49,249 nucleotides of DNA from Acholeplasma laidlawii (GTDB lineage: Bacteria > Bacillota_I > Bacilli_A > Acholeplasmatales > Acholeplasmataceae): contig NZ_JADNRS010000013.1 of NCBI RefSeq assembly GCF_015709225.1, positions 1-49,249 of the forward strand, given 5' to 3'. Below the pieces are notes generated by a model. The model worked only from the letters and a program-made list of their open reading frames with translations. It was not told the origin of the DNA and did no database searches. The first letter of the stretch is position 1. Each line of letters starts with the position of its first letter. Made by a program: the position numbers and the translations under genes. Shown here in pieces: positions 1-49,249 of the stretch.

Positions 1-76
1 ATAACTTCTTTTTTATGTGTTTTTTAAATTTTGTTTGATAAAGAATAAACTAGAAAAAATTGATCATTAAAAAATA

Positions 77-412
77 ATGTTGATCTCTTATCTTGAAAAG
101 AATCAGATTAAGTCAAGACATTACTTTTTCAGAAATGGAGTCTATTCATTACGCATTAAAGAGGAAATTGATAATCAGAACATCAAAGATTGGGAACTTG
201 TTTCACCAATCCTTGTTAAATTAGAGATGCCTGAAGAACACAATCTACCTAATGAATTTATGTTTTGTTTTTATTGGATTGAGGTTGGATATGCAACTAT
301 AGTAGATAGAACAATGACTCTTAGAGTATATGAGAAGAATCTGATACACATGATAGACATTAGTGTTGCTATAGATTTAATCATTGAGTCAATAAAAAAC
401 ACAAATAATTGA
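77..412 (+). CDS. Hypothetical protein, 111 aa
   Basis: I do not recognise this 111-residue protein. It is soluble, mildly acidic, rich in aromatic and aliphatic residues, and has no signal peptide or membrane segment. An in-frame stop at 68-70 lies just upstream, so ATG 77 is the first possible start, but no Shine-Dalgarno sequence precedes it. The start codon lies inside an imperfect inverted repeat (GATCATTA at 62-69 against TAATGTTGATC at 75-85). It ends in TGA and is followed by more than 500 bases of repeat-rich non-coding DNA. Its composition looks protein-like, but the weak start makes a truncated or relic gene possible. Confidence 0.45.
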   Translation: MLISYLEKNQIKSRHYFFRNGVYSLRIKEEIDNQNIKDWELVSPILVKLEMPEEHNLPNEFMFCFYWIEVGYATIVDRTMTLRVYEKNLIHMIDISVAIDLIIESIKNTNN

Positions 413-443
413 TATTGACAGCCTTGTTAAGCCATATTTACAG

Positions 444-492
444 GGGTGCTAAAAATCAGTTAAGGGTGCTAAAAAAAATCATGGGGTGCTAA
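444..492 (+). repeat. Three GGGTGCTAA repeats at exact 20-bp period
   Basis: GGGTGCTAA begins at 444, 464 and 484, so the units are exactly 20 bp apart (about two helical turns). The intervening DNA differs between units. This iteron-like spacing suggests protein binding on one DNA face, but no cognate protein is evident. The rest of 413-613 shows no gene. Confidence 0.6.
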
Positions 493-613
493 TTTGTATC
501 AAAATAGGTAGCATCACACAGTCGAGTAAAGGGGATTTAAACCCTATTGAGTATTCTTGGGGTTAAAAGATCAATGATGGTGTTTCCGACAAGATAATTT
601 CATAGTAAAATCC

Positions 614-757
614 AAAAAATATGTTGCTTTGGTATTTTAACCACCTGTCTAACCATGTAAGGGGAAACATATTTTAGCCATATTTGATGTTACTTCAATA
701 CACACAGGGGTGATTTTGAAAGCAATATGGTTTTTTCAACGCACATTGAAAACATCG
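614..757 (+). repeat. Imperfect ~140-bp direct repeat, copy A
   Basis: This stretch aligns with 6240-6381 in the same orientation. Long shared blocks include ATGTTACTTCAATACACACA and TTTTTTCAACGCA. I judge roughly 80% identity by eye. The two copies lie about 5.6 kb apart and bracket the recombinase remnant and the zinc-ribbon/SPFH/lipoprotein module. A terminator follows within about 60 bp of each copy. No transposase is encoded in either copy. Confidence 0.7.
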
Positions 758-767
758 TATTGCTTTC
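718..767. repeat. Nested inverted repeat (stem-loop) at end of repeat copy A
   Basis: GAAAGCAATA (718-727) pairs with TATTGCTTTC (758-767), and inside it TTTTCAA (733-739) pairs with TTGAAAA (746-752). Two stacked perfect stems of 10 and 7 bp would form a strong hairpin or cruciform. The equivalent place in copy B has lost most of the outer pairing. Confidence 0.7.
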
Positions 768-808
768 TTTAAAAACGGCTTAATAAAGACATTCTTATAA
801 TAGAACAA

Positions 809-850
809 GAAGCATTTACCCCTTTAAAACTGGGTTAAATGCTTCTTTTT
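809..850 (+). terminator. Rho-independent terminator
   Basis: GAAGCATTTACCC pairs with GGGTTAAATGCTTC (one bulged A), followed by TTTTT. It would end + strand transcription coming from 77-412 or the repeat region. Confidence 0.7.
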
Positions 851-861
851 TACTTTTTGCC

Positions 862-897
862 CAATGTGGAAACATATCAAAATCAATGTGGAAACAT
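862..897 (+). repeat. Two direct repeats of CAATGTGGAAACAT
   Basis: Identical 14-mers lie at 862-875 and 884-897 (22-bp period). A near-identical inverted copy (15 of 16 bases) lies inside the neighbouring minus-strand gene at 1007-1022. Nothing else is seen between the terminator and that gene. Confidence 0.55.
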
Positions 898-955
898 CAA
901 ACTATGCTCTAAGCATATATTTTCTTGAGTGTGAGAACATCTATTTGCTAAAAAA

Positions 956-1315
956 TTATATCACTACAAACCGATATAACATCTTAGCTAAGCCATCGGG
1001 TGTGTGATATGTTTCCACAATGATTGGTTCAGTTTTTGAGAACTCAAAACGTCGTTCTTTGAACTCATTGTCTGAATAATTCTTGGTTCCAGCAATACAG
1101 TATACGATTTCATTTGGACTGACTGATATCATTCTATAGATGAATGTACTTAAAATCTCTGAATCAAGTTCATCGATGACTAAATTCTTTTTACCTAAAA
1201 TATCATTGATTTTATCCATACGTTTTCTGGTGTCATAATTTTTTACGTGTTCAAGTTCATTCGCAACATCTTGCGATAAAATATCAATTTCGTGTTGTAT
1301 ATAATTAGGATTCAT
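956..1315 (-). CDS. Small protein, possible C-terminal remnant of a serine recombinase
   Basis: The 119-residue product resembles the tail of large serine recombinases: a charged helix (about residues 15-42, with R and K repeats), then 'DELDSEILSTFIYRMISVSP' leading into beta strands, the pattern seen where those enzymes read 'fDeel...lIerI.V..dg'. There is no catalytic N-terminal domain here. The frame stays open upstream only to a stop at 1364-1366, and the XRE gene lies there on the other strand, so any missing part is gone. No clear Shine-Dalgarno precedes ATG 1315. The family call is from pattern recognition only; an unrelated small hypothetical protein is the alternative. Confidence 0.45.
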   Translation of the reverse strand: MNPNYIQHEIDILSQDVANELEHVKNYDTRKRMDKINDILGKKNLVIDELDSEILSTFIYRMISVSPNEIVYCIAGTKNYSDNEFKERRFEFSKTEPIIVETYHTPDGLAKMLYRFVVI

Positions 1316-1356
1316 GATATTATTAATTAACAGCCTTATGAAAGGTGCGTGATAAT

Positions 1357-1563
1357 ATGAAAATCAGTTATAAGAAACTTTGGATATTACTTATAGAAAA
1401 GGACATTTCACAAGCTGATTTCAGAGTAGATTTAAATATAGCAACTGGTACAATGACAAAACTTAGAAGAAACGAAGAAGTCGCTCTTTCGGTTTTATTA
1501 AGAATCTGTGAGTACCTTAAATGTAACATTGGTGATATTTGCGAAGCAGTTAATGAGGTATAA
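1357..1563 (+). CDS. XRE/Cro-type helix-turn-helix regulator, 68 aa
   Basis: The product is a minimal Cro/C1-type DNA-binding domain. It begins MKISYKKLW, has the HTH around 'ATGTMTKLRRNEEVALSVLL' and ends with the typical 'CEYLKCNIGDICE'. Such one-domain regulators usually control the neighbouring operon or a mobile element. ATG 1357 is chosen because AAAGGTG lies 9 bases upstream; a GTG at 1345 in the same frame would fall on that Shine-Dalgarno. Only 25 bp separate it from the zinc-ribbon gene, so it is probably the first gene of that operon and may regulate it. The target is inferred from position. Confidence 0.85.
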   Translation: MKISYKKLWILLIEKDISQADFRVDLNIATGTMTKLRRNEEVALSVLLRICEYLKCNIGDICEAVNEV

Positions 1564-1588
1564 AAAAATTTAATAGAAGGATATATAA

Positions 1589-2983
1589 ATGGGGAAAAAT
1601 GTCTTAGCATTTGATGAAGTAATTCTATTAGAGGATGGTGACATCTCGTATTCAGGAAGTGTAGATGGTTTGGATTATCTTGATAAAATTACTTTAACGA
1701 ACAAAAGAATCATAGCACAATGGTCCAAGAAAAAAGAAGAAAAGAAATTTGAAGTTCAGTTAACTGATATAAAAATTTACAATAATGAATTACAAGTTGA
1801 TTACTTTGAGCATGATGAAATCGGAGATTGTTTGAGAATTCAAACAATAAATGGTATAGAGTCATTTAGTCTGAATAACATCAAAGATGAATCAATTGTT
1901 AACTCGTTTAGAAAAATGTTTTCGTCAAAATCAAATTCTAATGAGTATAAAACGGTCATGCTTTGGGTCGACAAAATAAAAGAGGCTACTTTACACAAAA
2001 AAACAAATCCCTCAACAGCACTTAAACAAGAACATAACATTCAGTCCAAAGAAATCAAGAAAATAATTGTATCTGATAAAGAAGTTATTACTTGTACAAA
2101 TTGCGGTGATCATTTTGATAAAATATCACGTTTTTGCCCTTCTTGTGGAACTTCTGTAGAAAAACCAAAAGTTATAGAAGTAGAAAAAGTAGTTGAAGTT
2201 ATTCGTTGCAGAATATGTGGTTCAACAATTGGCGCAGATACTAAATTTTGCTCTTCATGTGGGACATCAGTCATTGATAAAAACAAAGAAGATACGATAA
2301 TTAATCCAGTAATTGATATTAAAAAGCCAAGAGAAAAATCAGTTCATAAATGTATTATCTGCGGTGAAATATTGCCTTCTGACTCACTTAAATGTCCTTC
2401 TTGTGGTAATGAGGTGCGCGGTAGAAAAACGGTAATATCAGTACGTGAATTCTTTGATAAAATTAGTAGTATCGATGATGAAAACAAGAAAATTGAAGCT
2501 ATTAAACTATACCCGATTCCAAATAATAAGGAAGATATAACTGAATTTATGTTTCTTGCAAGTTCTAGTTTTGATGCTGAGTATTACGTAACGAATAAGC
2601 AAGGGGATAGCATAGCTAATGCCTGGTACACAAAAATTGAACAATGTTATAAGAAAACCGTAATGATGTTCACTAATCCTAGTGATATTCAAATTGTCGA
2701 GAAAATATATAAAGAAGTACAAATGAAAACGGAAAATATAAAACGTAACAAGTTTATATTAAGTGTTACAGGAACCGCACTAATTATTATTTCAGTCATT
2801 TTGATCGGGGTTAGTCCAAGAACAGAAGATGGTACAGCGAAAGTGACATTTTTATCGTACATTTCATTTGCAATAATGACGATTGGAATTATTTCTCTAG
2901 TCTTAGGATTAAAGAAAAAGAAAACAAATAGACAAATTGAAGAAGAAAAATACGCAAAAGCAAATAAAAAAAATAAAAGATAG
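1589..2983 (+). CDS. Zinc-ribbon membrane protein with PH-like N-terminus (YdjG/YdjH-like)
   Basis: This 464-residue protein has an N-terminal beta-rich PH/GRAM-like region (about 8-110, 'LTNKRIIAQW'). Three zinc ribbons follow, with CxxC pairs starting near residues 169 (CTNCG...CPSCG), 207 (CRICG...CSSCG) and 255 (CIICG...CPSCG). After a soluble region come two C-terminal membrane helices (about 388-408 and 419-441) and a lysine-rich tail. GAAGGA lies upstream of ATG 1589. It sits 15 bp before the SPFH gene. In Bacillus, zinc-ribbon membrane proteins YdjG and YdjH work with the SPFH protein YdjI to recruit PspA to the membrane. The architecture suggests a similar membrane-stress or scaffold role, but that is inference. 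Confidence 0.75.
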   Translation: MGKNVLAFDEVILLEDGDISYSGSVDGLDYLDKITLTNKRIIAQWSKKKEEKKFEVQLTDIKIYNNELQVDYFEHDEIGDCLRIQTINGIESFSLNNIKDESIVNSFRKMFSSKSNSNEYKTVMLWVDKIKEATLHKKTNPSTALKQEHNIQSKEIKKIIVSDKEVITCTNCGDHFDKISRFCPSCGTSVEKPKVIEVEKVVEVIRCRICGSTIGADTKFCSSCGTSVIDKNKEDTIINPVIDIKKPREKSVHKCIICGEILPSDSLKCPSCGNEVRGRKTVISVREFFDKISSIDDENKKIEAIKLYPIPNNKEDITEFMFLASSSFDAEYYVTNKQGDSIANAWYTKIEQCYKKTVMMFTNPSDIQIVEKIYKEVQMKTENIKRNKFILSVTGTALIIISVILIGVSPRTEDGTAKVTFLSYISFAIMTIGIISLVLGLKKKKTNRQIEEEKYAKANKKNKR

Positions 2984-2998
2984 ATCAGAGGGGATAAA

Positions 2999-4291
2999 AT
3001 GGGAATATTTAATAAACTTAAAACAGGTGGTATGGCTGATGTCATTCGTTGTGATGAGTCAAACTATTTAGTATGGAAGTGGCATCCTACTAAATATGAA
3101 CAAGGAGCTCTAAAGAGAGAAACAGCAATTAGAACAAATTCTATACTCAGAGTAAAAACTGGTGAAGTAGCTGTTTTTGTTTATAAGCAAAAAAATGGCA
3201 CAATGCATGATTATATTGTTGGTCCTTATGATGAAAAAATAAGAACAAAAAACTTTCCTATCTTATCTTCAATCATTGGTCTTTGGTATGAAGGGGACAC
3301 ACCATTCCAAGCAGAAGTATATTTCATTAATATTGCTGAAGCTATCCAGATAAGATTTGGTATTCCTTATTTTGATGTTATCGATTCGAGATTTCCAGAC
3401 TTTCAAGTGCCTGTTGCAGTCAGAGGAACATTAACATTTAAATTAGAAGATTATAAAGCATTCTTAAAATATCATCAACTCATAAATTTCAGTTTAGATG
3501 ACCTTAAGAATAAGATTAGTGCTGCTTTAACACGATATATTAAGGAAATTGTTACAAATGCGCCATCAGAACATAATATACCGCTTATCGCACTGGAATC
3601 TAAAATTGATCTCATAAATGAAAAAGTTGAAATATATGTCAAAGACAGACTAATTGATTTATTTGGTGTATCTGTAACAGGCTTGGATCTAAGCGCGATT
3701 GAAGTTGATAAAGAATCTGAAGCTTATGTTGAGCTTAAGAGAGTTACTAAAGATATTACTGCTAGTAAAATTGAGACAGATCTCCTTAATTATCAAGAAG
3801 AGCTTAGAATAAGAAGAGAAGAAACACAGTATGCTCAGAGAATGTCTACTAGACAAACTAACATTGGAGCTTATCAAACTCAAGTTGGGGGAGAAGTTGG
3901 AGTTGCTGGAGCAGAAGCTCTTGGTAGAATGGGTGAGAAAGGAGCTGGAAATATAGATCTTGGCGGACAAGGAGCAGGATTTAATCCTGTAACAATAATG
4001 GCTGGTATGGCTGTTGGATCTGCAGTTGGAAAAAACATTTCAGAGACACTAGATCAGTCACTCAATCAGAATAGAACAGGGCAAGTTGTTCCACCGATCA
4101 TCCCAGTTACAAAATACTATGTTGCAAAAGAAGGAAAGCCTACTGGCCCTTATGATTTGAATACATTAAAAAATATGCTAACAACCGGTGATTTTGATTC
4201 TGGAAGTTTAGTTTGGAAAGAAGGAATGTCTGAATGGCAAAAAGCAGGCATGCAAAATGAACTTTCTGGAATTTTTCCACCTAAGATATAA
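2999..4291 (+). CDS. SPFH-domain protein with C-terminal GYF_2 domain (YdjI/virion-core-like)
   Basis: The first ~270 residues match the SPFH protein family often labelled 'virion core protein' or YdjI: 'ADVIRCDESNYLVWKWHP', 'RVKTGEVAVFVYKQKNG', then the 'FPDFQVPVAVRGTLTFKLED' segment and a helical region ending near residue 290. A glycine/alanine-rich linker (about 300-350) leads to a GYF_2 domain at 371-430 (YYVAKEGKPTGPYDL, LVWKEGMSEWQKAG). These proteins assemble on membranes and scaffold partners; GYF domains bind peptides, often proline-rich. AGAGGGG precedes ATG 2999. It is the middle gene of the module, after the zinc-ribbon protein and before a lipoprotein. Confidence 0.85.
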   Translation: MGIFNKLKTGGMADVIRCDESNYLVWKWHPTKYEQGALKRETAIRTNSILRVKTGEVAVFVYKQKNGTMHDYIVGPYDEKIRTKNFPILSSIIGLWYEGDTPFQAEVYFINIAEAIQIRFGIPYFDVIDSRFPDFQVPVAVRGTLTFKLEDYKAFLKYHQLINFSLDDLKNKISAALTRYIKEIVTNAPSEHNIPLIALESKIDLINEKVEIYVKDRLIDLFGVSVTGLDLSAIEVDKESEAYVELKRVTKDITASKIETDLLNYQEELRIRREETQYAQRMSTRQTNIGAYQTQVGGEVGVAGAEALGRMGEKGAGNIDLGGQGAGFNPVTIMAGMAVGSAVGKNISETLDQSLNQNRTGQVVPPIIPVTKYYVAKEGKPTGPYDLNTLKNMLTTGDFDSGSLVWKEGMSEWQKAGMQNELSGIFPPKI

Positions 4292-4324
4292 AATAAATTA
4301 AGCGAAAAGAAGGGGGTGTATGCT

Positions 4325-4372
4325 ATGTTTAATAATATGATTAAATTAAGCATACCAAATATTTATGAATAG
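4325..4372 (+). CDS. 15-codon leader ORF coupled to the lipoprotein gene
   Basis: The strong ribosome site AGAAGGGGGTG (4309-4318) serves ATG 4325, not the lipoprotein start. It opens a 15-codon frame (MFNNMIKLSIPNIYE) ending at TAG 4370-4372. That stop overlaps the lipoprotein ATG at 4365, which has no Shine-Dalgarno of its own. An inverted repeat, GTATGCT (4318-4324) with AGCATAC (4349-4355), could hide or expose the leader start. This suggests translational coupling or leader-based control. Confidence 0.55.
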   Translation: MFNNMIKLSIPNIYE

Positions 4373-6179
4373 ACTTAGATATATTTCTTTAATCATATTA
4401 GTGATTTTTGCATTTACTTTAGCAGGTTGTGAAGATGCTACAGAACTTGGAGAAAATGAAGTAAGAGTAAAAGTGTCTGCCTCGTCTCTCGTTGGAACAC
4501 ATTATGAAGATGTTGTTGAACAATTGGAGGTTTGGGGTTTTACAAACATTGAAACTGAAGCTGTTTATGACATCATTTGGGGTATTACAAAAGAAGGTAC
4601 CACAAAAAGTGTCAAAATTGGTGGATCAGAGAGTTTTTTATCTGGTGATATTTATGATAAGGATGTCTCGATATTAGTTAAATATTCTATGAAAGCTTCA
4701 AGTGATCCCTCTAAACAAACATTTGATATTACATGGAAAAATGAAGATGGGACCACTTTGAAAACTGATAAAGTAACCTTTGGAAATATGCCATCTTATA
4801 ATGGAAGCATTCCAACAAAAGTTGCTGTAGAAGAAAAGAAATATGAGTTTAGCGGATGGACTCCTGAACTTGAGCCCGCTACTGAAAATAAGACGTATAC
4901 AGCAACGTTTATAGAAGTCGAAAATAGATTCACCGTAAGTTATAATTTAGAGGGTGGACAATGGGACTTAGACAACACTCAAAGTATTATATATAATGGA
5001 TTAATTACTGCCTCAATTCCATCAAAAGAAGGTTATGATTTTGCAGGTTGGGTAATAAAGGGATTTTGGTCTGATACGAAATTTGATTCATCAACTAATA
5101 TTAAACAAGATTACAATCTTTCTGCAACTTGGACTGCTTCTAAATTAACAGTTTCATATGATTTGGATGGTGGTGTTTGGTCTATAAGCAATGATCAATC
5201 TCTAAACTATAACGATAAAATTACTACAACAAAACCAACGAAGGATGGCCATAACTTCATGGGATGGTTATTTGATGGTGCACTGTTTGATGTAAACACA
5301 CCTGTGAAAAGCAATATTGTTCTCAAAGCATTTTGGGAACTTCCAAATTATGAAGATATTTTAGTAGGAAGATGGGAAGGTGTTTATGAAAGTTCTAAAG
5401 CTTACGGTTTTAGTTTCATCGAATTTGATGGATATTTCCATGACTCAGATGGCCATCGAACAAGTGGATTAAGAGACTTTGATTATAATTGGGGTTCATT
5501 CACATTGTATGGTAATAAAATGGGCATTAATTATATTGATGTTGGTACTGTATATTTTACTATTTCATACAATAATGATACTGAACGAATAACTTTGAAA
5601 AATAGCAATTATCCAGATATAGTATTACGAAAGACAGAAGATGAACCAAATTCTCTTGCTTGGAAATGGAATCATTTATATGAATTTGCAAAAACAAGAA
5701 GTAAATCAAAAATAGATGAATATGGTGTATATTATGAAATTGAGATGAGTTTGGAAACATCAAATTTGAGTCCTATTAATAAACAAGTAGAAACAACTAG
5801 ACAAATTATGAAAGTATACCAAGATAAACTCATTGATATGTATTTCTATTATAATGGGATTAATGATCCTAATATAGAAATGATTGTAAATGTAGCATTT
5901 GATTACAAGTTGATATCAAACAACAGGATAACAAATGTATATATTTCAATTAAGTCAGAGGGTTATACAATGGTAACGAATAAAGCAGTAGTGGATTTTG
6001 AATTTGACGAGTATAATGAGTTTTGGTTTACTATATCAAATCTTACAGAGAATGTAAATAACTTCCCTATCTCAAGTAATAATGTGTTACTTGATCTAGA
6101 ATATTTTGGTAGAACAGTTTTATTTAATTATGCCGACTTCTTGTTAAAAGAACATGAAATATATATGTTTACAAAATAA
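4365..6179 (+). CDS. Surface lipoprotein with InlB-type B-repeats
   Basis: The protein begins with a lipoprotein signal peptide ending FTLAGC (lipid cysteine at 22). A PASTA-like segment follows (about 40-105, 'GTHYEDVVEQLEVWGFTNI', 'SVKIGG'), a module also found in Gram-positive proteins beside SHOCT or SPFH genes. Three InlB/Flg_new repeats lie near 116-182, 187-255 and 259-325 (SYNLEGGQWDL, SYDLDGGVWSI, with conserved FxGW). The last ~280 residues are an unrecognised beta-rich domain. It should be anchored on the outer membrane face and bind a ligand or surface. It is the last gene of the module and ends 60 bp before repeat copy B. Confidence 0.8.
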   Translation: MNRLRYISLIILVIFAFTLAGCEDATELGENEVRVKVSASSLVGTHYEDVVEQLEVWGFTNIETEAVYDIIWGITKEGTTKSVKIGGSESFLSGDIYDKDVSILVKYSMKASSDPSKQTFDITWKNEDGTTLKTDKVTFGNMPSYNGSIPTKVAVEEKKYEFSGWTPELEPATENKTYTATFIEVENRFTVSYNLEGGQWDLDNTQSIIYNGLITASIPSKEGYDFAGWVIKGFWSDTKFDSSTNIKQDYNLSATWTASKLTVSYDLDGGVWSISNDQSLNYNDKITTTKPTKDGHNFMGWLFDGALFDVNTPVKSNIVLKAFWELPNYEDILVGRWEGVYESSKAYGFSFIEFDGYFHDSDGHRTSGLRDFDYNWGSFTLYGNKMGINYIDVGTVYFTISYNNDTERITLKNSNYPDIVLRKTEDEPNSLAWKWNHLYEFAKTRSKSKIDEYGVYYEIEMSLETSNLSPINKQVETTRQIMKVYQDKLIDMYFYYNGINDPNIEMIVNVAFDYKLISNNRITNVYISIKSEGYTMVTNKAVVDFEFDEYNEFWFTISNLTENVNNFPISSNNVLLDLEYFGRTVLFNYADFLLKEHEIYMFTK

Positions 6180-6239
6180 AGGACAATCAATTTATCGAGA
6201 ATCCACTAAAAGCAAATCTCAGATACAGCAGGATACGAA

Positions 6240-6381
6240 TAAAAATATGTTACTTTGGTATTTTAGACCTTTTCAACCATGTAATGGTAAACATAATTTG
6301 GCTGATTCTGATGTTACTTCAATACACACAGGGTTGATTTTGCAAGCAATATAGTTTTTTCAACGCATATAGAAAATATCA
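6240..6381 (+). repeat. Imperfect ~140-bp direct repeat, copy B
   Basis: This is the second copy of the sequence at 614-757, starting 60 bp after the lipoprotein stop. The central block ATGTTACTTCAATACACACA is identical in both. The inverted repeat at its right end has decayed compared with copy A, so the copies have diverged separately. Confidence 0.7.
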
Positions 6382-6429
6382 TTCTTCTTGAGTTAAAATA
6401 ACATACTAAATTACAAAGTGTATAAATAA

Positions 6430-6463
6430 ACAGCCATATCGCATAGTAATATGGCTGTTTTTC
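6430..6463 (+). terminator. Rho-independent terminator of the SPFH module
   Basis: ACAGCCATAT (6430-6439) pairs perfectly with ATATGGCTGT (6449-6458), followed by TTTT. It closes the accessory region. From here to 6734 I see only AT-rich spacer. Confidence 0.85.
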
Positions 6464-6734
6464 TATATCGATAGGTGATATATAATTTAGAGAAAATTAT
6501 ACATAATCATATCTAATTATTTCAGTACAAACTTAAACTAAAATTCTACTTTTGTAAGCTTATACCCCCTAATGAATTCACCGTATCGTATTTTAAAAGA
6601 GATTTTTTATCATTCAAATAAACTTTTTAGTTTTTGGTGCGAAGGTTATTAGTCTATAAAAACAGAAACATCTTAATTGATACATCTTTTTCTATTATAA
6701 ATATGTATTGAATTGCTAAAAGAACACATAAATT

Positions 6735-6762
6735 TTGAATATATGTTCATTTAAGATATAAT
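6735..6762 (+). promoter_or_regulatory. Promoter for the HAD phosphatase gene
   Basis: TTGAAT (6735-6740), a 16-bp spacer and a perfect TATAAT (6757-6762) lie about 55 bp before the start codon. Confidence 0.6.
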
Positions 6763-6815
6763 GGTCTATGATCAATCACTTATCTGTGATTACAATATAA
6801 AAAAGAGGTTTTACA

Positions 6816-7529
6816 ATGAAAAAAATGTTTGTTTTTGATTATGACGGGACTTACTACAGGAATAATGAAGAACTGCAAAAAAACATAAAACTTATGGATA
6901 GTGTGCGGAAAAAAGGACATTTGCTTGTTATTGCAACGGGTAGAAGTTATGTAAGTTTTATGAATGAGGTAGCAAAATTTAATATTGATTATGACTATCT
7001 AATCTTATCTAGTGGAGCATTAATCTTAGACAAAAATGAATATATCATAGGTTCATATTTAATGGATTTAAATTTAGTAAAAGGTGTTAATAAATTACTA
7101 GAACCATATCATGCGAGTTTACAATCTCAAATGTATATTGATGAGTTCATGAACAGTGAAATTTTATCTCAACTAAATCAAGTCATTAAAATGACATATA
7201 CCTTTAATAAAGGTGATATCAGTTATGATATACAACAGTTAGTTAACACATATACCCATGAAGCATTTAAAACATATGTCGTTACTGGAGCATCTTATGA
7301 TTATGTAGAAATTATTTCGTCTAAGACAAATAAAGCAATCGCCGTATTAGATTTACTCAAATATATTCAGGAAGACTACAGTATAGTAGCTGCAGGTGAT
7401 AGTGAAAATGATGTTGAAATGCTCATCGAATTTGATGGTTATCTAATGAATAATCACGATCCTAGACTAGATACGTACCGACTAAGATTCACTGATTCCA
7501 TAGAATCAATTGTAAAAAAAGAAATATAG
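6816..7529 (+). CDS. HAD-superfamily Cof-type phosphatase
   Basis: The 237-residue protein has all haloacid-dehalogenase motifs: DYDGT at residues 8-12 (nucleophile D8, acid/base D10), 'ATGRS' near 41-45, and the metal site 'AGDSENDVEM' near 194-203. The long cap between motifs II and III fits the IIB (Cof) group, which dephosphorylates sugar phosphates, FMN or PLP. Length is slightly below the usual 260-280 residues. AAGAGGT precedes ATG 6816. It is a single-gene unit with its own promoter and a terminator after it. The exact substrate cannot be read from sequence. Confidence 0.88.
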   Translation: MKKMFVFDYDGTYYRNNEELQKNIKLMDSVRKKGHLLVIATGRSYVSFMNEVAKFNIDYDYLILSSGALILDKNEYIIGSYLMDLNLVKGVNKLLEPYHASLQSQMYIDEFMNSEILSQLNQVIKMTYTFNKGDISYDIQQLVNTYTHEAFKTYVVTGASYDYVEIISSKTNKAIAVLDLLKYIQEDYSIVAAGDSENDVEMLIEFDGYLMNNHDPRLDTYRLRFTDSIESIVKKEI

Positions 7530-7540
7530 TACAAACTTGA

Positions 7541-7596
7541 AACAACTCCAATATAGATAAATCTAAGTGATTTATGTATTAATGGGGTTGTTTTTG
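7541..7596 (+). terminator. Rho-independent terminator after the HAD gene
   Basis: AACAACTCC pairs with GGGGTTGTT across an AT-rich loop, followed by TTTTT. The stem includes a G-T wobble and the loop is long. Confidence 0.55.
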
Positions 7597-7672
7597 AAGT
7601 CAAATCACATTATTTTTTTAAAAAGTTTTGGTAACATATAATCACTCTATAAAAATAGAAATGGAATTATCA

Positions 7673-8896
7673 ATGAAGAAAACATCAAAAGAAGTGAAAT
7701 TAAGGCATAAAGTCTTAACAAGACTCATCGAACCCTTTGTTAGAATATATATAGTAATCAAATATAAGTTATCCTTTAAAAAATATAAGACCTTAAACAA
7801 AAAAGGTCCTTTTATCGTCTTAGCCAATCATACAGTAAATATAGACCCTATGATAATGGGGATGCAATTCCCATTTCATCTTTACTATATTGCTACTGAG
7901 CAAGTCTTTAATTTAGGATTTTTATCAAAGGTTATAAAGTTTATTGTAAATCCAATTAAAAAATCTAAATCTGTTTCAGATATGGAAACCATTAGAAAAA
8001 CTAAAAGAATAGTTCAACAAGGTGGTTCAATTGGTATCTTCCCGGAAGGAAATACGAGTTATAGTGGTCAAACCGTTCAGATTATGCCTGCCACAGTTAA
8101 ACTCATTAAAATGCTTAAAATACCGGTTATCATTATGAATATTAAGGGCATGTACCTAAGTTACCCAAGATGGGCAATTTATAAGAAAAAAGGTAAAACA
8201 GAGGCATTCATTAGAAAGATTATACTACCAGATACATATCTTGAAATGTCAGATGAAGATTTATTTTTTGAGATAGAAGACAATCTATTTGTTGATGCGT
8301 ATGCTGATCAAGAAGCTTCAGGTAATCTCTATAAGGGTAAACATATCGCACATGGTCTAGAAAAATTAATTTTTATAGATTTAATGAGTAAAAAGCCTTT
8401 TGTCACATACTCTAAAGGTAATAAGCTTAAGTCTCATGATAGTGATTTTGAATTAACTTATTTACCTAATGGTAAAGTTTTAGATAAAGATAATCAATTG
8501 CATACCTTAGTTGAAATCGAAAGACAAGTAAAAATAGCTTATTTTAATTATTATAAGGAAAATAAAGAATCTTTATTATTTGAAGAAGAAGTTCAATTAG
8601 TAAAGTCGTTTGCTACACATAAGGAGAAACTAGGGCGATATAGATTAAAACTTTTTAAAGAACGTGTATATCTTACAAATGTTGACAATACCTTAGATTT
8701 CTCATTTGATGAAATCACTAATATTGTGATGCAAGGTAAGTATCAAGTGATTATTTATTTACCTAATGAGACTTACATGATGAGACTAGATGACTATTCT
8801 AGTATCTATAAATACGTATTAACCTATCAGTATTATATGTATATTAAGGATGGAGGGACATCAATCGATGACAAGCATTTTAACTTCGGCATTTGA
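7673..8896 (+). CDS. PlsC-like 1-acylglycerol-3-phosphate acyltransferase with C-terminal extension
   Basis: The acyltransferase block carries both family motifs: the catalytic HX4D in 'LANHTVNIDPM' and the glycerol-phosphate-binding 'FPEGNTSYSG'. PlsC transfers an acyl chain to lysophosphatidate in membrane phospholipid synthesis. The usual enzyme is about 200-250 residues; this one adds about 180 C-terminal residues of unknown role. I start at ATG 7673, with a weak GGA site 7 bases upstream; ATG 7661 is an alternative without any site. TATAAT at 7637-7642 is a likely -10 box. The end overlaps the symporter gene by 29 bp, so the two are probably co-transcribed. Confidence 0.85.
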   Translation: MKKTSKEVKLRHKVLTRLIEPFVRIYIVIKYKLSFKKYKTLNKKGPFIVLANHTVNIDPMIMGMQFPFHLYYIATEQVFNLGFLSKVIKFIVNPIKKSKSVSDMETIRKTKRIVQQGGSIGIFPEGNTSYSGQTVQIMPATVKLIKMLKIPVIIMNIKGMYLSYPRWAIYKKKGKTEAFIRKIILPDTYLEMSDEDLFFEIEDNLFVDAYADQEASGNLYKGKHIAHGLEKLIFIDLMSKKPFVTYSKGNKLKSHDSDFELTYLPNGKVLDKDNQLHTLVEIERQVKIAYFNYYKENKESLLFEEEVQLVKSFATHKEKLGRYRLKLFKERVYLTNVDNTLDFSFDEITNIVMQGKYQVIIYLPNETYMMRLDDYSSIYKYVLTYQYYMYIKDGGTSIDDKHFNFGI

Positions 8897-10313
8897 TACA
8901 TGGTCATTTGTATTGTGGTTTTCAATATTATCACTGGTGATGATGTTTGGAAATATTATAAGAAGGAAAGTAATGTTATTTAGAAACCTTCTTTTTCCTA
9001 CTGCAATTATTGCAGGGTTTTTAGGTCTAGGTGTTAAATACTTATGGTATTATCTACCAGAATTAGTAAGTTTTGTTTCATCAACCTACTCATCGGATTT
9101 TTTAGTAACCGCTAAATCAAATGTCATTGATTTCAATGATTTTCTTCAAGTAATTACCTATCATGCACTCGCATTAGGCTTTATTGCAATGGGATTAAAA
9201 ACTGTTAAGGACAGTAAGACTAGAAAATATAAGGGTAGACCCATAAAAACTGGTCTACTCATTGTTAATACTTATTTACTTCAAGGTATCATCGGTTTAA
9301 TATTTACGATCATTTTAGGTTATGTGTTTACAACCGTAGCACCTTATAGTGGTCTATTATTACCAATGGGGTTCGGTCAAGGACCTGGGCAAGCTAATAA
9401 TATAGGTGGTATTTTTGAGGCTAACGGTTTTGTTGGCGGCCAAGCATTTGGTCTTGCTATAAGCACTATAGGTTTTATTTGGGCATCTGTTGCAGGTATT
9501 TTCTATATTAACCGAAGAGCTAAAGAGGGTTTAATTAAACGTACAAGTAAAGAAACTAGTCAAACACTTGAAAGCATGGTAGTTGAAGGTTCTAAAGAAA
9601 TTCCAGTAAGTGAAGCAATTGATAAAATGAGTATCCAAATTATTTTTATATTTGTTGTCTATGCTATAGCATGGGTATTTATGAGTCTTTTAACAAAACT
9701 GATTGGTGACACTTCGAGTTTTCAACAAAGTATGGTAAGTTTGGTTTGGGGTTTTAATTTCATTTTTGCTATGTTATTTGCAATTATATTTAAATTAGGT
9801 TTAAAATTTATCACTAAAAAAGGTTGGATGAAAAGAAAGTACACCAATGAATACATGTTAAATCGTTTATCTGGTGTGTTATTTGACTTTATGGTTGTAG
9901 CTTCCTTAATGTCAATTAACATTGAAGCGCTAGTGGATACTGGTTTACTCTTGACGCTATTTATAATCACTACTGTTGGTGTGTTCGCAACATATTATTA
10001 CTTACGGTATACAACTAAGAAAATTTATCCTGATTACACAATACAAGCGTTTGCTACACTATTTGGTAATTTAACGGGTACTGCACCTAATGGTATTGCG
10101 CTCTTAAGAGAAATAGATCCTAATTTTGAAACACCAGCAGCGGATGATTTAGTTACTGGATCATCATCAGCTGTAATGTTTGGTGCACCACTATTAATTA
10201 TTACAGGTATTATATATATGCCTGAGTGGTATTACCTATGGATATCATTTGTAGCACTAGTGATTTTCTTTGTAGTATTTAATTACTTTATGCTTAAAGA
10301 AAATAAAAAATAA
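8868..10313 (+). CDS. GltS-like sodium/glutamate symporter family protein
   Basis: This 481-residue membrane protein has about 11-12 hydrophobic segments and the GltS-type signature 'GFGQGPGQANNIGG' near residues 170-183, repeated in character by 'GNLTGTAPNGIALLRE' in the second half. The inverted pair of such loops is typical of GltS sodium-coupled glutamate carriers. The specific substrate is not proven. ATG 8868 is used because GGAGG lies at 8852-8856; the in-frame ATG at 8850 overlaps that site. It overlaps the end of the acyltransferase gene and is followed by a strong terminator. Confidence 0.8.
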   Translation: MTSILTSAFDTWSFVLWFSILSLVMMFGNIIRRKVMLFRNLLFPTAIIAGFLGLGVKYLWYYLPELVSFVSSTYSSDFLVTAKSNVIDFNDFLQVITYHALALGFIAMGLKTVKDSKTRKYKGRPIKTGLLIVNTYLLQGIIGLIFTIILGYVFTTVAPYSGLLLPMGFGQGPGQANNIGGIFEANGFVGGQAFGLAISTIGFIWASVAGIFYINRRAKEGLIKRTSKETSQTLESMVVEGSKEIPVSEAIDKMSIQIIFIFVVYAIAWVFMSLLTKLIGDTSSFQQSMVSLVWGFNFIFAMLFAIIFKLGLKFITKKGWMKRKYTNEYMLNRLSGVLFDFMVVASLMSINIEALVDTGLLLTLFIITTVGVFATYYYLRYTTKKIYPDYTIQAFATLFGNLTGTAPNGIALLREIDPNFETPAADDLVTGSSSAVMFGAPLLIITGIIYMPEWYYLWISFVALVIFFVVFNYFMLKENKK

Positions 10314-10329
10314 TCTACCAGACAAGTCA

Positions 10330-10370
10330 AACACTATAACTTACGTAGCTTTAAGTTATAGTGTTTTTTT
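10330..10370 (+). terminator. Rho-independent terminator after the symporter
   Basis: AACACTATAACTTA pairs with TAAGTTATAGTGTT (14-bp perfect stem), then a run of T. Confidence 0.9.
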
Positions 10371-10394
10371 ATTGTAGTATTTTTTACTTAATCG

Positions 10395-10438
10395 TTTCAA
10401 CTTTTAGTGAATTAGACTATAATAATAGTATACACTAT
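10395..10438 (+). promoter_or_regulatory. Promoter and possible operator of the MarR-ABC operon
   Basis: TTTCAA (10395-10400), a 17-bp spacer and TATAAT (10418-10423) precede the MarR gene. Just after the -10 lies the inverted repeat ATAGT-ATAC-ACTAT (10425-10438), at the expected transcription start. This is a good place for autoregulation by the MarR protein. Confidence 0.5.
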
Positions 10439-10461
10439 AAACTAAAGGAGTGTTAAAGCAT

Positions 10462-10884
10462 ATGAAAGAAACTAAAGAAGTCTTCTTAAAACAGTTAGAA
10501 GCAATTTCAAAATTAGACATGATGAAACACTTAACACCATTTTTATATGGTGAGGATGCGATGTTGTTGAAACTTTATGTAAATGAAGCAACAACACCTA
10601 AACTCATGGCTGAAACAATGGGTATTACTAAAGGTAGAGTCACTGCACTTATGAACAGTTTAAGAAAAAAAGAATATATATCAGTGATTTTAAACAAAGA
10701 AGATGCAAGATCTTATAATCTAGAGTTAACTCCAAAAGGTGCATCATATATTGAAGGTAGATTTAATTTTATTAGCAATTACTTTGATACCTTATTAGAT
10801 TATATCGGTTTGGAAGAATCGAAGGCTTTAATTATGTTGTTAGAAGTTGTAATCGGTAAAGTTAAAAAATTCGAGGTGAAATAA
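10462..10884 (+). CDS. MarR-family transcriptional regulator
   Basis: The 140-residue protein has a winged helix-turn-helix of MarR type. The recognition-helix region reads 'TPKLMAETMGITKGRVTAL', followed by 'LRKKEYISVILNKEDARSY' (the wing) and dimerising helices at both ends. MarR proteins usually repress neighbouring export genes until a ligand binds. AAAGGAG lies 11 bases before ATG 10462; a GTG at 10450 overlaps that site and is rejected. It is the first gene of an operon with an ABC ATPase (1-bp gap) and an FtsX-type permease. Confidence 0.88.
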   Translation: MKETKEVFLKQLEAISKLDMMKHLTPFLYGEDAMLLKLYVNEATTPKLMAETMGITKGRVTALMNSLRKKEYISVILNKEDARSYNLELTPKGASYIEGRFNFISNYFDTLLDYIGLEESKALIMLLEVVIGKVKKFEVK

Positions 10885-10885
10885 T

Positions 10886-11581
10886 ATGGTAAAAATGGTT
10901 GATGTTACAAAAAAATATGTTTTAGGTGAACAGGTCATTATCGCAAACGATAATGTAAGTTTTCAGGTTAATGAAGGTGAATTATGTGTTATTTTAGGAC
11001 CAAGTGGTGCAGGTAAGACAACAATACTTAACATTTTAGGCGGTATGGATGTTGCAAGCTCAGGTCAAATCATCATTGATGATAAGGATATTACTAAATT
11101 CAACTCAAGACAACTGACTAATTATAGACGTCATGATGTAGGCTTTGTTTTTCAGTTTTATAATTTAATGCCCCAACTCACCGCACTTGATAATGTAGAG
11201 ATTGCATCAGAAATCGGAAAAGATCCATTAGATGCTAAAGAAGTTCTTATTTCTGTAGGGTTAAAGGATAGAATGCATAATTTTCCATCTCAATTATCTG
11301 GTGGTGAGCAACAAAGAGTATCCATTGCACGTGCGATTGCTAAAAATCCTAAAATACTGCTATGTGATGAACCAACAGGTGCACTAGATATAGAAACCGG
11401 TAAACAAATTTTAGAATTACTTTACAACACGTCTAAAAAGTTTAATAAAACAGTTATCATCGTGACACACAATCAAGCAATTGCTGAAATTGCTGATAGA
11501 GTTATCACGGTTAAAAATGGTCATGTTGCTTCCAATAAACACCAATCCAAACCGAAACAAATCTATGAGGTCAAATGGTAA
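10886..11581 (+). CDS. ABC transporter ATPase, LolD/MacB type
   Basis: All ABC motifs are present: Walker A 'GPSGAGKT' (about 38-45), Q-loop 'VFQFYNL', signature 'LSGGEQQR', Walker B '[11 protein letters not shown]' and H-loop 'VTHN'. The signature and the motif DEPTGALD place it in the MacB/LolD/FtsE group, which powers FtsX-type permeases rather than classical importers. GAGGTG precedes ATG 10886. The last codon and stop (TGGTAA) overlap the permease start. Substrate is unknown; with a MarR regulator the pair could export peptides, lipids or drugs. Confidence 0.92.
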
Positions 11582-13920
11582 TGAAAGCTTATCCTAAACT
11601 CATTTTAAGGGATTTTAAAAAGTTATACTCTAAGTTTGTAGCAATCGTATTCATTGTTGCTATTGGGGTTGCTTTTTTAGTTGGCTTGCTTACAACAGCA
11701 CCCAATATGAGACATACGATTGATAAGTTCTATAAAGATACCAATACAGCTGATGTTGTTATACAAAAGCATACACCTTTTACCAGTGAAGAAATCTTAA
11801 ATATTTCAAACCACTATTTAGTATCAGAAGTGATGCCATATTTTATGATAGATGAACCCATCATAGTAGATGATGTCTATCATATGTCTAGAATTGTATT
11901 ACTAGATTTTATAGAAGGTGTAACAATGAACAGGCTCACCCTTGTTGAAGGTAGATTACCTGAGTTAAATGGCGATGTTATAGAGGTTGTAGTAGAAGAA
12001 AGTCAAGCATATTTATTGGATATACCTATTGGATTTACAACAACTGTTCAAGGAAAAACATTTGAAGTTGTTGGTATTGTAAATCAACCTTGGTATTTTG
12101 CATATGTCCAAGAAATATCACCTTTAAGTGGTAGACCAATTGAATCTATGATTTATGTAGACCAAACTTTTTTAGATGAGACAACGTATACAAACATTTC
12201 AATCAAACTAAAGGGCTCTAAACAACATAATAGTTTCAGTAGTGATTACCAAAACTTTATTGAAAATAGAATCCAGATTCTAACAGAAAGTTATCCGGAC
12301 TATATATTTACTACAAGATTCCAAAATCAAAGTTTTGTTAAATTTAATTCAGATGTCAAAATTGTTGAAGTTATTTCTATTATATTCCCACTATTCTTCT
12401 TTTTAATTACCGTATTAGTTACAATGTCTTCCATGACACGTATAATTTCTGATCAAAGAATTCAAATTGGTACTTTAAGATCACTTGGATATTCAAAAAT
12501 TACAATTATTACTAAATATATCATTTATGTTCTTTTAGCATCTGGTATTGGGGTTTTACTAGGCATTAGTATTGGAATTTACTCTATTCCATTTATTGCA
12601 TACAACGCTTATGTAGTAGTCTATAATTTACCACCATTAAGTATTGAGTATCATTTTATGTATATCACCTTAATTTCATCAACCATGATTTTATCTGTAG
12701 TGGTTGTAACCTACTTTAGTGTGGTGAATGTCCTTAAAGAGGCACCATCCAACCTACTTAGACATAAATCCCCAAAAGCTGGTAAAAAGATTCTTTTAGA
12801 GCGCTTTACATTCATTTGGAAACGACTTAAGTTTAAATATAAATCCACATTTAGAAATATCTTTAGACAAAAAAGAAATCTATTTTTAATGTTGGTTGGT
12901 ATATCTGGTTCTACCGCTCTTTTATTAGCGGGTTTCGGTATTAAGGATGCAGTAGAACTATCCGGAGATGCACAGTTTAATCAAATGTATAATTTTGATA
13001 TTGAGTTAGGTGTACTTCCTAATGAGACAAGCATTACTCTAATAGATACAAACGAAAAACTTAATTTAATGATACAGGTAGCATACTTTGATGAAACAGA
13101 TTACATCAATTTGATTGTGCCTGAAACATACGATGAATTAAATGATTTCTTGAGTTTTAAAGATACAAAGGATAAATCTATTGAGTTTAAAGCAGATAGT
13201 GTTTTTGTTACTAAGCAGTTCGCATTAGATCATGATATAAGCGTAGGTGATTTCATTAGTTTAGAGGTGAATGACGTTACATCTAACTTTACAGTTACAG
13301 GTATCGTAGCGTACTATTTTGGAAACAATATTTATATATCTAATGAAATAATAAAAGATGTATTTGATTTATATCTTAATAAAATTTATGTAAAACTACC
13401 AAATCTAAGTAAATCAGAGATGACGCAACTTAAAAGTTCACTCAATGATTTGGATAATGTAGTTCATGTACAGACAAAAGATGATTTAATGGCCTCATTT
13501 AAACAAACCTCATCTAGTATGAATAGCGTCATTATATTACTTGTTATTTTTGCAAGTGTATTGTCAGTTATTATCAACTATAATTTAACGCTTATTAATA
13601 TAAGTACAAGACATAAAGAAATGGCAACACTTAAAGTGCTTGGCTATGATGAAAAAGAAGTAACTGGTTATATATTTAGAGAAACATTTATGATTTCTAG
13701 TGTTGCTATCCTAATTGGTCTAATATTAGGTAGATTACTTCAATACTTTATTATCAGTCAAATCAATGTCGATGGTATTATTCTAAAAAATGATTTATAC
13801 CCATTAAGTTACCTTTATACAGCTGTACTATCTATTGTTTATTTACTTATTGTTTATGTATCTTCTATACCTAAAATTAGAAAAATAGATATGTTAGAAG
13901 CTTTAAAATCTTTCGAATAA
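11581..13920 (+). CDS. ABC transporter permease with two FtsX domains
   Basis: The 779-residue protein has a signal-anchor helix (about 15-37), a large extracytoplasmic domain, an FtsX domain with three helices (about 260-400), a second N-terminal-like helix near 433-450, a second external domain, and a final FtsX domain with three helices (about 650-775). This is the duplicated arrangement of large MacB-like permeases in Gram-positive bacteria. GAGGT at 11567-11571 is 9 bases before ATG 11581 (TAATG overlap with the ATPase stop), against 3 bases for ATG 11575. It forms one transporter with the preceding ATPase. Confidence 0.9.
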   Translation: MKAYPKLILRDFKKLYSKFVAIVFIVAIGVAFLVGLLTTAPNMRHTIDKFYKDTNTADVVIQKHTPFTSEEILNISNHYLVSEVMPYFMIDEPIIVDDVYHMSRIVLLDFIEGVTMNRLTLVEGRLPELNGDVIEVVVEESQAYLLDIPIGFTTTVQGKTFEVVGIVNQPWYFAYVQEISPLSGRPIESMIYVDQTFLDETTYTNISIKLKGSKQHNSFSSDYQNFIENRIQILTESYPDYIFTTRFQNQSFVKFNSDVKIVEVISIIFPLFFFLITVLVTMSSMTRIISDQRIQIGTLRSLGYSKITIITKYIIYVLLASGIGVLLGISIGIYSIPFIAYNAYVVVYNLPPLSIEYHFMYITLISSTMILSVVVVTYFSVVNVLKEAPSNLLRHKSPKAGKKILLERFTFIWKRLKFKYKSTFRNIFRQKRNLFLMLVGISGSTALLLAGFGIKDAVELSGDAQFNQMYNFDIELGVLPNETSITLIDTNEKLNLMIQVAYFDETDYINLIVPETYDELNDFLSFKDTKDKSIEFKADSVFVTKQFALDHDISVGDFISLEVNDVTSNFTVTGIVAYYFGNNIYISNEIIKDVFDLYLNKIYVKLPNLSKSEMTQLKSSLNDLDNVVHVQTKDDLMASFKQTSSSMNSVIILLVIFASVLSVIINYNLTLINISTRHKEMATLKVLGYDEKEVTGYIFRETFMISSVAILIGLILGRLLQYFIISQINVDGIILKNDLYPLSYLYTAVLSIVYLLIVYVSSIPKIRKIDMLEALKSFE

Positions 13921-13939
13921 TCAAAATGGTCAATTACTT

Positions 13940-13947
13940 GGTATAAT
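13940..13947 (+). promoter_or_regulatory. Extended -10 promoter element
   Basis: TTGGTATAAT contains TG-N-TATAAT, an extended -10 box about 40 bp before the esterase gene. I see no convincing -35 box. Confidence 0.45.
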
Positions 13948-13988
13948 AAGCATAGTATGTAAATACTAATCATTAGGGGAGAAAATGT

Positions 13989-14957
13989 ATGAAGTCTAAA
14001 GATCAGGCAATAGATTCTGAATTGAGACTCACAGGTAAGTTTATTCGTTTTTTTACGCCTTCGTTTAAAGTAGGTACATTGAAACTTGCCAAAAAACTTA
14101 CGGGTGCTTTAAAAGGTAAAGTACCAACAAAACTTTTTTATGAAGAAGTATATATACCAAGATTAGATGGCACATTTTTAAGACTTACTGTATATGCACC
14201 GATAAAAAGAAAATACAATGCACCAGGGCTTCTTTATATGCATGGTGGTGGTTACGGTTTAGGCATTCCTGAGATGAATGAGAAGTTATTTAAACTACTT
14301 ATTGATGAAACAGGTTGTGTCATTATCTCACCAGATTACACCTTATCAGTTGAAAAACCATATCCAGCAGCCATAGATGATTGTTATCTAGCACTTTTAT
14401 GGATGAAGAAAAATCATCTGAGCTATATGATTAACCCTAATCAACTCATGATTGCAGGTGATTCTGCAGGTGGTGGCTTAACTGCGGCATTAGCACTACT
14501 TGCTAGAGATAAAAATGAAGTTCAAATTGCATTTCAAATGCCACTTTATCCAATGATTGATGATCGTATGAACACACCATCAGCGATTAACAATGATGAT
14601 CCAGTATGGAACTCTAAGCAAAACAAACTTGCTTGGGAACTTTATTTAGGTGAATTGTTTGGTAAAGATGAAGTACCTTATTATGCGGCACCAGCAAGAG
14701 CTCAGAATTTAAAGAATTTACCACCAACCATGACTTATGTTGGTAGTGTAGAACCTTTTTTAGATGAGACTATCGATTTTGTTTCAAGACTCAAATTACA
14801 AGGCAATGAAGTCAATTTTAAAATTTTTGAAGGTGGATATCACGCATTTGATATCCTTAGTGATAAAACTCAAATTGGCATTGCTGCTAAGAACTATTTA
14901 CTAGACAGTTTTAAATATGCAATAAAAAATCACTTTAAGGAAAATAAGGACATATGA
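13989..14957 (+). CDS. Alpha/beta-hydrolase, HSL-type esterase/lipase
   Basis: The protein carries the hormone-sensitive-lipase oxyanion motif HGGG (85-88) and the nucleophile elbow GDSAGG with Ser159. The other triad residues are probably the Asp in 'EPFLDE' and the His in 'GGYHAFD'. Length (322) is usual for this group, which hydrolyses short- to medium-chain acyl esters. There is no signal peptide, so it acts in the cytoplasm. AGGGGAG precedes ATG 13989. Its TGA stop overlaps the ATG of the following pseudouridine synthase (ATGA), so the two are co-translated. Confidence 0.88.
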   Translation: MKSKDQAIDSELRLTGKFIRFFTPSFKVGTLKLAKKLTGALKGKVPTKLFYEEVYIPRLDGTFLRLTVYAPIKRKYNAPGLLYMHGGGYGLGIPEMNEKLFKLLIDETGCVIISPDYTLSVEKPYPAAIDDCYLALLWMKKNHLSYMINPNQLMIAGDSAGGGLTAALALLARDKNEVQIAFQMPLYPMIDDRMNTPSAINNDDPVWNSKQNKLAWELYLGELFGKDEVPYYAAPARAQNLKNLPPTMTYVGSVEPFLDETIDFVSRLKLQGNEVNFKIFEGGYHAFDILSDKTQIGIAAKNYLLDSFKYAIKNHFKENKDI

Positions 14958-15787
14958 GCACATTAACATTTAACATCGAAGATAAATATGTAGGTATCAC
15001 AATCAGAGAATACCTTCAAACTTATAACGTAGGAAAACCGGTTATCTACAAATATTCTTCAAACCACTGGTTTGAAGTCAACTTTAAGTCTGCGAATTCT
15101 GAATATAGACTAAAAAAAGGCGATGTGTTAAACATTCACCTTGAACCTTATGTCATGGATGACGTAGAAGACGTGGAATTAGATATTATTTATGAAGATG
15201 ATGACATTGTCATCGTTAATAAGCCTTTTAATGTCATCGTACATGATGACGGCGCATCAGAAGATCATTTAACTAGACGCGTCAATATGCATTTTCAATA
15301 TCATGGATACCATCACCAAGTTTTACCGGCACACCGTATTGATAAAGAAACAACAGGTATAGTTGTCTTTGCAAAACACTTTATTGCACTTGCATACTTA
15401 TCAAATTTATTTGAATCTAGACAAGTCGTTAAAAACTATATGTGTGTCGTTGAAAACAAAGTAAAAGATAAAATTGGATCTATTGAATCTAAGTTAATTA
15501 AAGATAGTAAATTACAAAAAATGGTTGTTTCACCACATGGTAAATTAGCGATAACACATTATGAATTAATAGGTTATGAAGCAACACGTTCAAGACTAAA
15601 GGTCCAAATTGAAACGGGTCGCACACATCAAATTAGAGCTCATATGGCAAGCATTAATCATCCGGTAGTAGGAGATACATTATATGGTGTAAGTAGTTCT
15701 AGACTATTACTACACTTTAGTGAAATTTCATTTCCAATGATACGTACAAAAAAGGTTGAACACTTTGTGTCCAACCCACCATTCTAA
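14954..15787 (+). CDS. RluA-family pseudouridine synthase
   Basis: This 277-residue enzyme has the RluA catalytic motif 'HRIDKETTGIVVFAK' with the nucleophilic Asp at 130, and the C-terminal 'GRTHQIRAHMASINHPVVGD' that lines the uridine site. It isomerises uridine to pseudouridine in rRNA or tRNA; the exact site cannot be read. The start overlaps the esterase stop by 4 bp. Its end overlaps the end of the opposite-strand RsuA-type gene by 4 bp, so the two pseudouridine synthases converge stop-to-stop. Confidence 0.92.
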   Translation: MSTLTFNIEDKYVGITIREYLQTYNVGKPVIYKYSSNHWFEVNFKSANSEYRLKKGDVLNIHLEPYVMDDVEDVELDIIYEDDDIVIVNKPFNVIVHDDGASEDHLTRRVNMHFQYHGYHHQVLPAHRIDKETTGIVVFAKHFIALAYLSNLFESRQVVKNYMCVVENKVKDKIGSIESKLIKDSKLQKMVVSPHGKLAITHYELIGYEATRSRLKVQIETGRTHQIRAHMASINHPVVGDTLYGVSSSRLLLHFSEISFPMIRTKKVEHFVSNPPF

Positions 15788-16566
15788 TGATTAATTTTAT
15801 TGTTTAATTCTTTTAATTCGTCACTTGTTAGATAACGCCAATAACCAACAGGTAAATCACCTAAGGTTAAGTGCATAATTCTAACGCGTTCAAGTGATTC
15901 AACACGGTAACCTAAACTATCCGCCATACGTCTAATTTGACGGTTTAATCCTTGTCTAATTGTAAGACTAAAGGTTCTTTCATCTATAGGTTTTAAAATG
16001 GATGGCATGGTCACTTGTTTTTCATGAGCAACCGGATTATATATTTCTACACCAGATGTCATAGTTTCGATGAAGTAGTCATCATAAGGTTTATTCAATG
16101 TGACATGATATTCTTTATCATGTCCATTTTCTACCCTTAATATTTTATTAACAATACTACCATCATTGGTAAGTAGAATAAGGCCATGTGAGTCTTTATC
16201 TAATCTACCAACAGGAAATATTTTTTCTTTAAAATTCATGAAAGTAATCATGTTACCGGAGATTGCTGTATCTGTTGTAGATACAATTCCTACAGGTTTA
16301 TTAAGTAATATATAATATTTTTCTTCTAAAGGTTCGATGATGTTGTTATCTAACGTGACAACATCATTTTTTGTTATTTGCATACCCAAGAGAGCTTTTA
16401 CGCCATTGACCTTAATGCGTCCGTGCTCAATTAAACTATCTGCACCACGACGAGATGCAACACCGGTTTTAGAGATGTAAAGGTTTAAGCGTATAGATGC
16501 CTTATCATCATCCTTGATTAGATCATCATGATGTTTTTCATATTTTTTATATTGTTTTGCGAACAT
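15784..16566 (-). CDS. RsuA/RluF-family rRNA pseudouridine synthase
   Basis: An S4 RNA-binding domain (about 26-75, 'SIRLNLYISKTGVASRRGAD') is followed by the catalytic domain with 'GRLDKDSHGLILLTNDG', where Asp123 is the nucleophile, and by 'GLNRQIRRM'. The opening 'RLNLYISKTG' is like RluF/YjbC, which modifies 23S rRNA, but RluB or RsuA activity is also possible. AAGGAG precedes ATG 16566. It is a single-gene minus-strand unit, and its stop overlaps that of the RluA-type gene. Confidence 0.9.
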   Translation of the reverse strand: MFAKQYKKYEKHHDDLIKDDDKASIRLNLYISKTGVASRRGADSLIEHGRIKVNGVKALLGMQITKNDVVTLDNNIIEPLEEKYYILLNKPVGIVSTTDTAISGNMITFMNFKEKIFPVGRLDKDSHGLILLTNDGSIVNKILRVENGHDKEYHVTLNKPYDDYFIETMTSGVEIYNPVAHEKQVTMPSILKPIDERTFSLTIRQGLNRQIRRMADSLGYRVESLERVRIMHLTLGDLPVGYWRYLTSDELKELNNKINH

Positions 16567-16690
16567 TAAAGTTAAGCTCCTTAAATAAATTAGTGTAAAT
16601 GTATTTTACCAAAATAATCCATTAATTGATACACTCGCCGTATTTATAACATAATATGAATCATTATTCATAAAAAAAGATGTAACCATC

Positions 16691-16718
16691 TTGTTTTAAA
16701 ATAAAAATAAGATAAAAT
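16691..16718 (+). promoter_or_regulatory. Promoter of the acetate-transporter-like gene
   Basis: TTGTTT (16691-16696), a 16-bp spacer and TAAAAT (16713-16718) lie about 30 bp before the start codon. Confidence 0.4.
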
Positions 16719-16748
16719 GATTAAGATGATAAAAAAATGGAGGTATTT

Positions 16749-17297
16749 ATGACGAAAAAAATGAATCCGGGACCTTTAGGTTTACTGGGATTTGGAATGA
16801 CAACAATCTTGTTAAACCTAGCAAATGCAGGTATTACTGAATTGTCATTAGTAGTGATTTCAATGGGTGTAGCATTAGGTGGTCTAGCACAAATTATTGC
16901 GGGTATTTTAGAATTTAAAAACAACAATAATTTTGGTGGAACAGCATTCACAGCATACGGTTTTTTCTGGTTATCACTTGTAATGATCTGGTTATTACCT
17001 AAAGATTATCCAGCATTTACAGCGGATTTAACATCAATGGGCTTTTACTTATTACTATGGGGTGTATTTACAACATTTATGTTTATTGGTACATTCACTC
17101 ATAATACAATAACCAAACTTGTATTTGGATCACTAGCATTATTATTCTTCTTACTAGCATTAGGTGATTTCACTGCTATAAATTTAATTACGAATATCGC
17201 TGGTTATGTTGGAATTTTAACAGGTTTATTTGCTATGTATTCTGCAGTTGGACAAATTGTGAATGAAGAACTCGGCAAAAAAGTATTCCCACTATAA
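16749..17297 (+). CDS. GPR1/FUN34/YaaH (SatP) family acetate/succinate transporter
   Basis: The 182-residue protein opens with the family signature 'NPGPLGLLGFGMTTILLNL' and has six membrane helices. This family forms channels or proton symporters for acetate and succinate in the cytoplasmic membrane. ATG 16749 is chosen because GGAGG lies 5 bases upstream; the earlier ATG 16737 overlaps that site. It stands alone, with a promoter before it and the T-box leader after it. In a fermenting organism it may export or recover acetate. Confidence 0.88.
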   Translation: MTKKMNPGPLGLLGFGMTTILLNLANAGITELSLVVISMGVALGGLAQIIAGILEFKNNNNFGGTAFTAYGFFWLSLVMIWLLPKDYPAFTADLTSMGFYLLLWGVFTTFMFIGTFTHNTITKLVFGSLALLFFLLALGDFTAINLITNIAGYVGILTGLFAMYSAVGQIVNEELGKKVFPL

Positions 17298-17330
17298 TTA
17301 AGTAAATTTTACGATAAAATAATTTTAATG

Positions 17331-17360
17331 TTGTAATTTGAATTCAATTGGATTATAATG
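17331..17360 (+). promoter_or_regulatory. Promoter of the T-box leader
   Basis: TTGTAA (17331-17336), an 18-bp spacer and TATAAT (17355-17360) lie immediately before the conserved 5' end of the T-box RNA. Confidence 0.6.
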
Positions 17361-17370
17361 TTTTTCAAAG

Positions 17371-17597
17371 TGATGAAGAAGAGTAGTAATTTATTTAACT
17401 TTTCATAGAGAGCTGATGGTTGGTGTAAATCAGTAAGAGTGATGAATGAACGTGCTTTGGAGCTTTTAAATCGAGTGTTGATGAGGTTTAAACGTATGTC
17501 GGCGTTAACGATATAAGTGCTAGATTTTTTGATCTAGAACTAAGGTGGTACCGCGATTAATTCGTCCTTAGACATTATTGTCTAGGGACTTTTTTAT
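17371..17597 (+). ncRNA. T-box leader, complete unit (probable arginine specifier)
   Basis: Stem I starts with the conserved AAGAGTAGTA (17379-17388) and includes AGAGAGCTGATGGTTGGTG. The specifier side reads GAA-CGT-G (17448-17454), so the specifier is probably CGU (Arg), followed by TTTGGAGC. The T-box sequence AAGGTGGTACCGCG is at 17542-17555. The terminator pairs GTCCTTAGACA with TGTCTAGGGAC (17564-17589) before a T run. Uncharged tRNA should pair with the specifier and with UGG of the T-box and stabilise the antiterminator. It precedes an amino-acid ABC transporter. Confidence 0.92.
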
Positions 17598-17624
17598 TAA
17601 GTATCCTATAACTCATCATCAATA

Positions 17625-17742
17625 TAAGGTTTAAGCGTATAACGGCGTTAACGTTTTTAAAGTGCTAGTTTTTTAAAACTAGAATTTAGGTGGTACCACG
17701 GTTTTTTAATCGTCCTTTAGATAATATCTAGAGGACTTTTTT
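17625..17742 (+). ncRNA. Second, partial T-box unit lacking stem I
   Basis: This is a second copy of the 3' half of the leader, about 145 bp downstream: AAGGTTTAAGCG...GGCGTTAACG, a stem III (CTAGTTTT/AAAACTAG), the T-box TTTAGGTGGTACCACG (17685-17700), and a terminator GTCCTTTAGATA/TATCTAGAGGAC (17712-17736) with TTTTTT. No AGAGAG/stem I and no specifier precede it. It is a tandem terminator-antiterminator stage under the single upstream stem I. Confidence 0.88.
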
Positions 17743-17776
17743 ATTTATTTTAATCAAAAAAAAGGAGAAGAAGAAA

Positions 17777-18586
17777 ATGATTAAAAAAATGTTATTAATG
17801 TTTATGGTAATGGGTGCTTTAACACTCATGGTTGGATGTGATATGGGAAGTTCGAATACGTTCACATTTATTATTGATGAATATTATGATGAATTTATTA
17901 CTATGGGTACATCCGCAGATTATGCACCATATGAATGGTTAGTAAAAGATGAAAATAATAACCAAACGGTTGTAGGTATTGATATTGAAATTGCTAAAGT
18001 TATCGCGAAACATGCAGGTAAAAACTTAAAAGTAATTCATAAGGGATTTGATTTTTTACTTGAGGACTTAGCAGATGGTCGTGTTGCTTTTGTTATATCA
18101 GCGATGACGCCAACACCTGAACGTGCAGAAATTGTAGATTTTTCAACTGTTTATTACATGGCTACACAAGTCGTATTAATTGAAAATAAAAATATTGATG
18201 TATATACTTCAGTAGAGTCTATGAATCTTTCTAATATTAGAATTGGGGCACAATTAGGTTCTATTCAACAAGATTACGCAAACGATCTATTTCAAGCACC
18301 ACAAAAACAATTTATTCAAGCAGTACCTGACTTAGTATTAGGCTTAACAAGCGGTCAATTAGCTGGTGTAATTATGGAAAAACCAGTTGCTGAAGGTTAT
18401 ATCAATAATATTACAGGTCTTTCTATCGCTAACTTTATACTTGGTAATCCAGAAGATGGATCTGCTGTTGCTGTAAGAAAGGGGAATAAAGCACTACTAG
18501 AACTTATCAATGATACAATTCAAATACTTCAAGAATCAGGTCAAATCGATCAATTTGTCAAAGATAGTGTTTTATTAAATAGCTAA
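17777..18586 (+). CDS. Polar amino-acid ABC transporter substrate-binding lipoprotein
   Basis: The 269-residue protein has a lipoprotein signal ending LMVGC (lipid Cys21) and a family-3 solute-binding domain with 'TSADYAPYEW', 'GIDIEIAKVIAKHAGK' and 'FVISAMTPTPERAEIVDFS'. These bind glutamine, arginine, lysine or histidine. AAAAAGGAG precedes ATG 17777. It is the first gene of a three-gene operon after the tandem T-box; the probable CGU specifier points to arginine as substrate. That assignment is inference from regulation, since the fold alone does not fix specificity. Confidence 0.9.
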   Translation: MIKKMLLMFMVMGALTLMVGCDMGSSNTFTFIIDEYYDEFITMGTSADYAPYEWLVKDENNNQTVVGIDIEIAKVIAKHAGKNLKVIHKGFDFLLEDLADGRVAFVISAMTPTPERAEIVDFSTVYYMATQVVLIENKNIDVYTSVESMNLSNIRIGAQLGSIQQDYANDLFQAPQKQFIQAVPDLVLGLTSGQLAGVIMEKPVAEGYINNITGLSIANFILGNPEDGSAVAVRKGNKALLELINDTIQILQESGQIDQFVKDSVLLNS

Positions 18587-18587
18587 T

Positions 18588-19265
18588 ATGGATTTTTCAT
18601 TCTTGCTAGATTTATTCTATGTAAAAACACTTCTACAAGGCGTGATTATCACTATAGTTCTTGCACTCATTGCAGTCTTAATGGGTACGCTTATAGCAGT
18701 GATTCCAACGTATTTTAGATTATCTAAACGTAAGATACTAAATTTTATTGGTGGAAGTTATGTAGAAATTATTCGTGGTACACCATTACTTGTTCAAGTA
18801 ATGCTTATCTATGCATTTGTAAAACTACCAGTTATGACCGTGTTAGGCATGGACTTTGGTGCATTTTTACTAGGTATGGTAGCACTTATTATTAATAGTA
18901 GTGCTTATGCATCTGAAACCTTTAGAGCAGGTATATTATCTATTGAAAAGGGTCAAAAAGAAGCTGGGCTTAGCTTAGGCATGACAGAAAAGAGCACCAT
19001 GCTTCACATCATTATGCCTCAAGCTATAAAAAATATCATGCCATCTTTAGGTAATGAATTTGTAACCTTAATTAAAGAAACATCTATATTTATGTATTTA
19101 GGAATTGCTGAACTTATGTATAGTGCACAAATTGTTAAGACATCAACTTATAGAACTAAAGAAGTGTACATTGTTACAGCATTACTTTATTTTGTTTTAA
19201 CATTTACAACATCTAAACTCATGTCAAAATTAGAGAAAAGGATGAGAAAACAAGATGAAAAATAA
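18588..19265 (+). CDS. Polar amino-acid ABC transporter permease (HisM/GlnP type)
   Basis: The 225-residue permease has about five membrane helices and the EAA loop '[20 protein letters not shown]' that contacts the ATPase. '[13 protein letters not shown]' is typical of the His/Glu/Gln/Arg permease family. It starts one base after the preceding stop, with no clear Shine-Dalgarno, so translation is probably coupled. It overlaps the ATPase gene by 11 bp. A single permease gene suggests a homodimer in the membrane. Confidence 0.93.
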
Positions 19266-20004
19266 ACTATTTGAAATTGTAAACCTAAATAAAAAATTTA
19301 ATGATGGTACACTTGCATTAAATCAAGTGAACTTAGATATTTATGAAGGCATTACAATCATTATTGGTCCATCTGGAAGTGGTAAGTCCACTTTACTTAG
19401 AACTTTGAATTTGATGGAGACACCAAGTTCGGGTGAAATTAATTATAAGGATAAAAGTATATTAAGTAAACATTTTAATATCAATGAACATCGTAAAGAG
19501 GTAGGTATGGTGTTTCAATCTTTTAACTTGTTTCCACATTTAACGGTTTTAGAAAACTTAAATATTGCTCAAAAAAATGTACTTAAACTTGATAAGGTTA
19601 CAGCGACCTATAAATCTCTATTTTATCTTGAAAAAGTGGGTTTACTCGATAAAAAAGATCAATATCCTGGAAAGTTAAGTGGTGGTCAAAAACAAAGAAT
19701 CGCTATAGCAAGATCTCTTTGTATGGAACCAAAAGTCATTTTATTTGATGAACCAACCTCAGCGCTTGATCCAGAAATGATTGGAGAAGTGTTACTAACA
19801 ATGAAATCTCTTGTTAAACTTGGGATGCATATGGTTATTGTCACACATGAAATGGGCTTTGCAGAAAGTATTGCAGATCAAGTAGTTTTCATGGATCAAG
19901 GTGAAATTATTGAAGTAGGAACACCAAACGACATTTTTAACAACTCTGGTAAAAAGCGTGTGATGGACTTTTTAGATAAACTTACCTTTAAAGATAACAT
20001 CTAA
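19255..20004 (+). CDS. Polar amino-acid ABC transporter ATPase (GlnQ/ArtP type)
   Basis: The 249-residue ATPase has Walker A 'GPSGSGKS', Q-loop '[16 protein letters not shown]', signature 'LSGGQKQR', Walker B '[15 protein letters not shown]' and H-loop 'VTHEMGFA', all typical of the GlnQ/HisP group. It completes the importer with the binding lipoprotein and permease. The gene starts within the end of the permease gene. No clear terminator follows, so some reading into the FNT gene is possible, although that gene has its own promoter. Confidence 0.94.
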
Positions 20005-20048
20005 TTTAAGTAAAAAATACACAATTTAATTTCTAATTATAGGTTTAC

Positions 20049-20076
20049 TTGTAATAATGCGTACTTTTCGTATAAT
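20049..20076 (+). promoter_or_regulatory. Promoter of the FNT-like gene
   Basis: TTGTAA (20049-20054), a 16-bp spacer and TATAAT (20071-20076) precede the start codon by about 22 bp. Confidence 0.6.
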
Positions 20077-20098
20077 TGTATTGAAGAGGAAGTATACA

Positions 20099-20740
20099 AT
20101 GAAAAAACACATAAAAACACTATTAAGTGCCATGATGGCAGGAGCGCTCATTGCCATAGCAGGCACAACTTATTTATATTTAAAAGCAGATCATACAATC
20201 ATCGGTGCATTCTTATTTGCATTTGGATTACTTTGTGTCGTCACTCTAGATTATAAGTTATATACAGGTCGTATAGGTTATATTATTGATAAGGATAAAT
20301 CCTATATTATCGAGATATTATGGATAATACTTGGCAATCTACTAGGTTCAATCTTAATTGCAAGTATTATTTACTTGGCTAATTATGAAGGGATAATTCA
20401 AACAGCAAAAACACTCGTTGAAACCAAGTTATCTAGAAATATATTTGAGATATTTGGATTATCTATTATGTGCGGTATGATGATGTACTTAGGCGTTGAT
20501 GGTTATAAGCGCATCGAAAATCATGTTGCTAAAGTCGTAGTTAATATCTTTGCAGTAGCAATCTTTGTGATTTTAGGATTTGAACACTCAATAGCAAATA
20601 TTTATTACTTTTTACTAGCTAATAATTATAGTTGGTACATGCTATTAGCATTTGTAGTTATGCTAATCGGTAATGGTGTCGGTGCAGTCATTTTAAATAG
20701 TATAGAAAAATTTGGATCACTAAAGAAGCCTAATCAATAG
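20099..20740 (+). CDS. Formate/nitrite transporter (FNT) family-like membrane protein
   Basis: The 213-residue protein has about six membrane helices with FNT traits: an early 'MMAGALIAIAG', the omega-loop segment 'LDYKLYTGRIGY', and 'GFEHSIAN' with the conserved central-channel His. FNT channels move formate, nitrite, hydrosulfide or lactate. It is shorter than the usual 250-280 residues, mostly at the N-terminus and in loops. GAGGAAG precedes ATG 20099; the upstream TTG and ATG codons in frame overlap the promoter. The terminator begins inside its last codons. Confidence 0.75.
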   Translation: MKKHIKTLLSAMMAGALIAIAGTTYLYLKADHTIIGAFLFAFGLLCVVTLDYKLYTGRIGYIIDKDKSYIIEILWIILGNLLGSILIASIIYLANYEGIIQTAKTLVETKLSRNIFEIFGLSIMCGMMMYLGVDGYKRIENHVAKVVVNIFAVAIFVILGFEHSIANIYYFLLANNYSWYMLLAFVVMLIGNGVGAVILNSIEKFGSLKKPNQ

Positions 20741-20757
20741 ATTAAGCTTCTTTTTTT
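20723..20757 (+). terminator. Rho-independent terminator overlapping the FNT stop codon
   Basis: AAGAAGCCTAATC pairs with GATTAAGCTTCTT, then seven T. The stop TAG (20738-20740) lies in the loop. Confidence 0.85.
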
Positions 20758-20786
20758 GGTAAAATATCACCATAGAAGGTGATAGT

Positions 20787-21605
20787 ATGAAAAATAGTGT
20801 TGTAGTAATTACAGGTGCTAGCTCTGGTATAGGAAAAAGTACTGCAGAGTATTTAAGTAAAAAAGGATTTACAGTATATGCACTAGCAAGACGAATGGAC
20901 AAGTTAGAGGACCTTATACCACTAGGTATTAAACCTCTTTTTGTGGATGTTACGAATGAGACAACAATTAAAGTAGCCATTGAAGAAATATATGCATCTG
21001 AGGGTAGAATTGATGTTCTATTTAATAATGCAGGTTATGGCTTATATGGACCGATTGAAGATGTGGATTTAAAAGATGCAAGAGATCAATTTGAAGTTAA
21101 TTTATTTGGTGTAGCCAATATGATAAAACATGTATTGCCTATCATGAGAAAACAAGGCAGTGGGAAAATAATAAATACCTCCAGTATTGGTGGTAAAGTA
21201 GCCTCACTACTTGGTGGATGGTATCATGCTTCTAAATTTGCATTAGAAGGTTTTTCTGATAGTTTAAGAATTGAATTAAAACAGTTTGGTATTCAAGTTG
21301 TCTTAATACAACCAGGACTTATAAAAACAGAATTCATGCAAAGAACTTATGACTATGCAAGTAAAATTGATGCTGCATCACCTTATCAGGACACCATTTC
21401 TCACGTTATGAAATCGGCCGAAAGAGATTACTTGTCAGGTAAGGTGGGTTCAGATCCACTTGTTGTAGCTAAAGTCGTATACAAGGCGATTAGGGCCAAA
21501 AGACCAAAGACTAGATATCGTATGGGAACACTAAGTTTTATCGCATTAACAGCAAGAAAGATATTACCTGATAAATTGCTAGATTATATCTTATTAAAAA
21601 GATAG
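20787..21605 (+). CDS. Short-chain dehydrogenase/reductase
   Basis: The 272-residue enzyme has the classical SDR motifs: cofactor-binding 'TGASSGIG' (9-16), 'NNAG' (80-83), catalytic Ser near 132-133 and YHASK with Tyr146 and Lys150. Arg33 and the run 'ARRMDKL' after the second strand suggest NADP(H) preference. Substrate cannot be read; sequences of this kind are often annotated as oxidoreductases of the YqjQ/DltE group. GAAGGTGA precedes ATG 20787. It is followed after 10 bp by the msrB-like gene, so the two are an operon. Confidence 0.9.
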
Positions 21606-21615
21606 GAGATATGAA

Positions 21616-22032
21616 ATGAAAAAGTTGACACCTATACAAAAAAAAGTAGCGCTAGAAAATGGAACAGAACCACCATTTGATAATGCATACTGGAATAATT
21701 TTGATGAAGGTATTTATGTGGATGTCATGGACGGAACACCACTTTTTAAATCACTTGATAAATTTGATGCAATGTGTGGTTGGCCATCGTTTACTAAACC
21801 AATTGACAATAAAATTGTTGTTGAAAAACTAGATATGTCTTATGGTATGTTTAGAACTGAAGTAAGAACTAAGAATTCAAAAATACATCTTGGCCATGTC
21901 TTTGATGATGGACCCGAAGAAGCTGGTGGTCTAAGATACTGTATGAACTCAGCAAGTATGAGATTTATTCCTTTGGAAGACTTAGAAAAAGAAGGATATG
22001 GGCAGTATAAATCATTGTTTGACAAATCATAA
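21616..22032 (+). CDS. msrB: Peptide-methionine (R)-S-oxide reductase MsrB
   Basis: The 138-residue protein is a stand-alone MsrB. It has 'CGWPSF', '[10 protein letters not shown]' and the active-site '[13 protein letters not shown]' with the catalytic Cys. It reduces methionine-R-sulfoxide in proteins, using thioredoxin. The two CxxC zinc motifs found in many MsrB proteins are absent. AGGAGAT precedes ATG 21616. It follows the dehydrogenase gene closely and ends at a terminator shared with the convergent malQ gene. Confidence 0.95.
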
Positions 22033-22036
22033 AATA

Positions 22037-22065
22037 AAAGGTGATGCATCAGGCATCACCTTTTT
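22037..22065. terminator. Bidirectional terminator between msrB and malQ
   Basis: AAGGTGATGC pairs with GCATCACCTT, followed by T runs on both strands (TTTTT on plus, TTTTATTTT on minus). It serves both convergent units. Confidence 0.85.
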
Positions 22066-22066
22066 G

Positions 22067-23551
22067 TTACTTAGCTTTAGAAATCGGATTTATACGACCG
22101 TATAATTTAGTGAAACGTTTAATTTTTAGACGTGTCATACGATCGATTTGACCTGTCTTTAGACGCCATACCCAGTTACCACCTAAAGTAGATGGGATAT
22201 TAAATCTTGCTTCACTACCAAGATTTAAATAGTCTTGCATTGGAATGATTGCAGTGTCTGCAACTGTTGCAAGTGTAGCTTTGATTAATGAATCTGTTTT
22301 TGAACCTTTAACGTGATTAATATACTCTAATGCATATTTTAAATCACTTGGTTTTAGATTCTTAAACCATTGTGTAGTTGTTTCATTATCATGTGTACCA
22401 GTATATGCAACAACATTATTATGATATAGGTGTGGGATATAGTCTGATTCTTCTCTAGAATCAAAAGCAAACTGAAGTAATTTCATACCAGGAAAACCCG
22501 TATGTTTAAGAAGTTCTCTTACCTTATCAGTGATCATACCTAAATCTTCAGCAATGATTTTTCTATCGCCTAGTTGACGTTTGATAGATTCAAACAATTT
22601 ATAACTAGGACCTTCAAACCATTTACCACGCTCAGCGGTTGTATCACCATATGGAATACCAAAGTAATGAACAAACCCGATAAAGTGATCAATTCTTAAA
22701 ACGTCAAACATGGAAGTATTGGATTTAACTCGGTCAATCCACCAAGCAAAATCTTCGCCTTCTAAAATATCCCAACGATATAATGGATTACCCCATAATT
22801 GGCCAGTTGGACTGAAATTATCACCAGGTACACCCGCTACAAGTGTAGGTAGTTTATTTTCATCTAATTGGAAGTATTGAGGTTTAGTCCATACATCAGA
22901 AGAATCATAGGATACGTAAATTGGCATATCACCAATAATTTGAATACCTTTTTCATTCGCATAATGCTTTAAATTGTACCATTGTTTATAAGCTTCATAT
23001 TGTAAGAATGAGTGGAAATTAATAGCATCTTTAAAATCGTGTCTTGCTTGATTTATCGCATGTTCTTCACGTTTTCTTAAAGCCTCTGGCCACTCTGCCC
23101 AACTTACACTATGTTGACTTTCTTTAATGGCCATAAAGAGCGCATAATCATTCAACCAGTAACCTTCATTTCTTAAAAACTCTTGGAAATATGTACTATT
23201 TAAGTCGAAACGGTCAAAAGCAAGTCTTAATACTTTAAAACGTTCATGATATAAGCGTTCATAGTCAACTTCGGCTTCGGAAGTTTGTGAATCTAAGATC
23301 TCAGATTTTTTTAATAATTTATCTTTCACTAAAAAATCTAAGTCTATAAAGTATGGATTCATCGCAAACGCACTAAATGTTTGGTATGGTGAATCTCCAT
23401 AGGAAGTAGGTCCTAATGGAAGTATTTGCCAGTAGGACTGGCTAGTAGATTCTAAAAAATCTACAAAATTATAAGCTTCTTTACCGAAAGTTCCAATTCC
23501 ATAATTGGATGGTAACGATGATATATGTAATAAAATACCAGCTTTTCTCAT
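22067..23551 (-). CDS. malQ: 4-alpha-glucanotransferase (amylomaltase), GH77
   Basis: The 494-residue protein is a full-length GH77 enzyme. It opens 'GILLHISSLPSNYGIGTFG' and has the catalytic nucleophile in 'LRIDHFIGF', acid/base Glu in 'IIAEDLGMI' and third Asp in 'YTGTHDNETT'. It transfers maltosyl or longer units between maltodextrins and releases glucose in the cytoplasm. It lies 2 bp after the GH13 glucosidase gene on the same strand, so they form an operon. With the importer upstream it completes intracellular maltodextrin breakdown. Confidence 0.96.
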   Translation of the reverse strand: MRKAGILLHISSLPSNYGIGTFGKEAYNFVDFLESTSQSYWQILPLGPTSYGDSPYQTFSAFAMNPYFIDLDFLVKDKLLKKSEILDSQTSEAEVDYERLYHERFKVLRLAFDRFDLNSTYFQEFLRNEGYWLNDYALFMAIKESQHSVSWAEWPEALRKREEHAINQARHDFKDAINFHSFLQYEAYKQWYNLKHYANEKGIQIIGDMPIYVSYDSSDVWTKPQYFQLDENKLPTLVAGVPGDNFSPTGQLWGNPLYRWDILEGEDFAWWIDRVKSNTSMFDVLRIDHFIGFVHYFGIPYGDTTAERGKWFEGPSYKLFESIKRQLGDRKIIAEDLGMITDKVRELLKHTGFPGMKLLQFAFDSREESDYIPHLYHNNVVAYTGTHDNETTTQWFKNLKPSDLKYALEYINHVKGSKTDSLIKATLATVADTAIIPMQDYLNLGSEARFNIPSTLGGNWVWRLKTGQIDRMTRLKIKRFTKLYGRINPISKAK

Positions 23552-23553
23552 AT

Positions 23554-25239
23554 TTACTCCTTTATCCTGTATGAGATCGTTTCATAAGGTCTTAATTTTA
23601 GGTTGTTATTTTCGTATGATATATCTTCATAATTGTGAATTAATATATCACCAACAGGATAATTAGTTATATCCATGATTGTTTCAGTTGTACTAAATGA
23701 ACCGATTACGATGATTGTTTCTTCTTGATAATGTCTTAAGTAAACAAATAGATTTGGATCATCTTTAAGTATCATTTCATAAGTACCATTAATAAGTGTT
23801 TTTGAGTATTTGGAGAATCTTCTTAAACTAAAAAGTTTTTGATAGTGACTCCAAATAGAAGTAGGATCATTCATTTGATCAAAGACATTAATTTCAGTGT
23901 AATTTGGATTGACATGAAACCAAGGTTTGACTGATGAGAAGCCAGCATATTCTGTATGATGCCATTGCATCATAGTACGAGGGTGGTCTCTTGATGTCAT
24001 TAATGCCTTTTCAATAATTTGATAAGCACGTTCTGGTTCCATAGCTATTTGGTTTTTCACACTGTTTAAGGTTGAAATATCATTGATTTCTGATAATTCC
24101 TTAAAAGGATAATTGGTCATACCAATTTCTTCACCTTGATAAATAAAGGGTGTACCTCTTGATAAGTACATAATACTTGCAAGCATTTTAGCAGACTCTT
24201 TATGGTAGTCTACGTGACCATAATGGGAAACGACACGTGGTTGGTCGTGGTTTAACCAATTGAGCGGAAGCCAACCAATGTCTTTAAACGTTTCTTGCCA
24301 TTTATTAAGTGTTTCTTTAAGCGGTATAACATTGACCTTAATATCTTTCAAATCAGTGATATCCCATATATTGTTGTGCCAGTTGTGGTCGAAGTTAAAT
24401 ACCATAGATACTTCATTTGAATTAAATGATGCATACTTAATTGCTTCATCTATACTTGCTTGACCACCAACTTCACCAATTGTAAAAGCATCGTAAGGTT
24501 TAAATAAGCCTTCATGAAGTTGATTTAAGTACTTGTGGTTATCAGGTAAATTAGAAAATTTAAACCAATCTAATACAGTATCTTTAGCGAATGTGGAGTC
24601 AACAAAATCTTCACGTGCAAGATGTGAAACTGCGTCTAATCTAAAACCGTCTATACCTAAGTCTAACCACCATTTACCAACTTCAATCATACTTTGAACA
24701 ACATTTGGATTCTTCCAGTTTAAATCAGGCATCTTATCTGAGAATATTTTCATGTAGTACTCATTCGTGGTTTCATCATACTTCCAAGCAGAGCCACCAA
24801 AGAAGGAACCCCAATTGGTTGGAGGAAGCATTTTTCCATCAACCATTTTAGGTTTTTGCCAAATGTAGTAATCTCTGTAAGGATTGTCTAGTGATTTTTT
24901 AGATTCCATGAACCAAGCATGCTCATCAGATGTATGATTTAAGACGAAGTCTAAAATGACTTTGATGCCAAGATTTTTAGCTTTTTTTAATAACGCTTTA
25001 AAATCTGCTAAAGAACCATATTCTTGAGATACTTTAAAGTAGTCTCTAACATCATAACCGTTATCGTCCATTGGAGAATCATAAAATGGAGTTATCCAAA
25101 TTAAATTTACACCAAGTAAATGTAGATAATCTAACTTTTCAGTAATACCATTTAGATCACCAATGCCATCATGATTGCTATCTTTAAAACTCTTAATATA
25201 TATTTGGTAGCCTACGGCTTCCATCCACCATTTATTCAT
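23554..25239 (-). CDS. GH13 alpha-glucosidase (oligo-1,6-glucosidase/glucan 1,6-glucosidase type)
   Basis: The 561-residue cytoplasmic enzyme has the four GH13 regions: 'DFVLNHTS' (97-104), 'GFRLDAVSH' with nucleophile Asp202, 'TIGEVGG' with acid/base Glu256, and 'NHDQPR' with Asp332. The opening 'WWMEAVGYQIYIKSFKDSN' is typical of GH13_31 enzymes that cleave terminal alpha-1,6 or alpha-1,4 bonds of short oligosaccharides. There is no signal peptide. AAGGA lies 11 bases before ATG 25239; the ATG at 25260 would place that site inside the gene. It is transcribed away from the GH13_20 gene and sits with malQ. Confidence 0.9.
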   Translation of the reverse strand: MNKWWMEAVGYQIYIKSFKDSNHDGIGDLNGITEKLDYLHLLGVNLIWITPFYDSPMDDNGYDVRDYFKVSQEYGSLADFKALLKKAKNLGIKVILDFVLNHTSDEHAWFMESKKSLDNPYRDYYIWQKPKMVDGKMLPPTNWGSFFGGSAWKYDETTNEYYMKIFSDKMPDLNWKNPNVVQSMIEVGKWWLDLGIDGFRLDAVSHLAREDFVDSTFAKDTVLDWFKFSNLPDNHKYLNQLHEGLFKPYDAFTIGEVGGQASIDEAIKYASFNSNEVSMVFNFDHNWHNNIWDITDLKDIKVNVIPLKETLNKWQETFKDIGWLPLNWLNHDQPRVVSHYGHVDYHKESAKMLASIMYLSRGTPFIYQGEEIGMTNYPFKELSEINDISTLNSVKNQIAMEPERAYQIIEKALMTSRDHPRTMMQWHHTEYAGFSSVKPWFHVNPNYTEINVFDQMNDPTSIWSHYQKLFSLRRFSKYSKTLINGTYEMILKDDPNLFVYLRHYQEETIIVIGSFSTTETIMDITNYPVGDILIHNYEDISYENNNLKLRPYETISYRIKE

Positions 25240-25295
25240 AAAATAAACCGTCCTTAACATTATTATTTTACCAAATTAACCCCTATACTAAAACA

Positions 25296-25341
25296 TGATA
25301 GCGGTTACATATTTATCAATCAAATGACTAAATGATATAAT
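25296..25341 (+). promoter_or_regulatory. LacI/CcpA-type operator and promoter for the GH13_20 gene
   Basis: TGATAGCGGTTACA (25296-25309; reverse TGTAACCGCTATCA) matches a LacI/CcpA-type site. TTATCA (25313-25318), a 17-bp spacer and an extended TGATATAAT (-10 at 25336-25341) follow. The operator lies just upstream of the -35 and between two divergent genes, so it could act on both. Confidence 0.6.
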
Positions 25342-25363
25342 GAATTTTAAGGAGTGATATACC

Positions 25364-27166
25364 ATGAATAAACACGCATTATTTCATCAAGCTAAAAGTG
25401 AATATAGTTATGCTTATGATGATAAAAAACTTCATATATTATTTAGAACTATGAAAGATGATGTCCAATCAGTAAAACTCTCATATGGTGATCCATTTGA
25501 TTGGACGTATAAAAATAGAAAAGCTCGTTGGGAGAGCCAATTAGTCGAGATGACTAAGAGATATTCAACCCATCTTTTTGATTATTACTTCATTGAGATA
25601 GAACCAAAAGATTATCGCTGCAAGTATGCTTTTTTAATCGAAGCAGATGATAAACATTATTTTTATGGTTCAAAACGTATGGAAGAATTAGAAGAACTAC
25701 CACCGACAGATTTTGATGAAGGTAGTTTTTATGATTTAAGTAATTATTTTAACTATCCATATTTAAACTATGAAGATCAATCTAATACACCAGAATGGGT
25801 TAAAAATACTGTATGGTATCAAATATTTATGGATAGATTTTATAGTAAAGGTAAGAAATCTAATCTACCTTGGGCAAAACTTCCTGTGAATAATCATGAA
25901 TTCTATGGTGGGGATATTAAAGGTGTCATAGACAAACTACCTTATTTAAAGGATTTAGGTATATCTGGTATATATTTTACTCCAATATTTGAATCTCGTA
26001 CCGCTCATAAATATGATACTAAAAATTATTTTAAAATTGATCCACAGTTTGGGACAAATGAAGACTTTAGATTGTTAGTACAAGAAGCGCATAAATTAGG
26101 TATTAAAGTTGTGCTGGATGCTGTACTAAACCACTGTGGATGGGATCATCCATTCTTTCAAGATGTTGTAAAAAATGGTAGAAACTCTAAATATGCTGAT
26201 TGTTTCTTTTTAGATAAAGATCCAATTCTAAATTTTGAGTTAACAGAAGATGGTAGTCCTAAAGGGTATGGAAACTTAAGACCAAATTATAGAACGTTTG
26301 CTTATACACCATTTATGCCAAAATGGAATACAGGTAATGAGTTAGCACAGAAACATTTACTTGATTCTATTGAGTATTGGATTAAAGAATATGATATTGA
26401 TGGTTGGAGACTTGATGTTTCTAATGAAGTTAGTCATGATTTCTTAAGAAAAGTAAAACAGGTGTCCAGAACTGCCAAACCAGATACATTCATATTTGGT
26501 GAAAACTGGGATTCTTCAATGCCTTGGTTAAGGGGTGATCAGATGGATGCTGTCATGAACTATGACTTATCTATACCGATGTGGCAATATTTTGATGGAA
26601 AAATTGATTCAGAAGAGTTTAAAAATGAATTGACTCAATATACCGCATTGACACCAAAACATGTCATCAAAAATATGTTTAACCAATTAGACACACATGA
26701 CACGATTCGTATGAAAAGGCGTTTAAAAGATAATGATGAACGATTAAAGATTGCATACATTCTAATGTTTGCGAGTGCTGGTGCACCGAATATCTATTAT
26801 GGTAGCGAAGTTGGTTTAACTGGTGAACATGATCCAGATAATAGACGTTGCTTTAATTGGGATGAGTCTACATGGAATCACAGTTTACACCAATTGATTA
26901 AAGATTTAATTCGTTTAAGAAAACAGCATCCTGCATTTATGGAAAGTGATTATCACTTTATTGATAAATCATCTATTTCATTTCTGAAACGTCATAAAAA
27001 CGAAAGTTTACTATTTTTAATTAATGATTCCGAAAAAACAGTTAAACTAAACATAGATTCTGCTTATCAATCAAAATATACTGATGTATTTAGTCAAAAG
27101 ATTATAAATATAAATACAGAAGTTGAACTTCCTGCGTATGGTTATAAAATACTTAAATTAATATAA
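25364..27166 (+). CDS. GH13_20 neopullulanase/maltogenic amylase/cyclomaltodextrinase-type enzyme
   Basis: The 600-residue protein has an N-terminal beta-sandwich (about 1-120, CBM34-like) before the catalytic barrel, as in neopullulanase and cyclomaltodextrinase. Catalytic residues are Asp351 in 'DGWRLDVSNE', Glu380 in 'FGENWDSS' and Asp446 in 'DTHDT'. 'GGDIKGVIDKLPYL' and 'FTPIFES' are typical of this subfamily. It hydrolyses cyclodextrins, maltodextrins and pullulan in the cytoplasm; there is no signal peptide. AAGGAG precedes ATG 25364. It is a single-gene unit with a strong terminator. Confidence 0.92.
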   Translation: MNKHALFHQAKSEYSYAYDDKKLHILFRTMKDDVQSVKLSYGDPFDWTYKNRKARWESQLVEMTKRYSTHLFDYYFIEIEPKDYRCKYAFLIEADDKHYFYGSKRMEELEELPPTDFDEGSFYDLSNYFNYPYLNYEDQSNTPEWVKNTVWYQIFMDRFYSKGKKSNLPWAKLPVNNHEFYGGDIKGVIDKLPYLKDLGISGIYFTPIFESRTAHKYDTKNYFKIDPQFGTNEDFRLLVQEAHKLGIKVVLDAVLNHCGWDHPFFQDVVKNGRNSKYADCFFLDKDPILNFELTEDGSPKGYGNLRPNYRTFAYTPFMPKWNTGNELAQKHLLDSIEYWIKEYDIDGWRLDVSNEVSHDFLRKVKQVSRTAKPDTFIFGENWDSSMPWLRGDQMDAVMNYDLSIPMWQYFDGKIDSEEFKNELTQYTALTPKHVIKNMFNQLDTHDTIRMKRRLKDNDERLKIAYILMFASAGAPNIYYGSEVGLTGEHDPDNRRCFNWDESTWNHSLHQLIKDLIRLRKQHPAFMESDYHFIDKSSISFLKRHKNESLLFLINDSEKTVKLNIDSAYQSKYTDVFSQKIININTEVELPAYGYKILKLI

Positions 27167-27171
27167 ACGAT

Positions 27172-27207
27172 AAGGTCCCTAAAGAAGATATCTTTAAGGA
27201 CCTTTTT
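27172..27207 (+). terminator. Rho-independent terminator after the GH13_20 gene
   Basis: AAGGTCCCTAAAGA pairs with TCTTTAAGGACCTT, then TTTT. The T run favours the plus strand; weaker use by the convergent minus-strand operon is possible. Confidence 0.85.
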
Positions 27208-27213
27208 TAGGTG

Positions 27214-28494
27214 TTATTTAAAATGAAATATAATAGGTTCGTTACCAAGTGGTAATGAGCCGTTTTTAACTTCATGAAGTTTATTTGTAAGTATGTTTAG
27301 ATACTTTCCGTCAGCTAGATCGACTTTGATATTTGATAAGTTATCAAGATTGAATATACCGATAAGTTTTTCGTTACCTAAATGATATTCTAAATGAGCT
27401 ATACTATCAGTGTTCACAAAGTGATATGTGCCTTGACTCATAATATCTAACTTTTTAATAGAGGCTAGTTTTGTGATAAGGTCTTCGATACTTTCATCTT
27501 TATTCCAAGGAACTAAGTCTATTTCAAATAAATCAGGTCTTTTTGAGACTTGATGTTCTTGACCGGCATAGATCATTGGCATGCCTTTTAAGAAGAATTG
27601 TAGTGCTGTCATTTGAATGAGTTTTGTTTTGTTATCAACCTTATGAGCAATTCTATCTTGGTCATGGTTTTCAAATGAGCGTAGTTTGACGAAATTCTTC
27701 GGATAAGTTGCTTCTTGACGCCATAGTTCAAATAAATAGCGTTTTAAAGTATCTCTACCTTTCAAGTAGTCATCCATAAAGTCAAAGATATCATAATCAT
27801 AAGTAACATCAAATACTTCATACATTTGAGAATCTGAAAACGCATCATAACCCATATCACGAATATATTTGATAAAGCCTAAATGAACTGATTCAGTTAG
27901 CCAAATCATATTTGGGTTTACCTGATCAACTTTAAATCTTGCTTCCTTCCAAAAATCAAGGGGAAGAAGTGGTGCTACATCGCATCTAAAGCCATCAACA
28001 AACTGTGCCCAATATTTTAATACGTCAATAAGGTAATCCCATATAGCTCTGTGAGATAGAAAGTCAAAATCAGTTATATCTGACCAATCCCCTACTCTAT
28101 TAGCAAATGAACCATCTGGTTTCTTATAAAACCATTCTGGATGTTTTTGAGTTAATATAGAGTCTCTAGAAGTATGGTTAAACACAATATCTATCATTAT
28201 TTTCATGTCTCTTTGATGGATTTCTTTAACTAATGCTTTAAAGTCCTCTAGTGTACCATGTAATGGGTCGATTGCGTAGTAATCATAAATAGAATAAGGA
28301 CTTCCGATAGACCCTTTTCTATCTTTTTTACCAATTGGATGAAACGGTAGGAGGTAGACAATGTCTACCCCTAACGATTTAATTCTGTCTAAATCTTCAA
28401 TAATACCTTTAAAATCACTTGTTTTGGAGTGTTGTCTTGTAAATACTTGATAGACAACTTTGTTTTTTAATTCATGAGAAGTTTGTTTTGCCAT
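27214..28494 (-). CDS. GH13 alpha-amylase-family enzyme, cytoplasmic
   Basis: This compact 426-residue GH13 enzyme has no extra N-terminal domain and no signal peptide. Catalytic residues are Asp172 in 'VDGFRCDVA', Glu201 in 'WLTESVH' and Asp278 in 'FENHDQDR'; region I is 'DIVFNHTS'. It should cut imported maltodextrins. AAAGGA lies before ATG 28494; the in-frame GTG at 28515 falls upstream of that site. It begins 4 bp after the malG-like stop, as the last gene of the five-gene minus-strand operon that starts at 35319. Exact specificity is uncertain. Confidence 0.9.
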   Translation of the reverse strand: MAKQTSHELKNKVVYQVFTRQHSKTSDFKGIIEDLDRIKSLGVDIVYLLPFHPIGKKDRKGSIGSPYSIYDYYAIDPLHGTLEDFKALVKEIHQRDMKIMIDIVFNHTSRDSILTQKHPEWFYKKPDGSFANRVGDWSDITDFDFLSHRAIWDYLIDVLKYWAQFVDGFRCDVAPLLPLDFWKEARFKVDQVNPNMIWLTESVHLGFIKYIRDMGYDAFSDSQMYEVFDVTYDYDIFDFMDDYLKGRDTLKRYLFELWRQEATYPKNFVKLRSFENHDQDRIAHKVDNKTKLIQMTALQFFLKGMPMIYAGQEHQVSKRPDLFEIDLVPWNKDESIEDLITKLASIKKLDIMSQGTYHFVNTDSIAHLEYHLGNEKLIGIFNLDNLSNIKVDLADGKYLNILTNKLHEVKNGSLPLGNEPIIFHFK

Positions 28495-28498
28495 ACTA

Positions 28499-29890
28499 TT
28501 ATCCTTTCGTTGCACCTGCCATGATACCTTCGATTAAATATCTTTGGAATACCATGTAAATTACGGCGATTGGAACCCCAACAATTAATGCTGCAGCAGC
28601 AAATGCTGGGTAGTTTAAGTCATATTGACCGTTGATAAATGAGAAGATACCAACAGCTAATGTCCATTGTTCCTGAACCTTATCCAAGCTATTACCTGGA
28701 GCAGGAACGTTTAATAAGTAACCTGGTAACATATAATCCATCCATGGTGCCATGAACATTGAAACGGCAACGAATGTTAGGATTGGTACGGATAATGGAA
28801 GAATGATATGTATAAATATTTTTAATTTTGATGCGCCATCAATCATTGCCGATTCATCTAGATCTCTAGGAATTTGAGATAAGAACCCTTTAATTAACCA
28901 TAAGTTACCTGGAATTGCACCACCAATGTATAGAATTGTTAGGTAAAGTGGTTGTCCAAGTAAACCGAATTTCCAAAATAGGACGTACATTGCAATTAAT
29001 CCCATGAATGAAGGGAAAGCTTGAAGAACTAATATAGTTAATAATCCAGCTTTTTTACCTTTAAAGGAGTATCTTGCAAATACATAAGAAGCACCGGTAA
29101 TGATGATAGTACCTACGATCATGTTGATGAATGCGATAATCAGTGTATTTGCATACCATTTACCAAAGTTAGAATCTGGAGAGTTGAATAAATAATCAAA
29201 TCCATTCCAAGTTGGATTACTTGGCCATATGGTGTTAGGTATTGTGGATGTACCTGGTGAGAATGCCATACCAAAGATATAAATAACAGGTACTAATACG
29301 ACGATAACAAGTAGCGTTAACTCAGCATTTATTAAGAGTTTAATAAGTATATTTTTAATAGTGAATGTCGCTCTGATTGATAATTTGGAAGTGTTTCGTC
29401 TCTTTGGACTATTCGCATAGTGTATAAATCCATAGATTGGAATTAAACCGATTAGACCCGGTTCAATGCCTTCATAACCTTTTTTCATTGCATATTCTAC
29501 TACGAGACCTTGGTGTACTAAAAATACGAGTATCACTATAAATGTAATCATTAAAGTACGTGCAAAATTGTTTTTGAAAGATACGTAAACTATAACTGAT
29601 ACAGGTATCAGAATCAGTGTCAATATCAGTAATGCAAGAAAGACAAATCCAATCTTTTTAAGTACAACTTCAGGAGATACTAAGTAATCAAATTCTTCCT
29701 TGGTTATATTTGGTTTTAAGTTTGGAAGTTTCCTAACGTAATTGTTTCCATAGAATGGTAACATAGATATTAATTGAATTTTTCTGTTATGTTCATAGCC
29801 TTTTTTCTTAGCTATGTCATGAATAATGAAGTAGTTAGAAGTGATTGCCCAGACTACTACAAACAGTATTAGAAGTATTAAGATTTCCAT
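28499..29890 (-). CDS. malG: Maltodextrin ABC transporter permease, MalG type, with N-terminal extension
   Basis: The C-terminal ~285 residues are a MalG permease with the EAA loop 'DESAMIDGASKLKIFIHIIL' near 340-362. The first ~175 residues are extra: MalG is usually about 280 residues, this is 463. The extension has about four hydrophobic helices and a twofold repeat, KKGYE...LPFYG (29-48) and KKGYE...IPIYG (137-154). AGGAGG precedes ATG 29890. It pairs with the MalF-type subunit (3-bp gap) to form the membrane channel. The role of the extension is unknown. Confidence 0.9.
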   Translation of the reverse strand: MEILILLILFVVVWAITSNYFIIHDIAKKKGYEHNRKIQLISMLPFYGNNYVRKLPNLKPNITKEEFDYLVSPEVVLKKIGFVFLALLILTLILIPVSVIVYVSFKNNFARTLMITFIVILVFLVHQGLVVEYAMKKGYEGIEPGLIGLIPIYGFIHYANSPKRRNTSKLSIRATFTIKNILIKLLINAELTLLVIVVLVPVIYIFGMAFSPGTSTIPNTIWPSNPTWNGFDYLFNSPDSNFGKWYANTLIIAFINMIVGTIIITGASYVFARYSFKGKKAGLLTILVLQAFPSFMGLIAMYVLFWKFGLLGQPLYLTILYIGGAIPGNLWLIKGFLSQIPRDLDESAMIDGASKLKIFIHIILPLSVPILTFVAVSMFMAPWMDYMLPGYLLNVPAPGNSLDKVQEQWTLAVGIFSFINGQYDLNYPAFAAAALIVGVPIAVIYMVFQRYLIEGIMAGATKG

Positions 29891-29893
29891 ATA

Positions 29894-32347
29894 TTAATCC
29901 TCCTGGAATGCTTTAGTTCTTGATAAGTTCCAAGCTGTTAAACTACCAACAAATATGAAAATAAGTACCGAGAACACTGAAGCTAAGTTATAAATCTGAT
30001 GATCGGTTGTTAATCGGTACATCCATGAAATTAAGATATCCGTCTGTCCGGCAAATCCATTATTGACATCATTTAAGTTACCTGGTCCACCACCGGTGAT
30101 AAAGTAAATTACACCGAAGTTATTAAAGTTACCAGAGAATGTCATAATTAGAATTGGAGCAGTTGAATATAGTACAAGTGGCATAGTTATAGATCTTAAT
30201 TTTTGGAAGCCCGTTGCCCCATCAATATCAGCTGCTTCATAAAGCGATTTATCTATAGCTGTCATAATACCTGTCATTAAAGCCATAAAGTATGGGAATC
30301 CTAACCAGATATTAAGAACAATGATAACAGCTTTAACAAAGTTTGGATTGTTTTCATTTGTAAACCACTGAATATTTTCATGACCTAGCCAGAAATACTT
30401 AGCGAAACCACTCACTTGATTATAGGCTTGACCCAGTATACCCCAATCAATAAAAATATCGTATATACCAAGCTGCATAAGTAATTGGTTAATAAAACCA
30501 GTTTCATTAAACATAACTGAGAAAACCATTTGAGATAGTAGTGCAGGAATTGCCCATGGAAGAATTAAAATAGTTCTCCACAGTTTTCTAAAGACTACAG
30601 ATTCAGCATTTAATATAAGTGCTTGGAAGAATCCGCCAAAGAATACAGTAACAGTCGAGAATACTGCCCAAATAAGTGTCCATGAAAGAACGCGCCAGAA
30701 GGCATTACCAAAACCTTGACCAATACTTGAATTTGGATCAAATACTGTAATGAAATTTGTAAACCCTACCCAATCAAAGAGTTTATCCATAGACCCGTTA
30801 CCGCCAATAGATGTAAAAGCAAGAACAAAACCAAATGCAATTGGCATAATAGAAATAAATGCTAACACAAACATTGCAGGTGATAAAATAATATATTCAA
30901 AACCGTTATCCCAAACTGACTTAAAGTATGATTTTGTGTTTAGTATTTCTTTTTCTTGCCTTAGTTGTTCTGAAACCTTATATGTATCTAGTGCTGACCA
31001 TATACCGAAGATAAAGAAGAATAAGGATAATATAACCATAATTAAGCCATCAAGCAATAGTAATGTAGAAATATGACCACGTACGTTTACTTGACCTTCA
31101 AAATTAATATTGACACTTCTTAAGTTTGAGTTTGAAGACTCACCAGGTAAACCAATCATTGCATGTTCTAATGCTAAATGACCATTTAATCTGACTTGCT
31201 CAGTTTGACCAAGGGTTAGTACTTCCCAGTAGCCTTTAACAAACATACCTGCACGGTCATAAAAGAAGTTATCGAAATCTTTCATATACTGTGCTTTAAA
31301 ATCAGGGTGCAGATCCATATAAACACGAACCATTAATTTGACATAATCTTGAGATTGAGTTGGATTAATCGTTTGAACTTGGACGATTGCACGTCTAAGT
31401 AAAGTAGAAAAAGGTGTTTGCTTATATTGTGCACGTACTGTATTATGAATCAAACCTGGTTCATAATATTCATAAAGTGTACCGTTTAACTCATAAACTG
31501 GTCCTAAAATGTTAGTAACAGCAGTTGGTGAGAAACCAGAACCAGATTCTTTTAGGCTAAAGGTATCACTAGAAAGTAATAAGAATCTTTGTTGATCTGT
31601 GTTTATAAAAACTTCAACATAATACTGATCAGTATCTTTAAATAGTTTACCTGTTTTTCTAAAAGGAGTTAATCCTTCTACACTTGTAATAATCGCAGGA
31701 TTATTTATACGGTTAAACACGTTAGTTTCATAATATTCAGTAACTTGTTGACCTGCAACAGCTTGTGTTGATACTGGTAAGTAGAACTTATGATTTACTT
31801 CATCCCAGTACATATTACCGTCTTCTTGAGTGATTAGACGCTTAGCGTTAACTGAATCAAAGTCCTCTGCTCTTGTTTCAATTGTTGTTCCGAATTCTGT
31901 ATAACGTAAATAGGAAGCCTCTTTTAAATCTTTTGCTAGAAACTCTATGAAACGTTCTTCAGTAAATAGTTTGGCGGTTGGATTTTGTGATCCGGTAGCC
32001 CCACCATAATATCCACCGTTTGGTTTTTCTTCAACACCAATTCCATCTAAAAAAGCTTCGAAGGAAGCGATTCTGTTAGAAGAACTTTGTAAGATTTGGC
32101 CATCATAGAATTGGAATAAGGATTTCTCAAACCATTCACTAAAAGGCTCCCCGGCAATCTTACTAAGTGCGATTTCATTTTCTGTGGTTTCTTCATAAAA
32201 ATAATTAGAGGATGCGAGCTCTAATGTTACGAAGATAGCAAAGAAAATGAAGAAAAATAGTGCTTTTAAATATTGTCTATTAAAGACTTGACCTATACCC
32301 CATATTAGCCCCGATAGTATAGATTTTAATATACTCCATGCCTTCAT
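29894..32347 (-). CDS. malF: Maltodextrin ABC transporter permease, MalF type, with large external domain
   Basis: At 817 residues this is far longer than a normal MalF (430-515). A membrane helix (about 28-46) is followed by a ~370-residue domain that should lie outside the cell, then a helix near 430-455, a cytoplasmic segment and the permease core with the EAA loop 'EAADIDGATGFQKLRSITMP' near 710-730. E. coli MalF has a smaller external P2 domain that holds the binding protein; this one may do the same for a lipid-anchored MalE. AAGAGGTG precedes ATG 32347. It is third in the operon. Confidence 0.9.
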   Translation of the reverse strand: MKAWSILKSILSGLIWGIGQVFNRQYLKALFFFIFFAIFVTLELASSNYFYEETTENEIALSKIAGEPFSEWFEKSLFQFYDGQILQSSSNRIASFEAFLDGIGVEEKPNGGYYGGATGSQNPTAKLFTEERFIEFLAKDLKEASYLRYTEFGTTIETRAEDFDSVNAKRLITQEDGNMYWDEVNHKFYLPVSTQAVAGQQVTEYYETNVFNRINNPAIITSVEGLTPFRKTGKLFKDTDQYYVEVFINTDQQRFLLLSSDTFSLKESGSGFSPTAVTNILGPVYELNGTLYEYYEPGLIHNTVRAQYKQTPFSTLLRRAIVQVQTINPTQSQDYVKLMVRVYMDLHPDFKAQYMKDFDNFFYDRAGMFVKGYWEVLTLGQTEQVRLNGHLALEHAMIGLPGESSNSNLRSVNINFEGQVNVRGHISTLLLLDGLIMVILSLFFFIFGIWSALDTYKVSEQLRQEKEILNTKSYFKSVWDNGFEYIILSPAMFVLAFISIMPIAFGFVLAFTSIGGNGSMDKLFDWVGFTNFITVFDPNSSIGQGFGNAFWRVLSWTLIWAVFSTVTVFFGGFFQALILNAESVVFRKLWRTILILPWAIPALLSQMVFSVMFNETGFINQLLMQLGIYDIFIDWGILGQAYNQVSGFAKYFWLGHENIQWFTNENNPNFVKAVIIVLNIWLGFPYFMALMTGIMTAIDKSLYEAADIDGATGFQKLRSITMPLVLYSTAPILIMTFSGNFNNFGVIYFITGGGPGNLNDVNNGFAGQTDILISWMYRLTTDHQIYNLASVFSVLIFIFVGSLTAWNLSRTKAFQED

Positions 32348-32384
32348 TATGTAACACCTCTTTATTGTGACTATAATTGAATGG

Positions 32385-32409
32385 AGGCGACAGGAAAAAC
32401 CTATCGCCT
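32385..32409 (-). other. Intercistronic stem-loop between malE and malF
   Basis: On the minus-strand RNA AGGCGAUAGG pairs with CCUGUCGCCU across a UUUUU loop, with one U-G wobble. On the plus strand the same position would be a C-A mismatch. There is no T run after it, so it is more likely an RNA-stabilising or attenuating hairpin that favours malE than a full terminator. Confidence 0.65.
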
Positions 32410-32446
32410 ACGCATTCTTTTTTTAAAAATACTTATTGAAAACTAA

Positions 32447-33799
32447 TTATTGACCGCCTAGACCAGCTTGAGCACGGTATGCATTTTCAGCTGCAACCAC
32501 AGCTTCAGAAATTACTGTAGCAGGATTGTTCCAAACAGAAATAATCATTGATTCACCTGGACCCCAGTAGTATTGTACTGCAGGGATTGTAGGCATTGGA
32601 ATTGCGCTTTCTAACTGTAATGAAATTGCAGGTAGATAAGGATCTGTACTAAAACCGTCGATATTTGGTAATAAATCAGGTTTTAAAGCAGGTAATTTAT
32701 TTTTCATCTTTAATTGTAATTCCATAGCTATATCGCTCATTAGGAATTCTAAGAATGCTGTAGCAGCTTCTTTATTATTAGAATACTTATAAATTGCAGC
32801 CATTTGAGCACCTGCAAAAGGAGCACCTTGTACACCATTTACTGATGGTAATGGAGCGATACCGAAGTTTAGACCTTCTGTACCAGCATATTCTTCAATA
32901 TTCCATGGACCAGCAATAATGTAAGGAATATTACCAGCTACGAAGTTAGCACCAGCACCCACTGAGTTGTGGTTGTTGTTACCAGTTGTAGCAGGTTTTA
33001 ATTCATCACGGAACCAAGTTAGAGCGGCAACTGCATCTGCAAAACCTACAGCACTTGGATCATCTAGGTTTTCACCAAATGGTTGGAAACCTAATGCAGA
33101 ATAGAATGATTGCATGAAGTATGAGTCTGCCCAGTGAGAAGAAGTACCTAAATAGTACCAACCTTTTTGAGCGTTTGTTTGACCAGAACCATCACTTGCT
33201 AAAGCAGCATTCCAAGTAGTTGCAGCAGCTAATAATTCTTCCATAGTAGCAGCAGGAGTAGATACTAAGTCTTTATTATAGTATAAACCAACAGCTTCTA
33301 GTGACATTGGAACAGCATAAACGTTTTCTTGAGCGTTTGCACCTGGACCAAATTTACCGGTAGATTCATCATATAGTAATGTTGCAATATCCATACCTAA
33401 TGGATGTGCACGTTCAGCAACACGAGTTGCTACTGAAGTTGGTAATGCATATACTAAGTCTTCTAAGATCGCTGCTGATAAGTGGTCATGAGGGAATTGG
33501 AAAATATCCGCACCATTACCAGTTAAACCGAAAGTCTTTAATCTTTCACGAGCATCAACTGTACCCATATGTTGGTGTTGAACAATAATGTCTTTACCAG
33601 CATCAGTTTTGTTGAATTCAGCGATAACTGCTTGCATGTATTCACCATTTTGGTCGTCTATCCAAACAGTAATAGTTTGTTTTTCTTTATAGATTTCAGA
33701 GAAATCATATTCTGCACCGTCATTTTTTGCTGTAGGTGTACATGCCACCACAAATAAGACGAACATAATCATTAAGATTGAAGTAAATGTTTTTTTCAT
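32447..33799 (-). CDS. malE: Maltodextrin-binding lipoprotein, MalE type
   Basis: The 450-residue protein has a lipoprotein signal ending FVVAC (lipid Cys20) and a family-1 solute-binding fold: 'ITVWIDDQNGEYMQAVIAEF', 'NGADIFQFPHDHLSAAI', 'YAVPMSLEAVGLYYNKDLV' and 'IAGPWNIEEY'. It captures maltodextrins on the outer membrane face and passes them to MalF/MalG. AAGGAGG precedes ATG 33799. It starts 11 bp after the secreted glucan-binding gene, and a hairpin separates it from malF, which may raise its level over the permeases. Confidence 0.94.
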   Translation of the reverse strand: MKKTFTSILMIMFVLFVVACTPTAKNDGAEYDFSEIYKEKQTITVWIDDQNGEYMQAVIAEFNKTDAGKDIIVQHQHMGTVDARERLKTFGLTGNGADIFQFPHDHLSAAILEDLVYALPTSVATRVAERAHPLGMDIATLLYDESTGKFGPGANAQENVYAVPMSLEAVGLYYNKDLVSTPAATMEELLAAATTWNAALASDGSGQTNAQKGWYYLGTSSHWADSYFMQSFYSALGFQPFGENLDDPSAVGFADAVAALTWFRDELKPATTGNNNHNSVGAGANFVAGNIPYIIAGPWNIEEYAGTEGLNFGIAPLPSVNGVQGAPFAGAQMAAIYKYSNNKEAATAFLEFLMSDIAMELQLKMKNKLPALKPDLLPNIDGFSTDPYLPAISLQLESAIPMPTIPAVQYYWGPGESMIISVWNNPATVISEAVVAAENAYRAQAGLGGQ

Positions 33800-33810
33800 G
33801 TCTATCCTCC

Positions 33811-35319
33811 TTAAGCCTCAGGTTTAACGACTCTGAAAGTAAATGTTTCTTGAGTAACGTTACCCCATGCGTCGGAAACTTGTAGCGTAATTACATAATC
33901 ACCAACTGTACGTGTATCTAATTTAGAGTTTTCGCCTTTTGGAACGAATACTGCTCTAGTTAAATCGCCATCTCTGTCATCTACTGCATCATATAGTGGG
34001 AAGTCAGCTAGATTAAATGGTTTACCCCATTCAACTTCGATAACTTTATCTTCACCTAATAGAGGGAAAGTAATAACAGGTGCATTTCTATCTAAATCTA
34101 ACTCGATAGATGTTTGATCAGTATCATTATCAAAGAATAAAACGTAATCTTTAGTGATATCTAGTTCTGAACCATCTGCTAAAACGATAACGAAGTCAGC
34201 GATTGTGTCATTACCTTCTGCAAAGTCTACACGATCAATTGTTAATGCAGGACCATAAGTATCTTCACCAGTCATTTCTTTAACTGAGAACCAACCTTCA
34301 ACTAATGCTTTTGCTTGTTCTTCAGTTAATTCAGATTCTTCATCTTTAAGTGGATTAGCCAATTGAGCAGAAGTCTTAACGATGACTTGGTTAGATCTAA
34401 CTGCATAAGTACCATTTGCAGCGCCAGAAGTAGCGTCTACAGAGTAAGGTAATAATCTAAATGAGAATGCATTATAAGCGAAATCAGCAAAATTTTCATT
34501 ACCATAGTATAGGTTAGTATTTGTTATTACACCATTACCGGCAGAATAAACAAATGCGAAACCTACTGCACCTGGTTCATGAGTACCTTCACCTAATGAA
34601 AGTTGTAAAGTAACATCACCAGTCTTCTTAGAACCATCGCCTTCACCGAAGTAAATAAGTAATCCAGCACCTGGAACTTCATTTTCTTCTGTTGGAGCAG
34701 CAGTTAACATTGAAGCTTTAACGGCCATACCAGTAGCTGTATTACCAGCTGTTGAGAAAATTTTTAATGGTTCGTTCCAACCAGTAGCTTCTTGTGACCA
34801 GCCACTCCAGTTGTGAACACCTAGATTTTCTTCGTAAGAACCTGATGGATCAAAGTACATCAAGAACATATTATATTTTGTATTGTCAGCAACGAAGTAT
34901 CTTGGATCTTCAGCAGTAGTATTGCCTGACCCTTGTACAATGTAAACGTGTACAGTTTCATTTGCTTTTACAACAGTTTTATTAATAAATATGTCCCCGG
35001 TAAATTTATTATTCCAATTTGGATCTCCAGCTAAACCATTTGGTCTTTCCACTGCAATCCAACCATAGGTTTCTGTGCTTGTAGAAGCAACCACAGGTAA
35101 ACCCTCATAAATAAATGTTGCGCCAAAATCATCGACGCCGTCATGGACAGCATGTGAATCAATGCCATCCCAAGTGTGCGTACCTAATAAGTCGTAATTT
35201 TCACTCCAATTTTTGAAATGAACGACTAAATCTCCAGTTACCTCTTCTTCAGCATAAAGATGTGGTAAGGCAACTAGTACGGTAGCAAAAACTAATAAAG
35301 ATAAGATAATCTTTTTCAT
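33811..35319 (-). CDS. Secreted putative alpha-glucan-binding protein with duplicated modules
   Basis: The 502-residue protein has a Sec signal peptide (cut near 'LYAEE') without lipobox, so it is exported and not lipidated. Two similar modules follow: 'VVHFKNWSENYDLLGTHTWDG' is echoed by 'GVHNWSGWSQEATGW'. They resemble the pullulanase-associated CBM41-type domain seen in the pullulanase of this locus. The C-terminal ~80 residues look like an Ig/DUF5011 domain ('VGDYVITLQVSDAWGN'). No glycosidase residues are visible. It is the first gene of the malEFG operon, behind an operator, so a starch-capturing surface role is likely but unproven. Confidence 0.7.
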   Translation of the reverse strand: MKKIILSLLVFATVLVALPHLYAEEEVTGDLVVHFKNWSENYDLLGTHTWDGIDSHAVHDGVDDFGATFIYEGLPVVASTSTETYGWIAVERPNGLAGDPNWNNKFTGDIFINKTVVKANETVHVYIVQGSGNTTAEDPRYFVADNTKYNMFLMYFDPSGSYEENLGVHNWSGWSQEATGWNEPLKIFSTAGNTATGMAVKASMLTAAPTEENEVPGAGLLIYFGEGDGSKKTGDVTLQLSLGEGTHEPGAVGFAFVYSAGNGVITNTNLYYGNENFADFAYNAFSFRLLPYSVDATSGAANGTYAVRSNQVIVKTSAQLANPLKDEESELTEEQAKALVEGWFSVKEMTGEDTYGPALTIDRVDFAEGNDTIADFVIVLADGSELDITKDYVLFFDNDTDQTSIELDLDRNAPVITFPLLGEDKVIEVEWGKPFNLADFPLYDAVDDRDGDLTRAVFVPKGENSKLDTRTVGDYVITLQVSDAWGNVTQETFTFRVVKPEA

Positions 35320-35341
35320 TTTACCCTCCTAAAAAGTATTG

Positions 35342-35447
35342 TTTGTATCATCTTACAAATCAAGTATATCATATTTATTTATAAATTTGTAAAGCGTTTA
35401 CATGAGGTATGCGTGTGCAAACGGTTTCTTATTTGCAAACGCTATCA
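35342..35447 (-). promoter_or_regulatory. Promoter and operator cluster of the malEFG operon
   Basis: On the minus strand a -10-like region (TATACT/TATGAT, 35363-35373) follows TTTACA, which lies inside the near-perfect operator TGTAAAGCGTTTACA (35389-35403). Two more sites lie upstream: TGCAAACGGTTTCT (35416-35429) and TGCAAACGCTATCA (35434-35447). A separate inverted repeat TTTGTA/TACAAA (35342-35359) lies in the untranslated leader. The spacer between the -35 and -10 boxes is not ideal. Confidence 0.65.
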
Positions 35448-35504
35448 TTGTAAAGAGGAAAATCGGCTTCAATTTCAGTTTTTAAGTACTTTATTTAATT
35501 GCAT

Positions 35505-35537
35505 AAAGAAAACCACCCATTTAGATAATGGATGGTT
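35505..35537 (-). terminator. Terminator of the RDD-DUF1189 unit
   Basis: On the minus strand AACCATCCAT pairs with ATGGGTGGTT and is followed by TTCTTT. The U-G wobble pairs only in minus-strand RNA. Confidence 0.7.
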
Positions 35538-35555
35538 GAATGCTTGGCTAATTGA

Positions 35556-36371
35556 TTAAGAGAAGTTTTTTCTTGAAAACACTAAGAAGACTAACATGAC
35601 CACTAATCCTAAAACTAAGTTAAATACAACAGGTGCAAAACCTGGAAGTATAAGTCCGAATATCAAGGCTAACACACTTGGTAATGTTGAGGCTAAGATG
35701 ATAAAATTCAAGCCTTCTAAGTAACTTAAGAAATCTTGGAATCCAAATCTAAAGAGTTGGATAATACCTGATAAAACAATGATATAAATGAAAGTTGCTA
35801 AAAACTGAATAGATAGGTTTCTAATTACTGTAAACAAAATTATTTGATCACTAAATGATTTTTCAATGGATTCACCAAAAAGCATATAGTCTCTAACACG
35901 TTCATTGCCAGTAGAAATATTTAACTGACTTAACATAATTGGTGTTTCGAATCCTTTATAATTATGCGAACTGGTTGTATTTTTATTGATGTCTATATAT
36001 TTAATATAATCAGCATAGAAGACAACTATATTTTTTCCCGTTACAGTTTCGATAGATTCATCATAACCAAAATAGTAAATAAAATCTTCGTGCTCATAAC
36101 TTGAACCATTTAAATAACTACTATCTATTCCACCAGATGTAATGGTAGCTGAAGGAAGAGTTGACCAATCAGGAATAGTCTCTGTAAGGTTATGCTCAAT
36201 AAAATTGATTTTAGAACCTTGTTCTTCGAAGGTTAACCACGTTAGTGGAAAGTTCGCTATAAAGGTTAATAAAATGAAGTAAACGAAAACTTTGAGTGTA
36301 TGAATTTTTTTACTGTTTTCTATTAGTTTTGGGAATTGAAACCCCATTTTAAAATATTTAATCAAAAACAT
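35556..36371 (-). CDS. DUF1189-family membrane protein (MalA/YvdJ type)
   Basis: The 271-residue protein has one N-terminal helix (about 26-46), an external domain of about 120 residues ('PDWSTLPSATITSGGIDSS') and about four C-terminal helices. This fits DUF1189, whose members (streptococcal MalA, Bacillus YvdJ) sit in maltodextrin operons; their molecular role is unknown. Its ATG overlaps the end of the RDD gene by one base, so the two form an operon. Location between the malEFG operon and the pullulanase supports a link to maltodextrin use. Confidence 0.75.
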   Translation of the reverse strand: MFLIKYFKMGFQFPKLIENSKKIHTLKVFVYFILLTFIANFPLTWLTFEEQGSKINFIEHNLTETIPDWSTLPSATITSGGIDSSYLNGSSYEHEDFIYYFGYDESIETVTGKNIVVFYADYIKYIDINKNTTSSHNYKGFETPIMLSQLNISTGNERVRDYMLFGESIEKSFSDQIILFTVIRNLSIQFLATFIYIIVLSGIIQLFRFGFQDFLSYLEGLNFIILASTLPSVLALIFGLILPGFAPVVFNLVLGLVVMLVFLVFSRKNFS

Positions 36372-36850
36372 TATTTTAATCTCGTTTCTTTCATCGTTTT
36401 TGTTTGTAATGTTTCGTTCATACGCACATTTTGTACTGAAGTGTCTAAGTCTATGACTTTTGTCTTGAATACATAATCGTGAATTGTTCTAGAAACATGT
36501 TTTTCTGAAAGTGTGAAAAAAGCGACTACAGAGTAAAGACCAAATGTTGCAATTGAAAAGAAGTATTTAAAAATCTCACGACTAATAAGTTTAAACTTGG
36601 AAGGATTGCTTCCATCCATATTAACTACTTTAATCTTTTGGAGTCTTTTACCGAATGTTTGACCAGCTTTTGTTAATTGCGGAAATATAACAAGTATAAA
36701 GAATGTCAAGATCAGTATGGCTGCTTGAATGTATGATCTAATACTGTCATCTATATTAGCTAATCCAAAGGCTGTTAGTATAAATATGATAATTAAACCT
36801 GAAATGTCTGCTGCAAATGCACGTACTCTTTTTTCGAATCTAGGTACCAT
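36371..36850 (-). CDS. RDD-family membrane protein
   Basis: The 159-residue protein has the RDD pattern: Arg and Asp in the first helix region ('RVRAFAADISGLII'), 'GQTFGKRLQKIKVVNMDG' after the second helix, and 'RTIHDYVFKTKVI' near the end, with three membrane helices. RDD proteins are of largely unknown function; some act in ion transport. AGAGGGA precedes ATG 36850. It is first in a two-gene unit with the DUF1189 gene, and divergent from the pullulanase across an operator-rich spacer. Confidence 0.85.
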   Translation of the reverse strand: MVPRFEKRVRAFAADISGLIIIFILTAFGLANIDDSIRSYIQAAILILTFFILVIFPQLTKAGQTFGKRLQKIKVVNMDGSNPSKFKLISREIFKYFFSIATFGLYSVVAFFTLSEKHVSRTIHDYVFKTKVIDLDTSVQNVRMNETLQTKTMKETRLK

Positions 36851-36886
36851 GTTGATGTCCCTCTGCTTTCATTATCTGTGTGTTTT

Positions 36887-36991
36887 ATTATAACACGGTA
36901 TTTTATTGGAACTGATCCAATAACGGATTTTAATAAACTAGGTTTCATTATATTACACATTGTAAGCGATTACATTATGTAAACGATACCA
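36887..36991 (-). promoter_or_regulatory. Promoter region of the RDD gene with palindrome and operators
   Basis: An extended -10 (TGTTATAAT on minus; ATTATA at 36887-36892) precedes the gene, and a second TATAAT lies at 36947-36952. Between them is a perfect inverted repeat TTATTGGA-ACTGA-TCCAATAA (36903-36923). Two LacI/CcpA-type sites follow: TGTAAGCGATTACA (36961-36974) and TGTAAACGATACCA (36978-36991). Confidence 0.6.
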
Positions 36992-37059
36992 TATCGTTAA
37001 GTTGATATATTTTATGTGTAAAAGTGTAAATTTAAGTGTATATTGTATTTAACCAGTAG

Positions 37060-37118
37060 TTAAGAGTCCAAATGTAATATTTATACTATGCAAACGGTTT
37101 CTTATGCAAACGCTATCA
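37060..37118 (+). promoter_or_regulatory. Promoter and downstream tandem operator of the pullulanase gene
   Basis: A TATACT -10 box (37082-37087), with a weak TTAAGA at 37060-37065, is followed at the expected transcription start by TGCAAACGGTTTCT (37089-37102) and TGCAAACGCTATCA (37105-37118). The same pair occurs at 35416-35447. Operators just after the -10 suggest repression. Confidence 0.6.
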
Positions 37119-37177
37119 TTGAATACAATGAAAGACATAAATCTATGATATATTTAAATTCTAGGAGGATTGAGAAA

Positions 37178-40117
37178 TTGAAAAAAATAATATTATTTTT
37201 ATTAACTGTGATGTTAACTAGCGTATTAGCTTTATCAATTACTTATGCGAGTGAAAGACCAAATACTTTGGTCGTTCATTATTTTAGGTATGATGGCAAT
37301 TACACAGGCTATAACATGTGGTTATGGCAAAATGAGCCTACTGGTTTAGACGGTAAACAATTTAACTTTAATAATACAAATGTAGATGAATATGGTGCTT
37401 ATTATGAAGTGGATTTAGAAGCAGAAGGCTATAATGAAACGACTAAATGGGGCATAATTATTAAACAGGGTGCCTGGGATGGTTATAGAGAACCAGGTGG
37501 AGACAGATTTTTTAACCTGAGTGATGCCGAGTTAGTCAATGGTAAAATTCATGCTTACTTTGTACAAGCAGATACACGTATTGGTTTAAGTAGTGCAGAT
37601 TTAGAAAATAATATACCGGATTACAGACCAAATATTTTATTTGTAGCATTTAATGCACAAAGGAATATCGTTGTAGATTTAACACATCCAGCAAGTAGTT
37701 ATAAGGTATTTGAAAATGATGTTCAAATAAAATCAGGTAATTTTACTACTGGTCTTAGACAAACAATTGCTGATCTAAATATTGATTTAACTAAGACATA
37801 TGATTTAGAAGTAACTTTTGCTGATTCTACAGCAAGAAAAACAGTCTCACTTCAAAATCTATATGACACACCTGAATTTGAAAATGCTTTTACATATGAT
37901 GGACAGTTAGGCGCTATATATTCCAAGGATGAAACAACATTTAGATTATGGGCACCAGTTTCACAAGCTGTTGCAGTTAATGTCTATAATCAAGGACATC
38001 CTCAATATAACCGCCAAGGACAACCATCAGAAGAAACAAACCCAGTATCTAGTCATGATATGACACGAATCGAAAATGGTGTATGGGAAGTTAAATTATC
38101 AGGTGATTATGCATCTAAATACTATACTTTTGATGTCACTAATAATAATGTTACAAATGAAGTAACAGACCCTTATAGTTACTCAACAGGGGCAAATGGA
38201 TTAAGAAGTATGATTGTTGACTTCGCTTCAACAGATCCTTTATATTGGGATTTTTCAATGAGACCTAATACAATTCAGACGTTTACTGATTACATCATTT
38301 GGGAATTACACGTTAGAGATTTAACCATACACAGTTCTTGGAATGGTACAGAATCAAGCCGTGGTAAGTTTTTAGGTTTAGCAGAATCAGGTACAACGTA
38401 TTCAGCAAATGGTACAACCGTTACTACAGGGCTTGATCACATTGAAGAGTTAGGCGTGAATGCAGTACATTTACTACCTATCTTTGATTTTGGATATATT
38501 GATGAAGTAGAAGTGTTTAAAAACCCTAATACCGAAAATGTGTTTAACTGGGGTTATATGCCTTATCACTTCAATACTTTAGAAGGTTCTTATTCAACCA
38601 ATCCATTTGATGGTAATGTTAGAATTTATGAATTCAAACAAGCTGTACAAGCATTCCATCAAAAAGATATTCGTGTGATTATGGACGTTGTTTATAACCA
38701 TACAGGTGAATCTGAAGGTTCAAACTTCCATAAGATTGTTCCAGGTTACTTCCATAGATTAAACGCTAATGGTGGCTTCCAAAATGGTTCAGGTACAGGT
38801 AATGAAACAGCTTCAGAACGCAGTATGGTGCGTAAATTCATGGTGGATTCTACAGTGTTTTTAGCTGAAGAATATAAACTATCGGGTTTTAGATTTGACC
38901 TAATGTCATTACATGATATTGAAACCATGAATGCGATTAGAGAAGCTTTAAATAAAATTGATCCAACCATTATTTTATATGGTGAACCTTGGGCAGGTGG
39001 TGACACCCTAATTGATGGTGACATCGCAGCTGGTATGACAAATACCAATGATTGGGATCGTACTCAAGTAGGTAAAATGGATAGTGGTGTTGGTGCATTT
39101 AATGACTTATATAGAAATGCATTAAAAGGTACTCCAGATGGTGCTGAAGGCGGATTTGTTCAAGGTGCTATGGATTTTAATAAGATGCAAGATTTACGTA
39201 AAGGTATTAAGGGTGCTACAGAACAATTTACAAACTCACCGCTTCAAAATATCGTTTACGGTGAAGCGCATGATAACTTAACTTTACATGATAAATTAAG
39301 GTCATCAGGTGTTCCAATTAATGAAGTTAAACATGCTCAAGTCCAGTCAAACGCAATTGTATTAACCTCTATGGGTATTCCATTCCTTCATGCAGGTACA
39401 GAATTCCTAAGATCTAAACCACTTCAAAATGGTGGGTACGATCATAACTCATACGAATCTCCAGACAGTGTGAACCAATTAAGATGGGACCGCAAATTAG
39501 AATATAATGATGTATTTGAGTATCATAAAGCACTAATTCATATACGTAAGACTTATCAAGGTTTACGGATGGATAATATGACAGAAATTAATGCAAGATT
39601 TAATTTTGTTCAAACCTCACAAGATCATACAAATAAATCCCTTGCATATACAATTGATGGTGTTGGTAATCAACCGAAACTCTTAATTATTCATGCTGGA
39701 CGTGTTACAGGTACTTCAGTCACGTTAAATGATGGTAAAACATACATGATGGTGACATCAAGAGCTGGTAGTCAAGGGTTATTCGATGTATCTAAAGGTT
39801 TAGTCACAAGAAGTTCTAAATTTGATGTATTAACACAAAATACAACCTCTATTTATGTTGAGGTGAAATCAACGGAGGCACCAACTTTAAAATCTGATGT
39901 TGTCAAAATAGGGTTAAATGAAACGTTTGATGGCTTAAGTAATGTGAATGTACCAGCAGGTGCAACTGCATATGCAACAACAATTGATACATCTATTCCG
40001 GGATTTAAAGTAGTAACTGTATCTATTACAGACTTCTTAGGTAATCAATCCAACTTATATTACGTAGCTAATGTTTCAGGCGGTATGTTTACAAACGTAT
40101 TAGGAGGATTGTCATAA
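37178..40117 (+). CDS. Secreted type I pullulanase (GH13)
   Basis: After a signal peptide (to about 'ITYASE') come a CBM41 starch-binding domain (about 29-130, 'VVHYFRYDGNYTGYNMWLW'), a CBM48-like domain (about 240-340, 'TTFRLWAPVS') and the GH13 barrel. The pullulanase motif appears as 'FNWGYMPYHFN'. Catalytic residues are Asp574 ('GFRFDLMS'), Glu603 ('LYGEPWAGG') and Asp699 ('GEAHDN'). It debranches alpha-1,6 bonds of pullulan, starch or glycogen outside the cell. I start at TTG 37178 because AGGAGG lies at 37163-37168 and a signal peptide follows; the ATG at 37088 lies in the operator. Confidence 0.93.
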   Translation: MKKIILFLLTVMLTSVLALSITYASERPNTLVVHYFRYDGNYTGYNMWLWQNEPTGLDGKQFNFNNTNVDEYGAYYEVDLEAEGYNETTKWGIIIKQGAWDGYREPGGDRFFNLSDAELVNGKIHAYFVQADTRIGLSSADLENNIPDYRPNILFVAFNAQRNIVVDLTHPASSYKVFENDVQIKSGNFTTGLRQTIADLNIDLTKTYDLEVTFADSTARKTVSLQNLYDTPEFENAFTYDGQLGAIYSKDETTFRLWAPVSQAVAVNVYNQGHPQYNRQGQPSEETNPVSSHDMTRIENGVWEVKLSGDYASKYYTFDVTNNNVTNEVTDPYSYSTGANGLRSMIVDFASTDPLYWDFSMRPNTIQTFTDYIIWELHVRDLTIHSSWNGTESSRGKFLGLAESGTTYSANGTTVTTGLDHIEELGVNAVHLLPIFDFGYIDEVEVFKNPNTENVFNWGYMPYHFNTLEGSYSTNPFDGNVRIYEFKQAVQAFHQKDIRVIMDVVYNHTGESEGSNFHKIVPGYFHRLNANGGFQNGSGTGNETASERSMVRKFMVDSTVFLAEEYKLSGFRFDLMSLHDIETMNAIREALNKIDPTIILYGEPWAGGDTLIDGDIAAGMTNTNDWDRTQVGKMDSGVGAFNDLYRNALKGTPDGAEGGFVQGAMDFNKMQDLRKGIKGATEQFTNSPLQNIVYGEAHDNLTLHDKLRSSGVPINEVKHAQVQSNAIVLTSMGIPFLHAGTEFLRSKPLQNGGYDHNSYESPDSVNQLRWDRKLEYNDVFEYHKALIHIRKTYQGLRMDNMTEINARFNFVQTSQDHTNKSLAYTIDGVGNQPKLLIIHAGRVTGTSVTLNDGKTYMMVTSRAGSQGLFDVSKGLVTRSSKFDVLTQNTTSIYVEVKSTEAPTLKSDVVKIGLNETFDGLSNVNVPAGATAYATTIDTSIPGFKVVTVSITDFLGNQSNLYYVANVSGGMFTNVLGGLS

Positions 40118-40473
40118 TGAAAAAAATACTTTTAGTTGTATTTATCTTATTATCTTTAGTATTAGTTGCGTGTGACAGTTCAGGTAGTGCAACTGTTGAT
40201 ATAGAAAATGTAAATTTAACATCAGATATCTTAGAAGCTGATTTAAGAATAAAAGTTGAATATGAATCTAATGAAGAATTAATGGAACTTGTCACATCTG
40301 CAGTGAACCTAACTTATGCACATTATAAAGAAGATTTTGGTACAGAAGTATTTACACTCTACTTTACTGTATATGCTAAAGATGCTACTGAAGCATTAGG
40401 TGTTATCTCTTATAAAGTCAATGATTCAAAAACAAACCCAGGATTAACCTATATTGGTGATAATTTAAACTAA
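40117..40473 (+). CDS. Small lipoprotein co-encoded with pullulanase
   Basis: The 118-residue product has a lipoprotein signal ending LVLVAC (lipid Cys19) and then about 95 mostly beta-type residues I do not recognise. AGGAGG lies before its ATG, and the ATG overlaps the pullulanase stop (TAATG), so the two are translated together. It may be a surface partner of the pullulanase, which itself has no membrane anchor; this is inference from position. Confidence 0.8.
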   Translation: MKKILLVVFILLSLVLVACDSSGSATVDIENVNLTSDILEADLRIKVEYESNEELMELVTSAVNLTYAHYKEDFGTEVFTLYFTVYAKDATEALGVISYKVNDSKTNPGLTYIGDNLN

Positions 40474-40490
40474 TTAAATAGAAATAAATG

Positions 40491-40525
40491 AACAACCCTC
40501 TCCAATTAAGGAAAGGGTTGTTTTG
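40491..40525. terminator. Terminator between convergent lipoprotein and amylase genes
   Basis: AACAACCCT pairs with AGGGTTGTT (with an inner CC/GG), followed by TTTTGTT on plus. It probably serves both strands. Confidence 0.8.
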
Positions 40526-42082
40526 TTAAGAAATATAATCGTTTATTTTGGATGAATCGATTTCTAATACTAATGTACCATATGCAGGTAACTCTAAGTT
40601 ACCATATAGAAGTTTTACATACTCAACATCAACAACTTTTGTTGTAGAAGTCATATTATGTATGACCAGTACAGTTTGTCCTACACCTTCAAATTCATAG
40701 TGTCTTACATATCCTTGTAAAGAGGAAGTGTTTTCATTCCAAGCCTTTAAGAAATTACCATACATTAATCCTGGATTATCTTTTCTTAAGTTTGCTATTG
40801 CTTTATAGTGATTTAATAAGGAGTTTGGGTTGTCTAATTGAGTAGCAACACTTGGAGCACTATCACTTCCATTATATGGGTTTAACCAAGTAGTGGTTTT
40901 AGATACATCACCCCAAATAAATGGTGCTCTTCTATATTGATCATAAACTGCACCTTGTCCAAAATCTGTACCTTCATATCTAGTACCTGTCATACCTAAT
41001 TCTTCACCATAGTATATGTGAGGAGAACCAGGAAGTGTTAATGTAACACTTGCTGCTAATTTTAGTTTTTCTAATCCATTTGGACCACTAAATTGACCAA
41101 GTGAAGCAATACGATCTAAGTCGTGATTACTCATAAAGATTGCTGGTGCGTAATTTGCATTATATGGTCTATAGGTATTGAATGCACGTTCAATATTAGA
41201 TACAAAGAGTCTAGAGTTTGTACCATGACCTACTTTACTCCAAATTTCATTTGCTACATAGAAATCAAATAATGAATCTAGACCAATATAGTAATTTTGA
41301 ACTGCACTATACTCATATTCAAATACTTCACCTAAGAATAACACACCCGGATCGTTTTGTCTTGCATGTGTCTGTAGACCCCTTAGAAACTCATGTGTTT
41401 TAGATGCCATAACTGCAGGATTGGTGCCTGGATCACCAATAAATAAGTGTTTGGCTGCATCAAACCTAAAACCTGTAATACCCTTATCTTGCCAGAATGT
41501 AACAATATTTTTGATTTCCTGAACAACTTCTTCATTTTGAAGATTTAAATCTTTCATACCACCTGCAAATGATTCAAAAGCAGTCGAAGGTGTTTGCCAA
41601 ATATACCAATCTCTATAAGGAGAAGTAGATGCGTTATCTCTAGCGTCTACAAACCATGGATGTGTATCTGATGTATGATTGATAACTAAGTCCATCATAA
41701 CGCGCATTTTGCGCTCTTTTGCCGCTTCAATAAGGTTTTCTAGATCTTCCATCGTGCCATACTCAGTATTCACGTCATAGTAGTCTCTAATTCTGTAGCC
41801 GTGATGTGATTCGAAGTCTAATTCAGTGTCATTAAAGGGCATCATCCAAATTGCAGTAACGCCTAAATCTTCTAAATAATCGAGATTTTGTGTTACACCA
41901 TTAAAATCACCAATACCATCGCCGTCACTATCCGCAAAAGAGCGTATAAATATCTCGTAATAGATATCGTTTCTTGGATTTTCGGACCTTAAATTGACTT
42001 TATCATCACCATTAGTTGGTGTGCAAGCAATCAGTAAGCTGAGCATAGCTAATAAAGTAAATAAACTCAATATTTTTTTCAT
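40526..42082 (-). CDS. Surface lipoprotein alpha-amylase (GH13)
   Basis: The 518-residue protein has a lipoprotein signal ending SLLIAC (lipid Cys20) and a GH13 barrel: 'DLVINHTSD', nucleophile Asp208 in 'TGFRFDAAKH', acid/base Glu252 in 'FLGEVFEYE' and Asp321 in 'SNHDLDR'. It is anchored outside the membrane and should cut starch or maltodextrins before import. AAGAAGGA precedes ATG 42082; the in-frame GTG six bases upstream is less likely. It is a single-gene unit whose promoter carries an operator on the -35 box. Confidence 0.93.
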   Translation of the reverse strand: MKKILSLFTLLAMLSLLIACTPTNGDDKVNLRSENPRNDIYYEIFIRSFADSDGDGIGDFNGVTQNLDYLEDLGVTAIWMMPFNDTELDFESHHGYRIRDYYDVNTEYGTMEDLENLIEAAKERKMRVMMDLVINHTSDTHPWFVDARDNASTSPYRDWYIWQTPSTAFESFAGGMKDLNLQNEEVVQEIKNIVTFWQDKGITGFRFDAAKHLFIGDPGTNPAVMASKTHEFLRGLQTHARQNDPGVLFLGEVFEYEYSAVQNYYIGLDSLFDFYVANEIWSKVGHGTNSRLFVSNIERAFNTYRPYNANYAPAIFMSNHDLDRIASLGQFSGPNGLEKLKLAASVTLTLPGSPHIYYGEELGMTGTRYEGTDFGQGAVYDQYRRAPFIWGDVSKTTTWLNPYNGSDSAPSVATQLDNPNSLLNHYKAIANLRKDNPGLMYGNFLKAWNENTSSLQGYVRHYEFEGVGQTVLVIHNMTSTTKVVDVEYVKLLYGNLELPAYGTLVLEIDSSKINDYIS

Positions 42083-42159
42083 AATCACTTATCCTTCTTA
42101 ATACAATTTATCAAATATAGTTATTACTTTAAATTTATCACAGAAGTTCATAATTTTAC

Positions 42160-42196
42160 ATTATATCGAATAAGCATTGCTATGTAAACGGTTTAC
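42160..42196 (-). promoter_or_regulatory. Promoter of the lipoprotein amylase with operator on the -35 box
   Basis: On the minus strand TTTACA (42183-42188), a 17-bp spacer and TATAAT (42160-42165) form a strong promoter. The LacI/CcpA-type operator TGTAAACGGTTTAC (42183-42196) covers the -35 box. Confidence 0.75.
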
Positions 42197-42307
42197 TTTT
42201 AATAAATAACATCAAAAATACATAAATCAGCATATTTTTTGAGTATGAAAAGTATCCCACAAAATACAATTTTCACATTTGTAAAAAAACTAACAGACTT
42301 TAATACT

Positions 42308-42346
42308 TGAAAACGTTTGCAATTAAGTGCTTAACTATGTTACAAT
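42308..42346 (+). promoter_or_regulatory. Promoter of the msmX-type gene with overlapping operator
   Basis: TTGCAA (42317-42322), an 18-bp spacer and TACAAT (42341-42346) precede the gene. The operator-like TGAAAACGTTTGCA (42308-42321) overlaps the -35 box. Confidence 0.6.
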
Positions 42347-42409
42347 AACCATGATAGAAATCTTGCATCTATCAACATTAAATCAAAATATAATTCCTAG
42401 GGGGAAAAC

Positions 42410-43666
42410 ATGGCAACATTACATTTAAAAGACATCAATAAAATCTATCCCAACGGTGTTCAAGCAGTTTTTGACTTTAACTTGAAAATCGAAGATAAAG
42501 AATTTATTGTATTTGTTGGACCGAGTGGATGCGGTAAATCCACAACCCTCCGTATGATCGCGGGCCTTGAGGACATTAGTTCAGGCGAGTTATACATTGA
42601 TGAAGAATACAAGAACGATACTGCTCCAAAAGACAGAGATATCGCAATGGTTTTCCAAAGTTACGCGTTATATCCACACATGACTGTGTATGATAATATC
42701 GCATTTGGTTTAAAACTGCGTAAAGTTCCTAAAGCTATCATCAAAGAAAAAGTACATGCGGCAGCGGAAATTTTAGGTTTACTACCTTATTTAGATAGAA
42801 AACCAAAAGCTCTATCAGGTGGACAAAGACAACGTGTGGCATTAGGACGTTCAATCGTACGTGATGCTAAAGTATTCTTGATGGATGAGCCTCTATCAAA
42901 CTTAGACGCGAAGTTACGTGTTCAAATGCGTGGGGAGTTAATCAAACTTCACAAGCAATTAGATACAACAACTATTTATGTTACCCACGACCAAATTGAA
43001 GCTATGACAATGGCATCAAGAATCGTCGTTATGAACAAAGGTTACATTATGCAAGTGGGGTCACCTAAAGAAATTTATGACAGACCATCAAGTATTTTCG
43101 TAGCTGGTTTCATTGGAACACCTCCAATGAACTTCATTAACGGTAAGGTAAATGAAAAAGGTGTATTCGAAGCTGGTAAATACAGAATTCAATTACCTAA
43201 TGATAAACTAGAAATAGTTACTCAAAATAAATATATCGGAAAGCCAATCGTTTTAGGTATCCGTGCTGAAGATATTCATGATGATGAATTAGTTATGAAA
43301 GCACATCCAAACGGTGTATTAGATGTTGAAGTTGACGTTGCTGAGTTACTTGGTGCTGAAACAAACATCTACATGGATATTAATGGATCAAATGTCATCG
43401 CTAAAGTTGACGCTAGAACTAACATTAGTATTGGTGATAAGATTCAAGTAGCATTTGACTTAAACAAGATTCATTTCTTCGATCCTGAAACTGAGTTAAG
43501 ATTAGAACTTGATCCGAATGTGAAAACTCACGCTAGATTAGCTGTTGAAGCTGCTAAAGCTGCGGGTCATGACTTACCAACAACTAAAAAAGATGAAGTT
43601 GTTGAAGAAATCAAACCAGTAGTTGAAGAAACTAAATCAGTAACTAAAAAAGCTTCTAAAAAATAA
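42410..43666 (+). CDS. msmX: Sugar ABC transporter ATPase, MsmX/UgpC type
   Basis: The 418-residue protein has Walker A 'GPSGCGKS', signature 'LSGGQRQR', Walker B 'FLMDEPLSNLDAKLR', H-loop 'VTHDQIEAM', and the C-terminal OB-fold (MOI) domain with 'GIRAEDIHDD'. It powers carbohydrate importers and is often shared by several of them. malEFG here lacks an ATPase gene of its own, so this is the likely partner. A lysine/glutamate-rich tail of about 30 residues ('EEIKPVVEETKSVTKKASKK') exceeds the family norm of about 370 residues. GGGGGAA precedes ATG 42410. Confidence 0.95.
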   Translation: MATLHLKDINKIYPNGVQAVFDFNLKIEDKEFIVFVGPSGCGKSTTLRMIAGLEDISSGELYIDEEYKNDTAPKDRDIAMVFQSYALYPHMTVYDNIAFGLKLRKVPKAIIKEKVHAAAEILGLLPYLDRKPKALSGGQRQRVALGRSIVRDAKVFLMDEPLSNLDAKLRVQMRGELIKLHKQLDTTTIYVTHDQIEAMTMASRIVVMNKGYIMQVGSPKEIYDRPSSIFVAGFIGTPPMNFINGKVNEKGVFEAGKYRIQLPNDKLEIVTQNKYIGKPIVLGIRAEDIHDDELVMKAHPNGVLDVEVDVAELLGAETNIYMDINGSNVIAKVDARTNISIGDKIQVAFDLNKIHFFDPETELRLELDPNVKTHARLAVEAAKAAGHDLPTTKKDEVVEEIKPVVEETKSVTKKASKK

Positions 43667-43672
43667 TTTTAG

Positions 43673-43837
43673 ATGAAAAGTAAGAATCAAAAAATTGTTA
43701 TTGATAGACGAGATTTAAAAGTTAGAGATAAACATTTTATCGAAAACAAACTCAAATATAAGATGACAATTGTTGAATCTAAAAAGAAATATAATCGTAA
43801 AAGATTAAAGAAAATTATAAATACAGAAGAGATCTAG
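43673..43837 (+). CDS. Small very basic protein, 54 aa
   Basis: This short frame starts 6 bases after the msmX stop and encodes 54 residues, about 40% Lys or Arg, ending in a 'SKKKYNRKRLKK' tail. There is no Shine-Dalgarno, so it would depend on coupling. A terminator stem (43823-43861) spans its last codons and the stop lies in the loop. The basic tail recalls small ribosome-binding proteins such as ArfA-type rescue factors, but I cannot establish homology. Confidence 0.5.
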   Translation: MKSKNQKIVIDRRDLKVRDKHFIENKLKYKMTIVESKKKYNRKRLKKIINTEEI

Positions 43838-43861
43838 CAAGAAGGTTTCTTCTGTTTTTTT
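43823..43861 (+). terminator. Terminator after msmX and the small basic ORF
   Basis: ACAGAAGA (43823-43830) pairs with TCTTCTGT (43848-43855), followed by seven T. The stem starts within the small ORF. Confidence 0.75.
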
Positions 43862-43883
43862 AACAAAAAAAAGGAGAAGTGCG

Positions 43884-44396
43884 ATGAGTTTATATGATAT
43901 TGAAGTTACAAGATCAGATGGTTCAAAAGAAATGATGTCTAAATATAAAGGTAAAGTCTTATTAATTGTTAATACTGCTACAAAATGTGGTTATACTAAG
44001 CAATATGAAGGATTACAAGAAATCTATCATAATTATAAAGACAAAGATTTTGAAATCCTTGATTTTCCATGTAATCAATTTTTAGCACAAGCACCTGGCT
44101 CTATAGAAAAAATCAACGAATTTTGTCAAATTAATTTTGGGACAACATTCACATTATTTGATAAAGTGAAAGTTAACACTAAAAATGCACATCCACTTTA
44201 CAAATTTTTAAAAGATAATGGTCCTGAAGAAGTTATCTTATCTCATGGTGCTCTAGTACCGTCAGGTAAACCAAAAGACAAAATTAGTTGGAACTTTACT
44301 AAGTTTTTAATTAGTAAAGAAGGTGAAATATTATATCGTTTTTCGCCAAAAGTAACACCTGAAGAGTTACTACCTTATCTATTAAAAACACTTTGA
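43884..44396 (+). CDS. Glutathione-peroxidase-family thiol peroxidase
   Basis: The 170-residue protein has the family motifs 'NTATKCGYTKQYEGLQ' with peroxidatic Cys35, 'FPCNQFLAQAPGS' with a second Cys, and 'WNFTKFLI'. Bacterial members with Cys in place of selenocysteine usually reduce peroxides using thioredoxin, not glutathione. It acts in the cytoplasm. AAAAGGAGAAG precedes ATG 43884. It is probably a single-gene unit after the msmX terminator. Confidence 0.95.
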   Translation: MSLYDIEVTRSDGSKEMMSKYKGKVLLIVNTATKCGYTKQYEGLQEIYHNYKDKDFEILDFPCNQFLAQAPGSIEKINEFCQINFGTTFTLFDKVKVNTKNAHPLYKFLKDNGPEEVILSHGALVPSGKPKDKISWNFTKFLISKEGEILYRFSPKVTPEELLPYLLKTL

Positions 44397-44422
44397 CAAC
44401 TGTGTGTAGATTATGATAATTA

Positions 44423-44451
44423 TTGACTTTAAGGACTATTTTTGATATCAT
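44423..44451 (+). promoter_or_regulatory. Promoter of the CorC/CNNM unit
   Basis: TTGACT (44423-44428), a 17-bp spacer and TATCAT (44446-44451) precede the leader ORF. Confidence 0.6.
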
Positions 44452-44495
44452 TATATCGTTATTAAAATGTAATAACACGGAGGAAGTACATAAAT

Positions 44496-44564
44496 ATGGA
44501 AGATTCAAGTAGCGGGCAGAGGACAACATTAAGTGATGACCCACACGAGGGGGTAACCTTCTAA
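44496..44564 (+). CDS. 22-codon leader ORF before the CNNM/CorC gene
   Basis: GGAGGAAG (44479-44486) serves ATG 44496, opening a 22-codon frame that ends at TAA 44562-44564, overlapping the CNNM start by one base (TAATG). Its product, MEDSSSGQRTTLSDDPHEGV plus TF, contains an acidic-proline patch (DDPHE). The local base composition is much more GC-rich than its surroundings. A leader peptide controlling the downstream gene is likely; the signal is unknown. Confidence 0.5.
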   Translation: MEDSSSGQRTTLSDDPHEGVTF

Positions 44565-45913
44565 TGGGATTACAGATATTCTTAATTGTATTTTTTATTG
44601 TCTTAAACGGTATATTTGCAGCTAGTGAAATAGCACTGGTATCTGCAAATAGAAGAGAGATTCAAGAAGATGCTGATGCTGATGGTAAGAAAGCTAAAAA
44701 AGCTAAACGAGTGTTAAAACTCATTGAGAATCCAACAAGATTCTTGTCTACTATTCAAATCGGTATTACAATGTTTGGTTTTATTAATGGGGTGATTGCA
44801 GCAGATGCATTCTCTAATCTCATCTCAGACCAAATTGCAAATTGGACAGGGTTTGATACATTAATTATCATTCCGGTAGTCACATTTATAATCACACTGA
44901 TTTTAACTTACTTCCAAGTGATCTTTGGAGAGTTAGTGCCTAAGCGTATTGCTATGAAGTCACCTGAACGTGTTTCATATATATTTATTGGGTTTTTAAG
45001 TGTGATTGCAGTTATAATGAAGCCGTTTGTTGTTTTATTAACATCTTCAGCAAATCTGATTATTCGTTTATTTGGCATTAACCCGCAAGATGATGATGAC
45101 ACATTATCCGAAGAGGAACTCATCTTGGAATTAAACGCCTCAGAGTCTAAAGGATTCATTGATAGTTCAGAAAATGAAATGATTCAAAATATTTTTGAAT
45201 TTGATTCGACAACAGTTGAAGAAGTGATGACACATAGAACTGAAGTTTCAGCAATCAATGTAAATTCTACAAGAGATGAACTCGTAAAATTTGTAACAAA
45301 TGAGAAATATACAAGATTTCCAGTATATGAGGAAACCTTGGATAAAATAGTTGGAACACTTCATGTTAAAGATTTACTAAAATATCTATCAGATCATGAA
45401 GATAAAAATGAATTTGATATTCAAGAAATACTAAGAGACCCACTATTTGTACCACAATCAAAAAATACAAGAGCATTGTTTAGGGAAATGAAATTAACTA
45501 AGACGCATATTGCGATTGTAATTGATGAGTACGGCGGAACTGCTGGTATTATCACCTTTGAAGACTTAATTGAAGAGATATTAGGTAATATTTCTGATGA
45601 GTATGATGAGGATGAAGAAGAAATTCAAACAATCAGTGAAGATAGTTATGAAATTGATGGTTTAATTGATTTAGATGATGTTGAGGATTTAATACATGCA
45701 GGTTTACCAATAGAGGATTATGATACTTTATCAGGGTTTATACTAGGCCAATTAGGGCGTTTTCCCGATGAGGATGAATCTATTGTCGTTGTCTATGGTA
45801 GTTACAGGTTTGAAGTCTTATCCTATGTGGATAAAATTATTGAAAGTGTACTAGTCACGCGCATACATGAAGATTTAGAAATAGAAGGTGAAAACCAAAC
45901 AGATGCTACTTAA
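44564..45913 (+). CDS. CNNM/CBS/CorC-domain membrane protein (hemolysin C family)
   Basis: The 449-residue protein has an N-terminal CNNM domain (about 1-190) with three to four membrane helices and 'FGELVPKRIAMKSPE'. A CBS pair follows (about 205-330; 'VMTHRTEVSAI', 'IAIVIDEYGGTAGIITFEDL'), then a C-terminal CorC_HlyC domain (about 350-435; 'GFILGQLGRFPDE'). Family members act in magnesium or cobalt efflux and homeostasis; the old name hemolysin is misleading. GAGGGGG inside the leader ORF serves ATG 44564. A strong terminator overlaps its stop. Confidence 0.93.
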   Translation: MGLQIFLIVFFIVLNGIFAASEIALVSANRREIQEDADADGKKAKKAKRVLKLIENPTRFLSTIQIGITMFGFINGVIAADAFSNLISDQIANWTGFDTLIIIPVVTFIITLILTYFQVIFGELVPKRIAMKSPERVSYIFIGFLSVIAVIMKPFVVLLTSSANLIIRLFGINPQDDDDTLSEEELILELNASESKGFIDSSENEMIQNIFEFDSTTVEEVMTHRTEVSAINVNSTRDELVKFVTNEKYTRFPVYEETLDKIVGTLHVKDLLKYLSDHEDKNEFDIQEILRDPLFVPQSKNTRALFREMKLTKTHIAIVIDEYGGTAGIITFEDLIEEILGNISDEYDEDEEEIQTISEDSYEIDGLIDLDDVEDLIHAGLPIEDYDTLSGFILGQLGRFPDEDESIVVVYGSYRFEVLSYVDKIIESVLVTRIHEDLEIEGENQTDAT

Positions 45914-45929
45914 AAGCATCTGTTTTTTT
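45898..45929 (+). terminator. Terminator of the CNNM/CorC gene
   Basis: ACAGATGC pairs with GCATCTGT, followed by seven T; the stem includes the end of the gene. Confidence 0.9.
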
Positions 45930-45936
45930 GCATTAA

Positions 45937-45964
45937 AAAAGGTGTTTTTTGATAAACACCTTTT
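45937..45964 (-). terminator. Terminator of the FMN-binding-like lipoprotein gene
   Basis: AAAAGGTGTTT pairs with AAACACCTTTT; on the minus strand it is followed by TTTT-rich sequence. Confidence 0.75.
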
Positions 45965-45970
45965 AATGTT

Positions 45971-46936
45971 TTATTTAGTTGGAATTAGTTTTGATAAAGT
46001 TACGAAATCAGATGCTGTAATTGTTACACCTGTAACACCATCAACTTCTTTAAAGTTACCATCACCGTCTGTTTCTGGTAATTTTTGGTTTTCAATTAAG
46101 AAGTCACCTGCTGATTTTGCTGCTTCAAAGTATTCGAATGCACCTGGACCATTCGGTCTTTTCATTGCATAAGATAGACCTAATTGATTTTTAGTTTTAT
46201 ATAAAGTAGGTGCATCTGATGTATATGGTGCAATAACTTTTAAGGTTGTTTCTTTACCTTCAATTTCAACTACATGTGTTTTAACTTTGTTCTCACTGTC
46301 TAAATCTAGACGGTATTGGCCAAATGCTGAATCATAATAAGCTAACACAATACGACCATTTACTACAACAAATGAACCAAAAGTATAATATTTGAATACT
46401 GGTGCAGTAATAATTTCTTCAGCTACTGGATCCCAAAAGTTTACTGCAGCTCTATCGGTTGCACTTGCTTTTGTTGAGAAGAAGTGGTAACCATCTTTAT
46501 AATTACCTTTTTCAACTGGATCACTTGCTAAAGCTAATTCAGCTAAAGTGTAGAAATCACCTGTTGTAATAGATACACCTGCTGGCGCTGGAATGCGATC
46601 ATTGACATCACCGTTAGATTCGATGAATTTATCGATCACTAACTCAGCTTGTTCATGCCACCATAAATCTGAATTCATATTATAGATACCTGCTTTTGAA
46701 GCAGCAACTTTATCCATACCTTTGTATGTGTTGTTAGCATCTCCTTCGATGTTGAAAGCATTCCATTCAGCACCTACAACTTTGTCACCTTTTTTCTCGA
46801 TGACAACCCAATATACCCAAGATGAATTGTCAGTTGGTGTTTGACTTGCAAAATAAAATTTGCTTTCAGATGGGCCACAAGCAGTTAAAGCAACTGCCAT
46901 AATTAATAATAATATAACGAAAAATCCTTTTTTCAT
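45971..46936 (-). CDS. Lipoprotein with two FMN-binding-like domains
   Basis: The 321-residue protein has a lipoprotein signal ending VALTAC and two related halves. The second ends 'VDGVTGVTITASDFVTL', close to the flavinylation motif D-x-x-(S/T)-G-A-T of FMN-binding domains, with Val for Ala. The first ends 'PAPAGVSITTGDFYTL', a degenerate version. Such proteins carry covalent FMN and pass electrons outside the membrane, as PplA does in Listeria. ATG 46936 is chosen because GGAGGA lies just before it, inside the first codons of a longer frame. It has its own strong promoter. Confidence 0.7.
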   Translation of the reverse strand: MKKGFFVILLLIMAVALTACGPSESKFYFASQTPTDNSSWVYWVVIEKKGDKVVGAEWNAFNIEGDANNTYKGMDKVAASKAGIYNMNSDLWWHEQAELVIDKFIESNGDVNDRIPAPAGVSITTGDFYTLAELALASDPVEKGNYKDGYHFFSTKASATDRAAVNFWDPVAEEIITAPVFKYYTFGSFVVVNGRIVLAYYDSAFGQYRLDLDSENKVKTHVVEIEGKETTLKVIAPYTSDAPTLYKTKNQLGLSYAMKRPNGPGAFEYFEAAKSAGDFLIENQKLPETDGDGNFKEVDGVTGVTITASDFVTLSKLIPTK

Positions 46937-46981
46937 GTTTTCCTCCATTTAATTTTATAAGATATCGTTTCTTCGTCTTTT

Positions 46982-47010
46982 ATTATAGTTTATTAAAATA
47001 TAGAAGTCAA
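46982..47010 (-). promoter_or_regulatory. Promoter of the FMN-binding-like lipoprotein
   Basis: On the minus strand TTGACT (47005-47010), a 17-bp spacer and TATAAT (46982-46987). This is one of the best promoter matches in the window. Confidence 0.75.
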
Positions 47011-47099
47011 AGAAAGTTATAAGAGAAAATGACATTTGTGTGAAAGTTATTACATTATCTTTCAGGATACCTTTTATTGCATTTTTTTTACAATATCAT

Positions 47100-47191
47100 T
47101 TGACAAAAGCGAGTGAATAATTATTCGCTATTTTTCGCTTATGAATCAGTAGGTTTATTTTATAGCAACAGCCTCTGTCTTTTCATATAAT
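47100..47191 (+). promoter_or_regulatory. Upstream region of the GGDEF/HD-GYP gene: promoter-like boxes and palindrome
   Basis: TTGACA at 47100-47105 is followed by the perfect palindrome GAATAATTATTC (47115-47126), extended by AGCGA/TCGCT on its flanks. A separate TATAAT lies at 47186-47191. I cannot pair these into one convincing promoter. No other gene is seen in the spacer. Confidence 0.4.
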
Positions 47192-47247
47192 TAGATTGAA
47201 ACATAAGTAAAAAAAGAGTCTTTATAGATATAAGAGAGTTCATAGAT

Positions 47248-49227
47248 ATTATCGTATCTATTTCAAATAATATTTTTATTTTATTATCCATAGTCTTTTT
47301 ATACTCGCTTTCAAACTATGAACTTTATAAACATAAACGCATTAATCAAGCCATATCTGGTATTGTTATTGGATTTTTAACCTTATTTTTAATGAGTAAC
47401 CCAATGGTGTTTGTAGAAGGTATCGTTTTTGATACAAGGACCATACTAATCCCGATATCAGGTGTTTTCTTTGGACCCATTATAACAATCATAGCGAGTA
47501 TCATTGCCATTGCATACAGAGTTAATTTAGGTGGTATTGGTATGTACGTGGGAATATCAACGATTATATTAAGTGCTTTAATTGGTATTATTTGGCGTTA
47601 CATGTTTAGACGCTATAAATTTAAAAATAAGTATTTAGAGTATTATTTACTAGGATTTACATCAAATGCTCTAACTTTAGTTTTAATGTTGTTTTTACCT
47701 GATAGTATATATATTATTAGTCGTATATTTCCGATATACCTTCTAGTGTTTCCGGTAGTAACCATGTTAACTGGTGTAGTAATTAAACAACAACAGTTTA
47801 GAATACAAGCAAGCAACCTTGAAAAAGCACAATCACTATTACTTCAAAGCTCTATAGATTCTTCACACAATGTGGAAATATATGCAGTCGATAAGACTTA
47901 TAAATATTTAACATTTAATATTTTTCACAAGAAACAAATTAAACAATATTTTAATGTGGATATTGAAGTCGGATTAAATGTACTTTCATTATTAAAGGAG
48001 AGTAATAGAAGATTTCGTATTAAGTCATGTTTTGATAGTGCTTTAAAGGGTGAAATTATTCATGATGTTATTTACACTTCCTTACCTGGTAACAAGATAA
48101 TAGAAGAACATTTCACACCACTTCAACGTGGAAACGATATTCTTGGTGTCACGGTTGTTATCAGAGACATTACTGAACAACGTCTTCATGAAGATTCGAT
48201 TATGAGATTAAGTTATTACGATAGCCTTACAACATTACCTAATAGAAGATTTTTCCAAGAAAGAATAGTGGAGGTTCATGATAATCAATACTGTCCTGTA
48301 TCAATTATTACATGTGACATCAATGGTTTGAAGCTCTTTAATGATGCATTGGGACATAAAATGGGGGATTTGGTTCTTGTCAAAGTAGCAGGAATTCTTA
48401 CCAAACACTTACTACCAAATGGTACAGTTAGTCGTATAGGCGGAGATGAATTTATTTATATTCTGCCAAACACTGATTATGATACAGCCCTTAAGATGAT
48501 GGAAAAAGTCGATAATGAGTTTGATAATCATTTATTTAATGGCTTAAAACTATCAGTTTCTTATGGTATTGCGACTAAATTAGAAGGTGATCATATTGAT
48601 GATGTTCTAAAACATAGTGAAGAACAAATGCATAAGAGTAAACTCTTTGAAAAAGCATCTCACCGCAGTGAATTTATTAAATCTATCTTAAATACCTTAA
48701 GAGAAAAAAATCCTCGTGAAAAAGAACATTCCACTAGAGTGGCGACTATTTGTACAGAAATTGGTAAATATTTAGGTATGAAAAAACATGATCTAAATTT
48801 ACTTGAAGCGATTGCATCACTTCATGATATTGGAAAGATTGCCATTGATGAAGCAATCTTAAATAAACCAGGCAAACTAACGCCAATAGAATGGGAAGCA
48901 ATTAAAAAGCACCCTGAAATTGGTTATAGAATTATTTCTACTGCCCCTGAATATGCAGAAATTGCAGAGGATATATTATCCCACCATGAACATTTTAATG
49001 GTCAAGGCTATCCAAGAGGGTTAAGCGGTGAAGATATTCCTATTAGAGCTAGAATAGTTTCGATTGCTGATGCTTATGATGCTATGAGGTCTAGACGTAC
49101 GTATAAAGAACCGATGACACATGAACAAGCAATTTTAGAAATTAAACGCTGTTCAGGTACGCAGTTTGATCCTAATTTAGTAAATATATTTGTTGATTTA
49201 ATTGATAATGGCGTATTAAGTATATAA
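47248..49227 (+). CDS. 5TM-5TMR_LYT, PAS, GGDEF and HD-GYP signalling protein
   Basis: The N-terminal membrane domain is of 5TM-5TMR_LYT type ('FDTRTILIPISGVFFGP', 'YRVNLGGIGMYVG'). A PAS domain follows ('VTVVIRDITEQR' near its end), then GGDEF with the intact site 'RIGGDEF', and HD-GYP with 'SLHDIGKIAI', 'HHEHFNGQGYPRG' and 'IADAYDAM'. It may make and break cyclic dinucleotides. The first ATG (47392) falls inside the second membrane helix of this domain and has no ribosome site. The frame is open back to a TGA at 47197-47199 with no ATG, GTG or TTG, so I place an ATT start at 47248 (AGAGAG 9 bases upstream) provisionally. Confidence 0.8.
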   Translation: MIVSISNNIFILLSIVFLYSLSNYELYKHKRINQAISGIVIGFLTLFLMSNPMVFVEGIVFDTRTILIPISGVFFGPIITIIASIIAIAYRVNLGGIGMYVGISTIILSALIGIIWRYMFRRYKFKNKYLEYYLLGFTSNALTLVLMLFLPDSIYIISRIFPIYLLVFPVVTMLTGVVIKQQQFRIQASNLEKAQSLLLQSSIDSSHNVEIYAVDKTYKYLTFNIFHKKQIKQYFNVDIEVGLNVLSLLKESNRRFRIKSCFDSALKGEIIHDVIYTSLPGNKIIEEHFTPLQRGNDILGVTVVIRDITEQRLHEDSIMRLSYYDSLTTLPNRRFFQERIVEVHDNQYCPVSIITCDINGLKLFNDALGHKMGDLVLVKVAGILTKHLLPNGTVSRIGGDEFIYILPNTDYDTALKMMEKVDNEFDNHLFNGLKLSVSYGIATKLEGDHIDDVLKHSEEQMHKSKLFEKASHRSEFIKSILNTLREKNPREKEHSTRVATICTEIGKYLGMKKHDLNLLEAIASLHDIGKIAIDEAILNKPGKLTPIEWEAIKKHPEIGYRIISTAPEYAEIAEDILSHHEHFNGQGYPRGLSGEDIPIRARIVSIADAYDAMRSRRTYKEPMTHEQAILEIKRCSGTQFDPNLVNIFVDLIDNGVLSI

Positions 49228-49249
49228 ACATAAAGGGTACACGCATAAA

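Follow-up and report, generated by a model that had tools for sequence, protein, structure and literature searches.

Four genes near the left end of a contig of Acholeplasma laidlawii lie between two imperfect direct repeats. The question is whether they constitute an exchangeable membrane module with the repeats as its ends, as the first-pass annotation proposed, and what such a module may do in its host. The genome (1.33 Mb in 55 contigs, G000 below) was compared with other species of the genus (G001-G007, of which G005 is the sister species) and with other genera, one of them represented by G038. The window is the whole contig C4 (NZ_JADNRS010000013.1, 49,249 nt). FtsW/RodA was not found in G000, while the controls were positive, and thus the host is probably wall-less. 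Further along the window, a T-box leader (17364-17572; RF00230, E 4.7e-33) precedes an ABC-transporter-like gene set (17777-20004).

The four-gene cassette and its candidate operator

All four genes are on the plus strand, with intergenic gaps of 25, 15 and 73 nt. The ORF coordinates and Pfam matches agree with the order, common strand and short gaps claimed initially. The first gene (1357-1563, 68 aa; an alternative GTG start is possible at 1345) encodes a Cro/CI-type HTH regulator (HTH_26, E 9.7e-18) whose relatives are 72-89% identical.

The second gene (1589-2983, plus strand, 464 aa) encodes a zinc-ribbon membrane protein, ZnR, characterised by Pfam DZR/Zn_Ribbon matches, a family alignment and a structural model. 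An N-terminal domain is followed by three CxxC...CxxC zinc ribbons, a conserved helical domain and two C-terminal hydrophobic (TM) helices; the three ribbons and two helices were already recognised in the first-pass annotation. The PH-like fold suggested there for the N-terminus was not confirmed. The model has seven strands and then one helix, the order of a PH domain, but its confidence is low; it has no significant PDB match, and the Pfam search of this region was empty even at E 1.

The third gene (2999-4291, plus strand, 430 aa) encodes an SPFH protein consisting of Band_7_1 (E 1.4e-20), a long helix, a PPxxP motif and the expected C-terminal GYF_2 tail (E 3.8e-15). The fourth (4365-6179, plus strand, 604 aa) encodes a lipoprotein with the lipobox LAGC, a PASTA-like segment, the anticipated InlB (Flg_new) repeats (E 4.5e-15) and a C-terminal domain of unknown type. 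The PASTA-like segment has no direct Pfam match in the window; BLAST shows similarity (32-35% over 60 aa) to the outer part of ZnR homologues in loci L063 and L065.

The left border of the cassette carries an operator-like palindrome, TCGCAACATCTTGCGA (1261-1276), 80 nt 5' of the HTH start. This is the sole match to TCGCAA-N(3-5)-TTGCGA in the G000 genome. With at most two mismatches, TCGCAA-N4-TTGCGA occurs upstream of the HTH gene in 11 of 12 distinct HTH loci, eight times exactly; the control, 643 kb of shuffled DNA, gave 17 matches to the operator pattern. This conservation suggests that the HTH protein may bind its own operator, which would make the module self-regulated. A scan for promoters and terminators performed no better than on shuffled sequence.

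Direct repeats and a probable SCC-like array at rlmD

The direct repeats (615-774 and 6241-6398) are real: they are 82% identical along 160 nt (E 8e-40), much more than chance would give. However, they are not the ends of the cassette itself. They are att repeats of an SCC-like element at the 3' end of rlmD and are common to unrelated cargo, whereas the cassette begins at about 1259, inside a truncated recombinase gene.

Each repeat consists of an element end (about 130 bp or more) joined to the displaced last 50 bp or so of rlmD. The left one (518-790, plus strand) is composed of the element end 518-741 and the displaced rlmD end 742-790, with the predicted crossover CA at 742-743; the right one, a short form (6241-6398, plus strand), has it at 6366-6367. 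Contig C16 has an rlmD-family methyltransferase gene (TIGR00479, E 1.8e-81) whose 3' end is matched by positions 742-790 (91% over 47 nt). When repeat copies and rlmD ends are aligned, the left half is common to all repeats and unlike rlmD, and the right half, encoding HVENIVLL, is homologous to the rlmD end. The border between the halves reads CAACG-CA-CRTTG in most copies, that is, two inverted arms around a non-palindromic CA, which would be the crossover dinucleotide, as for a large serine recombinase. Near-identical DNA shared with G005 starts precisely at the predicted crossover, at 6367, and from there on the flank is collinear (90% DNA identity), its first gene encoding an HAD hydrolase (6816-7529, plus strand, 92% identical to that of G005). 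Within G000, copies of the repeats are confined to the two window sites and the rlmD end; matches were found in all eight genus genomes searched, that in G006 being only 31 bp long.

Several sequences near the repeats are recorded here separately. Just left of the left repeat (440-500) a GGGGTGCTAA-type motif occurs three times at intervals, as also seen in G005 (L035:15750-15830, GGGGTGCGTAA), and elsewhere in the genus the first 38 bp or so of the long repeat form occur by themselves. Such motifs and the lone repeat start are perhaps a transposon end. A 111-aa ORF at the contig edge (77-412), with no significant Pfam match, is either cargo of a unit to the left or a remnant.

The recombinase relic (956-1259, minus strand) corresponds to the C-terminal 100 residues (486-585) of a 585-aa CcrB-related enzyme that is intact in G005 (L054:11635-13392), with 94% amino acid identity over these residues. 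The whole segment 518-1259 is 92.6% identical to the G005 repeat and recombinase tail. Homology to G005 stops at 1259 and homology to other cassette carriers starts at 1256-1261; since the two borders coincide, the cassette starts inside the recombinase gene. The 119-aa minus-strand ORF at 956-1315 is rejected as a gene, as it combines the recombinase tail with cassette DNA (the first 19 codons of the ORF) that contains the operator. On C16, too, rlmD is followed by a copy of this relic (96% over 447 nt). The intact G005 gene, on the opposite strand, stands beside one repeat, and its product is CcrB-related (E 1.6e-41) but falls below the Ccr equivalog cut-off.

The sister species show the general plan, in which rlmD is followed by cargo units that all end in a repeat. 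In G005 the order is an AAA_13 ATPase, a Pycsar cyclase with PycTM, a repeat, the recombinase and a type I methyltransferase; some 50 kb further there are a candidate McrBC pair (named by reading the sequence, with weak PADLOC support), another repeat and the HAD flank. In G002, ArsR and a metal ATPase are followed by a repeat, AbiEi/AbiEii, a repeat, a recombinase fragment and a repeat. In G001, G003 and G004, an ArsR-like and a metal-ATPase-like gene precede a repeat. The G003 array lies at a different rlmD paralogue, whose body is 35% identical to the G000 gene at the protein level, while its last 48 nt are 90% identical, which suggests that the element carries the rlmD 3' end along. G001-G007, G038, G078 and G219 each contain several RlmD/TrmA-family paralogues, and some of these, as in G003, seem to be alternative att sites.

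These observations suggest the following scheme. A CcrB-related serine recombinase would insert elements at the 3' end of rlmD-family genes, each insertion bringing a new last 50 bp or so of rlmD and pushing the old end outward. Cargo units would therefore pile up, each closed by an element end and an old rlmD end. The window unit (att, recombinase relic, cassette, element end, att) would be one decayed unit (742-6398) with the recombinase cut to its last 100 codons. We infer recombination activity from this arrangement, and the full array in G000 is likewise a reconstruction, since C16, which has rlmD, and C4, the window, are separate contigs.

The closest analogues are the SCC and ECC elements, in which ccrAB acts at rlmH and the att repeats are about 50 bp long with inverted arms (PMC6222049). 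The shared features are a CcrB-related large serine recombinase, insertion at the 3' end of an rRNA methyltransferase gene with variable cargo, supply of the gene 3' end by the element, and direct att repeats at both ends. However, the target here is rlmD rather than rlmH, and thus we call the element SCC-like, not SCC. Further differences are that one recombinase gene is seen instead of the ccrAB pair, that it scores below the Ccr cut-offs, that displaced rlmD ends give arrays of small decayed units, and that the host belongs to Acholeplasmataceae. In streptococcal ICEs a single serine integrase targets rumA (= rlmD) (PMC4701971). These share with our elements the target gene and the Resolvase, Recombinase and zinc-ribbon domains of the integrase, but there the integrase gene itself contains the att site, and the two genes swap their 3' parts (PMC4701971). 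In our case the recombinase gene runs convergently to rlmD and stops about 150 bp from it, and the window unit contains no conjugation module.

Conservation and exchange of the module

Searching with an alignment of four SPFH sequences yielded 37 loci, labelled in their records as Bacillota-type lineages, Bacteroidota, Verrucomicrobiaceae and Saccharibacteria; ZnR as a query against genome contigs gave no matches. A ZnR gene lies near the SPFH gene, on the same strand and mostly directly upstream, in 33 of the 35 loci with enough sequence, some of which are near-duplicates. Band_7_1 and GYF_2 co-occur in all 25 SPFH proteins examined, and a PPxxP-like motif N-terminal of GYF_2 is present in 33 of 36. 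This motif is a possible ligand for the GYF_2 domain of a neighbouring subunit.

The other two genes are less constant. HTH genes were found in 12 distinct loci. Separate lipoproteins with a PASTA-like segment, homologous to that of the window, occur in G005, G038, L060 and L074. In L063 and L065 ZnR itself carries a related segment as a fusion, and a separate lipoprotein was not seen; in the ZnR homologue of L093 a PASTA domain was detected with significance (E 4.7e-7). Judging from these loci, the conserved core is ZnR with SPFH-GYF, and the HTH regulator and lipoprotein are optional. The co-conservation expected of the SPFH, zinc-ribbon and lipoprotein genes therefore applies to the first two and not to the third.

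PspA (PF04012) was not detected in any of 29 carriers (G000 and 28 others), with positive controls; as many carriers are incomplete MAGs, such absences are provisional. The first-pass annotation had the cassette dropping PspA. G000 indeed has no detectable PspA, but this is general among the carriers examined rather than a local loss.

Within the genus, SPFH of the cassette type is present in two of eight species, being absent from six of the seven others, and it is sporadic in other genera. Between G000 and G005, RlmD is 95% and the HAD hydrolase 92% identical, but SPFH only 73%. Identity of the G000 SPFH to those of other genera is higher, 78-79%; with G038 it is 78%, while RlmD is 51% identical. 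By these comparisons the cassette is xenologous. Moreover, G005 has the window's site without the cassette and carries its own copy elsewhere, at 958 kb, at a distance from its rlmD-family matches (604, 537, 533 and 462 kb). The cassette is therefore not tied to the SCC-like element, which probably captured it. Its exchangeability in this genus is thus upheld. Mobility is not a general property of the core, since in several Bacteroidota it lies among apparent housekeeping genes, e.g. a methionyl-tRNA-synthetase-like gene (neighbours named by eye).

Viral contigs contained no matches to the module, and plasmids only matches of 22-25% identity. One match labelled 'Bacteriophage sp.' (MT835670.1, 48%) was set aside, as the record is an unverified scaffold of faecal origin and its ORFs, judged by eye, resemble bacterial ones. 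Its locus (L113:13515-15881) contains adjacent ZnR and SPFH-GYF genes, and PPPIP flanks GYF_2 on either side.

Possible function and competing explanations

Foldseek matches the SPFH model (pLDDT 73) to HflK/C, stomatin, prohibitin and flotillin at E 1e-7 to 1e-5. As in these cage proteins, the SPFH fold is followed by a long helix; sequence identity is 11-15%, and the PPxxP motif and GYF_2 are additions here. The model has no N-terminal TM helix, and thus anchoring probably needs the ZnR partner. ZnR would hold an SPFH oligomer, possibly a cage, at the inner membrane face, and GYF_2/PPxxP contacts may link subunits or clients. Reporting from outside would fall to the lipoprotein or, in relatives, to the PASTA domain fused to ZnR; the fusion in homologues where no separate lipoprotein is seen fits a membrane-spanning device.

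A Band-7 protein with a zinc-ribbon membrane protein in an operon is also the arrangement of B. subtilis pspA-ydjGHI (PMC8581546, PMC11237479, PMC9239133), where YdjI, together with YdjG/H, localises PspA to the membrane (PMC8581546). In contrast, neither PspA nor a TPM-type YdjH partner is seen here; the SPFH protein carries GYF_2, whereas a C-terminal zinc ribbon has been described for YdjI; and the module has its own HTH gene and operator and an optional lipoprotein or PASTA sensor. By this analogy, the module would stabilise or survey the membrane under stress as YdjG/H/I do. That it scaffolds or surveys the membrane without PspA seems to us the most likely role, and an extrapolation, since the known role of YdjI is PspA localisation and PspA is undetected here.

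On balance we consider it rather probable that the locus is an array of SCC-like cassettes carrying a PspA-independent, YdjGHI-like, self-regulated membrane module, even though the cassette of G005 lies outside the rlmD sites, the recombinase does not reach the Ccr equivalog cut-offs, and the lipoprotein and HTH genes are not always present. It is very improbable that the genes are an ordinary resident stress operon flanked by unrelated dispersed repeats, with the flank match a coincidence. The lone 38-bp repeat starts at other sites of the genus and the stability of the module in some Bacteroidota would suit such an operon, which is already disfavoured by the restriction of the repeats in G000 to three sites, the position of the sister copies after rlmD-family genes with varied cargo, the G005 site without the cassette and the xenology of SPFH.

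A more serious rival, possible though in our opinion somewhat doubtful, is an antiphage system, in which a membrane-associated SPFH complex triggered by phage is kept in a defence hotspot and moves with other defence genes. It owes its weight to the neighbours: the hotspot in the sisters carries Pycsar, AbiE, a type I methyltransferase (type I RM) and the AAA_13 ATPase besides the candidate McrBC, and in G038 Wadjet JetABC adjoins the module (L020:5384-12076, where a fourth gene, encoding 441 aa, has no PADLOC match). A patchy, xenologous distribution and a regulator with a dedicated operator would also be in line with defence. However, metal efflux genes share the hotspot, no PADLOC model matched the SPFH protein at E 1e-3, and the Bacteroidota carriers with apparent housekeeping neighbours are at odds with such a role.

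The membrane-module reading can tentatively be widened to a PspA-free SPFH-GYF/ZnR system of membrane surveillance, perhaps of defence, that is spread across phyla, has an interchangeable external sensor (lipoprotein or PASTA fusion) and in Acholeplasmataceae became cargo of an SCC-like array at rlmD. A widespread SPFH module where PspA is not found would let SPFH and zinc-ribbon proteins be studied alone at the membrane. For the family, which is probably wall-less, the locus would be an extension of SCC-type gene capture, with rlmD as the target, and it offers a place to look for further cargo and defence genes.
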